Assembly: GCA_014381305.1 (NCBI GenBank)
Contig: JACNLW010000047.1
Location: forward strand, 1 to 52,817
Source: Planctomycetota bacterium
GTDB taxonomy: Bacteria; Planctomycetota; Phycisphaerae; Phycisphaerales; SM1A02
Reading direction: 5' to 3'
DNA length: 52,817 nt
Position numbers and translations under genes: made by a program. Positions 1 through 52,817 of this stretch are shown in pieces. Position 1 is the stretch's first letter; every line of letters starts with the position of its first letter. The notes beneath the pieces were generated by a model, which saw only the letters and a list, made by a program, of their open reading frames with translations, was not told the DNA's origin and did not search any database.

Positions 1-1727
1 GTTTAGGTTCAGCGAATAATGGTGGTGGTACTGATGGTGAAGAGTTTACGTTCCCAGCAGAAGCAGCGCTTGCAGGTTCGTTTATTTATGTGTCAAGTAA
101 CGACACGTCATTTCTTGATTACTTTGGATTCTCACCAAACTATGTAAGTAGTTCTATGGGAGTGAATGGCGATGATGCGATTGAACTTTTTCAAGCGGGT
201 GCAGTGATTGATGTCTTAGGCGATATAAATACGGACGGTACTGGTCAACCATGGGAATACATAGATGGTTTTGCATATCGAGTAAATGGGACGCAACCAA
301 ACGGTGGCGTTTGGTCTGATGCGAACTTTGTGTTTAGTGGTCCAGATGCACTTGACGGTTGTTCAACAAATGACACGTGTGCTAATGTGATTCCAATTGG
401 CACGTACGTTCACGACGACACTGGTGGTGGACCCGATCATGTTGTTGCACTTGACGGTGTTTCATTCTCGCCTGCAATCATTGAAGTGATGGTCGGTGAT
501 GTTATTAGTTGGGAGTATGTAGGCGGGTACCCACACACAGTCACATCAGGTGAAAAATGTATGGCAGATGGCATGTTTGATGCCAATGTCGATAGTGGAA
601 CGCCTGTGTTTACATGGACTGTTCCAAGTGATGCACCTGCAAATATTCCTTACTTCTGTATTCCACACTGTGCCATGGGCATGGTGGGCGATATCGTTGT
701 GTTAGACGCTGCTGGTCCAGACGCAGACGGCGATGGTTGGGAAGATGACGTAGATAACTGTCCAAACATAGCGAATCCAGGTCAAGAAGATTGTGACGGC
801 GATGGCATTGGCGATGTTTGTGACAATGATGTCGATTGCAATGGCAACGGTGTTCCTGATGCCTGCGAATCTTTTGATGATTGCAACAACAACAATATTC
901 CAGATGAATGCGATCTTGCAGATGGCACGTTGCATGATGACAACCAAAACGGTTTGCCAGATGAATGTGAATATCCTTCGATACAAGTGCAGTTGCAAGA
1001 AATTCGAACCGATCAGCCTGGTGCCGACGATGACGAGTATGCAGAAATACGAGGAGATGGAAACCTTATGCTCAATGGCTTGTGGTACATCGTAATCGGT
1101 GACGGTACAGGCGGATCAGGTGTTATTGAAAACGCAACAGATTTGACTGGCTTATCCTTGATTAATGGAACGTTGTTACTCGCAGAAGATGCAGATACCC
1201 TCGGTGTTGTGACAGATGCGATTGTGAATTTGAGTTTTGAAAATAATGATAACGTAACACACGTGCTTGTCATGAACTTTTATGGTTCGGTAGGTGATGA
1301 TATAGACACCGATGATGATGGTGTTGTTGATTATGCTCCGTGGACTGATACTGTTGATGGTGTTCGAATCATTGCTGATCCAACAGGTGGTGAATTCACC
1401 TACTTAATGGATGAAGAGATTGGTCCAACAGCAGATGGCTACGCGCCAGCACACGTATACCGATATACCAGTGCTTGTGGAAACTTTGCGATGGGTACGT
1501 ATGATCCAGCTGATCCAGCAGCAGTCGATACGCCAGGAAGTGAAAACCCAGCATGCCCAACAGCGTGCGAAGGTGACTTTGATGACAGTGGTGCTGTTGA
1601 TGTTGATGACTTGTTGGCATTCATCTCCGCGTGGGGAACCAACGATATGTTCTTCGACCTTGATGGCGATGGAACTATTGGCGTAGATGACCTGCTCATG
1701 TTGATAAATGCGTGGGGTCCTTGCTAA
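1..1727 (+). CDS. Secreted multidomain protein (partial): plastocyanin-like domain, thrombospondin-3-like repeats, dockerin-like tail
   Basis: The reading frame is open from base 3, so the gene is cut by the left window edge; the GTG at 90 is only an internal codon. In order it shows a lamin-tail-like segment (about 150-390), a cupredoxin domain (about 420-710), Asp/Asn/Cys-rich calcium-binding repeats of thrombospondin type 3 style (about 715-975), a second lamin-tail-like segment (about 985-1540) and a C-terminal dockerin-like pair of calcium loops ending in WGPC. The cupredoxin has the type-1 copper ligand pattern: His at 534-536, then CIPHCAMGM at 657-683, giving Cys, His and the final Met in C-x2-H-x4-M spacing. 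Copper binding and an extracellular location are inferred from these motifs. The substrate or redox partner is unknown. A strong terminator follows. Confidence 0.85.
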   Translation, partial: LGSANNGGGTDGEEFTFPAEAALAGSFIYVSSNDTSFLDYFGFSPNYVSSSMGVNGDDAIELFQAGAVIDVLGDINTDGTGQPWEYIDGFAYRVNGTQPNGGVWSDANFVFSGPDALDGCSTNDTCANVIPIGTYVHDDTGGGPDHVVALDGVSFSPAIIEVMVGDVISWEYVGGYPHTVTSGEKCMADGMFDANVDSGTPVFTWTVPSDAPANIPYFCIPHCAMGMVGDIVVLDAAGPDADGDGWEDDVDNCPNIANPGQEDCDGDGIGDVCDNDVDCNGNGVPDACESFDDCNNNNIPDECDLADGTLHDDNQNGLPDECEYPSIQVQLQEIRTDQPGADDDEYAEIRGDGNLMLNGLWYIVIGDGTGGSGVIENATDLTGLSLINGTLLLAEDADTLGVVTDAIVNLSFENNDNVTHVLVMNFYGSVGDDIDTDDDGVVDYAPWTDTVDGVRIIADPTGGEFTYLMDEEIGPTADGYAPAHVYRYTSACGNFAMGTYDPADPAAVDTPGSENPACPTACEGDFDDSGAVDVDDLLAFISAWGTNDMFFDLDGDGTIGVDDLLMLINAWGPC

Positions 1728-1770
1728 GCAAGGATCGGGAAACCTAGAGAGAGGAGACCCCTCACGCAAG

Positions 1771-1800
1771 AACGACCCGTCGAAAGACGGGTCGTTTTTT
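1771..1800 (+). terminator. Rho-independent terminator of the dockerin-tailed gene
   Basis: A perfect 11-bp stem AACGACCCGTC / GACGGGTCGTT with a GAAA tetraloop is followed by a run of T. It lies 44 bp after the stop codon of the upstream plus-strand gene. Confidence 0.93.
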
Positions 1801-1873
1801 AGACCGCGGGACTTCATCCGTGATAGCGGCATTCGTAATCCACTTGCTGCCTGTCACGTCGTCGCGTTCTAGT

Positions 1874-1894
1874 AAACTCACCGGGGGTGAGTTT
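1874..1894. repeat. Short hairpin H1 of repeat locus A
   Basis: A perfect 9-bp inverted repeat AAACTCACC / GGTGAGTTT has a GGG loop and is followed by TTCTT, so it could act as a weak terminator. It recurs 125 bp downstream and, decayed, again 126 bp after that. It marks the start of each tandem unit of locus A. The stretch 1801-1873 before it shows no gene or clear structure. Confidence 0.75.
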
Positions 1895-1918
1895 TTCTTG
1901 AAGATGGCAGGAAACTGA

Positions 1919-1992
1919 CCCCGGGTGAAATAATCGCAAATAGTACACCTAAGATTAGATAACGCGAAATGATGCGATTAATTCACCCGCGG
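1919..1992 (+). repeat. Imperfect inverted repeat A1 (family member with 36-nt centre)
   Basis: The left arm CCCCGGGTGAAATAATCGCA pairs with the right arm TGCGATTAATTCACCCGCGG except at two positions. The centre 1938-1973 is unrelated to that of A2 although the arms are nearly identical. The orientation is defined by the left arm reading TGAAATAATC and the right arm reading GATTAATTCA. The spacer 1895-1918 between H1 and A1 is also conserved in the next unit. Confidence 0.85.
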
Positions 1993-1998
1993 TCTAAG

Positions 1999-2019
1999 AA
2001 ACTCACCGGAGGTGAGTTT
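1999..2019. repeat. Short hairpin H2 of repeat locus A
   Basis: This is a second copy of the AAACTCACC / GGTGAGTTT hairpin, with a GGA loop. It is preceded by TCTAAG, which also precedes the decayed third copy at 2125. The spacer 2020-2043 closely matches the spacer after H1. Confidence 0.75.
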
Positions 2020-2043
2020 ATCTTGAAGGTAGCAGGAAACTGA

Positions 2044-2118
2044 CCCCGGGTGAAATAATCGCTGATATCGCAAAGCGTGATGATCTAAATCACACTAGTG
2101 CGATTAATTCACCCGCGG
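2044..2118 (+). repeat. Imperfect inverted repeat A2 (family member with 37-nt centre)
   Basis: The arms at 2044-2062 and 2100-2118 are the same as in A1, with the same two mismatch positions. The centre 2063-2099 is different and contains its own small hairpin, GTGAT / ATCAC. After it, 2125-2145 holds a decayed third H hairpin whose right half is lost. That relic ends 5 bp before the batE stop codon. Confidence 0.85.
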
Positions 2119-2150
2119 TCTAAGAAACTCACCGCAGGTAGTCACTTCCT

Positions 2151-2936
2151 TCAGATTACCTGTGCTGACTCTTCCTTAACCCAGCCCTTGGACCCATTTG
2201 GTAAAAGAATGTGCAACCAATCAGGACGTTTTTCGATGATTTCGAATTCAACACCTTCAGAGATTGCTTCATTGAAGAGCGGGGCGTAGTTCACACCATT
2301 TCCCTTACGGACTATCGCTTCATCAAACACAATGACGCCATGTGAAGTTTGCTGTTCAACCAAGTCAACACCGATACTTACGCCCAGCGCAGCAGAAAAC
2401 AAACCAAGAAAAATTGTAGCGGTTTTAAATCCCGGAATATGTGTAAACATGCGAACGCTCAGCAATCCCCAGAATGCGAACCAACAAACAATACTAATCC
2501 CGAGCCGAACACTTGCAGGAAGAGAATCATGCCAAAACGCGAGCTGTTCCAAGGTACTTTTTTTCGAGGTGTTTTTTACAGGGTTGTTCACAAGAGATCG
2601 TGCATGCACCAAGTTTGCCTGCAACCGTCCGTTGGATGGAATGTAGCGATCCGCAGCTCGGTACGCTGCAATTGCCTCGCCAATTTGTCCCTCTTGCACA
2701 TGTGCATTGCCAAGATCATACAAGAGCAGCCCATTTTCTATTCCATCTGCAACGAGAATTTGAAATCGTTCTGCTGAACGACGGAATGATTCTTTTGCAG
2801 CAACTGGGTCAGCAGTTTGCAATGAAACGCCTGTGTCGTATGCAAGCTGTGCTTCCTGCAAGACGGCAACTTGTTGTTCATTGGTTAACTGCACCGATGA
2901 GAGAATGCACAGTGTGAATAGTGTGAGGATGTTCAT
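2151..2936 (-). CDS. batE: BatE-like TPR/SH3 membrane protein
   Basis: Last gene of the Bat (aerotolerance-type) operon. The 261-residue product has an N-terminal signal segment, a TPR-like helical region (about residues 20-115, including a repeat with YDLGNAHVQEGQIGEAIAAY), two hydrophobic helices (about 140-195) and a C-terminal SH3-like domain ending in WLHILLPNGSKGWV. This matches the BatE layout. The ATG overlaps the batD stop as ATGA, so translation is probably coupled. The expected role is a periplasmic scaffold partner of BatA/B/C at the inner membrane; its biochemistry is not established. The stop lies just beyond repeat locus A, which may supply the operon's 3' end structure. Confidence 0.85.
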   Translation of the reverse strand: MNILTLFTLCILSSVQLTNEQQVAVLQEAQLAYDTGVSLQTADPVAAKESFRRSAERFQILVADGIENGLLLYDLGNAHVQEGQIGEAIAAYRAADRYIPSNGRLQANLVHARSLVNNPVKNTSKKSTLEQLAFWHDSLPASVRLGISIVCWFAFWGLLSVRMFTHIPGFKTATIFLGLFSAALGVSIGVDLVEQQTSHGVIVFDEAIVRKGNGVNYAPLFNEAISEGVEFEIIEKRPDWLHILLPNGSKGWVKEESAQVI

Positions 2937-4636
2937 AGAATTGACTCCACCAATGTTTCTGCATCTTTTGCCAACGTATCATCATTACACCCACCAAACT
3001 GCATTGCATCACAACGCGAAAGCAGGGTGTCGATATCCTTCGAAACATCGCTACCTGCTTTTACATTTTGTAATTCTCTCAATGCAGTTGAAAGCGATTG
3101 CACTTGTTCTTCACCAACAAGCGATTTTGCAAGGCGGATGGAATAAGTGGCATGTTTGATCCTGCCTTTTGTCGAGCGTAAAGATTTTTGTGAACGCTTT
3201 CTATACGCAAGTATGAAGAAGATACTTGCCAATAGTGTTGGTGGAAGTGCAATCGCCCCAATCAAAAGAGGCGAAAGTGTGATGCGCTGGGATTTGAGAA
3301 GATCTTCGCCAGTGTAATTCGCAAGAATGCCACCATCTACTTCAGTAAGTGGAGTCGCCTGAGTTGTTCTTGCAATGTCGCCAACAAGATCACTTGCCGA
3401 AACAGTAGCAACAGCTTCTACTGAAATCGTGATTGGTTTTGTCCAGACAGTTTGATACGTGTCTGAGATAGGGTCGTACCAACTCATCGGCAGCGGTGGA
3501 ATTTCAGTGACACCTTCACTTCGAGGTCGAATTGATTGCGTAAATGTCTTTGTTCGTCCTTCTGCGATTCCGCCAAGTGGTGTGTCTGGAACTCGGAAGT
3601 GGTCTGTAAGCGCCGGCACTCGATCAAGATGCGGCGCAGAAAGAAAGTCAAGATTGATTGGGCCATTCGTGCGGTCAGTAATTCGCATCGTTAATGTAAT
3701 TGGCTCGCCAACTTTGACATGGGTTGGATCAGCGATTACACGAAAATCGTAGTTCCCAACAGCGCCGCTGTACCACATTGGTTGATCTTTTGAGGGTGGC
3801 GTAAGTACATTAATCGTTGGCATTTCACCATGGGCAGCGATGAGATGAGATTGCGTTACATTGTAGGAATCGCCACGGAAAAAACCAATGCCTCGCGCTT
3901 TTTGAAGTGCCAATGGGTAGTTCATAAGGATCGACACAGGTTCCAATATGAAGGGGCCTGACGTTTCAGGCCAAACTGTAGTGTGTATGCTCACTTCATA
4001 AAACGTAGTAGGAATCCCAGCATCCGTTTTGCCTTGTATCTGACGAAGTTGATACTGTTGTTCTTCAAAAGACTTTGTGAAAATTCCTAGATTACGATCT
4101 AGTAGTGAAACCATAGCTTGCGCATTCAATGTCACGCCAAGGTTTGGATCGGTAAACTGTTCGATAAATATTTTGAGCGTAAGATCAATAGGTTGACCAA
4201 TATACACGTCGCCGTTTGTTCCACTGATTTCTAACTCGAGCGCACCTCCCGTAGGCGGATCTTGAATCGTAATTGTTTGAGGTGATGATTGGAACCCTCT
4301 GTCACCCACTTTGAAAGTGAGCACAGGGATTGTAAAAACGCCCGTTTCTTTTGGAGTAAGTACAAAAGTGAAAATACGTTTTGCAGTACGTGTCATTTTC
4401 CCATTAATAATTGTTGTTTGAGTAGATCTCTGCTCGTTTGGGATGCGGTCAATTGTGAAACCATCGATTTCAGGAATGGAGGGGCTTAGTGGCGATTCGA
4501 TATTTTCATACACAACGACAAGATTCATCGGGACATTTACATACCCAGTTGATGGCGGCATTTGGACATACACTTGCTGCGCAAAAGTAGGCGATGCAAG
4601 GAATAGAATATAAATGAAAGTTCGAACTATAGACAT
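2933..4636 (-). CDS. batD: BatD-like membrane protein
   Basis: BatD-family protein of 567 residues from the ATG at 4636. That start puts a clean signal peptide (ending near TFAQQ) at the N-terminus; the longer frame to 4693 would run into batC. The ectodomain is a set of beta-sandwich-like segments, followed by a membrane helix near residues 455-480 and a short basic cytoplasmic tail. The start is 7 nt after the batC stop. BatD proteins accompany the VWA proteins BatA and BatB and probably assemble with them in the envelope. The stop overlaps the batE start as ATGA. Confidence 0.85.
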   Translation of the reverse strand: MSIVRTFIYILFLASPTFAQQVYVQMPPSTGYVNVPMNLVVVYENIESPLSPSIPEIDGFTIDRIPNEQRSTQTTIINGKMTRTAKRIFTFVLTPKETGVFTIPVLTFKVGDRGFQSSPQTITIQDPPTGGALELEISGTNGDVYIGQPIDLTLKIFIEQFTDPNLGVTLNAQAMVSLLDRNLGIFTKSFEEQQYQLRQIQGKTDAGIPTTFYEVSIHTTVWPETSGPFILEPVSILMNYPLALQKARGIGFFRGDSYNVTQSHLIAAHGEMPTINVLTPPSKDQPMWYSGAVGNYDFRVIADPTHVKVGEPITLTMRITDRTNGPINLDFLSAPHLDRVPALTDHFRVPDTPLGGIAEGRTKTFTQSIRPRSEGVTEIPPLPMSWYDPISDTYQTVWTKPITISVEAVATVSASDLVGDIARTTQATPLTEVDGGILANYTGEDLLKSQRITLSPLLIGAIALPPTLLASIFFILAYRKRSQKSLRSTKGRIKHATYSIRLAKSLVGEEQVQSLSTALRELQNVKAGSDVSKDIDTLLSRCDAMQFGGCNDDTLAKDAETLVESIL

Positions 4637-4643
4637 CTTTTGT

Positions 4644-5792
4644 TTACCAATCTTTTTGCACGGGAACTCTGCGAGCAGCCTTTCTTGCAGCAAGCAATCT
4701 ACGGCGTTGCTTTTCTTTGTCTCGAATCAGTTGCAACAACCTTGACGCTTCACTTCTAGAGAGCCGCTCGCCTTCTTCTTTGACGTCCTGTTGCTCTACA
4801 GCTTCTTGCTTTCCTGCTTCGTTGGCTGCTTCAAGCTCGCCGTCTGCAATGTCAGGTTTTTCTTGTTCGCTTGTTTCCTCTGTAGGGTTGGGTTGTTCGG
4901 AGTTGGCGCTTTGGTCTGCCTCTGTTTGATTTGGCTCAGAAGGTTGTTCATCTTGCCCTTTGTTTTGTTCTTCTGAAGGTTGAGCGTTTTCTTGTTTGTC
5001 TTGTTTTTCTTGTTGCGCATCAGACTGCTCGCCTTCTTTTTTCTGGTCGGAAGGTTCTGAATCTTTTTGTTTTTGATCCTTGTTTTCTTCACCCTGTTGA
5101 TTTTCAGAAGATTCCTGATCTTCTGAATCAGACTGCTGGCCATCTTGTTGTTCTTGCTTTTCTTTTTGAGAATCGCCTTGTTCACTATTTTCTTGATTGT
5201 CAGCTTGTTCTTCTGCAGACTCATCGTCCTGTTGTTGTTCTTGGTTTTGATCGTCTTGCTGTTGCTTTTGTTGTTGCTTCATTTCTTCTTGCATTTCATC
5301 GAGTAGTTGCAACATTTTCCAAGCAAGTTCCCCATTTGCGCGTGCGTCCACGTCATCCGCGTTTTTTGCAATTGCTCGTCGGTAACTATCGATAGTATTA
5401 GAGAGTTGCTCCTTGGCAACTTCTAATGCAATGATTGCTTCTTCTTGACCATTTTCGTTTGTAGTGCCGTCTAAATCACGCAACGTTGCTTGGTAGATAG
5501 CATTTCCAAAGTTATACGCACAGTACGATGCAAGTGTTGGATCATCAGTACTTGCCATTGCATCTTCAAATGCTTTTGCAGATTTTTCGTATTGTTCAAG
5601 TTGATAATGTGCAATGCCTCGATCATAATTGATTGCTGGAGCAGGATTCTCAGTTGTAGCAACGAGCGCATCAAGAGTTTCTGCTGCTTCAACCCATTGT
5701 TCAGCAGCAATATGAGTTTGGGCAGATTCCAACATTTCATGAGGGGAAGCGGTGGAGAGTATACACATCAATAAAGTTGTCATGCTTATCAT
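4644..5792 (-). CDS. batC: BatC-like TPR protein with long Gln/Glu/Asp-rich linker
   Basis: This 382-residue protein has a signal-like N-terminus and TPR-type helices in residues 20-165, including INYDRGIAHYQLEQYEKSAK. An extreme low-complexity stretch of Gln, Glu, Asp, Ser and Lys covers about residues 171-335. The protein ends in a basic helix with LSRSEASRLLQLIRDKEKQR. The basic tail following an acidic disordered linker is typical of BatC-type proteins, but the linker here takes up more than 40 percent of the chain. The ATG overlaps the batB stop (ATGA). The role is probably as a TPR adaptor of the Bat complex. Confidence 0.8.
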   Translation of the reverse strand: MISMTTLLMCILSTASPHEMLESAQTHIAAEQWVEAAETLDALVATTENPAPAINYDRGIAHYQLEQYEKSAKAFEDAMASTDDPTLASYCAYNFGNAIYQATLRDLDGTTNENGQEEAIIALEVAKEQLSNTIDSYRRAIAKNADDVDARANGELAWKMLQLLDEMQEEMKQQQKQQQDDQNQEQQQDDESAEEQADNQENSEQGDSQKEKQEQQDGQQSDSEDQESSENQQGEENKDQKQKDSEPSDQKKEGEQSDAQQEKQDKQENAQPSEEQNKGQDEQPSEPNQTEADQSANSEQPNPTEETSEQEKPDIADGELEAANEAGKQEAVEQQDVKEEGERLSRSEASRLLQLIRDKEKQRRRLLAARKAARRVPVQKDW

Positions 5793-6826
5793 GAAGTAGC
5801 CTCAAACAAGTTATGTTCTTTTTTGGAATTTGGACGAAGACTCATCCAAGAGTCGCCTAAGAGAATTAGGAACGCTGGAATTGCAAACCATTGAAATCGG
5901 GGAATGTACTGTTCAAGTTTTACACTGTCAAAACTTCTGCCTGAATCAGAAGCAATTCGTTTCGCGTAGATGGAAGCAAGGTCAAGGTTTGCAGTTCCTG
6001 CAGGAACAAATGCGCCGTTGCCCGCATTTGCGACATTGATGAGTTCATCTGGGTTCATGATTGACCAGACTTCTTTGCCTTTGTGCACGATGTACGCTGG
6101 TTGCCCGTATGTCGTAGTAGGAATGCGTGCACCGGTTGTGGAATCCCCAATACCAACGGTGTAGACCCGTATTCCAAGTTCTGCCGCTGCGGATGCTGCT
6201 TCGACAGGAAAACTACCCATGTCTTCACCATCGGTGAGCACAACGATTGCCTTGTGGTCTCGCACTTCGTCAGTAAAACTTTCTGTGGCAAGTCTGATGC
6301 CATCACCAATCATCGTGCCGCCTCTGTTTACGCTACGGGGGGAGATATCGTCTAGTGCAAGACGAAGTGATCCATAATCAAGAGTGAGTGGAATGGTAAG
6401 TGCAGCATCGCCAGCGACAGTAATAAGTCCTGCACGATCGCTTCCCATGACATCGAGAACATCTTCGATGGCTGTTGTTGATCTTGCAAGTCGGCTTGGT
6501 TTTACATCTTCTGCAAGCATTGATCGTGAAACATCAAGGACAAAAAATGTGTCAATACCTTGTTGTTCTACTTCTTTGTATTTTGTTCCCCAGCGAGGGT
6601 CTAAAAGAGAAATGCAAAGCAATGTTGCAGCGGCGATGATCATTGCAATTCTGAATTTTCGTCTCGCGTTTGAACTTTGATCTGTTAAGCGTGAGATTAG
6701 TCGAGGTGTTGCGATTCTTTTGAGTAGCAATGATCGCCGAAAAAAACCAACGATTAAAATTGTAAGCAGCAATACTACAGCCCAGAAAAACAAACTGTTG
6801 CTTGGATTGTTGAATTGCATATCCAT
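5789..6826 (-). CDS. batB: BatB-like VWA membrane protein
   Basis: The 345-residue product has membrane helices near residues 12-30 and 58-75, a von Willebrand factor A domain and a C-terminal helix near 313-330. The MIDAS metal site is visible as DVSRS (D98, S100, S102), with a later TDGED motif. Two N-terminal helices, a VWA domain and one C-terminal helix is the standard BatA/BatB topology. The start overlaps the batA stop by one base (TGATG), and batC follows with an ATGA overlap. Confidence 0.88.
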   Translation of the reverse strand: MDMQFNNPSNSLFFWAVVLLLTILIVGFFRRSLLLKRIATPRLISRLTDQSSNARRKFRIAMIIAAATLLCISLLDPRWGTKYKEVEQQGIDTFFVLDVSRSMLAEDVKPSRLARSTTAIEDVLDVMGSDRAGLITVAGDAALTIPLTLDYGSLRLALDDISPRSVNRGGTMIGDGIRLATESFTDEVRDHKAIVVLTDGEDMGSFPVEAASAAAELGIRVYTVGIGDSTTGARIPTTTYGQPAYIVHKGKEVWSIMNPDELINVANAGNGAFVPAGTANLDLASIYAKRIASDSGRSFDSVKLEQYIPRFQWFAIPAFLILLGDSWMSLRPNSKKEHNLFEATS

Positions 6827-7917
6827 CAGTCAAGGACCCTATACATCGTAGAACGAAGAAGTGCATCTGCAATCATTAACCCAAATGCAACAAGCAAAAG
6901 TGGGGGGATTGTAAAGCCAGCGAGATGTACGCTTTGCACTGCCATGTCTACATGATTCACATACGTGCGTTGCGTGATTTCTGTGCGTTCCATTTCGTCG
7001 ATCGCTGTATAAATTTCTTCAAGTGATTCAGTGTTCGTAGCTCTGAAATATTTTCCGCCAGTGGTCGTCGCAATTGCTTGTAACGTTTCTTCATCAATGA
7101 CTACGGGTCGGTTTTGCATGTACGTTCTACCAAACACATCTGTTGTTGGGTAGGGCGCTACGCCATTGGTTCCAGCGCCAATCGTGTAGACAGTGATGTC
7201 CATGGCAGCGGCCATATCTGCAGCCGTTTGCGGTTCGATATCGCCCTGATTATTTTCGCCATCGGTCAGGAGAATGATAACTTTGCTTTCGATGGTGTCC
7301 CCTGATTCAGATTTCACACGTTCATCAAGTGAAGAGAGTCGCTCAACTGCAAGTGCGAGGGCATCGCCAATTGCAGTGCCATCCTCGGATCGTTCCGTTA
7401 CGATTTCGATGCTCTGTAATACATCTGAAACAAGAAAATCATGGTCAAAGGTCATTGGGCAATTGCTGTCTGCAAAGCCAGCAAACGTAACAAGTCCAAT
7501 CAAATCGCCAGATCGACCATCAAGGGATCCCATGCCTTTGATGAAGTCGCCAGCAACGCGGCGTACCGCGGTGAGTCTGTCAACTGCTCTGCCATCAATA
7601 GTAAAGTCATGTGCATTCATACTTGAAGAACGGTCGACGACAAGTTCTATCGCTACGCCGTCTGCTGCTTGTTGAGTTTTTTCAAAACGTTTTTGTGGGC
7701 GCGCAATGCATACGATTAAGACAACAATTGCTAATGTTCGAATGAGTGTTGGGATCCATAATGTTCTTGTTCGAAATGTGTGTGGCAATAAATCAAGCGC
7801 AACGGGCGTGGTGTAGGTAATGCCAGTTTTGTATGTACGAGTGCGCCATCGCCACCACAAAAGTGGTAGAACAAACAGAAGAATGAGTAGCCACACAGAA
7901 GGATTTTGGAATGTCAT
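6826..7917 (-). CDS. batA: BatA-like VWA membrane protein
   Basis: This 363-residue protein starts at the ATG at 7917, which overlaps the upstream stop as ATGA; the longer frame to 8001 would intrude into the previous gene. Helices lie near residues 8-24 and 55-72. A VWA domain follows with MIDAS DRSSS (D95, S97, S99) and TDGEN, and a C-terminal hydrophobic helix completes the BatA/B topology. It pairs with BatB immediately downstream. Metal-dependent protein binding is the family expectation; its partners here are presumably BatB, BatC, BatD and BatE. Confidence 0.88.
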   Translation of the reverse strand: MTFQNPSVWLLILLFVLPLLWWRWRTRTYKTGITYTTPVALDLLPHTFRTRTLWIPTLIRTLAIVVLIVCIARPQKRFEKTQQAADGVAIELVVDRSSSMNAHDFTIDGRAVDRLTAVRRVAGDFIKGMGSLDGRSGDLIGLVTFAGFADSNCPMTFDHDFLVSDVLQSIEIVTERSEDGTAIGDALALAVERLSSLDERVKSESGDTIESKVIILLTDGENNQGDIEPQTAADMAAAMDITVYTIGAGTNGVAPYPTTDVFGRTYMQNRPVVIDEETLQAIATTTGGKYFRATNTESLEEIYTAIDEMERTEITQRTYVNHVDMAVQSVHLAGFTIPPLLLVAFGLMIADALLRSTMYRVLD

Positions 7918-8834
7918 GCTGCGACCTCCATTGTTTCTTCGCTGGGAGCGGGTGCGGTTGTCGAAACAAACTGTTCCGCTTGTGTGATCGCTTTGTCGCA
8001 TACGTCATGCGAAGGTTCAAGCCGCGCGAACTTCACGAGATCTGCTGAAACAAGAAATGCAGAAAGTGCTTGCCTGTCGCTGCCTTCGAGGTGTGGGCTA
8101 TTTTTAGATGCAACAAGGAACTCCCGAGTTGTTTGACCAGTTGCTTTGATGTTGAACCGTCCCTCGAGATATTTTCGCACGATGTCACTGAGTTCAGTGT
8201 AAAAGGGGAGCACGTCGAGGTTTGCTTCTCGAAGGGATTGCAAATCTAACATTGCTTGCGCATGCGAAGAAATTGGTATTTGTTTTTTTCGAAGGAATCT
8301 CGCTGCAATGAAAAGGATGAGGAATCCCATGCCAACAAGTACAGCGACGAACCACCAACTTTTTGTAAGTAGTGGAAGTGGCGGCTTGATGTCTCGAAGA
8401 GACATCTCTTCGAGAGAAGCGCCCGCAACACTTTTGATTTCAATTGGAAGTGGGCCAATTGAAATTGAACCCGAGTTGTTGTGCACATCGCTCCAACTGA
8501 GTGTTATTCCTGAAATTTCTGTTGCGGAGGCATCGAAGGTATCTAATTGCACTGACCAGTCCCATTCTCGCCCTGATGCAGTGGGAATGTCGAGGACATG
8601 TTGCGAGCCCACCACATTGAACGAACCAAATGCATGTTCATCATCGAGTGTTAATTGCTTTGTTCCATCTGTCTGTGCATGAACGTGGACGTTGATGAGA
8701 TCCCCAACAGTGCACTGCGTAGGCTCATACGTCACAGTGATTGTCACACCGTCTTGTTCGATGCGCAGCGGGTCGCCAACTGCTTGGACAGAGACAGATG
8801 AAATACTTATCAACAGTGTAAGAATAAAATTCAT
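7914..8834 (-). CDS. Bat-operon membrane protein, BatD-like ectodomain with DUF4381-like cytoplasmic part
   Basis: The ATG at 8834 overlaps the DUF58 stop as ATGA and begins a clear signal peptide (NFILTLLISISSVSVQA). The 306-residue product then has a beta-rich ectodomain (about residues 20-150), one membrane helix near 165-185 and a helical cytoplasmic region with YTELSDIVRKYLEGRF. That last motif resembles DUF4381-type proteins often found between DUF58 and VWA genes in MoxR operons. The function is unknown. Its position makes it part of the same membrane complex. The family assignment is by resemblance only. Confidence 0.7.
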   Translation of the reverse strand: MNFILTLLISISSVSVQAVGDPLRIEQDGVTITVTYEPTQCTVGDLINVHVHAQTDGTKQLTLDDEHAFGSFNVVGSQHVLDIPTASGREWDWSVQLDTFDASATEISGITLSWSDVHNNSGSISIGPLPIEIKSVAGASLEEMSLRDIKPPLPLLTKSWWFVAVLVGMGFLILFIAARFLRKKQIPISSHAQAMLDLQSLREANLDVLPFYTELSDIVRKYLEGRFNIKATGQTTREFLVASKNSPHLEGSDRQALSAFLVSADLVKFARLEPSHDVCDKAITQAEQFVSTTAPAPSEETMEVAA

Positions 8835-9712
8835 GCTCTGCGCCGCCCCTTTCGTCGTCCAAAGAATTGGCGTAATGCAGCGGTAAAAGGTTCGCCAGTT
8901 TTGATTTGTATTTGATCGACTTTGCACCGTCGAAGCGTTTGTTCAATTGCTATTTGTCGTTCTGTTGCAAGTTGTTTCCACGCTTTGCGGACGCGGTTGC
9001 TTGAAGTGTCAATCACTTTTGTATTTCCACTTTCAGGGTCCTCAATCCGAATGAGACCAACGTTTGGCAAGGTTGATTCAGCAACATCTTCTATGTTTAC
9101 AACGACAACATCGTGTCGGCGGTTTGCAATTTGCAATGGTTTTTGCCATTCTCTATCTTGCATGTCTGAAACAAGAAAAACAATGGAGCGTTTCTTCTGA
9201 ATTTTTCCAAGAAATTCAAGTGCGTTGCCAAGATCTGTGCCACGGCCTTCTGGCTTTATAGCGAGTAGTTCTCGAATCACTCGCAACACATGTTTGCTAC
9301 CCTTTCGTGGTGGGATGTACGTTTCAATTTGATCTGTAAAGCAGATCAAACCAACCTTGTCATTGTTGCGAATTGCGGAAATGGCAAGTGTTGCACATAT
9401 TTCCGCAACGAGTTCATCTTTGAACTGTTCGTGTGTTCCAAAATGTTGCGAAGCACTTACATCAACAAGAAGCATGACCGTAAGTTCGCGTTCTTCTCTG
9501 TAAAGTTTGACAAAGGGTACACCGAATCGAGCTGATACATTCCAGTCGATGGTGCGAACATCATCGCCAATTTGATATTGGCGAACTTCTTCAAACTCCA
9601 TGCCACGTCCCTTAAACGCAGAGTGGAAACTGCCAGCGAATACGTCATCGACCAAGCGAGAGGTCCGAAGCTCGATTCGCCTGACCTTTTTAAGTAGATC
9701 TTGGGGAATCAT
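8831..9712 (-). CDS. DUF58 protein with VWA-type fold
   Basis: The 293-residue product carries the DUF58 signature around residues 36-62 (GRGMEFEEVRQYQIGDDVRT followed by IDWNVSAR). A MIDAS-like DVSAS motif (D84, S86, S88) follows, as expected for MoxR-associated DUF58 proteins. The start at 9712 is supported by AGGAG seven bases upstream and lies 10 bp after the moxR stop. An alternative start at 9739 would overlap moxR. DUF58 proteins almost always sit next to moxR and are thought to work with the ATPase on VWA-protein complexes. Confidence 0.88.
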   Translation of the reverse strand: MIPQDLLKKVRRIELRTSRLVDDVFAGSFHSAFKGRGMEFEEVRQYQIGDDVRTIDWNVSARFGVPFVKLYREERELTVMLLVDVSASQHFGTHEQFKDELVAEICATLAISAIRNNDKVGLICFTDQIETYIPPRKGSKHVLRVIRELLAIKPEGRGTDLGNALEFLGKIQKKRSIVFLVSDMQDREWQKPLQIANRRHDVVVVNIEDVAESTLPNVGLIRIEDPESGNTKVIDTSSNRVRKAWKQLATERQIAIEQTLRRCKVDQIQIKTGEPFTAALRQFFGRRKGRRRA

Positions 9713-9722
9713 GTCATTACTC

Positions 9723-10763
9723 CTATGGGACTGGTACAAAGTCCAATATTGCTGTTACGACATCATCAGAGGTTTTACCTTCGGCTTCAGCTTCGTACGT
9801 TGTTGCAATGCGGTGGCGAAGTACATCATGTGCGAGATCCTTTACATCCTGTGGCACAACGTACCCACGGCCATCTAGGAACGCATTCGCTTTTGCACAC
9901 AAAGTGAGAGCGAGAGTTGCTCGTGGGGACGCTCCGTATTCAACAAATTCCGCGAGTTCTTCTGAAACTACTTCTGGGGTTCGTGAAGTTTGAATGAGTT
10001 CAACAATGTACTGCGCAATTTTGTCATCTACGTAAATCTGATCGACGAGGTTTCGTGCAGAAGCGATTGATTCCGATTGCATGACACAATCAACGGATGT
10101 TGTTTGCTTGGTTGTTGCCATTCGTTGCAAAATTTGAAGTTCTTCTGATTTGGTTGGATATTCAACAATAACTTTGAGCATAAACCGATCAACTTGTGCT
10201 TCTGGAAGTGGATATGTTCCTTCTTGCTCGATGGGATTCATTGTTGCAAGAACAAGGAAGGGATCTGGCAAGGGAAAAGTTTCTGTTCCAATCGTGACTT
10301 GTCTCTCTTGCATTGCTTCGAGCAGGGCAGACTGTACTTTTGCAGGCGCACGGTTGATTTCATCAGCAAGAATAATGCTTGAAAAAATCGGGCCTTTATT
10401 GACAACAAACTCGCCCTTGTCTTGGCGGTACATCAAAGTACCAGTGAGGTCAGCTGGGAGAAGGTCTGGTGTGAATTGCAACCGTTGAAAAGAAGTATTG
10501 ATTCCTTTTGCAAGAGAAGAGACAGCAAGCGTTTTTGCAAGCCCCGGTACGCCTTCAATAAGAATGTGTCCATTTGCAAGCAGCCCAATAAACATCCGGT
10601 GGAGTAGTTCGTCTTGTCCAACGATCACTTCGTGCATGGCGCTTCGAAGTTTTCCAAAGGGTGCACTTGCTTGTTGCACCTCTTCACTAATTTTTTGGAT
10701 ATCGCTATGCGTTTTGTTTGTCATGTTCGAAAAAGTGTCCTGAGAGTTATGTAATGTGGTCAT
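9723..10763 (-). CDS. moxR: MoxR-family AAA+ ATPase
   Basis: First gene of the Bat operon, 346 residues. Walker A is GVPGLAKT (residues 71-78) and Walker B is ILADEINRAP (131-140, acidic pair D134/E135), both in the MoxR subfamily form. The C-terminal lid includes the typical SPRATLAL segment. MoxR ATPases act as chaperone-like remodelers of VWA-domain proteins, and the operon encodes two of these plus DUF58. A second possible start at residue 14 (10724) exists, and neither start has a clear Shine-Dalgarno sequence. The promoter must lie in the 78-bp gap to the divergent gene at 10842. Confidence 0.92.
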   Translation of the reverse strand: MTTLHNSQDTFSNMTNKTHSDIQKISEEVQQASAPFGKLRSAMHEVIVGQDELLHRMFIGLLANGHILIEGVPGLAKTLAVSSLAKGINTSFQRLQFTPDLLPADLTGTLMYRQDKGEFVVNKGPIFSSIILADEINRAPAKVQSALLEAMQERQVTIGTETFPLPDPFLVLATMNPIEQEGTYPLPEAQVDRFMLKVIVEYPTKSEELQILQRMATTKQTTSVDCVMQSESIASARNLVDQIYVDDKIAQYIVELIQTSRTPEVVSEELAEFVEYGASPRATLALTLCAKANAFLDGRGYVVPQDVKDLAHDVLRHRIATTYEAEAEGKTSDDVVTAILDFVPVP

Positions 10764-10841
10764 GAGGGGTAATACGCGTGATTGTAGTTTTGGTTCACTA
10801 CAGTAGCGTCACTATTTTACAGAAATAGGTACACTGCCACA

Positions 10842-11084
10842 ATGACAGATTCACTTTCTATCAATGGACGCCTCCTTGCCCTGAACTGGCCTTCGCAAAC
10901 TGCTGAGGCAACTTTATCGGTCGATCTGAATGCAACGCAAGTTGCTACTGCAGAGATTGAAGATGCTGCTGGCACTACGCACCAAGTGAAGGTGCACGTC
11001 AATTGGGATGCGGATTCACTTGTGGGAAAGTTAGTGAAGACTGCACACTGCGATGCAGGTACGACACTCTGTTGCGTAGAGTAG
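10842..11084 (+). CDS. Small hypothetical protein
   Basis: An 80-residue product that I do not recognise. It has no signal peptide or membrane segment. The sequence alternates polar and hydrophobic residues, suggesting a small beta-rich fold, and ends with two cysteine positions (TAHC and LCCVE). A -10-like TACACT lies six bases before the ATG. Its stop codon directly abuts the stop of the convergent tyrA gene with no intergenic base. It is probably real because it fills the gap between two genes exactly, but no function can be assigned. Confidence 0.55.
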   Translation: MTDSLSINGRLLALNWPSQTAEATLSVDLNATQVATAEIEDAAGTTHQVKVHVNWDADSLVGKLVKTAHCDAGTTLCCVE

Positions 11085-12242
11085 TTAGCCTCGCTCTACC
11101 AAACGGTCAATGAGGAAACTTGATTGTTCAAGTGCTTGCTCGGAGAAATTTCCGAAGTGTTCGTGCACTTCAGCAAACAGTTTTGTAAACTTTTCGCGGT
11201 CTTGATCTAACACGATCTCTCGCAATTCTTCTCCGGCATCTCGAAGTGTGTTCAATACATGTTCAGTTTCTGGATTGTTCATTTGAATTGAAGCGTAAAG
11301 ATCAGAGGATTGTGCAAAATGTCTTGCAGCCATGAGTAAGTCGATTAAGTAAATGGGGGAAGTGAACTCGAGTGTTTTGTGAATGTCAACGCCAAGTTTT
11401 TGGATTGTTCGACCAAGCACTTCGGTTGCCTGATGTGTGAGTACTTGCACGACGCTCATTGCTTTGTCATGTTCTTTCGCACTTGTGTGTAAAATTGAGA
11501 ATCCACGACCATGAAGAATTGTCGTGAGCCATGCATCCCAGCCATATTCATCTCGCTCGCAAACAAGCGCTATTCTTTGCCCTTGAAGTGAATGCACCGA
11601 AGGACCGAAGAGGGGGTGCGTTCCAATGACACTTGTTCCTTTTGAACATTCACACATTGCTAGGACGGGCTTAGATTTTGTAGAGGTCACATCCATCAGA
11701 AGAGAGCCAGCTTTGCAATGAGGGCCTACCTCTTGGATGACTTCGATGGTTTTTTCAATAGGCACTGCAATTACGATGACATCCGCATTTGAAACGGCTT
11801 CTATATTTGTGATTGTTGTGTCAAGGTCGGCAACTATGATTTTATTTTCAGCTTCTGAAAATAATCGGGACATGACCTTCCCCATGCCTCCATTTCCGCC
11901 AATAATCGCCACGGTTTTTGAGGCAGTTACTTGGGGAGCCTCTGCACCTAGAGATGCTTGGCGATCCCTACTTGCCCACAAGATGACGCGAAAGAGACTT
12001 TCAATGACTTCACTTCGTAGCCCTTTTTGTTCTGCGCGGTTACCACGATCTTCAAGGAGCTCTTTTTCACGTACGAAATCCCTGATACCAAAACCAGTTT
12101 GCTGCTTGATTGCAGCGACTTCAGTAACGATCTCGTTCCTCTGGCGAAGCAAGTCGAGAATTTGATGGTCAATTCCGTCAATTTTTTCTCTCAGTGGCAG
12201 GAGTTCTTGGGGAGGGAGATTAGATTTAGAAGGGTGTTCCAT
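11085..12242 (-). CDS. tyrA: Bifunctional chorismate mutase / prephenate dehydrogenase
   Basis: Tyrosine-branch enzyme of 385 residues. The N-terminal AroQ-type chorismate mutase helix contains LREKIDGIDHQILDLLRQRN and a following IRDFVREKELL. A Rossmann NAD-binding motif, AIIGGNGGMGKVMS, and the prephenate dehydrogenase catalytic segment GTHPLFGPS come next. The fusion order matches enterobacterial T-protein, which turns chorismate into prephenate and then 4-hydroxyphenylpyruvate. The start chosen is the ATG at 12242; the frame extends to 12317 but that would overlap the divergent gdhA start. Promoters of both genes must fit in the 52-bp gap. Confidence 0.9.
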   Translation of the reverse strand: MEHPSKSNLPPQELLPLREKIDGIDHQILDLLRQRNEIVTEVAAIKQQTGFGIRDFVREKELLEDRGNRAEQKGLRSEVIESLFRVILWASRDRQASLGAEAPQVTASKTVAIIGGNGGMGKVMSRLFSEAENKIIVADLDTTITNIEAVSNADVIVIAVPIEKTIEVIQEVGPHCKAGSLLMDVTSTKSKPVLAMCECSKGTSVIGTHPLFGPSVHSLQGQRIALVCERDEYGWDAWLTTILHGRGFSILHTSAKEHDKAMSVVQVLTHQATEVLGRTIQKLGVDIHKTLEFTSPIYLIDLLMAARHFAQSSDLYASIQMNNPETEHVLNTLRDAGEELREIVLDQDREKFTKLFAEVHEHFGNFSEQALEQSSFLIDRLVERG

Positions 12243-12294
12243 TTGGTATCTGCTCAGGGTACCATGTATCGATTCAACGTAAAGGAGACCTTGA

Positions 12295-13692
12295 ATGACT
12301 ACCACCCAATGTTGCACTGAAACAGGCGCCGATAGCCAATTTGTTCAAGATTTTATGGGCAGCGTAACTGCTCGGAATCCACACGAACCAGAATTTTTGC
12401 AAGCTGTGCACGAAGTCGTATCTTCACTCGAAGGCGTGATGGAGAGCCGTCCACAATATGTTTCAGGCAATATCCTGCAAAGGATCGTTGAGCCGGAACG
12501 TGCATTTCAGTTTCGTGTTCCATGGGTGAATGATGCTGGTGAAGTAGAAGTCAATCGTGGGTATCGTGTTGAATTCAATAGTGCGATTGGTCCTTATAAA
12601 GGTGGGCTTCGCTTTCATCCAAGCGTGAACTTATCGATATTGAAGTTTCTTGGTTTTGAACAAGTATTTAAAAATAGTTTAACCACGTTGCCCATGGGCG
12701 GCGGTAAAGGTGGTGCGGATTTTAATCCAAAAGGAAGAAGTGACGGTGAAGTGATGCGTTTTTGCCAATCATTTATGTCTGAGTTGTTTAGGCACATTGG
12801 ACCAGATACGGATATTCCTGCGGGAGATATTGGTGTAGGTGGCCGAGAAATTGGCTACATGTTTGGGGAATACAAAAAATTGACGAATACGTTTGTCGGA
12901 GTTCTTACTGGTCGCGGTCTTGAGTGGGGCGGCAGTTTGATCCGTCCTGAAGCAACTGGGTACGGCGTTGTGTACTTTGGAGCTGAAATGTACGCAACCC
13001 GAGGCGAAACTTTTGATGGAAAAACATGCTTGGTTTCAGGATCTGGCAACGTTGCCCAGTACACAGTAGAAAAAGTAACTGAACTTGGCGGCAAAGCAGT
13101 AACACTTTCCGACAGCGGTGGATGGATTTATGATGGCGATGGCATCGATGCAGAAAAGCTTGCATGGGTGATGGATCTGAAAAATAATCGCCGTGGCCGA
13201 ATTAGCGAGTATGTCGAACAATTTACAAATGCAGAGTTTCACGCTCGCGATGATTCCCTCGATCACAACCCACTTTGGGCAGTCCCAGCAGATTGTGCAT
13301 TCCCCTCAGCAACGCAAAATGAAATCAATGGCGTCGATGCAAAGAATTTGCTCGCAGGTGGCGTGGAGCTTGTCAGCGAAGGGGCGAACATGCCTAGTAC
13401 AATTGAGGCGCAACAAACATTTGTTGATGCAGGCATTTTGTACGGCCCTGCAAAAGCAGCGAATGCGGGTGGGGTTGCAGTTTCTGGATTAGAGATGGCG
13501 CAAGCAAGCCAGCGGTTGTACTGGACGAGAGAGCAAGTTGATGCAAAGTTGAAACAAATTATGTGTGATATCCATTCGCAATGTATTGGTGCATCCAAAG
13601 AATTCGGCTGCGAAGGGAACTATGTTGATGGATCAAACATAGCCGGCTTTGTCAAAGTTGCAGATGCGATGGTTGCACAAGGAATCGTGTAG
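12295..13692 (+). CDS. gdhA: Glutamate dehydrogenase, NADP-type hexameric
   Basis: The 465-residue product has the length of the 50-kDa hexameric GDH class. Family motifs include GPYKGGLRFHPSV, the active-site lysine region PMGGGKGGADFNPKGRSDGE, PAGDIGVGGREIGYM and the nucleotide-binding segment VSGSGNVAQYTVEK. It catalyses reversible amination of 2-oxoglutarate to glutamate; NADP preference is a family inference. The ribosome site AAAGGAG is 7 nt before the ATG. No operon partner follows: the downstream gap holds repeat locus B. Confidence 0.95.
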   Translation: MTTTQCCTETGADSQFVQDFMGSVTARNPHEPEFLQAVHEVVSSLEGVMESRPQYVSGNILQRIVEPERAFQFRVPWVNDAGEVEVNRGYRVEFNSAIGPYKGGLRFHPSVNLSILKFLGFEQVFKNSLTTLPMGGGKGGADFNPKGRSDGEVMRFCQSFMSELFRHIGPDTDIPAGDIGVGGREIGYMFGEYKKLTNTFVGVLTGRGLEWGGSLIRPEATGYGVVYFGAEMYATRGETFDGKTCLVSGSGNVAQYTVEKVTELGGKAVTLSDSGGWIYDGDGIDAEKLAWVMDLKNNRRGRISEYVEQFTNAEFHARDDSLDHNPLWAVPADCAFPSATQNEINGVDAKNLLAGGVELVSEGANMPSTIEAQQTFVDAGILYGPAKAANAGGVAVSGLEMAQASQRLYWTREQVDAKLKQIMCDIHSQCIGASKEFGCEGNYVDGSNIAGFVKVADAMVAQGIV

Positions 13693-13741
13693 GCTCCATT
13701 CGAACTTTTGCTGTGCTCGCTCACACCCTCAGTGTCGCATT

Positions 13742-13816
13742 AGGGTGAAATAATCGCACTATGCGTAAGTGTAAAACGGGGCACTCCGAGGCGATTAATT
13801 CACCCCCGGTTAGTTT
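13742..13816 (+). repeat. Imperfect inverted repeat B1 (family member, 33-nt centre)
   Basis: The left arm AGGGTGAAATAATCGC and right arm GCGATTAATTCACCC enclose a 33-nt centre (13758-13790). The left arm lacks the outer AACTAACC found in B2, so this copy is truncated on that side. The centre is identical to the centre of B2. The stretch 13693-13741 between the gdhA stop and B1 shows nothing recognisable. Confidence 0.85.
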
Positions 13817-13828
13817 CCACCACAAAAA

Positions 13829-13851
13829 GTTAACCCGGGGTTCATTAATCG
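13829..13851. repeat. Repeat half-site between B1 and B2
   Basis: This segment, containing AACCCGGGGTTCATTAATCG, resembles one arm of the repeat family (ACCGGGGGTGAATTAATCG) but has no partner arm. Confidence 0.5.
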
Positions 13852-13852
13852 A

Positions 13853-13941
13853 AAAAACTAACCGAGGGTGAAATAATCGCACTATGCGTAAGTGTAAAAC
13901 GGGGCACTCCGAGGCGATTAATTCACCCCCGGTTAGTTTTT
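13853..13941 (+). repeat. Imperfect inverted repeat B2 (family member, 33-nt centre, T-run at the end)
   Basis: Arms of 28 nt (13853-13880 and 13914-13941) pair with only two mismatches. The inner part is AGGGTGAAATAATCGC on the left and GCGATTAATTCACCC on the right, and the outer parts are AAAAACTAACC and GGTTAGTTTTT. The 33-nt centre is an exact copy of that in B1. Because the right arm ends in five T, the transcript could also fold as a large terminator for gdhA. That is inference. Confidence 0.87.
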
Positions 13942-13944
13942 ATA

Positions 13945-13973
13945 TTGGAAATTATGAATTTTTATGCTATAAT
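13945..13973 (+). promoter_or_regulatory. Predicted sigma-70-type promoter with extended -10
   Basis: TTGGAA at 13945-13950 and TATAAT at 13968-13973 are separated by 17 bp, and TGC directly precedes the -10 box, forming an extended -10. It starts four bases after repeat B2. It would give a leader of about 90 nt for the DUF3553 gene at 14069. Confidence 0.7.
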
Positions 13974-14068
13974 TCAGGCTCGTAGGGGGCGTGTTTATAT
14001 CAACGAATCGAAGGCTTTGCATCTCAATGTAAACCATAGATATATTTTTGAGAGAATTTGAATTTATT

Positions 14069-14683
14069 ATGACTGAAACTATTGCATTTGGCGATCGTGT
14101 TACACACGAACTGCACCCAGAGTGGGGCAGTGGAGCTGTCATCAAGGTGGAAAACACCGTGGTTGGTGGCAAGCCTGCGCCGAGAGTAACCGTTCGCTTT
14201 GCCAACGCGGGGCTTAAAGTGTTTGCGGGAAATGCGCTTCCACTCACTCCTATGCAGAGCGAGCATACTGTTCCGGGAGATCGGTATTTAGAAAGACCCG
14301 CTATTGCAGAGGTAGAAGATCTTGAGCGATCCGGTTTGAACCAAGCCGTGGAAAAGAAACTCCTCGAAATCATGCTTGCCATTCCGATGGCATGTCGTGA
14401 CAAATTTAACACTCCGGAATATCGCCTGAAAAGAACACTAGATTTGTATAAGTACGATATGAGCGGACGAGGCTTGATGGAGTGGGCAATTGTTCAGACA
14501 GGGATGGATGATCCGCTCACACGTTTTAATCGCGGTCAACTCGAAGAGTATTTTAAGCGATGGGTTCGAGATCGAGATTCGCACTTGTCTACGCTTCTTT
14601 CCGAAATGCGTGACGACCCAAAAACAGCAAAGCGCCTGATGCAAGAAGCACCAGACGCTGCGTTGCGTGTTGCGTCACTATAA
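14069..14683 (+). CDS. DUF3553-domain protein
   Basis: The 204-residue product starts at the ATG at 14069; a TTG start at 14048 is possible but less likely. The N-terminal 60 residues (GDRVTHELHPEWGSGAV, then RVTVRFANAGLKVF) form a small beta-barrel-like DUF3553 domain, a fold also seen at the ends of some UvrD-type helicases. The remaining helical part is not recognised. No enzyme motif, signal peptide or membrane helix is visible. A nucleic-acid or protein-binding role is a guess from the domain type. It has its own predicted promoter and follows repeat locus B. Confidence 0.7.
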   Translation: MTETIAFGDRVTHELHPEWGSGAVIKVENTVVGGKPAPRVTVRFANAGLKVFAGNALPLTPMQSEHTVPGDRYLERPAIAEVEDLERSGLNQAVEKKLLEIMLAIPMACRDKFNTPEYRLKRTLDLYKYDMSGRGLMEWAIVQTGMDDPLTRFNRGQLEEYFKRWVRDRDSHLSTLLSEMRDDPKTAKRLMQEAPDAALRVASL

Positions 14684-14694
14684 AGTGACTACTC

Positions 14695-15018
14695 TCAATC
14701 TGCTCCGTTGCCGCCGTAGAACTCATCAGGTCCGTCGATGTCATTTCTCCGTGAACTATCACGACGGATTTGCTCTACCAATTTTCGAAGATACACGTTC
14801 TCTCGGCGTGTTGCTTCAAGGTCGAACACCATGTACTTCACGCTTAGGCGAAGGTAGTCAAGTGAGTTCTGCAATTTTGCAACGGACTCTTCAACGCTTG
14901 AGCGTTCTTCATCTTCGTTTCTGCAGAGTTCTTCAAGCGACTCTCGGTGTTCTCTTGGTAGAGTTTGCAACTTCTCAATGAGGCGGCACATTCTCTCTTC
15001 TATATTTCTCTCGTTCAT
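14695..15018 (-). CDS. Small coiled-coil protein, planctomycete-type hypothetical
   Basis: A 107-residue charged helical protein. Residues 1-30 and 45-95 are predicted amphipathic or coiled-coil helices, including the segment VKYMVFDLEATRRENVYLRK, which resembles small conserved planctomycete proteins of unknown function. The ATG at 15018 has a purine-rich GAGAAAGA upstream; the frame extends to 15072 without a better ribosome site. It converges with the DUF3553 gene, with 11 bp between stops. The 15019-15224 gap behind it holds a 7-bp hairpin TGCGGGT / ACCCGCA at 15170-15192 but no convincing gene. Confidence 0.65.
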   Translation of the reverse strand: MNERNIEERMCRLIEKLQTLPREHRESLEELCRNEDEERSSVEESVAKLQNSLDYLRLSVKYMVFDLEATRRENVYLRKLVEQIRRDSSRRNDIDGPDEFYGGNGAD

Positions 15019-15224
15019 AGTCTTTCTCTTTTCTCTCGTTTTATGTTTTCTTGAGACTTGGTTGTCACACACTCATGATGCACCAACTTGAGTGTTTGTC
15101 CAATGATTAGCGAGAAAAATAGGAGGCTATGCCAAAAACAGCGATGCTCTCGGACGTTTGTATCGATTATGCGGGTTGTGTTTTGACCCGCAGTTCTTTT
15201 GACGAAGAGTCAGGCGAACCAATT

Positions 15225-15470
15225 TTAAAAAAAGCGCCACAGACCCCAAAAGAATGCGATTAAAACGATGACACCGATGACCGCAAACGATTGTTTTCGA
15301 AACGCAGCATCGGCAGGATGTCGACTTGATGCACCCTCGTATAGCCACGTCCCACATTGTTTACACTTTGGCGCGTCATCCCACACTTCCTCACCGCAAT
15401 CTGGGCAAAAGCCAGTATCTTCCCTAGAAAAGCGTGCAATATCTTCAGGACTTGGACCTTCGTCGATCAT
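15225..15470 (-). CDS. Zinc-ribbon membrane protein
   Basis: An 81-residue product with a zinc ribbon formed by FCPDCGEEV and KCKQCGTWL (two CxxC pairs, residues 22-43) and one C-terminal membrane helix (FAVIGVIVLIAFFWGLW). The ATG overlaps the stop of the transglutaminase-like gene as ATGA, so it is the last gene of a three-gene operon. The function is unknown. The layout suggests a small inner-membrane protein with a cytoplasmic zinc-binding head. Confidence 0.75.
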   Translation of the reverse strand: MIDEGPSPEDIARFSREDTGFCPDCGEEVWDDAPKCKQCGTWLYEGASSRHPADAAFRKQSFAVIGVIVLIAFFWGLWRFF

Positions 15471-16762
15471 TTTGGTTCGACTCTCGGCGGTGAAGATGTT
15501 CCAGTTCCAAGCGAGACGACACCAAGCTGTTGCGTGGAGGGGGAGTAGGGGACTAGGAGATACGTTTCTTCATCTGCAGTTTGGTACCAAGGGATTGAGT
15601 TGAAGTTCTGTGGGACAGGCAACGGGCGATCTTTATAAATCGGAATCCAACTCCAAGGCCCGATTGCATCGTACGCATTTTTTACACCACCAACAACAAA
15701 TGAAAATGCAATAGGGACTCTAGTGTTGAGAAACTGCATTGTTCCAAGACCTTGCCATTGATCTTTCAGGGGTATGCGGTCAACCGTTCCTTGCATGCGT
15801 TTTGGATCGAAAGGAACCCAGCCCGCGCCGGGTAATGCATATTCCCCCCAGACCATGTACCTCGATTCAGTTGTATATGTCCCAATGAAATTTTTGTTCG
15901 TAAGCCCAATGACTGGGCGTGCAGGAATTCCTGCAGCACGCAAGGTTGCAACGCATACGCACACAAGATCGCACGCAGTTCCTGAACCAGATTCAACAGT
16001 TTTCGCAGCTCCGTTTACCGCTAAACCACGAACGTTTGTTCTCGATCGTTCAACATACTGTCCATCACTTTTTATTTTTTGCAAGCAGTAGCGAATGAGA
16101 GTCTTGGCGGTGTAATGGACAGACATTGCATGCGTATTTTCGCCAAGTGCATCGTGAACCGCTTGTGTAAATATTTCATCTGATGATTCGATAAAATCAG
16201 AAGGAAGGAGATAAGATGTACTATCGCCACGCCATTTTTCTTGCCATCCAATAGTTGCTGCAGCATTCTCATCGAGCATGCTTGAAAATGAATTCATTCG
16301 TATGCGAACTTGAAAAGTAAGTGATCCATGGCACCGTTTTGCAATTGGAATTGGTAATTCCCATTGACCTGCTGGCAACGTTGGTTTGCAAAGTCTCCAC
16401 GCATTTGATTCCTTAAGGAATTGCTGCCCATTTTTAAGCTCTGCCACAAGAGGTTGTGCATTGACGGCAAACGCCCAGTTGGATCGCGGGATAACTGGCC
16501 ATCGAACGGGCGTGGTGGCACCACCAATTGGAGGATATGCTTGGTTCCACGGAATACCAACGGATATCGTGATGTCGTGTAATGTTGGATTTACTCTCCT
16601 CAGTGGATAAGATGGTGGATTGTCTTGGGGGAGTGACTCCGCAACAGCCGTGTGTGCAATGAGGAATACAACGAGCAGAAAAAACCGGCTCCCTATTGGG
16701 AGCCGGCGTACATTCTGCGTCACTTGACCCATACGAGTTCGCGTGGGCCAAAGAAACATCAT
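15467..16762 (-). CDS. Exported transglutaminase-like protein lacking the usual catalytic His
   Basis: This 431-residue protein has an N-terminal signal segment (about residues 25-42), a beta-rich middle region and a C-terminal transglutaminase-like core. Cys264 lies in GTACDLVCVCVATLRAAGIP, the expected nucleophile position, and Asp319 in GWVPFDP fits the catalytic Asp. The HxWxE motif that should carry the His reads YMVWGEY, with Met303 where His is expected. The enzyme may therefore be inactive or a binding protein. The start overlaps the ompA-type gene stop (ATGA) and the zinc-ribbon gene follows by the same kind of overlap. Confidence 0.78.
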   Translation of the reverse strand: MMFLWPTRTRMGQVTQNVRRLPIGSRFFLLVVFLIAHTAVAESLPQDNPPSYPLRRVNPTLHDITISVGIPWNQAYPPIGGATTPVRWPVIPRSNWAFAVNAQPLVAELKNGQQFLKESNAWRLCKPTLPAGQWELPIPIAKRCHGSLTFQVRIRMNSFSSMLDENAAATIGWQEKWRGDSTSYLLPSDFIESSDEIFTQAVHDALGENTHAMSVHYTAKTLIRYCLQKIKSDGQYVERSRTNVRGLAVNGAAKTVESGSGTACDLVCVCVATLRAAGIPARPVIGLTNKNFIGTYTTESRYMVWGEYALPGAGWVPFDPKRMQGTVDRIPLKDQWQGLGTMQFLNTRVPIAFSFVVGGVKNAYDAIGPWSWIPIYKDRPLPVPQNFNSIPWYQTADEETYLLVPYSPSTQQLGVVSLGTGTSSPPRVEPK

Positions 16763-17595
16763 TTCATTGGTTCTTCAGCAATATCAACGATCACTGTTTC
16801 AGTGGTTGTTGCTGGTGTTTCCCATGAAACGGTTTCGGTCGTTGGTTGAAGATAAATTTCAACTCGGCGATTCTCTTTTGTGCCACCGTCGCGATTTGAA
16901 ACAAGTGGGCGGTATTCACCGAAGCCAGCGACTTGGAATCGTGATGGATCTGTTCCGTTTGAACTGAGTGCCTTTGCAACGCTTACAGCTCGAGCGGTTG
17001 ATAATTCCCAGTTCGTAGGATAGCGAACGGATGAAGATTTTGGTTGCACGTTATCAGTGTGACCGATCACAACGATTTCAAAGTTTGCAGCTTCTGGCGA
17101 ATTAAGAATTGTGGCAACGCGGGAGATCAGTTCTTCTGCAGATTTTCTAAGTTGTGCTTGTCCGCTTGAGAATGTAAAGTCACTTCCAAAACGAAGCATG
17201 CCTGTATCAGCATCGAACCACATATCATTTGGATATGTTGCAGCGAGTGCAGCAAGTTTTTGTTGTGTTTCGATTGGTAAAGAACCAAGTTTGATTCCAG
17301 TAACTTGCGTGAGCAAATCATCATTTGCATTTGCAATCGTATCGAGTTCTCCTGCGAGAAGATCGTACTGACCTTGCAACGCGTTCAAATTGGCTTGGGC
17401 TTGGGCGAGTTGTCGATCGCGAGTTTCAAGCGCTGTTGTTGCAGCGTTGCAATCAGCTTCAGTGCGAACAAGTTGCTCTTTGAGCGAATTGGTTGCACTT
17501 ACGTTGGTGTCGTATCGTTCTTGGCGAACACAACCTGTTGCGAGAACGCAGCCGATTGCCAAGATTCCTAAAGATGTTGTTAATGTTGTGCTCAT
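16759..17595 (-). CDS. OmpA-family peptidoglycan-associated lipoprotein
   Basis: The 278-residue product starts at the ATG at 17595 with GGAGG 7 nt upstream. A signal sequence ends in a lipobox-like LATGC. A coiled-coil segment (about residues 25-95) precedes an OmpA-C domain with the hallmark VIGHTDNVQP, NWELSTARA and ENRRVEIYL motifs. Such domains bind diaminopimelate in peptidoglycan, so the protein probably links an outer-layer membrane to the wall. It leads an operon with a transglutaminase-like protein and a zinc-ribbon membrane protein. A hairpin GACGGG / CCCGTC (17626-17643) lies in the divergent promoter region. Confidence 0.87.
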   Translation of the reverse strand: MSTTLTTSLGILAIGCVLATGCVRQERYDTNVSATNSLKEQLVRTEADCNAATTALETRDRQLAQAQANLNALQGQYDLLAGELDTIANANDDLLTQVTGIKLGSLPIETQQKLAALAATYPNDMWFDADTGMLRFGSDFTFSSGQAQLRKSAEELISRVATILNSPEAANFEIVVIGHTDNVQPKSSSVRYPTNWELSTARAVSVAKALSSNGTDPSRFQVAGFGEYRPLVSNRDGGTKENRRVEIYLQPTTETVSWETPATTTETVIVDIAEEPMK

Positions 17596-17709
17596 GTGGG
17601 ATCCTCCTCTGATTTGCACTTATTTGACGGGTTCCGTCCCGTCTTCGGTGTACAGTGTATCAACCTTGATTGTCTTTGTAGGCACTGCAAGGGAAAGAAA
17701 TTGCTCTCT

Positions 17710-18894
17710 ATGACACGTAAACTTATCCATTGTGACACAATTGCTGATTATCGAGGCATTCTTGCTTCGCCCGGAGCGGTTCTCTTGGATGGACACAATG
17801 TTGTTGCAGCTGGTTCTCCTGAAGAAATTGGCGCGACTGACCTTCAGCCTACGCGTGTTCGTGGCATGGTGATTCCACCATTTGCGAACGTCCACTCCCA
17901 CCTGGATTTAAGTGGTGTTGGCATCCAACCACCAGAAGATTCCTTCGTTTCTTGGGTTGAACATACGATTACGCCAATTCGAAAAATGAGTTCAAAAGAA
18001 GAAGTGCATGCTGCAACGGATCGTGGAATTGAATTCGCACTTGCGGGCGGAACCGCAATGGTTGGTGACATTGCAAGTACAGTTGCTGTTGCAAAGCAAG
18101 TGCATGCTTCCGTTCTACGTGGTGTTTCATTTGTCGAAGTGTTTGGTCTCGGCAGTCGTGAAACAGCCGCAATGGATGCAATTGATTCGATACCGAGTCC
18201 GTTTGGTGTATCGCCACACGCGCCATATTCTTGTGGGCTCGATGTGTTTCGAAAAGCATTTGGAACTGGCAAACCAGTTGCAACACATCTTGCGGAACTG
18301 CCTGAAGAGTTTGAAGCAACGATGCAAGGAGAAGGCCCTTTGGTTGCATTTTCGAAAAAGGTAGGCGCGTGGAATGACAAAGTGAAAAAATGGAACAGCC
18401 ATCCCATTGATGCGCTTGTAACAAATCTTGAACATCGTAAACTTATTACTGCACACGTAAATTACATTGAAGATCATCATCTTGAACAACTTGCAAAAAC
18501 AAATATTACCGTCGCGTTTTGTCCAAGAGCAAGTGCGTATTTTGGGCATACAAATCACAGGTACGAAGAGATGCACGCAAGGGGGGTTTCGGTTGCACTT
18601 GGTACTGATTCCCTCATTTGTTTGGACACTCCGGAACGTATTAGTGTGGTCGATGAGATGCGTTTCCTTTACAAGCAGGGATGTAGAGATGCTTCTCTTC
18701 TCTTAAGGATGGCAACAGTCAATGGGGCAGAGGCATTGGACGAGGATCCTACATTGCTCACACTTGAGGAAGGGTGCGTTGCTGGGCTGCTTCTTCTGGG
18801 TTCTGAAGGCGAAGCAACATTTGATCAGGCGATGCAATCGACTGCTCCGCCAACGTGGATTCTGCCTTTATTGTCAAAAAAACAGGTTTTTTAA
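17710..18894 (+). CDS. Metal-dependent amidohydrolase, aminofutalosine/SAH deaminase-like
   Basis: The 394-residue product begins at the ATG at 17710; the frame extends to 17596 but that overlaps the divergent gene's leader. Metal ligands of the amidohydrolase superfamily are visible: HSH (62-64), H193, H249 and D300, with SPHAPYS (H170) nearby. The motifs SPHAPYSCG, CPRASAYFGH and LGTDS are typical of the subgroup that deaminates adenosine-type substrates, including aminofutalosine deaminase of the futalosine menaquinone route. The exact substrate cannot be read from sequence, and no other menaquinone genes are in the window. Confidence 0.8.
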   Translation: MTRKLIHCDTIADYRGILASPGAVLLDGHNVVAAGSPEEIGATDLQPTRVRGMVIPPFANVHSHLDLSGVGIQPPEDSFVSWVEHTITPIRKMSSKEEVHAATDRGIEFALAGGTAMVGDIASTVAVAKQVHASVLRGVSFVEVFGLGSRETAAMDAIDSIPSPFGVSPHAPYSCGLDVFRKAFGTGKPVATHLAELPEEFEATMQGEGPLVAFSKKVGAWNDKVKKWNSHPIDALVTNLEHRKLITAHVNYIEDHHLEQLAKTNITVAFCPRASAYFGHTNHRYEEMHARGVSVALGTDSLICLDTPERISVVDEMRFLYKQGCRDASLLLRMATVNGAEALDEDPTLLTLEEGCVAGLLLLGSEGEATFDQAMQSTAPPTWILPLLSKKQVF

Positions 18895-18970
18895 AAGAAA
18901 AATGTCTTGATTGTTCAATTGCCCCAGTTTTCGCCGATATGATGGCGGATTCATACTGGAATAAATAAAG

Positions 18971-19393
18971 ATGAGTACCCAAACGATTAACACCCAATTT
19001 GGCTGGACACAAGTAGCGGAATCTACACCGTACGCACCTGCTGCATTCGACTTTGTCGAACGAGGATTGGGCTATACGACCAACCTTGTGGCCCTCGAGC
19101 AGGAAAACGATGACGGCTTTGATGAATTAGATCGTCATGTGACTGGTCAACAGTTGTGCATGGGATTGCGAGATTATGCAATTGAATGTTTTGGATCACT
19201 TGCACCAGTTGTATTGCGACACTGGGATGTATATCGAACTGATGATTTTGGTGCGATTGTGTACCACATGGCACAGATGAAGTTATTGAAAACTAGCCCC
19301 CAAGATTCGATCGAAGATTTTCGTAGTGTCTTTGATTTTGATGAAGCATTTCATCAGCAAGAGTTGAAAGAATGCATCGGAGCCTTTGAGTAG
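18971..19393 (+). CDS. Minf_1886-family conserved protein
   Basis: A 140-residue soluble protein. The segments HVTGQQLCMGLRDYAIECFG, TDDFGAIVYHMAQMKLLKTS and DFRSVFDFDEAF match my recollection of the Minf_1886 family, which is shared mainly by Planctomycetes and Verrucomicrobia and has no assigned function. The conserved DFG.IV and GLRD segments suggest a compact helical domain. The permease at 19404 starts 10 bp downstream and is probably co-transcribed. Confidence 0.85.
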   Translation: MSTQTINTQFGWTQVAESTPYAPAAFDFVERGLGYTTNLVALEQENDDGFDELDRHVTGQQLCMGLRDYAIECFGSLAPVVLRHWDVYRTDDFGAIVYHMAQMKLLKTSPQDSIEDFRSVFDFDEAFHQQELKECIGAFE

Positions 19394-19403
19394 GCACATT
19401 GCC

Positions 19404-20627
19404 ATGAGTGGCAACAGCGACGACCAACAACCAAGAGATGTTTCAAGCCTCCACCTGTGGCAAATCCAATGGGTGCGTGATTCTTTTTTAATATTGGCAA
19501 TCATCTTTGGTGTTTGGCTTGGGTACGCAATGCGAGACATCACGATTCCACTTTTGGTGGCATTGTTACTTGCGTACCTTTTTGAACCACTTGTTTCCTT
19601 TTTAGCAAACCATCCGAAATTTCCTTTAGGAAGAATCCCTGTAATTGTTGGATTGCTGACAGTTGTGACAACGTTCGTTCTATTTGTATTGGTTCTTACT
19701 GTTCCAATGGTGATTTCGCAAACAAGTTCTCTCGTGGGTGATGTTACAAATGGAAAACTTCGTTCGCAGTTAGAAAACGTTACTGCGAAGTATGCACCTG
19801 AAGACATGAAGGATGATATTCAGGAAACGCTTGCGTTTTTACCTTCTGGAAAGGAAGAAAAAATTATTGCGAGCACCACTGTTCCGGTAACTGATGCACC
19901 GCAAGAGAATGACGGGTTGTTAACTATTGCAAAACAAACGGGGGATGTTGCGCTGAAAATTCTCGGGTCGATCGTTCGGTTTGGCATCTTGGCAGTATTG
20001 ATTCCGTTTTACTTTTTCTTCTTTAGTTTGTGGTTTCCGATGGTTGTAGTTTTTGCAAGAAGTTTGATTCCTGATGATGGAAGAGATACGATCGAATCGT
20101 TGCTTACCAAAATGGATGCTGCTGTTGCAGGGTTTGTGCGTGGGCGCATTGTGATTGCAGCAATCATGGGGGCGACCCTTGCAGTTGGTTGGATGATCAT
20201 TGGAGTTCCTTATGCGATTTTGTTAGGCATTGCCATCGGAATTCTTTGTGCAGTTCCGTTTCTTGGTATTGTTGGCATTCCACTTTCTGTTGGTTTGTTG
20301 TTTCTTGATCAACTTGGTGTTCCCGAAGCGAGTCGGATGACGTGGTGGGGGATTATCCTGTGGCCGTCTCTTGTGTTCGGTATTGTGCAAGCATTAGATG
20401 GTTGGATTTTGACACCACTTATTGCTGGCAAGGCAACGAATCTTGACCCAGTGACCATTTTTGTTGCGGTTCTCGCAGGTGGAAGTGTCCTTGGAGCGTA
20501 TGGGATGTTGCTTGCTGTTCCAGTTGCAGCGTGTATTAAAATAACGTTGCAAGAAGTGGTGTTGCCAAATATCCGCGCTTGGGCACAAGGTGATGCCAAA
20601 GACCCCTTACCCTTTGAAGATAATTAA
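19404..20627 (+). CDS. AI-2E/PerM family membrane permease
   Basis: The 407-residue protein has two N-terminal hydrophobic helices, a polar loop and a C-terminal helix cluster with IGVPYAILLGIAIGILCAVP and LAVPVAACIKI, as in AI-2E exporter/PerM-like proteins. Substrates in this family vary and include autoinducer-2 and sodium/proton exchange, so none is assigned. The ATG at 19404 is preferred over a TTG at 19386 that overlaps the previous gene. The last codons and the TAA stop lie inside the left arm of inverted repeat C1, so the repeat supplies the end of the reading frame. Confidence 0.85.
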   Translation: MSGNSDDQQPRDVSSLHLWQIQWVRDSFLILAIIFGVWLGYAMRDITIPLLVALLLAYLFEPLVSFLANHPKFPLGRIPVIVGLLTVVTTFVLFVLVLTVPMVISQTSSLVGDVTNGKLRSQLENVTAKYAPEDMKDDIQETLAFLPSGKEEKIIASTTVPVTDAPQENDGLLTIAKQTGDVALKILGSIVRFGILAVLIPFYFFFFSLWFPMVVVFARSLIPDDGRDTIESLLTKMDAAVAGFVRGRIVIAAIMGATLAVGWMIIGVPYAILLGIAIGILCAVPFLGIVGIPLSVGLLFLDQLGVPEASRMTWWGIILWPSLVFGIVQALDGWILTPLIAGKATNLDPVTIFVAVLAGGSVLGAYGMLLAVPVAACIKITLQEVVLPNIRAWAQGDAKDPLPFEDN

Positions 20628-20711
20628 CCGCGGGTGAATTTTTCGTGTCCATGTGCGCGGAAAGCCAGTCTCTGCTTTATCAACGAAAATTTCACCCGGG
20701 GTTAATTATCT
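20618..20711 (-). repeat. Imperfect inverted repeat C1 (family member, 36-nt centre)
   Basis: Arms of 29 nt (20618-20646 and 20683-20711) pair with two mismatches, from AGATAATTAACC outside to TTTCGT inside. Read on the minus strand, the first arm contains CCCCGGGTGAAA and the second contains ATTCACCCGCGG, the same arm asymmetry as in locus A. The centre is 20647-20682. The left arm overlaps the permease stop codon. Confidence 0.87.
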
Positions 20712-20795
20712 ATTGTGTTTTACCAAGGTATGAATTAATCACGTACATTTTGGCAAGGATCACACACTTCAGGTCAATCAGTGATTATTTCACCC
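20693..20795. repeat. 103-bp exact direct repeat, copy 1
   Basis: The segments 20693-20795 and 20823-20925 are identical base for base, offset by 130 bp. Each includes the right-arm end of one unit, the linker ATCTATTGTG and most of the next inverted repeat. Confidence 0.9.
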
Positions 20796-20810
20796 CCGGG
20801 TTAATTATCT
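20721..20810 (-). repeat. Imperfect inverted repeat C2 (family member, 38-nt centre, one arm decayed)
   Basis: The right arm GTGATTATTTCACCCCCGGG pairs with TGAATTAATCAC at 20731-20742. The outer left arm (TACCAAGGTA) has diverged. The centre is 20743-20780. Orientation is minus by the arm asymmetry, and the linker TTAATTATCTATTGTG follows. Confidence 0.75.
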
Positions 20811-20822
20811 ATTGTGCCATCA

Positions 20823-20925
20823 CACCCGGGGTTAATTATCTATTGTGTTTTACCAAGGTATGAATTAATCACGTACATTTTGGCAAGGATCACACACTTC
20901 AGGTCAATCAGTGATTATTTCACCC
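20823..20925. repeat. 103-bp exact direct repeat, copy 2
   Basis: Second copy of the 20693-20795 segment, preceded by a short ATTGTGCCATCA joint. The half-site CACCCGGGGTTAATT at its start has no partner arm. Confidence 0.9.
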
Positions 20926-20940
20926 GCGGTTAATTATCTA
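20851..20940 (-). repeat. Imperfect inverted repeat C3 (family member, 38-nt centre)
   Basis: Same centre (20873-20910) and inner arms as C2. It differs only at the outer right arm, which reads CACCCGCGGT here against CACCCCCGGG in C2. It ends in the fourth TTAATTATCTATTGTG of the locus, 17 bp before the ffh stop. Confidence 0.78.
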
Positions 20941-20962
20941 TTGTGCAATCCTGCGGAGTAGT

Positions 20963-22453
20963 TTATTTACGTTTGCGTCGTTTGAAGCGCTGTTTGTTGG
21001 ATTTGGTTTTGGTGGAACCACGTCCTGTCATGCCCGGCATTCCGGACATCCCCGCCATTGATGCTGGATCCATGCCTCCTGCGAGATCCTTCATCGCGTC
21101 CATCTTGGCACCAAGACCACCGCCGGCCATCTGTTTCGACATTTTCTTCATCATGTCGAATTGTTTGACAAAACGATTGACTTCTGATGGATTTGTACCC
21201 GAACCTTTTGCAATTCTTTTTATTCGACCCTTGCCAAGAAGTTTGATGTCATTTTTCTCTTTCTTGGTCATCGAATTCGCAATTGCTTCAATGCGATCAA
21301 ACTGTTTGTCGTCTACTTGGACATTCTTCATTGCAGCTCCGACACCTGGAAGCATGCCAAGCAATGACTTCATTGACCCCATGCGGCGAATCGATTTCAG
21401 TTGTTTGATGAAATCTGTCACTGTCATTGTGCCGCTTGCCATTTTTTGAGCGATATTTTCTGCATCGTCCTCAGAAAATTCTTCTTGTGCTTTTTCAACA
21501 AGCGAAACAACATCGCCCATGCCCAAGATACGACTCGCTATTCTCTCTGGATGGAACTCTTCAAGCGCGTCAAACTTTTCGCCGGTACCAATGAACTTAA
21601 TCGGAACGCCAGTGACATTTTTGACTGAGAGTGCTGCGCCACCGCGCGTGTCAGAATCAAACTTTGTGAGAATGACCCCGTCGACTTTAAGTTGTGAGTG
21701 GAATGCACTCGCCGCATTCACAGCATCTTGCCCGATCATTGCATCAACGACGAGGAAAATCTGTTGGGGCGAGGTCATCGACTCGACACCGCGAAGCTCC
21801 TTCATAAGTTCGTCGTCAATATGCAAACGACCAGCAGTATCAAGAATAACAACGTCTACTTTGTTCTTACGCGCGTGCTTGACACCGCGTTTGCAGACGC
21901 CAACCGCAACGCCAGTTGCGGTTCCATACTCGCCGCATTTTTCTGGTTCTGCGTAACACGTAACTTCTCCAACCCCTTTGCCATTTTTATTGACATCTTC
22001 AGCAGTGACCTGTAATTGTTCAACAGCAGCAGGGCGTTGCAAGTCGGCTGCAACGAGCGAAACTTTTTTGCCTCTTGCTTTTAAGTATGCAGCAACTTTG
22101 CCGCACGTTGTTGTTTTGCCGGATCCTTGTAGACCACACATCATGATGATCGTCGGTCCGGGATCAACAAGCATGATGCCACTCTCAACAGGGCCCATCA
22201 AATCGATAAGCCGTTGATTGACAATTCCAATCATTTCTTCGCCGGGTTTCAGCGATGTCGTTACTTTTGCACCAAGCGCATCTTGGACAACTCCCTTGCA
22301 GAATTGCGTGACGACATCAACATGGACGTCAGCGTCAAGGAGCGCCTTGCGGACATCGGTCATGGAGTCGCGAACGTTCTTTTCGCTTATTTTTCCGCGA
22401 CCAGAAAGATTTCTTAGAGCGCCAGTAAGTTTTCCAGAGAGTGATTCAAACAT
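20963..22453 (-). CDS. ffh: Signal recognition particle protein Ffh
   Basis: A 496-residue SRP54-type GTPase. The N domain is followed by the G domain with GLQGSGKTTT (107-116), DTAGR and TKFDSDTRGG, then a Met-rich M domain that binds SRP RNA and signal peptides. The C-terminal tail (MAGMSGMPGMTGRG, then a Lys/Arg-rich end) makes it longer than the usual 450 residues. It targets nascent membrane and secreted proteins to the Sec machinery, parts of which (yajC, secDF) are elsewhere in this window. It lies 15 bp after polX and ends next to repeat locus C. No SRP RNA gene was seen nearby. Confidence 0.95.
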   Translation of the reverse strand: MFESLSGKLTGALRNLSGRGKISEKNVRDSMTDVRKALLDADVHVDVVTQFCKGVVQDALGAKVTTSLKPGEEMIGIVNQRLIDLMGPVESGIMLVDPGPTIIMMCGLQGSGKTTTCGKVAAYLKARGKKVSLVAADLQRPAAVEQLQVTAEDVNKNGKGVGEVTCYAEPEKCGEYGTATGVAVGVCKRGVKHARKNKVDVVILDTAGRLHIDDELMKELRGVESMTSPQQIFLVVDAMIGQDAVNAASAFHSQLKVDGVILTKFDSDTRGGAALSVKNVTGVPIKFIGTGEKFDALEEFHPERIASRILGMGDVVSLVEKAQEEFSEDDAENIAQKMASGTMTVTDFIKQLKSIRRMGSMKSLLGMLPGVGAAMKNVQVDDKQFDRIEAIANSMTKKEKNDIKLLGKGRIKRIAKGSGTNPSEVNRFVKQFDMMKKMSKQMAGGGLGAKMDAMKDLAGGMDPASMAGMSGMPGMTGRGSTKTKSNKQRFKRRKRK

Positions 22454-22468
22454 CGTAGTTGTTGCATT

Positions 22469-24172
22469 CTAGCAACTGCGAGCGAGCCAAGCCATGAGGG
22501 CATCGAATGTAAGGCAGTTGATGCATTTATCGGGTGTGAGCCAGCCGCGGCGTGCGGTCAAAATCCCGTACCGAAGTTGGTCAAAATCATTTGCTGCGTG
22601 TGCATCTGTGTTGATCGAAATCATTGCACCCGCATCGATTGCCCCGCGCACATGTGTATCACGCAAATCAAGGCGCCAACTGTTGGCATTGATTTCCAAG
22701 GCAGTGTTACACGCTGCTGCAGCTGCAAAAAGCGATGGCATATCTGGGTCGAGTCCGGGGCGTTTTCCAAGTACGCGACCAGTGGGGTGCCCAATGATGT
22801 GGACAAGCGGGTGCTCAATTGCTTTGAGTAACCGAGCTGTTGCTTTCTTTGAATCTTGCTTGAGGGCGCTGTGGGGAGAAGCGACAACAATGTCAAGGAG
22901 CGCAAGGAGTTCATCTTCGTAATCAAGTCTGCCATCGGCGTGAATATCAACTTCACTTCCTGCAAGTATGTTGATGCCTTTCACCGCTTCATTTGCTTGT
23001 TTAATATCCGAAATATGTTGCAAAAGTCGTTCGGGGGAAAGCCCGTTTGCTTGCACAGATGATTGGCTGTGATCGGTGACAGCAATGGTATGAAAACCGC
23101 GCTGTTTTGCTTCTTCTGCAAGTGCAACGATGGTGAGATGTCCATCACTTGCGATTGTATGATCGTGCAGATCACTTTTAATGTCTTCAAGTTGTATAAG
23201 TTCAGGGGTATGTTCAATCGTAAGTTCTTGCTTTCCCTCGCGAAGTTCAGGCGGTATAAATGGTAGCCCAAGATCTTCGTACATTGCGCGCTCAGTGTGA
23301 GATGCAACACACGCTTCTTGTGCATTAAACAAGCCGTATTCATTGAGCCGCTTGTTTTGTTTGATTGCGCGCTCTCGCACCATGATGTTGTGTTCCTTGC
23401 TTCCGGTGAAATACATCAGTGCTGCACCAAAAGCATCTTCTTCAACAATTCTCAAATCAACTTGCATGCCACAATCGAGGCGAACGGCGCATTTTGTGAC
23501 ACCGCGGACAAGTACTTTTGTCACACCTTTTAGTGTGCAAAATGCCTCTGCAAGAAGTTCTGGTTCGATCGTTGAAGCCAATATGTCAATGTCTCCAATG
23601 GTTTCTTTGCCCCGGCGAAGTGAACCAGCGAATTCGATCTTGCTTACTCCTGAGATTTTTTCAAGTGTGGTAACGACTAATTCTGCAATTGGCATTGCAT
23701 CACCAATACGACTTCGCGCTGATGCACCTTCAAGAAACGCAAGCGAATCCGAAATATTATCAATTGTTTTCTTCCCCATTCTTGGCATTGATTCTAAACG
23801 CCCATCAGCTATAGCCGCTTTGAGTGTTGGAATATCAACAACATCTGCTTCTTGCCACAATCGACGCACAGTCTTTGGACCAAGGCCTTGCACTTGCATC
23901 AGATCGAGCAAACCTGCGGGGATAGAATTGAGAAGTTCATCAAGTTCTTTGATTTCTCCAGTAGTCAAATACTCTTTGATTTTTGCTGCACTGCTTTTCC
24001 CCACTCCCGGTAGTGCTTCAGGATCTTTTATTGAGGCAATGTCTTCGACAAGATCTTCAAGGACCCGTGCAACTTTAACGTGTGCATTGATTTTAAAGCC
24101 ACTTGCGCCGCTAATTTCTAACACTGTTGCGAATTTCTGAAATATGCTAGAAAGTTCTCGGTTGGCTGACAT
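22469..24172 (-). CDS. polX: Family X DNA polymerase with PHP domain
   Basis: The 567-residue product has bacterial PolX architecture. Helix-hairpin-helix segments near residues 50-130 (LPGVGKSSAAKIKEY, VQGLGPKTVRRL) precede the nucleotidyltransferase core GSLRRGKETIGDIDIL with D194, D196 and D239. A C-terminal PHP domain starts at DLHDHTIASDGH (334-345) with later metal-binding HSQ, HSA, HPT and DAH motifs. It is expected to fill short gaps in base-excision repair, with the PHP domain giving 3'-5' exonuclease activity. The ATG overlaps the recG stop by one base (TAATG), so the two are probably co-expressed. Confidence 0.93.
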   Translation of the reverse strand: MSANRELSSIFQKFATVLEISGASGFKINAHVKVARVLEDLVEDIASIKDPEALPGVGKSSAAKIKEYLTTGEIKELDELLNSIPAGLLDLMQVQGLGPKTVRRLWQEADVVDIPTLKAAIADGRLESMPRMGKKTIDNISDSLAFLEGASARSRIGDAMPIAELVVTTLEKISGVSKIEFAGSLRRGKETIGDIDILASTIEPELLAEAFCTLKGVTKVLVRGVTKCAVRLDCGMQVDLRIVEEDAFGAALMYFTGSKEHNIMVRERAIKQNKRLNEYGLFNAQEACVASHTERAMYEDLGLPFIPPELREGKQELTIEHTPELIQLEDIKSDLHDHTIASDGHLTIVALAEEAKQRGFHTIAVTDHSQSSVQANGLSPERLLQHISDIKQANEAVKGINILAGSEVDIHADGRLDYEDELLALLDIVVASPHSALKQDSKKATARLLKAIEHPLVHIIGHPTGRVLGKRPGLDPDMPSLFAAAAACNTALEINANSWRLDLRDTHVRGAIDAGAMISINTDAHAANDFDQLRYGILTARRGWLTPDKCINCLTFDALMAWLARSC

Positions 24173-26286
24173 TATGCGACATCTCCGAGCCCAAGTGATT
24201 CGCCGTATTTGCTTAGCAAACGTTTGCGAAGAAGTTCCGCATCTTTTAGCAGGGGATCATGTTGAATGTAGTCGACGGCGTTGCGTCGAGCCATGCGAAG
24301 CAATTCTAAGTCACGCGGCAGACGAGCTGATTTGAATGGAGCAATACCACTTTGTTTTGCACCAAACAATTCGCCCGGGCCGCGAATTTCTAGATCCTTC
24401 TCTGCAATACGAAAGCCATCAGTTGTTTCGACGATTGCGTTCAATCTTTCGATCGCATCGTTGGTTGTTGGCGCGGCAATTAACGCGCACACGCCTGGGA
24501 GTTCGCCCCGCCCAACTCGACCACGAAGTTGGTGCAATTGCGCAAGACCAAAACGGTCGGCGTGTTCAATTACCATCATTGTTGCATTTGCAACATCAAC
24601 ACCAACTTCAATAACTGTTGTTGCAACAAGGACATCAACATTTCCTTCACGAAAAGCAGACATCGTTTCTTCTCGTTCTTCACTTTTCATTCGGCCGTGT
24701 ACAAACGCAACTCGTTTGCCATTGAAATATTCCTGTTCCAAAGATTTTGCGTGACTCAACACCGCCTTCATTCCTGAATCAGTATTTTCCACAAGTGGGA
24801 CTACCACATAGCCTTGTTGCCCTTTGTCTATGCGTTCTCTGAAAAATGAATACACTTTTGAAACATCTTCTGGTTGCACCAATCGAGTTGTGATTGGCGA
24901 TCTGCCGGGGGGGAGTCCTGAAATTGTTGAAACATCAAGGTCGCCGAAAATTGTGAGTGAAAGCGTACGAGGGATTGGTGTTGCAGTCATGACGAGCGTG
25001 TGTGGGACGGTTTTGTCGTCATCTCTTTTGTTTCTCAAAGTTGCGCGTTGGTGTACGCCAAATCGGTGCTGTTCGTCAACGATTGAAACAGCGATGTTGG
25101 AAAAAACAACATCTGTTGTAAGAAGAGCATGCGTTCCAACAACAATGTCAAGTTCACCATTGCTGACCTTTTCAATCAGCGTTTTGCGGTCTTTTGCGCC
25201 GAGTGAACTCGTGAGCAAGCCTACCGATACGGAAGAACCTTCGAGCATTTCAACTATCGTTCCATAATGTTGTTCGGCAAGCAGTTCAGTGGGTGCCATG
25301 AGCGCTGCTTGGGCATCGCCCACAACTGCCATGAGCATGGCGTGCAGGGCAACGACCGTTTTTCCAGAACCAACATCGCCTTGGAGCAAGCGGTTCATTG
25401 GTACCGTGTTTGTTACATCGTGTGCAATTTCTCCAATTACTTTTTGTTGAGATTCAGTAAGCGTAAAAGGAATTCGTGCTTCGATTCGACTTTTAACTTT
25501 TTCATCCCACCGAAGCGAAGGAGCGTGGAGCGTTGTTTGTCTGTGATGCCGTTTCATCATGACGCCAAGTTGTAAGAGAAAAAGTTCATCGTAGGCAATT
25601 CTTCGTCGTCCTTCTTTTGATTCATTTTGCTCTTTTGGTTTGTGCACCATGCGATACGCTTCGCGAAGTTCAGGCATTGCAAGTTTTTTACGTTCTTCAA
25701 TGGAAAAATGATCTTCAATTTGTGGTAACGCTTCATCGAGTACTTCGCTGATCAGTTTTGAAATCACAGTCGATGAAACGAGTTCATTCGCGGGATAGAC
25801 AGGGCACAAACCACTTTCAACTTTTGTAGTGCACTCCTCACCATCAATCTCTTCCCACCGTGGGTTTGTCATTTGCACGCTGCCTTTGTACATCGAGAGC
25901 GATCCATGGACTCTGATTCGCATGTCGGGATGTAACTTCTTTGCAATCCACGGTTGGTTGAACCAATTGATTTTGAGCGAACCGGTTTCATCTTCAAGTA
26001 AGACTTCAACACGTGCCTTAGATCGTTTCCAACCACGGATTGGTCGGATTTCGGCTACCTCTCCTTCGATCGTGACCAAATCTGGGCTTCTCTCATTCTC
26101 CCCAAGAATAACTGTCGCTTCTTCGATGGTAACGCCGCCATGATGTTCTTCAAAACGAAGTGGAAGGTGCTTGATCAAATCTGCAACAGTTTCGATGCCA
26201 ATTTTTTGCAATCCCTCAACATGGTCAGGAGAGATTCCAGAAATTGTTGATACAAAGCGTCGTAACTCGTAGGTAGTATCCTGCAT
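24172..26286 (-). CDS. recG: ATP-dependent DNA helicase RecG
   Basis: The product has 704 residues from the ATG at 26286; the frame extends to 26340, overlapping xseA. An N-terminal OB-fold wedge domain (VTIEGEVAEIRPI) is followed by helicase motifs: Walker A in LLQGDVGSGKTVVALHAM, the RecG-type DEQH box in VDEQHRFGVHQRATL, TATPIPRTL, and the C-terminal TRG region with ADRFGLAQLHQLRGRVGRGE. RecG remodels stalled forks and branched DNA. It is coupled to polX and divergent from xseA, grouping three repair functions. Confidence 0.95.
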   Translation of the reverse strand: MQDTTYELRRFVSTISGISPDHVEGLQKIGIETVADLIKHLPLRFEEHHGGVTIEEATVILGENERSPDLVTIEGEVAEIRPIRGWKRSKARVEVLLEDETGSLKINWFNQPWIAKKLHPDMRIRVHGSLSMYKGSVQMTNPRWEEIDGEECTTKVESGLCPVYPANELVSSTVISKLISEVLDEALPQIEDHFSIEERKKLAMPELREAYRMVHKPKEQNESKEGRRRIAYDELFLLQLGVMMKRHHRQTTLHAPSLRWDEKVKSRIEARIPFTLTESQQKVIGEIAHDVTNTVPMNRLLQGDVGSGKTVVALHAMLMAVVGDAQAALMAPTELLAEQHYGTIVEMLEGSSVSVGLLTSSLGAKDRKTLIEKVSNGELDIVVGTHALLTTDVVFSNIAVSIVDEQHRFGVHQRATLRNKRDDDKTVPHTLVMTATPIPRTLSLTIFGDLDVSTISGLPPGRSPITTRLVQPEDVSKVYSFFRERIDKGQQGYVVVPLVENTDSGMKAVLSHAKSLEQEYFNGKRVAFVHGRMKSEEREETMSAFREGNVDVLVATTVIEVGVDVANATMMVIEHADRFGLAQLHQLRGRVGRGELPGVCALIAAPTTNDAIERLNAIVETTDGFRIAEKDLEIRGPGELFGAKQSGIAPFKSARLPRDLELLRMARRNAVDYIQHDPLLKDAELLRKRLLSKYGESLGLGDVA

Positions 26287-26294
26287 AACGTATA

Positions 26295-26310
26295 GTGGTA
26301 AGGATACCAC
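26295..26310. promoter_or_regulatory. Palindromic hairpin in the recG/xseA divergent gap
   Basis: A perfect GTGGTA / TACCAC stem has AGGA in its loop. It fills most of the 29-bp gap between two divergent starts. The AGGA could be the xseA ribosome site, 11 bases before the ATG at 26316. A -10-like TATAGT overlaps its left edge at 26291-26296. Confidence 0.45.
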
Positions 26311-26315
26311 CTGAA

Positions 26316-27620
26316 ATGAATATGGATTTATTCGAAGCACAATCTCCGCCCACCCCGATCACTGTGAAGGATCTCAGTAAAAAGATCCATGCTGTTCTTG
26401 ATGCAAGGGTCGGAAGGGTTGACGTCGTTGGACAGGTGAATAAGCCTAGTTTTAAACACCATTGGTACTTCAGTTTGACCGATGGCGACGCATCCATAGA
26501 TTGTGCGATGTGGGCATCAACCGTGCGTTCTGTTCAGCCAAAAGGGTGGAAACCAAAACAGGGCGATCAGGTGATTATTCGTGGTACTGTTGGGCATTTT
26601 TCGAAGTATGGCAAAACACAAATTTACGTCGAGAAGATGAAGCCTGCTGCGGAAGAAAAGGGAGAGTTGCAAAAAAAATACGAAGCGTTGCTTCAAGAAC
26701 TTCGCGAGGCAGGGTGGTTTGAAGAGACTAACAAAAAGCCGTTGCCTGCTTATCCTCGTCGCATCGCAGTAATTACCAGTGCAACATCGGCAGCTGTGCG
26801 AGATGTCATTGAAACTGCAAGACAGCGATGGTCCGCAGTTCCACTGCTTATTGTGAACGTTCCAGTGCAAGGCGACGCTGCCGCACCTGCAATTACTAAA
26901 GCAATCGATTGCGTTGATCAAGCGGCGGAAAGAATGCACATTGATGCAATCATTGTGACGCGAGGTGGCGGCTCACTCGAAGAACTTTGGTCATTTAATG
27001 AACGCACAGTTGCAGAAGCAACGTTCAATGCAAAGACACCCATTGTCGCTGCTATTGGACATGAGTCAGATACTTCAATAATCGAATTGGTCGCAGATCA
27101 CCGCGCGTCAACGCCGACGCAAGCGGCAATGGTGCTTGTACCTGATGCAGGAGAATTGACGCAGATGGTCGATCATTTTGCATCTCGGTTGCGGACAACA
27201 ATGCAGCGAGTGATTGAACTTGGTGGAGGGAGAATGGCACAACTTTCCAGCACACTTGATGCTGCGATGACCAGTTCACTGCACAAAAGAATGCGATATA
27301 TTTCTATATTGAACGAAGCGTTGCAAGCGAAGCGTCCCCATGCAGTGCTTCGAAAACGTCAAGAACGATTCATGCGGATTGATGCATCGCTTCATGCAGC
27401 TATGACGCGAACACTTTCAATGCGAAATGGCCACATAGAAACCCTTTCGGGAAGGCTTGAAGCAATCGGCCCTCGCGCAGTCTTGAAGAGAGGCTTTTCA
27501 TTGACCCAAAGTGCAGATGGAACCGTGCTTCGTTCAGCGAAAGAAGTCAATGATGGACAAGAATTGACGACAATTCTTGCTGACGGAACAATCAAGTCGA
27601 GGGTAGAGTGCACATCATGA
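26316..27620 (+). CDS. xseA: Exodeoxyribonuclease VII large subunit
   Basis: The 434-residue product starts at the ATG at 26316; a GTG at 26295 is in frame but sits inside a hairpin. It has the N-terminal OB fold (VDVVGQVNKPSFKHHWYFSL), the catalytic-domain motifs VITSATSAAVRDVIETARQR and TRGGGSLEELWSFNE, IGHESDTSI, and the C-terminal coiled coil ending in GFSLTQSADG. With XseB it degrades single-stranded DNA to oligonucleotides. Its stop overlaps the xseB start as ATGA. Confidence 0.94.
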   Translation: MNMDLFEAQSPPTPITVKDLSKKIHAVLDARVGRVDVVGQVNKPSFKHHWYFSLTDGDASIDCAMWASTVRSVQPKGWKPKQGDQVIIRGTVGHFSKYGKTQIYVEKMKPAAEEKGELQKKYEALLQELREAGWFEETNKKPLPAYPRRIAVITSATSAAVRDVIETARQRWSAVPLLIVNVPVQGDAAAPAITKAIDCVDQAAERMHIDAIIVTRGGGSLEELWSFNERTVAEATFNAKTPIVAAIGHESDTSIIELVADHRASTPTQAAMVLVPDAGELTQMVDHFASRLRTTMQRVIELGGGRMAQLSSTLDAAMTSSLHKRMRYISILNEALQAKRPHAVLRKRQERFMRIDASLHAAMTRTLSMRNGHIETLSGRLEAIGPRAVLKRGFSLTQSADGTVLRSAKEVNDGQELTTILADGTIKSRVECTS

Positions 27621-27838
27621 GTAAGAAAAATGAACTTCCAGAACCTGCATCCATGTCCTTTGAGCAAGCCTCAGAAGAACTCGATGCAATTGTGAAATCG
27701 ATTGACGAAGGAAGCGGCGAACTTGAAGAAATGTTGCGGCAACATGCACGCGGGCAGGCGCTGGTGAAGCGTTGCCGCGAACTCCTTTCAGAAGCAGAAC
27801 AGCAGTTAAAAACGGCTGAAGTTGATGATATTGCATAA
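27617..27838 (+). CDS. xseB: Exodeoxyribonuclease VII small subunit
   Basis: A 73-residue helical protein with the XseB core (SFEQASEELDAIVKSIDEGS, then LEEMLRQHARGQALVKRCRE). The start at 27617 overlaps the xseA stop as ATGA, giving the fixed subunit order and probable coupled translation. Confidence 0.93.
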   Translation: MSKKNELPEPASMSFEQASEELDAIVKSIDEGSGELEEMLRQHARGQALVKRCRELLSEAEQQLKTAEVDDIA

Positions 27839-27891
27839 CCAAAGGCGGAATACTAATCGACGTCACTCCTATCCAGCCAAGCATTGATTCG

Positions 27892-29238
27892 TTGCTTCTA
27901 AAAGCAACTTTACTCACACACTTGCCACCAGCAATTTTTGTGTTCATCTTAGGTGCGTGTGTAGGAAGTTTTTTGAACGTTGTGATCTATCGATTGCCGC
28001 GACAGATTCCATTGTTGACTCCACCAAGCAGTTGCCCAAGTTGCGGGCATCAACTGAAATTTTTCAGGGAAAACTTGCCAATTTTGGGTTGGTTGTTTTT
28101 GCGAGGAAAGTGTAAGTATTGCAAAACACCAATTTCCTGTGAATATCCCATTGTTGAGTTCATCACTGGGTCAATGTTTTTATTGTTGTACGCACTCTGC
28201 TATTGGATACCAACATCTACGCCTTTTTTAGGCGAAATCTTTGGACAGTGGTGGCACGTGAATGGCATTTATCTAACGTTGCCAGCGTTCATAGCACTTG
28301 CTTCGATGTTCAGTGGCTTGCTCGCAATGACAGTGATTGATGCGAGGACGTACACAATTCCAATACAAATTCCAATTGCAATGATTGTGGTTGCACTGAT
28401 TGTGAGTGTTGTTCAACCATTGATTCAATTACGTTTTACACCGCACCAACCGTGGATGATGCCGATGGTTGATTGGACTTGGGCGGGCGCTGCAATTGGA
28501 GGATTTTCTGGTGTCTTGTTGAGTACGCTCTTGCTTCGTCTTGGTGTATTCAACTATAGTTTTGCCGATTACGAAGAGTACATTAAAGACGATGCACCAC
28601 TCGCTGAATACCCACATGCACGCAGAGAAATGGTGCGAGAACTGTTGTTCCTTTTGCCTGCGATGATTGGCATTGTTGTAGGTTTTATGATTGGATATGA
28701 AAATGGGTTCCCATCGTTGTTGGTGCAGTCCATTTGCTCATGTTTGCTTGGATATCTTGTTGCGGGTGGATTGGTGTGGGCAGTGAGAATTTTTGGTTCT
28801 CTTGCATTTGGAAAAGAAGCAATGGGCCTTGGTGATGTCCATCTGCTTGCTGCAGTTGGGGCAGTCGTTGGGTGGTTTGACCCAATTCTTATCTTTTTTA
28901 TCGCACCTTTCAGTGGTTTGATTTGGGCAGGCATTTCGGCAATTCTTGCGAAGATGGGTAAGCAGAGACGAGAAATTCCTTATGGTCCACACCTAGCCAT
29001 TGCAACTGTGATCGTTGTTTTAGCGATGCCAGTTGTGCAACGGGGCTGGAAAATCATGATGCCGGGCGTTGCGATGCCCCGAGATGGATTTGTCGAAAAG
29101 GAAAAATTACAGACATTTATTGGCGAAGACGATTTGACGTATGAGTCAATTCCGTATTCAATGTACATATCACCGCCCGCCGTTGGAAACGGCATAGAAA
29201 AACAGGATGTTTTTCGTACGAAAGGTGAGGTCCTCTGA
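27892..29238 (+). CDS. Type IV prepilin peptidase (A24 family), enlarged
   Basis: A polytopic membrane aspartyl protease of 448 residues, much longer than the usual 260 or so. The N-terminal part has GACVGSFLNVVIYRLP and a zinc-binding pair CPSCGHQL / CKYCKTPI of the methylase-type domain. The catalytic aspartates are D150 in VIDARTYTIP and D315 in GLGDVHLL, about 165 residues apart instead of roughly 60. The extra segment includes a charged loop (DYEEYIKDDAPLAEYPHARR). It would cleave type IV pilin or type II secretion pseudopilin leaders. No ATG fits the N-terminus; TTG at 27892 is used, and the frame is open back to the xseB stop. Confidence 0.85.
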   Translation: MLLKATLLTHLPPAIFVFILGACVGSFLNVVIYRLPRQIPLLTPPSSCPSCGHQLKFFRENLPILGWLFLRGKCKYCKTPISCEYPIVEFITGSMFLLLYALCYWIPTSTPFLGEIFGQWWHVNGIYLTLPAFIALASMFSGLLAMTVIDARTYTIPIQIPIAMIVVALIVSVVQPLIQLRFTPHQPWMMPMVDWTWAGAAIGGFSGVLLSTLLLRLGVFNYSFADYEEYIKDDAPLAEYPHARREMVRELLFLLPAMIGIVVGFMIGYENGFPSLLVQSICSCLLGYLVAGGLVWAVRIFGSLAFGKEAMGLGDVHLLAAVGAVVGWFDPILIFFIAPFSGLIWAGISAILAKMGKQRREIPYGPHLAIATVIVVLAMPVVQRGWKIMMPGVAMPRDGFVEKEKLQTFIGEDDLTYESIPYSMYISPPAVGNGIEKQDVFRTKGEVL

Positions 29239-29256
29239 CACGGAGAAAGGGCACGC

Positions 29257-29898
29257 ATGATGCGACGAATAATAGTATTAGCAGGAATGACAATGGGGTT
29301 GGCTATGGTCGGTTGTTCAAATAACACCGAACAAATGGATGCATTCAGAACAGAAAATGAAGAGTTGCGGGCACAGTACACAGAATCGCAAGAAGCGTTA
29401 CTCGCTGCTGATTCAGATCTTCAACGAGCACAAGAAGCACTGCGTGCTGAACAAGAACGCAACGGTACATTGCAATCGCAACTCGACACACGTCCAGAAG
29501 TAATCAATGTTTTTGAAACCATCGATGGCGTTTCAGCTTCAATGCGTGACAAAGATCTCGCACTTACTGTTGCAAGTGATCTGTTGTTTTCATCGGGCAG
29601 CGCGTCTTTGAAGAAGAGTGCAAAGGGTACGCTTGGCGATGTTGCAACTGCATTGAATAATCGGTATCCAAATCAATCCATCGTTGTGATGGGATATACC
29701 GATACGGATAAAATTACAAAGAGTAGTTTTAAGAGCAATTGGCATCTCGCCTTTGATCGCGCTTGGGCAGTTCGAGATTATTTGGTGGCAAAAGGTGTGA
29801 ATAAAAACCGAATCGCCATCGAAAGTTGGGGACCAACAAAACCCCTTGCAACGAAAGCGGCTAGCCGACGCGTTGACATCGTTGTAGTTGATGATTAA
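29257..29898 (+). CDS. OmpA-family lipoprotein (second copy type)
   Basis: The 213-residue product has a signal peptide ending in a lipobox-like MVGCS, a charged coiled coil (about residues 25-80) and an OmpA-C domain with VVMGYTDTDKI, SNWHLAFDRAWAV and SRRVDIVVV. GGAGAAAGG precedes the start by about 6-8 nt; a second ATG follows immediately. It is related in layout to the lipoprotein at 16759-17595 but is shorter and not a close duplicate. It probably anchors the envelope to peptidoglycan. A strong terminator follows. Confidence 0.85.
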   Translation: MMRRIIVLAGMTMGLAMVGCSNNTEQMDAFRTENEELRAQYTESQEALLAADSDLQRAQEALRAEQERNGTLQSQLDTRPEVINVFETIDGVSASMRDKDLALTVASDLLFSSGSASLKKSAKGTLGDVATALNNRYPNQSIVVMGYTDTDKITKSSFKSNWHLAFDRAWAVRDYLVAKGVNKNRIAIESWGPTKPLATKAASRRVDIVVVDD

Positions 29899-29923
29899 AT
29901 AATTTCCTATTCCGATCTAGATT

Positions 29924-29952
29924 AAAAACCCCGCCATAAGGCGGGGTTTTTT
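29924..29952 (+). terminator. Rho-independent terminator
   Basis: The stem AAAAACCCCGCC / GGCGGGGTTTTT with an ATAA loop and a T-run lies 26 bp after the OmpA lipoprotein stop. It separates that gene from the rhomboid gene. Confidence 0.93.
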
Positions 29953-29967
29953 GTGTATTGATATAAG

Positions 29968-29982
29968 CAACCCGCGGGGTTG
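29968..29982. repeat. Short GC hairpin before the rhomboid gene
   Basis: CAACCC / GGGTTG with a GCG loop is followed by TTTT. The core ACCCGCGG is shared with the repeat-family right arms, so it could be a remnant or an independent small terminator. Confidence 0.4.
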
Positions 29983-30001
29983 TTTTGGTAGAATGATCGT
30001 A

Positions 30002-30874
30002 ATGGGTATTCATGATCGAGATTATTCGCGACTAAGTGGCGGGCAAGGCTTAGGTAGAGGGCCAGCTGGAAACAAACCGTGGAGCGTAAATGCTTGGCTT
30101 ATCGCTATTTGCGTCGTTGTCTTTGTGCTCAATGGGTTTATGGAAAACAAGCTGATTGAATGGCTTCATTTCAGTACTCAAGATGGTTTTTTGGGCATTC
30201 AGTTTTGGCGTTTCTTTGGTTTTCAATTTCTGCATGCGAATCCCCCCCATTTGCTTTTTAACATGATTGCCCTCTATTTCTTTGGTGGGCTTGTGGAGCG
30301 GTCGCTTGGCGGTAAAAGATATCTCGCGTTTTACCTTCTTTGTGGATTGTTTGGCGCAGTCTTGTATATGCTGCTTAATCTTGGCGGTGTGCTCATCGGC
30401 AAGGAAGTTCCGGGCTTACTCTTTAATGACATCCGATCACCGCTCGTCGGTGCATCTGCTGGTGTGTTTGGCGTGCTCATCGCAGGCGCGTACCTTGCAC
30501 CTAAGATAAAAGTACTTGTGTTTTTTATCATACCCATGCAACTCAAAACCATGGCGTATCTTTTCGTTGGCATTGCAGTCTATACAGTTCTTACAAGTGG
30601 AGAAAATGCTGGCGGCGAAGCTGCCCACCTTGGCGGTGCTGCAGCGGGGTGGTACTTCATCCGAAATCCAAGGCACCTTTCTGGCTTCTTTGATTTTCTT
30701 GGCAAAGCAGATCCAACATCGGAACATTTTGCATTTCGGAAATCTGAAAAAATTCAAGACGATCAAGTTGATCGAATTTTAGACAAGGTACACCGTAAAG
30801 GTCTTCCGAGTTTAACAACTAAGGAAAAGAAAATCCTCCACGATGCATCAAGGTCGCGGCGGGAAGATCACTGA
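30002..30874 (+). CDS. Rhomboid-family intramembrane serine protease
   Basis: The 290-residue product starts at the ATG at 30002 (MGIHDRDYSR; an ATG at 29993 is also possible). It has about six membrane helices. The rhomboid catalytic pair is visible: Ser152 in GASAGVFG and His209 in GEAAHLGGAAAG, plus the loop motif HLLFNMIALYFFG. It cleaves membrane-anchored substrates within the bilayer; its substrates are unknown. A charged C-terminal tail of about 50 residues follows the last helix. The stop overlaps the tgt start (TGATG). Confidence 0.9.
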   Translation: MGIHDRDYSRLSGGQGLGRGPAGNKPWSVNAWLIAICVVVFVLNGFMENKLIEWLHFSTQDGFLGIQFWRFFGFQFLHANPPHLLFNMIALYFFGGLVERSLGGKRYLAFYLLCGLFGAVLYMLLNLGGVLIGKEVPGLLFNDIRSPLVGASAGVFGVLIAGAYLAPKIKVLVFFIIPMQLKTMAYLFVGIAVYTVLTSGENAGGEAAHLGGAAAGWYFIRNPRHLSGFFDFLGKADPTSEHFAFRKSEKIQDDQVDRILDKVHRKGLPSLTTKEKKILHDASRSRREDH

Positions 30875-32106
30875 TGCCAACGCCTCTTACATTTGAGATA
30901 CACAATAAAAGTAAGGAAAACGCTGCACGAACTGGAGTTGTTACAACTCCCCACGGTTCGTTTCAAACACCTGCGTTTATGCCAGTTGGTACTCGCGCAA
31001 CTGTCAAAGGATTAACGCCCTCGCAAATTCGATCAACGGGCAGTGAAATTTTGTTGAACAATGCATACCACCTTGCACTCCGCCCCGGCGATGAACAGAT
31101 TGCGAAACTTGGCGGTGTGCACAAGTTCATGCGTTGGAATCGACCAATTCTTACAGACAGCGGTGGGTATCAAGCTTGGTCGATGGCTGACATAAACAAA
31201 CTCGATGAAGATGGCGTCACATTTAAATCAATTATCGATGGTTCGATGATTCGTATTACACCAGAGCGATCAATTGAAATACAAAACAATCTTGGTGCTG
31301 ACATTATCATGGCCTTTGACGATTGCCCATCAAGTGTTGCACCTCAAACGCAAAACTTGGCGAGACGTCGACTCGCATTGACAAGTCGTGATGGCGTTCT
31401 TTCCGAGGACGCGCACGAAAAGCGGTTAATCGAATCGCTTGACCGAACAGCGCGGTGGTTAGAGCGGTGCGCTGCATCCCACGCAAAACCAGATGAGCAA
31501 GCACTCTTTGGGATTGTTCAAGGCGGGACGAATGTAGATTTACGAGCGAGAAGCGTTGAGCAGGTATGCAGCGTCGAATTGCCCGGCTATGCCATTGGCG
31601 GCGTCGCTGTTGGAGAATCACCAGATGCGATCTCAAACGTCGTAAAGTTCACCGCACGCCTTCTTCCTGAAGAAAAACCGAGATATTTAATGGGCGTGGG
31701 ATATGAGCGAGATCTTCTCAGTGCAGTGATCTCAGGGGTAGATATGTTTGACTGCGTACTCCCAACTAGGAACGGTCGAAACGCGCATGCTTTTACTCGA
31801 AAAGGTCAATTACACCTCAGAAACGCCTGTTTTAGGGAGGATGAGCGTGTGCTTGAAGAGGGTTGCACGTGTACAACATGTGCCTCTGGCTTTAGCAGAG
31901 CGTACCTCAGGCACCTCTATACATCCAAAGAAATGCTCTCTGGCATCCTTGTAAGTATGCATAACATTCATCACTTTCAGTCGTTGATGGTGGACATACG
32001 GGCCGCAATACGCGATGATTCGTGGTCTTTGCTAATTCAACGCTGGCCAGTCCTTCAACAAGGTCAGAAATCGACCCAAACAAACATATCTCAGGAGCCA
32101 GTATGA
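30874..32106 (+). CDS. tgt: tRNA-guanine transglycosylase (queuine tRNA-ribosyltransferase)
   Basis: A 410-residue enzyme that exchanges guanine 34 of GUN anticodons for preQ1. TIM-barrel motifs include the active-site D95 in LTDSGGYQ, GIVQGG, MGVGYERDLL, and MFDCVLPTRNGRNA with the nucleophile Asp. The zinc site is CTCTTC with the downstream MHNIHH. It is coupled to the rhomboid gene upstream and yajC downstream. The tgt-yajC-secDF order is a common bacterial arrangement. Confidence 0.95.
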   Translation: MPTPLTFEIHNKSKENAARTGVVTTPHGSFQTPAFMPVGTRATVKGLTPSQIRSTGSEILLNNAYHLALRPGDEQIAKLGGVHKFMRWNRPILTDSGGYQAWSMADINKLDEDGVTFKSIIDGSMIRITPERSIEIQNNLGADIIMAFDDCPSSVAPQTQNLARRRLALTSRDGVLSEDAHEKRLIESLDRTARWLERCAASHAKPDEQALFGIVQGGTNVDLRARSVEQVCSVELPGYAIGGVAVGESPDAISNVVKFTARLLPEEKPRYLMGVGYERDLLSAVISGVDMFDCVLPTRNGRNAHAFTRKGQLHLRNACFREDERVLEEGCTCTTCASGFSRAYLRHLYTSKEMLSGILVSMHNIHHFQSLMVDIRAAIRDDSWSLLIQRWPVLQQGQKSTQTNISQEPV

Positions 32107-32543
32107 ACTTTTTAATACCAAATATCGAAGCCATGAAAGCAAGCATTGCCTTGTGGGATCAACCTGCAGCGGGTAATCCTGCAGGTCCTGCAGCACCCGG
32201 TCAAGCGAGCGATGCTGTTGCGATCGTAGATGGCGTTGCGGGACAAACAGAAAGCGCAGCAGCAGACCCATTTGGCGGAAACTTTTTTCTCATCCTTATG
32301 CTTTTTGTTTTTGGCATGATTGTGTTTAGTGCATTTGGTGGTCGTAAGCAACGCAAGAAACGCGCTTCGATGTTGGATTCACTCAAAAAACATGATCAGG
32401 TTGTTACTCGTGGTGGCGTTTTTGGTTCTATTGTTGAAATTAAACCAGACCGTGTAATTCTTAAAGTTGATGAATCATCAAATACGAGAATTACAGTAGT
32501 TCGCGACAGTATTGAGCAAGTAACGAACGAGAGTACTGATTAA
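32103..32543 (+). CDS. yajC: Preprotein translocase accessory subunit YajC
   Basis: The 146-residue product starts at the ATG at 32103, which overlaps the tgt stop (ATGA) and has AGGAG five bases upstream. The N-terminus carries an unusual Ala/Gly/Pro-rich leader of about 50 residues. A membrane helix (FFLILMLFVFGMIVFSAF) and the YajC core (RKKRASMLDSLKKHDQVVTR, then GGVFGSIVEI) follow. It works with SecDF in the Sec holotranslocon. The gap to secDF holds a pyrimidine-rich tract at 32544-32574. Confidence 0.92.
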   Translation: MNFLIPNIEAMKASIALWDQPAAGNPAGPAAPGQASDAVAIVDGVAGQTESAAADPFGGNFFLILMLFVFGMIVFSAFGGRKQRKKRASMLDSLKKHDQVVTRGGVFGSIVEIKPDRVILKVDESSNTRITVVRDSIEQVTNESTD

Positions 32544-32590
32544 CTTTGTTTTTATTTTTCCCTTTCCCCTTTCTACGGACGTTTTAAGAA

Positions 32591-35500
32591 ATGCAGAATC
32601 TTATTTGGAAGATCATCCTGATCGCACTCATTCTCATCGGCTGTGCCTTTGCAGTCACGCCGCCTGAGAAAAAAATTCGACTTGGTCGCGACCTGAGCGG
32701 TGGCGTAAGTCTTATCTATTCGGTACGCATGGATGACGATATAGTTGATCGCCAAGCAGTACTTTCACAAACTATTGAAGTGCTCAAAGACCGCGTCAAT
32801 CCCGATGGTGTTCTTGACATTCAAATGACACCACTGGGCACCGATCGCATCGAAGTCGTGATGCCATTGCCTAATGCCGAGGTGAAGGAATTAGCAGACA
32901 AATACCGTGCGAAACTCGATGTTTTACTTGAAAAAGCACAAATTAAACCAGCCGCGCTCGATCAAGCATTAGAGGAGGGGAATGCAGAGGCTACATTTGG
33001 TGGTGATGCAGCAAAGGGCCAACTTGTACAAGACTTACAGACCAAGTGGTCTGAACTGCAAGAAGCACTTTCCCAACTCAAATCAGATCCAACAGATGGA
33101 GCGTTTGAGCAACGAGTTGCTGACTTAGAAATTGATGTCGAAGATCTTCGCGAGCAATTGCTTGCAATGAGTCTTGATAAAAATGAAGTGATTCGCTTGC
33201 TGCAACTTTCAAGAGAAGGTGAACCGCTTCGTGACGATAATGGGTATGTTCTACGCGATGAGCAAACGGATGAAGTTCTTCGAGGAACTCCACCACGTGA
33301 TGCTGCCTTAGTCGAACTTGGTTCTGTGTATCCACACCTTTCGGAGCAACTCGGTGCACTTGTAGGTGACTTTGATGAGTATCAAACAAAGCGGACTGGT
33401 TTTGATGACCCAGAAGATCTTATTCGCATGCTTCGAGGTGCAGGCGTTTTGGAATTCCGCATTGCAATTTCTTCAGGCAAGGCAGAAGGCGTTGATGTTG
33501 CGGGTCTTCGTGCACAACTTGCAAAAGTTGGTCCAGACAATACCGACTCAACAGTAGCAAGTTGGTTTCCTATTAATGAGGTAAATGCGTGGGCTGATAC
33601 ACCTGCACAACGAGCAACGCTACGAGCTGATGTTCAAACTTATTTTGCTTCAACGCGTTCACTTGAAGCAGCAGAATATGATGGTGATTTTTACTTGCTG
33701 TTGTACGATGATGACCCTCGTGCAATGACGCACCGCGGTGGCAAAAAATGGTCTGTCACATCTGCATATTCTTCAGCGGATGATTTCGGGCGACCTGCAG
33801 TCGCATTTCGTCTTGATGCTTCTGGTGCGTCAACTATGGGTCGCCTCACTGGTGCTCACGTCAATGAGCCAATGGCCATTGTTTTGGATGATCAGGTGTA
33901 CACGGTTGCGAATATATCCACGCAAATTAATGGTCAAGGTCAAATTACAGGTAGTTTCTCGCAAGCTGAAGTTGATTATCTTCTTCGCGTCCTCGCTGCT
34001 GGTTCGCTGGAGGCTCGCCTGAGTTCAGAGCCAATTGCAGTGAACATTATTGGTCCAACAATTGGTCAAGATAACCTTGGACGTGGACTTTCAGCATTTG
34101 GATATTCAGTTATCGCTGTCATGGCGTTTATGTTGTTTTACTATCTCGCTGCAGGCTTGGTAGCTGACTTCGCGCTTCTTGCAAACGGTCTCATCATTTT
34201 TGGTGTCATGGCATTGATTGATGGTACGTTCACATTGCCCGGTTTGGCAGGTGTCGTGCTTACGATGGGTATGGCAGTGGACGCGAACGTGTTGATTTAT
34301 GAACGTATTCGCGAGGAACTCGCCGCAGGTGCCCGCGATCTGCGGGAGGCGATCCGAGAAGGGTACAACAAAGTATTCAGCACGATTATCGATGCGAACT
34401 TGACCAACCTTATTGTTTGTTTTGTGTTGTATAAAACTGCAACAACTGAAGTTAAGGGTTTTGCGGTTACGCTTTCAATCGGTATTGTTGCAACGCTCTT
34501 TACGTCTCTCTTTATGACTCGCGTCATTTTTACGATTTATGCGAACGTTCTTGGACGCCGAACACTTCCTATGTTGCCGACAGTATTCCCCGCGGTAGCA
34601 CGAGTGTTGCATCCAAATTGGAACTGGGTGGGCATGCGGAAAGTTTTCTGGACGATTAGTACAATTGCCCTTGTTGTTTCGATTTGGGCAGTGATGCAAA
34701 GGGGCGTACAAATTCTTGACACGGAGTTCCGTGGTGGCGTTTCGATCACAATGCGAACGAAGCCAATAGATGAGGGAAGGCTGATGCTTCCACATACTGG
34801 CGATGGTTCGGTTGAAGCTCGCGTCCATGCAATTGGTGAAGCGGTTACAGGCGATACGATGAAGGACAAAATCCTTGCTGAACTCTCTGGTGCCACAGTA
34901 CTTACAGTCGGTGATGCTCAGGTGAACGATGAAGGAAACGTCGTTTCTGATGGTTTCCAGATCAAAATCGCAAACCCTCCAACGATTGAAGATGAAACTG
35001 TTGTGACAGCAATTGTTGTAGAGGCGATCACTGAAGCATTTGGCGCAGATCTTGACGTGCCACCTGCGCTGACATTTGCGGGTGTTAAAACAAGAGATTT
35101 TCAAAAATACACATATCAAGTATCCAGAGAACATGAAACACTTGGAGACGTCCTTGGTGAAGGCATGAGAGGTGGCGTCAGTGATTTTCGTGGCGGTGTT
35201 ATTGTTCATGTAGATAACATTTTCCCAGCAGTAACACTTGAAGATGTTGAGAACCGAGTTGACCGAATGCGTCAACAGCCAGAATATGCACGTGATGCAG
35301 CTGGTCGCGAAGTAAAAGTGTTTGGTGTGAAGCGGGGTGATGGTGACAGCTATAGTTCGGTTGCTGTTGCAGTGTATGACCCCGACATGAATTACCTTCG
35401 AAACGATCCAGAACTTGTTGACGAACGCGTTGCTGCAATAGAATGGCAACTTGTCGAAACTGCTTTGAGCCAACCGCAAAGTTTGGATCAAGTGAGCAGT

Positions 35501-36085
35501 TTCTCTTCACAAATTGCTCGCACGATGAAAGCGAATGCAATTGTTGCAGTTGTTTTATCCTTGCTTGGCATTCTTGCGTACATCTGGTTTAGATTTGGTT
35601 CACTTCGATATTCACTCGCAGCAATTGTTGCCTTGATGCACGATGTGATGATCACGTTGGGTGCGCTTGCAATTGCAGGATTCGTTGCAAATGAAGCATT
35701 CTTTAGTCAAACACTGAAGATAGAAGCATTCCAAATAGACCTTGGTGTGATCGCAGCCCTCTTGACCGTGATCGGGTACTCCCTGAACGATACGATTGTT
35801 ATTCTTGATCGTGTTCGCGAAAATCGTGGGAAGCGACCATTGCCGACAATGGAAATTGTCAACAATTCAATTAATCAAACGATTAGTCGTACCGTACTGA
35901 CTTCATTCACAACCTTGATCGCAGTCGCCATTATTTACATGGCTGGTGGCAGTGGCATTCGCCCATTTGCTTTCTGCTTGTTGGTTGGAATCTTGGTCGG
36001 TACGTACAGTTCAGTTGCCGTTGCTGCACCTTTGGTATTCAAGGGTCACTCGCCACGTGCAAACCGGTCTGAAACTGACGCATGA
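32591..36085 (+). CDS. secDF: Fused SecD-SecF protein-export protein
   Basis: An 1164-residue single chain with SecD followed by SecF, expected to hold 12 membrane helices and to use the proton gradient to pull proteins out of the SecYEG channel. SecD features: first helix at residues 5-22, DLSGGVSLIY, GVLEFR and the transmembrane motif GMAVDANVLIYERIREEL. SecF features: TEFRGGVSI and GYSLNDTIVILDRVREN. Between the two halves of the SecD periplasmic base an extra helical segment (about 98-270, with QDLQTKWSELQEALSQL) is inserted. The start has AAGAA directly upstream rather than a strong ribosome site. Confidence 0.94.
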   Translation: MQNLIWKIILIALILIGCAFAVTPPEKKIRLGRDLSGGVSLIYSVRMDDDIVDRQAVLSQTIEVLKDRVNPDGVLDIQMTPLGTDRIEVVMPLPNAEVKELADKYRAKLDVLLEKAQIKPAALDQALEEGNAEATFGGDAAKGQLVQDLQTKWSELQEALSQLKSDPTDGAFEQRVADLEIDVEDLREQLLAMSLDKNEVIRLLQLSREGEPLRDDNGYVLRDEQTDEVLRGTPPRDAALVELGSVYPHLSEQLGALVGDFDEYQTKRTGFDDPEDLIRMLRGAGVLEFRIAISSGKAEGVDVAGLRAQLAKVGPDNTDSTVASWFPINEVNAWADTPAQRATLRADVQTYFASTRSLEAAEYDGDFYLLLYDDDPRAMTHRGGKKWSVTSAYSSADDFGRPAVAFRLDASGASTMGRLTGAHVNEPMAIVLDDQVYTVANISTQINGQGQITGSFSQAEVDYLLRVLAAGSLEARLSSEPIAVNIIGPTIGQDNLGRGLSAFGYSVIAVMAFMLFYYLAAGLVADFALLANGLIIFGVMALIDGTFTLPGLAGVVLTMGMAVDANVLIYERIREELAAGARDLREAIREGYNKVFSTIIDANLTNLIVCFVLYKTATTEVKGFAVTLSIGIVATLFTSLFMTRVIFTIYANVLGRRTLPMLPTVFPAVARVLHPNWNWVGMRKVFWTISTIALVVSIWAVMQRGVQILDTEFRGGVSITMRTKPIDEGRLMLPHTGDGSVEARVHAIGEAVTGDTMKDKILAELSGATVLTVGDAQVNDEGNVVSDGFQIKIANPPTIEDETVVTAIVVEAITEAFGADLDVPPALTFAGVKTRDFQKYTYQVSREHETLGDVLGEGMRGGVSDFRGGVIVHVDNIFPAVTLEDVENRVDRMRQQPEYARDAAGREVKVFGVKRGDGDSYSSVAVAVYDPDMNYLRNDPELVDERVAAIEWQLVETALSQPQSLDQVSSFSSQIARTMKANAIVAVVLSLLGILAYIWFRFGSLRYSLAAIVALMHDVMITLGALAIAGFVANEAFFSQTLKIEAFQIDLGVIAALLTVIGYSLNDTIVILDRVRENRGKRPLPTMEIVNNSINQTISRTVLTSFTTLIAVAIIYMAGGSGIRPFAFCLLVGILVGTYSSVAVAAPLVFKGHSPRANRSETDA

Positions 36086-36162
36086 TGTAACTTTTCGCAC
36101 TGATTTCAAGTAAAACAAGACAAGACGCCGATTCATAGATAGAAGCCAAGGAGGGCTATCTT

Positions 36163-36858
36163 ATGTCAGGCACATCAAAAGCCGTATTATCAATTTGTGT
36201 TCTTCTTCTTGCAGGTCTTGTTGTTTACTACGGCATGGCGCCTGCAAATACACCGCAATTCGCAGTTGGAGACATCCCAACACGAGCCAAGCCCGATGAG
36301 GTTCAACTGTTTGGGCGAGACCTTGAAGCCGCGGCTGCAGCGCTTGGTATTGCGCCTCCGATCATCGAAATTGCAGAGACCTCACCAGTTGTTGAGGAAA
36401 TCGAAGAACCCCAAGAGGCGCTTGCTGATGCAGAAGTGACTCAGCCGGCATCTGTCGATGAATCAGTACAAGAAAAACCTGTAAAGAAGGATCTCATTCT
36501 TTACACAGTTGTTTCTGGTGACACGCTCGGCGGCATCGCTCACAAATTGCTTGGGTCTGCGAAGTATGCCTCCAATATTGCAGCATTGAATAACATCGAT
36601 GATCCGCGAACGATCCAATTGGGTCGAACGCTACGAATTCCTGAAATGAAGGCAACTCCTTCAAGCCCTGTCGTCGCAAATCCAGATATTCCTGAAAATG
36701 TAACTACCCATGTCATTCGAGATGGCGAAACATTGAGTGATATTGCTTCTGATTACCTAGGTTCCCCTCATAAATGGATGCAAATCTGGGAAGCGAACAA
36801 ATCTCGCCTCTCAAACCCAGACCGTCTTAAAGTTGGCGTTTCAATCGTGATCCCATAA
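36163..36858 (+). CDS. Membrane-anchored protein with two LysM domains
   Basis: The 231-residue product has AAGGAGG upstream of the ATG. One N-terminal membrane helix (about 7-26) is followed by an acidic, Pro/Glu-rich linker to about residue 108, then two LysM domains. The first is around YTVVSGDTLGGIAHKLLG and the second around HVIRDGETLSDIASDYLG. LysM domains bind peptidoglycan or chitin-type glycans, so it probably acts as a wall-binding tether. It follows secDF by 77 bp and may share its transcript. Confidence 0.87.
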   Translation: MSGTSKAVLSICVLLLAGLVVYYGMAPANTPQFAVGDIPTRAKPDEVQLFGRDLEAAAAALGIAPPIIEIAETSPVVEEIEEPQEALADAEVTQPASVDESVQEKPVKKDLILYTVVSGDTLGGIAHKLLGSAKYASNIAALNNIDDPRTIQLGRTLRIPEMKATPSSPVVANPDIPENVTTHVIRDGETLSDIASDYLGSPHKWMQIWEANKSRLSNPDRLKVGVSIVIP

Positions 36859-36876
36859 CAACAACGGGTCAGTACG

Positions 36877-37692
36877 ATGTGTCGTATGCAACAAATAAAT
36901 TGGCAGATCGAAGGCAGTGGGGGTGAAGCGATTCATGGAACGACACATGCTGTTGTTGGTGAGGCAACCTGTAATTTAATTATTGCACATGGATTCAAGG
37001 GGTATAAGGAGTACGGTCTATTCCCTTGGCTTGCGAATAAGGCTGCAGAAGCAGGAGCAATCACGCATCGCTTTAACTTTTCTCATTCAGGGATGCTCGC
37101 TGGCGATGGGCCATTTGAGCGACCCGATCTCTTTGAAGCAGCGTCATGGAATACGCAGGTAGACGACCTGCAAGCGGTGATTGCACACTGCGCAACTGAT
37201 CTTCCTACAATTCTTCTAGGACATTCAAGAGGCGGCGTAGCAATCCTCTTGGCAGCAGGAAGAGGGGCAATAAGTGTTGAATACCTCATTCCGCTCTCAG
37301 CACCATCAACGTGCAATCCACTCTCTGAAGAGATGCAGCAGGAAATGTTACGCAATGGGTTTCTCGAAAGTCCCTCTTCACGAACAGATCAAAAACTACG
37401 TATTGGAAGAATTTTCCTTGATGAGCAATTAGCAGATCCTGAACAACATGATTTACTTGCTCTCGTTGAGAATATTGACGTACCTATTACTGTCATTCAT
37501 GGCGAAGATGACGAAACTGTTTTAGTTTCATCTGGAGAAGCTATTGTAAAAGTTGCTAAGAATGCAATCTTCAAGCCGATTCATGGGGGGAATCATGTGT
37601 TTAACACACCAAATCCATTTCCGATCGATGGTGAACCATCTACGCAGTTAGCGGAAGTATGGAACGTTCTCGAAACAATTATTCGGTCGTAA
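36877..37692 (+). CDS. Alpha/beta hydrolase
   Basis: A 271-residue cytoplasmic protein with the nucleophile elbow GHSRGG, an acid-loop segment HGEDDETV and a C-terminal GGNHVFN supplying the catalytic His. The early [10 protein letters not shown] motif supplies the oxyanion region. These fit the dienelactone-hydrolase-like or serine esterase group; the substrate is unknown. The start could be 36877 or 36886. The last 14 bp overlap the 3' end of the convergent smc gene. Confidence 0.85.
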
Positions 37693-40600
37693 CAGTTTCT
37701 TCCGTCGTGACTGTTGTTTCAACAATTGGCAGACTCTCTTCTCGCTTGTGTGCTGAAGCAGCAATTGTGCCGTTGTCACCAACTTCATCGACAGTTACTG
37801 AAACGCGTTTAGAAACACCACGTTCTTGCATTGTTACACCATAGAGTTTGTCGCACTCCATCATCGTCCGCTTGTGGTGTGTAATCACAATGAAGTGACT
37901 GTTATCTAGGAAACCATGAAGCGAGCGACTGAAACGATGTGTATTTGCTTCATCGAGCGCCGCATCAACTTCGTCAAGAATACAGAATGGTGAAGGTTTA
38001 GCACGGAAAATACTGAGCAGAAGTGCAACAGCAGTCATTGCTTGTTCGCCTCCAGAGAGTTGGCTGATCACTCTTGGCTGTTTGCCTGGAGGTTTTGCCT
38101 TGATTTCTATTCCTGCTTCAAGAAGGTCAATGTTTCCGTTTTCGTCTGGAAGCAACATCATGTCGGCGCTGCCGCCACCAAAGAGATGGCGGAACGTCCC
38201 ATTTTTGCCGGCAAAGTTTTCACGGATGTCGTTGAAGACTTCTTCAAAACGAGTTTTGCTGAGATCTTCGAGTTCAGTAATTAATGAAACAAGCGTTTCT
38301 TTCGCAGCATCGATATCTACGACTTGATTTGCCAAATCCACATTTCGATCTGCAAGTGTGACTTCTTCTTCGATTGCATCAAGATTTACATTCCCGAGTT
38401 TTTTGATTTCTATACGAAGATCTTCTGATTCAGTGTCCATTGCATCGCGATCTTCCGCAGGACGTACTGCATCATCATTTGTTTCACTCCACTGTGCGTA
38501 TGTTGGTCGTACATCGATTTCGAGATCCTCGAGTGATCGTTCCTCAAGATTTTCTCTTCGAATTTCAGCCTCACGTCGACTGAGCTCGATCGCGTTGAGA
38601 TCTCGTTCAAGGTGCGTCGCTTTTTCACGAGTATGTTGTAAATTATTCGCAGCTTCTTCTAGGGAAGTGTTGATTTCATCAGTCTTTTCATTAAACGTCG
38701 CAAGTTCTTCTTTTAGTACTTCGATTTTGCTCGACTTGGAATTGATTTCATCAACGGCATCTTGTTGCGATCCTTCAAACTGTTCAATTTGTCCAAGCCT
38801 TCTCGTGACTTGCCCTTGGAAGAGTTCACGCTGACGAGTTGCTTCTTCGATTGCAGCATCCATGTGCCGGAGTTCCCGTCGGTTTGCTTCGTGCTTCTCG
38901 CCGATTTGTCCGAGGTCCACACGTGCAGAAGTCAGTTTTTCAGTGCTGAGTCTTGCTTGCTCTAGCGATTGTTCAAGTTCTTCACGGACACCGTTTCGTT
39001 GTGCCCCGAGGGTAGCGACTTGCTGCGCACATTGGGTTGCCTGTTCTTCTGCAACACGATGATCAGTTTGTGCTTGCCGGATACTTGTTTCTACTTCTTC
39101 ATTTTCATCTTGTAGAACAACATGCTGCCGGTTTGTTCGTTGCAAGTCATCATTGAGGCGTTGTTGTTGGTATTCCGCTTCAACAACCGTGTTTCTTGCA
39201 TCTCTAACCCGTTGCGCTGAATCACGTTGTTGTGTTTTTGCTTGTTCATTTTCATGCAATAAATCACTGAGCTGGGTTTGGCGTTGATCAATTTGTTGAT
39301 CAAGGGCAGAAACCTCTACGCCAAGGGCGCCGAGTTCTATTCGCCGAGTAAGCCAACCCGTTTGGCTTGAAGTGGATGATTGACCAATATAGACTCGCCC
39401 ATCAACTTCAAGCAATTCGCCGTTCTTTGTGACGAAACGCCATCCAGGCATCGTTGCTTTCATTTCCCACGCTGTATGTAAGTTAGGAACAACTGCAGTA
39501 GTGCCAAGTAAACTCTCAACGGCATTTTTTGCATTTTCCTTGACTTTAATGATTGAAAGAAGGGGCGTGATTGAAGGATGGTCAAACGAAGTGAGTCGTT
39601 CTTTTACAACTGTGTCGGCAGCAATGAGCCCTACTCTTCCAACGACAGATTGCAATATTGTTTGTATGTTTTGTATCGCTGTGGTGTTATCAACAAGCAA
39701 CAGTTGAATGTTTGTTCCAAGGGCTGCTTCAACAAGGCTTGCATCAGCGTGATTAGTGTCTATCGCATCACCAATGAGTCCTTGGATTCCTTCGAACTGT
39801 TCTTGATTGTCTAGAACATGTTTGACAGCATCGGTGAGTCCCTCGCGAGCTTCTTGCATTTCTTCAAGCAGATGCAATCTAGAACCCGACGCAGCTCGCT
39901 GATGTCGCATCGTCTCAAGATCGGTAGTCAGTTCCTCGGCTTGTTTGCCAAGGGAAGCCGCTGCTTTGTCATGCGAACGGAGTACCTCTTCGTGTTTTTC
40001 GACAGTGGCTTGTGCACCGTGTAGTTCAGTTGTTGTTGTGTCAAGACGTTGTTCAAGATCAGAAATTTCTTCGCGTAACTGCGATTGGTTTGAAGCAAGG
40101 CGCTCTCGTTGCTTGGTCAAACTTGAAAGTCGTTCTTTCGCAGATTCAAAACGAGATCGATATTGCGACTCGTCAGATGCTGCCGTCTCAATTTCCTCTT
40201 GGACTGTTGCAAGTCGATCTTGGAGTGAAACAGCTTTTTGTTGGCATTGCGCATGGCGAGTCGTGATTGTTTCAACTGCTCGATCAGCGTCAGCTAATCG
40301 TTCTGCGGATGCTGCGATTTCTTCTTTTACATCTTCTCGCTGGGCAGAGATTGATTCAAGCCGCGCTCTGAGTTTGCCTAGTTGGATTCGTTCGTCTTCA
40401 ACTTGTTCTCTTGTTTCACCAATCGAACGAGTCAACATCTCGTTTCGTTGATTGGCATGCCTGAGAGCCGCTTCATCTTCAGTTTGTTGATGCAAAAGGG
40501 TCTGATATTTCTTTTGTAACTCATCTTTTGCAACTTCTCTAGATCGTTTCGTATCTTCGAGTTCAATGAGCGTTGCGCTGAGATCAGTTCGTTCCTTTTC

Positions 40601-41386
40601 GATGGATGCAAGTTGGCTTGTTAATCCCATTACTTGTGTGTGCAGTTCATGAAATTGGTCTAGTGCAATTGCAGTTTTTAGTTCTTTCCAGCGAGCGTCG
40701 AGCCCTGTAAATTTTCGAGCCTTTTCTGCTTGCCCGCGAACGATGCGAAGTCTTCGTTCGGTACTTGCGAGTTGTTCTCGAATGCGTACTAGATTTACTT
40801 CTGTTCGTTCAAGTTTTCGTTCGGATTCTTTGCGGCGAGTTTTGAACCGCGAAATGCCCGCAGCTTCTTCAAGAATGTTTCGGCGTTCAACGGGGTTCGC
40901 TTGCAACATCGCAGCAACTCGACCCTGCTCAATGATGGAGTATGCGTTTGTGCCGATACCGGTGTCTAAGAATAGTTCTCGAATATCTTTGAGGCGAACC
41001 TTTGCGCCATTGATTAAATATTCACTTCGACCATCTCTGTAAAGGCGGCGAGTGACACCAACCTCATCTGTGTCAACTGAAAGGAACCGGCGATCGGCAG
41101 CGTCTTTTGCATTTTTATTTGTGACAGGGTTGTCAAAGGTTAACGTGACTGCAGCAGCGCCGAGTGGTTTGCGAACAGCGGAGCCTGCGAAGATCACATC
41201 AAGCATTGCTTCGCCGCGTAAACTTTTTGCGGAGCGTTCGCCTAGAACCCATCGCAGAGCGTCAACAACATTTGATTTACCACAACCGTTTGGACCAACG
41301 ATCCCAACGATCGGTGCATCGAAAAGAAACTCCGTCGTGTCGGCGAAGGATTTGAATCCAGCGATTGTTATTTTTGATAGTCGCAT
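37679..41386 (-). CDS. smc: Chromosome segregation protein SMC
   Basis: A 1235-residue condensin ATPase. The N-terminal head has Walker [21 protein letters not shown], two long coiled coils flank a hinge near the middle ([20 protein letters not shown] region), and the C-terminal head has the signature [14 protein letters not shown] and Walker [17 protein letters not shown]. It compacts and segregates the chromosome with ScpA/ScpB, which are not in the window. A short Thr/Glu-rich tail ([10 protein letters not shown]) ends the protein. The ribosome site CAGGAGG precedes the ATG, and a structured leader of roughly 140 nt is predicted. Confidence 0.95.
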
Positions 41387-41411
41387 CTTGAAAGACCTCC
41401 TGTCTCGGACT

Positions 41412-41510
41412 CGACTTCGTCCTGAAGTCGCCCCTCAGTACACCTTGAAGGTAAAGGGTAAACGCTCCCTACGAGCCAGAAAAGAGAGATTTTTCATACT
41501 ACTTCTGGCT
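41412..41510 (-). promoter_or_regulatory. Two hairpins in the smc leader
   Basis: Perfect stems CGACTTC / GAAGTCG (41412-41430, loop GTCCT) and AGCCAGAA / TTCTGGCT (arms 41474-41481 and 41503-41510) lie between the predicted smc promoter and the ribosome site. A regulatory role is possible but unproven. Confidence 0.4.
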
Positions 41511-41531
41511 TACCGCATTGGTGTATGCGTC

Positions 41532-41560
41532 ATCATAGCGTAGAAATGAGGTTTGGCTAA
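41532..41560 (-). promoter_or_regulatory. Candidate smc promoter
   Basis: On the minus strand, TTAGCC and TATGAT are spaced by 17 bp (41555-41560 and 41532-41537). The -10 is good and the -35 weak. The remainder of the 41387-41581 gap has no gene. Confidence 0.35.
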
Positions 41561-41581
41561 GTATAAAATGCCGTTTTTAGG

Positions 41582-43465
41582 CTATTTTGCATCTTCTTCG
41601 ACGATGGGGGGCCTTTTGATGTCTATAAATCGCGGTGCTTCATCATCTTCGACAATATCATCAAAATTTTTCCTAGGTTCAATGTATGTATTTGATGTAA
41701 GTTTATTGATTGCAGCAAGTAAGCGATCTTGTTGTGCTTTAAAATCAACTCTGCTGTCTTTTGAACTGAGGAGATATTCTTCCCTCCAAAGTGAATGGAG
41801 TACACCTACTGTACGTGAGTAGGAGAGGTTCAAACCTTCGGATGGAGATTCTGGGATTGGCTTGTGTGCTAAGAAACAGATGAAAGACGGAAGGGTCGTT
41901 GAAGATTGTTTTTCTACAATTCCACGTTGATCTTTTGCTTGATAGCGAACATCAATAACATCTTTTTCGTTCGATTCTTTGATGATCAGTCTGTGTGACC
42001 ATGTGTCGAACATAATAGGTTGTTGAATCTTAAGATCGCCAAGGAGGATAATTCTAGGAAGACCCGCTTGCGTGCAATAGATCAGTGGGTAATCACTTTC
42101 TGCAACAAAAAGCTCAAACTTTTTATCAATCACGCCTCCCTTCATTGTGTAATCGCCTCTATCAATCAGTGCTTCGGCAGTACGCAATCGTATTTCTAAA
42201 TTCTCATCATTTATAAGTGGTCTTAGACCTAATTCAATTTGAGGATCAGTTGGCATTTCTTTGAGCAAGTCAATTGCTTCAAGCCTACCACTGAATCCAA
42301 TGCCATTGATCGCTGCATCGAGAAGATGTGGAATCACAATGGGATCGCCGAGTCGACCGCCAGTGCGCATTGCAGCGAGACGCGGTAAATCTTCAGCGTA
42401 ATCGTAGAGTTCTCTAATGACAGTAAGTGAACGATCCCCAATCGCTTGCCATCGCCAAGAAGCAGCATCAGCATTTTTCGGGCTTGGATCAGCAACAAGA
42501 AGTCGCTTGATATCGAGCGCATTTTTTTCAGCATTTTTCGTCCGAAGATTAATATGCAGCATGAGATTCATAAAGTCATCAACAGATTCACTCCAAGACG
42601 GGGGGACGGTGATATCAATCAATTCGTCATTCATCGCACGGGCTGTGACTGTGCCTTGTCCCGGTTCCTCAGGAAAACGCCTATTAATTGCAGTTTGGAT
42701 ATCGATTGTTCGATTGTGACTTGGCGAAAACAACACAAGTTGCATTGAAATAGTTTTCGTTACCTCGCCGCCTTCAAGAATGCGACCCGAAGTTCGGTGA
42801 ATCGAATCACTGCCAACAGCCTCGGGATCTGCGAAGGGGTTGATAAAAATAGGGCCTTGCGCAATAGCAATATCTTTTGCTTGTGTTCGACCAGTTCGCA
42901 AGTCACCAATGCGGAGTATTGTTGGTAGGAGGGTGCCACCTTCCAAACTTGATGTTCCACTACTTGGTTCTACAAATATTTGTACATCAAAGAGCGTACC
43001 TTTTAGATCAGGATGATCTTTTCGAACGCCAGTTGGTGCAGGTTTTTTTCCAGTAGCAACTTGGGGAATAATGCCTTCGACGATTACAACTGCAGTGTCC
43101 TTGGAATCGAGGAGCGCTTCGGGTGTAAGTCCTCCCCAGCCTCTTGTTGATTCGCCAACGCCTCTTTTTGCAAGGTCAGCAATCATGTGCGCACGAACCT
43201 GTGGTGGAACGTCTTGCGATCCAGTCCCATCAAGGTTTACAACAAGTCCGTACCCTGCGGCAATGAGTGGTTTGTACTCATCACGATATTCCTTTGTGTA
43301 TCCACGGAGCGCAACGTGTTGTTTTACCGTCCCTCGAAGCATATTTGGAACTTCACCATTGAATGTAGGTCTCGCTCGTTTTGGGAGTTTCTTTTGATCT
43401 GCACGCTCGATTGTGTCGCAGCCTGCAATAAGGAACAAAATTGTGATCAGTGCAATAATTCGCAT
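41582..43465 (-). CDS. FlgI-like lipoprotein with HEAT-like repeats
   Basis: The 627-residue product starts at the ATG at 43465, giving a lipoprotein signal ending in FLIAGCD (Cys16). Residues about 40-290 resemble the flagellar P-ring protein FlgI: GYGLVVNLDGTGSQ, SSLEGGTLLPTILR and IAIAQGP all match that family's pattern. Residues about 340-460 form helical repeats of HEAT type (IPHLLDAAINGIGFSGRLEA). The C-terminal part is not recognised. No flagellar gene lies nearby and classical FlgI is not a lipoprotein, so this is probably a FlgI-derived envelope protein with another job. Confidence 0.72.
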   Translation of the reverse strand: MRIIALITILFLIAGCDTIERADQKKLPKRARPTFNGEVPNMLRGTVKQHVALRGYTKEYRDEYKPLIAAGYGLVVNLDGTGSQDVPPQVRAHMIADLAKRGVGESTRGWGGLTPEALLDSKDTAVVIVEGIIPQVATGKKPAPTGVRKDHPDLKGTLFDVQIFVEPSSGTSSLEGGTLLPTILRIGDLRTGRTQAKDIAIAQGPIFINPFADPEAVGSDSIHRTSGRILEGGEVTKTISMQLVLFSPSHNRTIDIQTAINRRFPEEPGQGTVTARAMNDELIDITVPPSWSESVDDFMNLMLHINLRTKNAEKNALDIKRLLVADPSPKNADAASWRWQAIGDRSLTVIRELYDYAEDLPRLAAMRTGGRLGDPIVIPHLLDAAINGIGFSGRLEAIDLLKEMPTDPQIELGLRPLINDENLEIRLRTAEALIDRGDYTMKGGVIDKKFELFVAESDYPLIYCTQAGLPRIILLGDLKIQQPIMFDTWSHRLIIKESNEKDVIDVRYQAKDQRGIVEKQSSTTLPSFICFLAHKPIPESPSEGLNLSYSRTVGVLHSLWREEYLLSSKDSRVDFKAQQDRLLAAINKLTSNTYIEPRKNFDDIVEDDEAPRFIDIKRPPIVEEDAK

Positions 43466-43551
43466 CTGGGGATTGTAGACCATTTATGCCTGTGGTCAAC
43501 GTGATTTTGTGTATGAAAAATCACACTCTTGGAAAAGAATTGTATAAAAAA

Positions 43552-44214
43552 CTAGCGTATTCTCGCAATGGCGAGACCGTCTCCAATTGGCAAGAGTGAA
43601 TAGTCCACTCTGTCGTCTGTGATTAGAAATGCTGCAAGTTCCCTAGTGGCAATTGTATTTTCGTCGGTGTATGAATCGTCTGCGACTTGTCCACCGTAAA
43701 ACATATTGTCGATCGTGATGATGCCCCCTTCGCGAAGAAGTTGTAAACCAAATTCATAATAATTTTTGCTATTGGTTTTGTCTGCATCAATATACATAAA
43801 GTCATATCTGTTTTCTTGTCCTTCATCAATCAGTGCTTGAAGAGTACCAAGGGCGGGCCCAATTCTAAGATCAATTTTGTGATCTACGTTTGCTTCTTCC
43901 CACGCAGCGGAAGCGAGATTGCTATTTTCATCAGTAGCATCACACGCAACGATCGTACCGTTTTCTGGAAGAATTTCAGCGACCGCTAGTGTGCTCGCTC
44001 CTGTGTAGACGCCAATTTCAATCGCATTTTTTGCACCAATTGATGAAGCAAGAAAAGCAAGAAACTGAAGTTGTTCTGGTGAAGTGAGCATTTCGCCATC
44101 TTCAAGTTTGCGTGTTTCATCACAGAGTTTTTGCATTGCTACTGAGGGTCTGCATGCATGTGTTCGATACCAACTGCTCATGTTCTCGCTTAATTGTGCT
44201 GTGTGATCTGCCAT
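43552..44214 (-). CDS. Class I SAM-dependent O-methyltransferase
   Basis: A 220-residue protein of the catechol/caffeoyl-CoA O-methyltransferase type. The SAM-binding motif is AIEIGVYTGASTLAVAE. Metal and substrate residues are expected in DFMYIDADKTNSKNYYEFGL and IITIDNMFYGGQV. The acceptor substrate is unknown. The ATG at 44214 is chosen; an upstream ATG at 44232 is less likely. It is divergent from typA with a 74-bp gap. Confidence 0.9.
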   Translation of the reverse strand: MADHTAQLSENMSSWYRTHACRPSVAMQKLCDETRKLEDGEMLTSPEQLQFLAFLASSIGAKNAIEIGVYTGASTLAVAEILPENGTIVACDATDENSNLASAAWEEANVDHKIDLRIGPALGTLQALIDEGQENRYDFMYIDADKTNSKNYYEFGLQLLREGGIITIDNMFYGGQVADDSYTDENTIATRELAAFLITDDRVDYSLLPIGDGLAIARIR

Positions 44215-44288
44215 AATTGCAATAGTACCCACTTGCCTTGGTTAGAGTAGAATATGGGGCTCGACTCACTTGTTGAAGGACACCAAAT

Positions 44289-46145
44289 ATGCTCCATACC
44301 GCAGACCCAAATCTTAGAAATGTTGCCATTGTTGCGCACGTTGACCATGGTAAAACCACTCTAGTTGATTCGATGCTTGCTTTTTGCGGTGCAATGACTT
44401 TAAACAGAGAGGAATCTGAATGCATCCTCGATTCTGATCCCCTTGAAAAAGAGCGGGGTATCACGATTACATCAAAAAATTGTGCTGTGACCTATCGGCC
44501 GCACTCGGGTGATTATGCAGATAAGACTTGTCGAATTAACATTATTGACACGCCCGGTCACGCAGATTTTGGCGGTGAAGTTGAACGTGTACTGAAAATG
44601 GCAGATGGCGTTTTGTTGCTCGTCGATGCGTTTGAAGGTCCAATGCCACAAACCCGTTTTGTACTTGGAAAAGCACTCGAATTAGATCATCCAATCATCG
44701 TAGTTATTAATAAATGTGATCGACCAAATGCACGCTCCGAACAAGTCGTTGATGAAGTGTTTGACTTGCTTGTTGCACTTGGTGCGAGCGATGAACGATT
44801 AGATTTTCAAGTGATCTACGCTTCAGGTAGAGATCAGTGGACAAACACAGAAGAAGGTGTACATGAAGGAGATATGCAACCACTACTTGATGCAATCATG
44901 ATGCACCTACCTTCGCCAGTTGGATATGCAGATGTACCACTTCAAATGTTGATTGCAAGCGCAGATTACTCGCCATACGCAGGGCGAATTGCAATTGGGC
45001 GCATTGTTTCAGGTGCACTGACAGCAGGGCAAGCAGTGACAATTTGTCATGAAAATGAAAATCGTTCTGCAAGAGCGCAAAAAGTATATCGCTTTAAGGA
45101 CCTTGGAAAAACACCTGCGGAGATTGTTTCCGTTGGAGATTTGTGTGCAGTTGAGGGGATTGGTGAATTTGAAATCGGTGACACCATCGCTTGCCCAGAA
45201 CAACCTAATCCAATTGCAAGGATTGCAGTTGACGAACCTACCTTGCACATGTTGTTTCGCGTTAATGATTCACCCAATGCGGGAACATCAGGGAAGTTTG
45301 TGACTTCTCGTCAAATTTCAGATCGTTTGCAGAGAGAACTTCGATCTAACTTGGCATTGCGCGTTGAAGCTGGGGATAGTGCGGAAGAATTCAAAGTTTC
45401 TGGTCGTGGTTTATTGCATCTTGGTATTTTGCTAGAAAATATGCGAAGAGAAGGATATGAACTCACCGTTGGACGACCGCAAGTAATAGAAAAAACAATT
45501 GATGGTGTAAAATGCGAACCAATCGAATTACTCACTGTGAATGTTGATGAGCCGCATGTTGGCGCAGCGATGGAGTTGTTGGGTTTGCGAGGCGGAGAAG
45601 TGCAAACAATTGATCAGCGAGCTGATCGAATGCACATTGAATGTGAAATCCCAGCTCGGGGCTTAATCGGTTTACGAAGTCACATGTTGACAGCTACAGG
45701 TGGAGAAGCAGTGATGTATCACTGCTTCCAAAAGTATGCGCCAGTGCGAACAACAATGTACCGGAGGTCAAACGGTGTGTTGATTGCAACTGCTCCTGGT
45801 AATGCAACGACTTATTCGATGCTTAATATTTCACAACGAGGCACTTTGTTTGTCGAGCCACAAGATGTTATTTATGCAGGGCAAATTGTTGGTGAAAATG
45901 CACGAGATAATGATCTTGATGTAAATATCTCGAAGGGGAAAGCTTTTTCAAACGTACGCGAATCAAACAAGGAAGCAACGGTTGTATTGAAAGCTTCAAG
46001 AGAAATTACGCTTGAATCAGCGCTTGAATATATTCAAGATGATGAACTTGTCGAAATTACTCCGGAAGATATTCGGTTGCGTAAAAAAGAACTCAGCGAA
46101 ACGAAGCGGAAGCAACTTGCTCGAAAGAAACAGCCCGTTTCATAA
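44289..46145 (+). CDS. typA: Ribosome-associated GTPase TypA/BipA
   Basis: A 618-residue translational GTPase. G1 is AHVDHGKTT (residues 16-24), G3 is DTPGHADFG and G4 is NKCDRP. Domain II, the EF-G-like domains III and V ([20 protein letters not shown]) and the BipA-specific C-terminal domain follow. BipA assists 50S assembly and stress or low-temperature adaptation. It appears monocistronic, with a bidirectional hairpin after the stop. Confidence 0.95.
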
Positions 46146-46208
46146 TAGATACATTATTCTCGGTTTGAGTCGAACTCCTGTACTTTGTAGCAGAAGAGTT
46201 ACGCACCG

Positions 46209-46258
46209 AAGCGCATAAAACAACAGAGACCTGAATTGGCCTCTGTTGCTGCGCTTTT
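46209..46258. terminator. Bidirectional terminator between typA and the beta-helix gene
   Basis: An inner stem CAACAGAGACC / GGCCTCTGTTG with one mismatch sits inside an outer AAGCGCA / TGCGCTT stem and ends in TTTT. It separates convergent genes and can serve both strands. Confidence 0.75.
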
Positions 46259-46275
46259 GATGTAAAGTAACACGA

Positions 46276-47520
46276 TTATAGGCAGGGGCCCCAATCAGCA
46301 ATCAATTGCAAGAGATCATCAGTTCCAACGATGCCGTCGTTGTTGATGTCTGCTTGCGCATCATCACTTTCCCAAAGACTGACAAGAACCAAAATGTCGT
46401 CAACTCCAATATATCCATCTCCATTGACATCACTGTTGCAACAACTTTCGTTGAATATATTTCCTCCAGCATCAACGTAGTTGCCCCAAGTTGCAACGTG
46501 TATGTTTTCACAAAAGGTATTGTCTTCGAGCACTGGCATGGCACCAATTTTAGTGCCACCATCACTTTGAAGTCCTCCTGCAGCAAGAGTCTCAGTGGCG
46601 GTGTTGTGTTCAATGAAGCAGCGAGCAATGGTGGGTTCTGCGCCCTTCGTGTGGCAGCGGATGCCACCGCCACGTGTTGCAGTGTTGTATTCAATTGTGC
46701 AATGAGAGATCAAGTCCAACGCATTCGAATAACACATTAGACCGCCACCTCCTTTCCCTTGACTGTGGACGGCTTCGTTATTCGCGATGTAAGTATGATC
46801 GATTATGGACATGCTTGGGTAGTTATTTATACCATCTAAGCAAAGTCCGCCACCGGTTGACGCAGTGTTGTATGTGATTTCACAATTTGTAATTGTTACC
46901 TTAGAATAAATTGCAGCGTACACGCCACCACCTTTACTTTGTTCAGTTTCTCCATTTAAAACATCAGCGGTATTGCCCATAATGAGACAATTGTTGAGTG
47001 TGATATCTGCATAATCTATAACCGCAATACCTCCGCCATATCCTGGAAGTGTTCCGAATTCAGATGTATAAACAGGTGCGGTGTTATTTGAAATAATACA
47101 ATCTTCGAATCGAGGAGCACTATTGACACAAAGTATTCCACCGCCGCGAGCAGGGGAATACACGGGGTCAGGTGCATTGCAATTTGTGATGGTGAATCCC
47201 TCTATCAGTGTTGCCATTGTTTCACCAGTCTGACAAATGATTCCTCTTCGTACATGTTGCCCATCGATGAAAGTTTTTTCAGCGCCTTCTGTCGATTGCA
47301 ACGTAATTGCTTTTCCAAGTGTGTCAACTACATTCTCACTTGTTGACACATAGATGCCTGGGAGGACGTTGATCACATCTCCGTCACTTGCAGCCGCAAT
47401 AGCTTCTTGTATTGTTTCAAAATCTCCTGCACCTCCCTTTACCACAGTCCAATCTATCGCTGAGGCAAATTGGGTTATTGTCATTGTCAATAAAACGCTT
47501 CCTATTAGTCGAATTTGCAT
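46276..47520 (-). CDS. Secreted parallel beta-helix protein with dockerin-like tail
   Basis: The 414-residue product has a signal peptide (to about residue 22). A right-handed beta-helix follows, opening with DFETIQEAIAAASDGDVINV, as in pectate-lyase-like and DUF1565-type proteins, with repeated GGG-turn coils such as STGGGLCL and RGGGIRC. The C-terminus is a dockerin-like pair, SDVNGDGYIGVDDILVLV and ADINNDGIVGTDDLLQLI, ending WGPCL. AAAGGATC precedes the ATG. No catalytic site is evident; binding or cleavage of polysaccharide is possible. It follows the subtilase gene in the same direction but after a terminator. Confidence 0.85.
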   Translation of the reverse strand: MQIRLIGSVLLTMTITQFASAIDWTVVKGGAGDFETIQEAIAAASDGDVINVLPGIYVSTSENVVDTLGKAITLQSTEGAEKTFIDGQHVRRGIICQTGETMATLIEGFTITNCNAPDPVYSPARGGGILCVNSAPRFEDCIISNNTAPVYTSEFGTLPGYGGGIAVIDYADITLNNCLIMGNTADVLNGETEQSKGGGVYAAIYSKVTITNCEITYNTASTGGGLCLDGINNYPSMSIIDHTYIANNEAVHSQGKGGGGLMCYSNALDLISHCTIEYNTATRGGGIRCHTKGAEPTIARCFIEHNTATETLAAGGLQSDGGTKIGAMPVLEDNTFCENIHVATWGNYVDAGGNIFNESCCNSDVNGDGYIGVDDILVLVSLWESDDAQADINNDGIVGTDDLLQLIADWGPCL

Positions 47521-47649
47521 GTCAGATCCTTTCTATTTGGTTGTAAATGAATGTTGTACGTTTCCTCTACATGAATAGTATTCGTGAAACAAATACATTC
47601 CTGAAAAACGTGCCTTTTTTCTGGGCAGAAAAATAGAGTCTGATGTAAA

Positions 47650-47682
47650 AACTGCCTGTAAACATAATATTTACAGGCAGTT
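47650..47682 (-). terminator. Rho-independent terminator of the subtilase gene
   Basis: A perfect 13-bp stem AACTGCCTGTAAA / TTTACAGGCAGTT has a 7-nt loop and, on the minus strand, is followed by a T-run. It lies 24 bp after the subtilase stop. Confidence 0.88.
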
Positions 47683-47706
47683 AGAAAAAGTTCATAAAAA
47701 GGTGAA

Positions 47707-50184
47707 TTATTCGCAGGGGCCCCAGTTGCCAACGAGCAAGAGTATATCTTCAACATTGACAACGCCATCACCATTGATATCAGCAGGTCCGTTGCCACCC
47801 CATTGATCGATCACAGCAAGAACATCTTCTACGCCAACAGCACCATCACCATTAATATCGCCTTGACAAAGATTTTCGTTGCAATAGTTGTATCCAATTT
47901 TAACTGCATCGACTGCTGCTTCGACAATCGAGCCAGCGTTTAAATCGCCAACTGTAAAACGAATTTTCATTGTGCTGCTTGGGGAGATGTTTGGAATATC
48001 TGCAACAACCCAATTTCGAGTAATCCATCCACCATTAACTTCTGATCCAGAAGGACCGACTGTGTCGAGTGCATTCCAAGTCGCCCCGTTATCGTCTGAA
48101 ATTTCAACAACGAAGATATCGTTCAGTGGATCTGCGCCGTTGCAGGTTGAACCATTGTTATACCAGAAGTCATATGAAATGACTGCTGCAGTTGCTGAGG
48201 CATCCATTGCAGGGGAAGTAAGAACTGTTGTTCCGTCGTCGAGGTCTTCATCAGTTGCATTGCCAGTGACATAGCACATACCAGAGCCATCTGAGTCACT
48301 GCCCGGATCACAACGGAAGCCACCCTGTGTTGGAACAACTCTTGTCCAGTTGCCTGTACCAGCACCTGCATCTACTTGCCAACCTGTGTCGGTGTTGAAG
48401 TTGTCATCAAAGCTTGATTCATAACCCGACCACGCTTCTGCTGACCAAGTCGAGTCGGGAGCACTGTATGGACTCGATGACATTTCGCCATCAGTCGTTT
48501 CTGCAGTAAAGTAATATTGCACAGTAGCACCACAATCAAGTTCAGGGAAAACAGCGCGGTAATTGGACCCGCCGTCGTGTACGAGAGGGATAGAACTGAT
48601 TTGACCAACGATGTGCAAGCGTGCGGTGCTTGGATCAGGTGTTGCAGAACTTCCACTGATTGTAATTGAAATTTCACTTCCACCAGTTGGTTCGAGCCAC
48701 GTTGGTCGACCACTCGGGTAATCCCACGTGAGTGAAACTGTTTCGAGCGCCATGTTTACTGCTGCAACGCAATCAATAATGCCATGACCGTAGTCGTTGT
48801 CTTCACCCGCAGAGCCTAGATCAACGGCAGTTGCGTACAAAATTTCTTTGATCATTTCGACTTCAAGATCGGGGTTTGCTTGCACCATCAATGCAACTGC
48901 GCCGTTGATATGTGGAGAAGCCATAGAAGTTCCGCTGTAAGAGGAGTATCCTCCCGGAACACTTGAGTATGTGTTTACACCCGGAGCAGAGATGTCTGGT
49001 TTAATTGCAGACGCGCCAGAAGGTGTACAGTTTGTTGGTCCACGCGAAGAAAAACTTGCAATTGGAAAACTTGCGTTGTACGGATCAATTGCTGCAACGG
49101 CGCATGTTCGGTAGTCGTCAGTAGCTCGGTCGCCCGGACGACGCAAACCGGAACTTCCTTCGTTGCCCGCTGAGAATAGAACAACGCAGCCAGCAGCTTC
49201 GAGTGCATCTAGATAAGTCCAAAATGTTTGATCACAGTTTGGGTACCCATGACTTGATGTTAAGCCCCAAGAGTTTGAACATACACGTGGGACATCCCAT
49301 GCAGTTGCTGGATCGCCGTCTGGATCGAGAAACCACTGGAAAGTTTGGATCGAATCAGCAACTGTTTCTGCAATTGAACCACGATCAATACCTGCAGAAG
49401 TAATCCAGTGTGCATCAGGTGCAACACCAATTCCAAGTCCGGGTGATCCACCACAAACAGTGCCCATGGTATGACTACCGTGGCTTCCGCTATCGAATGG
49501 GAAACTATTGTTGTTTGTGTATGGATCAAGAAAAGCCCACTCGGGGTGACCAGAATATTCAGGCCGCAATCCAGCCCATCGACTAGCCAATGCTTCGTGG
49601 TTTCCATCGACGCCAGTATCTAAAGTAGCAACAAGCACACCTTCTCCGGTGTACCCCATGTTCCATACTTCGGTTGCGCGGATTGCTGTAATGCCCGGTT
49701 CAACGCCGCCGCGATTGTTGTCGCCCTCTCCGACATCACCCATTTCTACAGGCGTGACGAGTTCGATTTCGTAATTCAAATAAATGTGACCAACGTCGCT
49801 ACGTTTTGCAAGTTCCGTAATCACTGCGGGTGTCGCTTCGATTCGTATTACGTTTGAAATCCAAAATGGTTTAACATTGTCAACAGATTTGTTTTGTTGT
49901 AATGACTGAAGAATAGATGCTTGTGATTCTGTTGCAACACTTTGTAGTGTTTCAACTACAAGTTCATGCCGAGCAGCGCGTTTGAATCTTTCGCGGCTGA
50001 TTGAATTCGAAAGTGATTTGATATCAACTTGTTCATCCATATATACAAGTGCAGAAACTGTGCCGCTTGGGCCAACTTCATGCATTGCATCTTGCAAATT
50101 TTCATCTATATGTATTTCAGATACGGCTCCGGAGAGTACGCAAGCGCTGAGTAGGGTTGATAATAAAATTTTGGCTGTGGTCAT
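47707..50184 (-). CDS. Secreted S8 subtilisin-like protease with dockerin-like tail
   Basis: The 825-residue product starts at the ATG at 50184 with GGAG nine bases upstream (AAGGAGAAAAAGATG). It has a signal peptide, an inhibitor-I9-like propeptide (about 25-150) and a subtilase domain. Its catalytic triad is D189 in VATLDTGVDG, H235 in GSHGSHTMGT and Ser in the GTSMASPH motif. Beta-sandwich domains follow, including an MAM/CUB-like segment rich in Gly and Asp. The tail is a dockerin-like pair GDINGDGAVGVEDVLAVI and ADINGDGVVNVEDILLLV ending NWGPCE. It is likely an extracellular protein-degrading enzyme retained at the surface through the tail; that retention is inference. Confidence 0.9.
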   Translation of the reverse strand: MTTAKILLSTLLSACVLSGAVSEIHIDENLQDAMHEVGPSGTVSALVYMDEQVDIKSLSNSISRERFKRAARHELVVETLQSVATESQASILQSLQQNKSVDNVKPFWISNVIRIEATPAVITELAKRSDVGHIYLNYEIELVTPVEMGDVGEGDNNRGGVEPGITAIRATEVWNMGYTGEGVLVATLDTGVDGNHEALASRWAGLRPEYSGHPEWAFLDPYTNNNSFPFDSGSHGSHTMGTVCGGSPGLGIGVAPDAHWITSAGIDRGSIAETVADSIQTFQWFLDPDGDPATAWDVPRVCSNSWGLTSSHGYPNCDQTFWTYLDALEAAGCVVLFSAGNEGSSGLRRPGDRATDDYRTCAVAAIDPYNASFPIASFSSRGPTNCTPSGASAIKPDISAPGVNTYSSVPGGYSSYSGTSMASPHINGAVALMVQANPDLEVEMIKEILYATAVDLGSAGEDNDYGHGIIDCVAAVNMALETVSLTWDYPSGRPTWLEPTGGSEISITISGSSATPDPSTARLHIVGQISSIPLVHDGGSNYRAVFPELDCGATVQYYFTAETTDGEMSSSPYSAPDSTWSAEAWSGYESSFDDNFNTDTGWQVDAGAGTGNWTRVVPTQGGFRCDPGSDSDGSGMCYVTGNATDEDLDDGTTVLTSPAMDASATAAVISYDFWYNNGSTCNGADPLNDIFVVEISDDNGATWNALDTVGPSGSEVNGGWITRNWVVADIPNISPSSTMKIRFTVGDLNAGSIVEAAVDAVKIGYNYCNENLCQGDINGDGAVGVEDVLAVIDQWGGNGPADINGDGVVNVEDILLLVGNWGPCE

Positions 50185-50302
50185 CTTTTTCTCCTTGTTC
50201 GCCGAAGCGTGTACTGCCACTTAAAATGTAGGGTTTTATCCTACCACTCTATTAGACAACAGAAACGTTGCGGTTGCAAGAATTAACTCAAGAAAGACCG
50301 AT

Positions 50303-52516
50303 TTACTGGTGGCAAGGGCCAAAACTATCAATTATCACCAGTAAATCATCGATACTGACAACACCATCACCCGTGAGATCATACGCTGAATCCGTAGCCT
50401 CCCATTCGCTAAAGAGAATGAGCATGTCATCGATGTCAACTTCATTGTTGCCGTTGAAATCAGCCATACATTCGCATTCATCAGGGACACCATTCTCGTC
50501 GGAGTCATAACTGTCACCATTTAGAATGTCAATTGCGTCTTCGATACAGTTTGCATTGCAATCGTAGACCACTGGGCAGGGGCACTCGTCAGGAACTCCA
50601 TTGCCATCAAGGTCTAGGCTCGTGCCATTTTCGATGTCTAGGGCATCTTCCACGCAATTATCATTGCAGTCTACGAGGGGAGCACATTCGCATTCGTCTG
50701 GAACACCATCGCCGTTGGCATCTGCACTCGTTCCGTTTTGGATGTCGATTGAATCTTCAATGCAGTTTTCATTGCAGTCTACTGTCGGCGTGCAATTGCA
50801 TTCGTCTGGAATACCATCACCGTTTGAATCCAAGCTTGTACCATCAAGGATGTCAGTGTAATCATCAATGCAATTTCGATTGCAATCAAGCGCAAATTCG
50901 TGGCTTTCTACAACTCGAATAATTTGATTTGTATCAAGGTTTGAAGTTGTTTGCACAGTACCTGAAGGCCAAGAAATAGTAACCTCTTCTATGATTGTGC
51001 TTGCGCCTAATCCGAAGTGCGTTCTGAACATGTGTTGTGAGTTATAGCCTGAACCACTTTGGACTTCACGCATTTGGCTTATCAATTCGTTGTTTTCATT
51101 TCGATGCGTGATAGAAACTCTCGTTCCAATCGCAGTACGGTTTGTGACTGTTCCGCAGAGCTCAAATTCAATCCAATGGCTTCCATCATGGTTGGCATTG
51201 CGTATTAATTGATTCATGCCAACTCCTGGGACGGTGGGGCTTCCGCCTACAGTAAACAAATCGATCCAACCATCATTGTCGTAATCAGCCCAAGATGTGG
51301 AGTTCCCATTGTTTGGTGCTGAAACGAGAGTTCCAACAGCTACATTTGTAAATGTTAAATCGCCGTTGTTGCGATACAGTCTGTTTGGCGGCACAGAAGT
51401 TCCGAACGAAACTGTGTATAAATCAATCAAACCATCGTTATTGTAATCAGCCATGGAAACACATCGAGTACGAACATTTTCAGTGATCCCCGCAGATTCA
51501 GAGATGTCTGAGAATGTTCCGTCTCCATTGTTGACATAAAGTTTGGTATATCCTGGATGGTCAGAACAGACTTGGTTGCCAACTAGAATATCCATGTAGC
51601 CATCATTATTGATGTCCCCCCAAGCAACCCCTCGACCGTGACCAACATCAGCAACTCCTGCTTCAGTTGCAACATCAGTCCAGGTTCCGTCACCATTGTT
51701 TTTGAATAACACATTTGTTCTGAATGATGGAGGACTATTATCCTCTGATCCATTCACAACATAGAGATCCGCAAGCCCATCATTATCAAAGTCAGTCCAC
51801 GCAGCGCCACGCCCTTCTTTCCATTCAGCTTCAAGGCTGCCAATACTGTCTCTCACAAATGTATTATCACCTTGGTTGATCATTAGCCAATTCTTCTTAT
51901 GATCTCCTCCAGAATTGGTCACCATTAAATCAACATACCCATCTAAGTTAACGTCTTGCCATGAGACGCCTCGGGGAGACATCCAGTACATTGCGAGTGG
52001 ATTCCCGTTGGTAATATCACTGAACAAGCCAACAGCATCGTGTTGTAACAAGTAGTTTTGATCTTGACCAAAGTTAGTACTTTGTCCGACAAACAAATCA
52101 GGTAATCCATCGTTGTCAATATCAGCCCAAGCTGAATGATGAGAGAGGTCGGATCCAACTGCAGAAATTTCTGTTGCAATATCAACGAATTCTCCACCGC
52201 CGAGGTTTTTTAAGAGTTGGTTTGGTGATCCGAGATATTCGACCCCGTTGTGTTGTCCGAAATGAGTGGCGTATAGATCGAGTAATCCGTCGTTGTTAAA
52301 GTCACACCACGCTGAACCGCGATGGTTTTCGTGCCCTTGCCCAGATGTTACAGATGTTGTAGCATTTTCCCAGAGTGAGTCCACAGAACCATATTGTGGG
52401 TTTGGCATAGATGGCGTCAAGTGTGATTTTGGCGTTGGCAGAGCGAAACCAAGCATCGTGCAAAAGAGAATCACAGCGCCGGAATGTAGGCTATATATAC
52501 GCGATGCGTTCTTCAT
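50303..52516 (-). CDS. Secreted FG-GAP/ASPIC-UnbV protein with 36-residue Cys repeats and dockerin-like tail
   Basis: The 737-residue product has a signal peptide followed by about seven FG-GAP calcium-loop repeats with the core NDGLxDLxV (for example NDGLLDLYATHFG, NDGYMDILVGNQ), forming a beta-propeller. Next comes an ASPIC/UnbV-like domain (GTRVSITHRN, then VQSGSGYNSQHMFRTHFGLG) of the CRTAC1 type. Residues 544-683 are four tandem 36-residue repeats, and the end is a dockerin-like pair finishing SFGPCHQ. Surface adhesion or ligand binding is the usual inference; no enzyme motif is visible. The promoter lies so close to the ATG that the mRNA may lack a leader. Confidence 0.88.
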   Translation of the reverse strand: MKNASRIYSLHSGAVILFCTMLGFALPTPKSHLTPSMPNPQYGSVDSLWENATTSVTSGQGHENHRGSAWCDFNNDGLLDLYATHFGQHNGVEYLGSPNQLLKNLGGGEFVDIATEISAVGSDLSHHSAWADIDNDGLPDLFVGQSTNFGQDQNYLLQHDAVGLFSDITNGNPLAMYWMSPRGVSWQDVNLDGYVDLMVTNSGGDHKKNWLMINQGDNTFVRDSIGSLEAEWKEGRGAAWTDFDNDGLADLYVVNGSEDNSPPSFRTNVLFKNNGDGTWTDVATEAGVADVGHGRGVAWGDINNDGYMDILVGNQVCSDHPGYTKLYVNNGDGTFSDISESAGITENVRTRCVSMADYNNDGLIDLYTVSFGTSVPPNRLYRNNGDLTFTNVAVGTLVSAPNNGNSTSWADYDNDGWIDLFTVGGSPTVPGVGMNQLIRNANHDGSHWIEFELCGTVTNRTAIGTRVSITHRNENNELISQMREVQSGSGYNSQHMFRTHFGLGASTIIEEVTISWPSGTVQTTSNLDTNQIIRVVESHEFALDCNRNCIDDYTDILDGTSLDSNGDGIPDECNCTPTVDCNENCIEDSIDIQNGTSADANGDGVPDECECAPLVDCNDNCVEDALDIENGTSLDLDGNGVPDECPCPVVYDCNANCIEDAIDILNGDSYDSDENGVPDECECMADFNGNNEVDIDDMLILFSEWEATDSAYDLTGDGVVSIDDLLVIIDSFGPCHQ
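50468..50887 (-). repeat. Four tandem 36-residue (108-bp) repeats within the FG-GAP gene
   Basis: Each unit follows DCNxNCIED..DI.NGTS and then D.NGDGVPDEC.C, with six positions of conserved Cys or Asp/Asn spacing. The last unit is shortened to 32 residues before the dockerin-like module. Related single DCNGNGVPDAC units occur in the gene at 1-1727. Confidence 0.88.
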
Positions 52517-52522
52517 GCATTT

Positions 52523-52550
52523 AATATAAACGTGTATGAATTGAAGTCAA
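52523..52550 (-). promoter_or_regulatory. Predicted sigma-70-type promoter of the FG-GAP gene
   Basis: On the minus strand, TTGACT (52545-52550) and TATATT (52523-52528) are 16 bp apart. The -10 ends six bases before the ATG at 52516, so transcription would start at or next to the start codon. Confidence 0.6.
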
Positions 52551-52597
52551 GACCATTGCGTCAAATTAATTAGAAAACTGAGGCGTTATGCCCTTTT

Positions 52598-52817
52598 AGG
52601 GGAATTAATCGTCCGGTAATGCCCTGCCCCCCGAAGTGGTCCGGAATTTTGTAGAGTTTTGCGATGATCGTTGGGTAGGTCAGAACGATTCTTTGGGTTC
52701 ATTTATGCCACCATTCTGTCTTTAGTAGATTGATTATATGATTCACTCAGCTTTTACCAATAGAAAATATAACCGCTCTCAACTTGACCCCCGGATTATT
52801 TTTTTTCATGGCAGTAG
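52598..52817. other. Terminal intergenic stretch with possible mobile-element remnants
   Basis: No gene is supported from 52551 to the window end. GGGGAATTAATCG at 52599-52611 resembles one arm of the inverted-repeat family. TGCCCTGCCCCCCGAAGTGG, starting at 52620, resembles the TG-starting terminal repeats of some IS3-family insertion sequences, but no transposase frame is present. TTGACCCCCGGATTATT at 52784-52800 may be the start of a further repeat unit cut by the window edge. All three are resemblance only. Confidence 0.3.

Follow-up and report, generated by a model that had tools for sequence, protein, structure and literature searches.

How can two adjacent copies of a repeat agree in almost every part and yet differ in the middle? 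Locus A (1874-2150) poses this question within the window, by which we mean the whole 52,817-nucleotide stretch analyzed here, contig C88 of a 1.88 Mb genome assembly in 114 contigs (G000). The initial annotation argued that plain tandem duplication should copy the center as well, so that the centers had either been replaced or evolve far faster than the arms. We examined the anatomy of the locus, its relatives within the genome and across the genus, and the genes that may have spread it.

Anatomy of locus A

Locus A consists of two tandem units, 1874-1998 (125 bp) and 1999-2124 (126 bp), each composed, in this order, of a 21-nt hairpin (H1), a 23-nt spacer, a long inverted repeat with 19-nt arms (H2) and a closing CTAAG. 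H1 of unit 1 (1874-1894) is REP/TIR-like, reads AAACTCACC GGG GGTGAGTTT and holds GGGGTGAG, which fits the motif GGGGWSAS. It is followed on the forward strand by a conserved spacer (1895-1917) of a class common to 8 of 54 elements, the H2 left arm (1918-1936), a 38-nt center (1937-1974) and the right arm (1975-1993), with CTAAG running to 1998. Unit 2 repeats the layout with H1 at 1999-2019 and, again on the forward strand, a conserved spacer (2020-2042) that departs from that of unit 1 at 3 of 23 positions, a left arm (2043-2061), a 39-nt center (2062-2100), a right arm (2101-2119) and CTAAG to 2124. The center lengths of 36 and 37 nt given in the initial annotation correspond to ours minus the edge C...G pair, which was there assigned to the arms, and the spacer measures 22-24 nt depending on where the arm start is placed. 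Behind the two units lies a third H1 (2125-2140), decayed as had been proposed, with its left half (2125-2133) intact and its right half lost.

Chance does not account for this arrangement: with up to three mismatches, H1 has four matches in the window (two sites, each on both strands) against 0.00 expected, and the left-arm motif has nine against 0.24 expected. These counts and the coordinates above confirm the earlier description of two 125-126 bp units with a common hairpin, a near-identical spacer and common arms. The two centers are 61.5% identical; over 5000 shuffles of center 1 the mean identity is 58%, and 32.7% of the shuffles do at least as well (P = 0.33); since this identity lies within the shuffled range, the description of the centers as unrelated also stands. 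Both centers recur at other places in the genome.

Recurring centers in a mosaic family

The genome holds many copies of both parts. Exact matches to the H1 pattern AACTCACCGNNGGTGAGTT number 149 (79 forward, 70 reverse) and those to its control 0, and the arm pattern GGGTGAANTAATCGC, with one mismatch allowed, turns up 117 times, its reversed control once. We count at least 54 H2 elements, a lower bound drawn from 188,233 of the 1,878,999 bases; 55 were extracted, and removal of an overlapping spurious join (C81:6110-6184) left 54 for the class and stem statistics. Contigs of the assembly often end inside or beside arrays (for example C2, C7, C10, C15, C23, C24, C66, C69 and C91), which likewise makes the copy numbers lower bounds. 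In the surveyed stretches the commonest distance from one H1 to the next is 46 or 47 nt, found 38 times.

Center length is 35-40 nt in 53 of the 54 H2 elements. Average linkage at 70% identity sorts the centers into classes of 22, 14, 6, 2 and 2 members and eight singletons. The center of unit 1 belongs to the class of 22, also represented in C46, C18 and C96, and its closest relatives are C96:11481 and C96:11663 (87%). That of unit 2 falls in the class of six, and the entire unit 2 H2 element is identical over 77 nt to C63:14675-14751. The initial annotation had spoken of a new center each time, a wording that cannot be kept, given that the unit 2 element recurs unchanged on C63 and that tandem repeats elsewhere have copied their centers: C85 carries three tandem elements with identical centers, and C54 two whose centers are one difference apart. 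Its premise that plain tandem duplication copies the center is borne out by these two arrays and by locus B (13743-13937), where two copies of another H2 subfamily, with outer stem GGTTAGTTT, have an identical 35-nt center, the first copy being without its outer left arm. At locus C (20623-20940), an H2 element with the inner stem TTTT/AAAA precedes two tandem copies of a related palindrome (TGATTAATTCATACC... type) that have one common center.

This recurrence bears on whether the centers might be captured foreign sequences, as in a CRISPR-like memory or an integron-like cassette system. Near-constant center length and unrelated centers in adjacent units are what such a system would give, yet 46 of 54 centers fall in classes of 2-22 members, and we consider capture very unlikely indeed. 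Following a check proposed in the initial annotation, we compared both locus A centers with 50,697 phage and 72,556 plasmid records and found no match at E up to 1; together with the recurrence of centers, this led us to reject the CRISPR or memory reading. An integron attC identity was likewise rejected: no protein of the genome exceeds the curated cut-off of the integron integrase model TIGR02249 (weaker matches also occur in all 14 controls), locus A holds no cassettes, and there is no room for a gene between its units. An unrelated center between identical arms is, alone, no sign of captured foreign DNA.

A second possibility is that unconstrained loop centers drifted apart from one ancestor after tandem duplication. 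Within center classes the centers do vary more than the arms, and single linkage at 68% identity joins 45 of 50 centers through intermediates, a chaining for which we dropped that method. However, the locus A centers lack significant similarity although their spacers differ at only three positions, and center classes recur at unlinked loci with different spacers, as is the case for 285 of 339 same-class center pairs. We therefore regard fast divergence as improbable, and of the two options offered in the initial annotation, replacement gains support from the recurring classes and mosaic pairings while far faster evolution fails as the main story.

The pairing of spacers, arms and centers was indeed found to be mosaic, though not random. 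Among pairs of elements with the same spacer class, 72 of 126 differ in center class; the remaining 54 exceed the value of every one of 2000 shuffles (29.7 ± 5.9), so that spacer and center class are not independent and much co-descent remains. Where spacers are at least 87% identical, 21 of 59 pairs have centers below 60% identity. A Mantel test of center against spacer gave rho = 0.03, with 101 of 500 permutations at least as high, in a set reduced to 50 elements by merging copies that agreed in the element and its 10-nt flanks, unit 2 and its C63 copy among them (the class test used 54). The mosaic shows most sharply in individual cases. The left-arm variant CCCCTTGG occurs in C18, C59 and C96:11481 with three different centers of two classes, and C96:11481 and C96:11663 have an identical center and right arm behind different left flanks. 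Both cases require center exchange across the family, and the compared copies indicate that centers are exchanged among family members besides being copied by tandem duplication.

Whether exchange took place at locus A itself is a separate matter. Two H1-spacer-H2 composites that already differed may have become adjacent by side-by-side insertion, with no later replacement of a center, and both types do exist elsewhere, that of unit 2 on C63 and the class of unit 1 in C46, C18 and C96. We treat this as a serious possibility, though not the one we favor; it leaves the three centers of the CCCCTTGG arm and the identical C96 centers unexplained, so that exchange is still needed. From locus A alone, duplication with center exchange and the side-by-side arrival of two composites cannot be told apart.

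Hairpin structure, transposase genes and known repeat systems

In predicted folds of 50 elements, calculated with RNA parameters, the H2 arms can pair into a long stem. Of 45 distinct arm pairs, all show an A.A mismatch in this stem and 39 also a C.C mismatch, fixed mismatches that give the element polarity. Several neighboring positions stay paired through changes on both sides: the innermost is C-G in 26 distinct arm pairs versus T-A in 16, one outside is G-C in 30 versus A-T in 6, and A-T has become T-A in 2. In these counts, rows with a one-base left-arm insertion are shifted by one base at the outer positions. Larger variants include TTTT/AAAA in place of the usual TAAT/ATTA in the elements at C81:6042 and window position 20627, and outer ends TAACC/GGTTA in place of GACC/GGTC in some others. 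H2 arms also multiply alone: two extra left-arm copies precede the C40 element (C40:21304, 21330 and 21356), and successive right-arm motifs are spaced 21-22 nt apart in eight instances. GGGGWSAS, a motif reported for some repeats flanking TIRYT genes (PMC3733652, section 16), fits H1 and, on the complementary strand, also the left-hand end of the H2 elements in the window (GGGGTCAG).

Genes for Y1 transposases (Y1_Tnp over the Pfam cut-off) number three in G000 and ten across the genus, where 4 of 13 genomes carry them. Beside the three G000 genes (L061, L062 and L063) neither H1 nor H2 was matched, save one chance-like 10-mer at L062, and we found no Y1 gene bracketed by H2 in that genome. 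In a congener (G009, with 10 H1 matches to the 149 of G000), H1 brackets a gene on contig C131 for a 238-aa Y1 transposase (L091), assigned to this class by its Pfam Y1_Tnp match and by HUH and tyrosine motifs recognized by eye. H1 copies stand at 2573, 2620 and 2666 before the gene and at 3486 and 3532 after it, at steps of 46 or 47 nt that match the commonest step in G000, and GGGGTGAG occurs seven times in the 600 nt preceding and the 900 nt following the Y1 match. The closest G000 protein is only 52% identical to L091, and a cognate H1-linked transposase was not found in the G000 assembly despite its many more H1 matches. Arrays come to within about 300 bases of a contig end in at least nine G000 contigs, so the missing gene may lie in an assembly gap. 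Contamination of the G009 bin is about 6%; the gene preceding L091 has only a 30% match in G000, so that this contig does not look like an obvious stray from the species of the window.

GGGGWSAS occurs near 7 of the 10 transposase loci of the genus, with a single occurrence at L063. Six of the genes (L061, L063, L085, L086, L089 and L091) have palindrome-like repeats of their own beside them (GGGGTCAG types, GGGGACAG, TTGACTCCGAGTCAA, AACTCACC...), and such genes with their own flanking repeats form a neat set for studying the co-evolution of enzyme and repeat. As a possible origin of the centers, the flanks of the transposase genes were tried and rejected: the best scores of centers against the flanks of L061, L062 and L063 were 13.5, 12.0 and 14.0, where shuffled maxima averaged 12.6-13.0 and peaked at 16-17. 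The flank score of L091 (16.5, with 16.0 the highest of 60 shuffled trials) lies inside a predicted ORF and is not counted as evidence. Separately, a tyrosine recombinase gene weakly similar to integron integrases (L198; G000 contig C4, 6623-7444) adjoins an H1/H2 array near a contig end.

Combining these observations, we regard it as likely that locus A is a two-unit composite array of a REP/TIR-type H1 and a REPIN/BIME-like H2, spread by a Y1 transposase and with centers exchanged through the arms. H1 would be a hairpin of the kind recognized by Y1 (HUH) tyrosine transposases of the RAYT/TIRYT group, and such a transposase probably recognizes at least the H1 part. The long hairpin predicted for the H2 arms would contain the fixed mismatches and have as its loop the center, which probably carries little weight for recognition. 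A Y1 transposase acting on single-stranded hairpins could have spread H1 and possibly H2, and the repeat family is probably mobile. Centers may then have passed from copy to copy through short-tract recombination, gene conversion or template switching, with the identical arms as anchor, while ordinary tandem duplication would in parallel copy the center along with the rest. A 1988 review of REP sequences reportedly asks in its title 'evolution by gene conversion?', so conversion as such is an old idea. In a more specific version, the H2 arms would be a dedicated exchange site at which a Y1 transposase, or template switching at the replication fork, would cut or re-prime within the mismatched stem and swap hairpin tips, so that loop cassettes move independently of the sequences flanking them. 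We consider this version unlikely; such a tip-swapping mode of mosaic formation is described for neither REPINs nor BIMEs in the sampled portions of the literature (PMC3116915, PMC8266576, PMC2817692).

How the family relates to known repeats can be judged from the parts of published descriptions drawn on here. REPINs are REP doublets that form hairpins (Bertels and Rainey 2011, PMC3116915). H2 resembles them in its two conserved inverted ends, less conserved spacer and predicted long hairpin, and in being high-copy, outside genes, in tandem clusters and of several flavors per genome; it differs in that its arms were not found adjoining any Y1 transposase gene, that its centers form discrete reshuffled classes and that its arms carry the fixed A.A and C.C mismatches (PMC3116915). 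With BIMEs it has in common a mosaic of inverted REP-like units, variable linkers and tandem copies (PMC8266576, PMC2817692). Conserved stem mismatches are also known from E. coli REPs, where correcting them impairs cleavage and transposase activity, although SELEX selected them only moderately (PMC8266576). H1 shows the TIRtron features of inverted repeats flanking a Y1 gene and GGGGWSAS, as well as dimers at the 46/47-nt step and clusters (PMC3733652); it differs in that a cognate transposase was not found in the G000 assembly. The flanking of a Y1 gene on both sides applies to H1 only, and in one genome (G009).

A conserved GTAG tag is a mark of classical REPs. By eye, none was found where H1 flanks the transposase gene of G009 or beside H1/H2 copies, GTAG occurring singly in the unit 2 spacer; H1 and H2 differ from BIMEs, as far as those are described in the portions sampled, in being of other sequence and without this tag. 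H2 looks REPIN/BIME-like, with REPIN membership only in part, no H2-bracketed transposase having been found, and we would place the locus A repeat among the REP/REPIN/TIR repeats as a new, lineage-specific member. It illustrates a known kind of repeat with unusual clarity, a few recurring versions of its hairpin tip being reshuffled between copies. Its H1 is linked to a Y1 transposase gene in a sister species and its variants make center exchange visible, so that an old question, whether BIME mosaics originate by duplication, insertion or conversion, becomes directly testable in one small genome and its relatives.

Distribution among relatives and genomic context

The gene next to locus A (2151-2936) has an ortholog in all 13 genomes of the genus, with an array beside it in 1 of 13 (G000). 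At the orthologous site, the other 12 loci, of 2.2-3.8 kb, gave 0 matches to H1 or H2 at up to two substitutions, and the interval between the end of the adjoining gene and a motif closing the facing gene spans 426 nt in G000 versus 96-314 nt in the 12 others. Across whole genomes, the H2 pattern was found in one of the genus's 13; H1, sought in 400 genomes sampled from the order, occurs in 3, all belonging to this genus. Used as a query against 101 relatives, the whole locus matched G000, G009 (10 matches) and a member of another family (G080), the last in one 35-nt match (E = 4 × 10−4, 86%) with no exact H1 match. Exact 20-mer H2 patterns had no match in collections of genome and viral contigs from which the own and near genomes may have been excluded. 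Judged by these comparisons the composite repeat is lineage-specific, a REPIN/TIR-like family that is very repeat-rich in one genome and sparse in a congener.

Different repeat-like stretches were observed downstream of the 2151-2936 ortholog in other species (L179, L184, L188 and L189, in G005, G003, G011 and G008, respectively), which suggests that this intergenic spot attracts repeats. The stretch in G005 lies around GTGACAGGCAGCAAG, and a similar one stands beside the array near 1840-1870.

Within G000, 53 of 55 arrays are extragenic (no overlap above 40 nt with predicted ORFs of 110 aa or longer). By their neighbors, 18 are flanked by convergent genes, 14 by co-directional and 12 by divergent ones, while 9 sit at the edge of a surveyed stretch with a neighbor on one side only and 2 overlap an ORF; these counts rest on crude ORF calling, omit blocks shorter than 1200 bases and still include the C81:6110-6184 join. 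Such positions raise the possibility that the repeats are RNA-level elements, either bidirectional terminators or mRNA stabilizers, kept for function rather than as mobile DNA. Locus A itself sits between convergent genes, as do 18 of 44 classifiable arrays compared with 7 of 36 gene pairs in the window, and the H2 stem shows compensatory changes. However, the arrays between divergent genes argue against a simple terminator role, as do, under the same crude ORF calling, those between co-directional genes, and the array is missing at the orthologous site in 12 of 12 relatives. The window has no Rfam match at gathering scores, and membership in an Rfam RNA family was rejected. We find an RNA-level role unlikely as the explanation, and favor mobile repeats with exchanged centers.

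Elsewhere in the window, four predicted proteins (90-1727, 46276-47520, 47707-50220 and 50303-52516) end in a paired motif of the type VDDLL...WG...DxDGxxxVDDLL...WGPC, possibly a shared C-terminal calcium-binding or sorting module.
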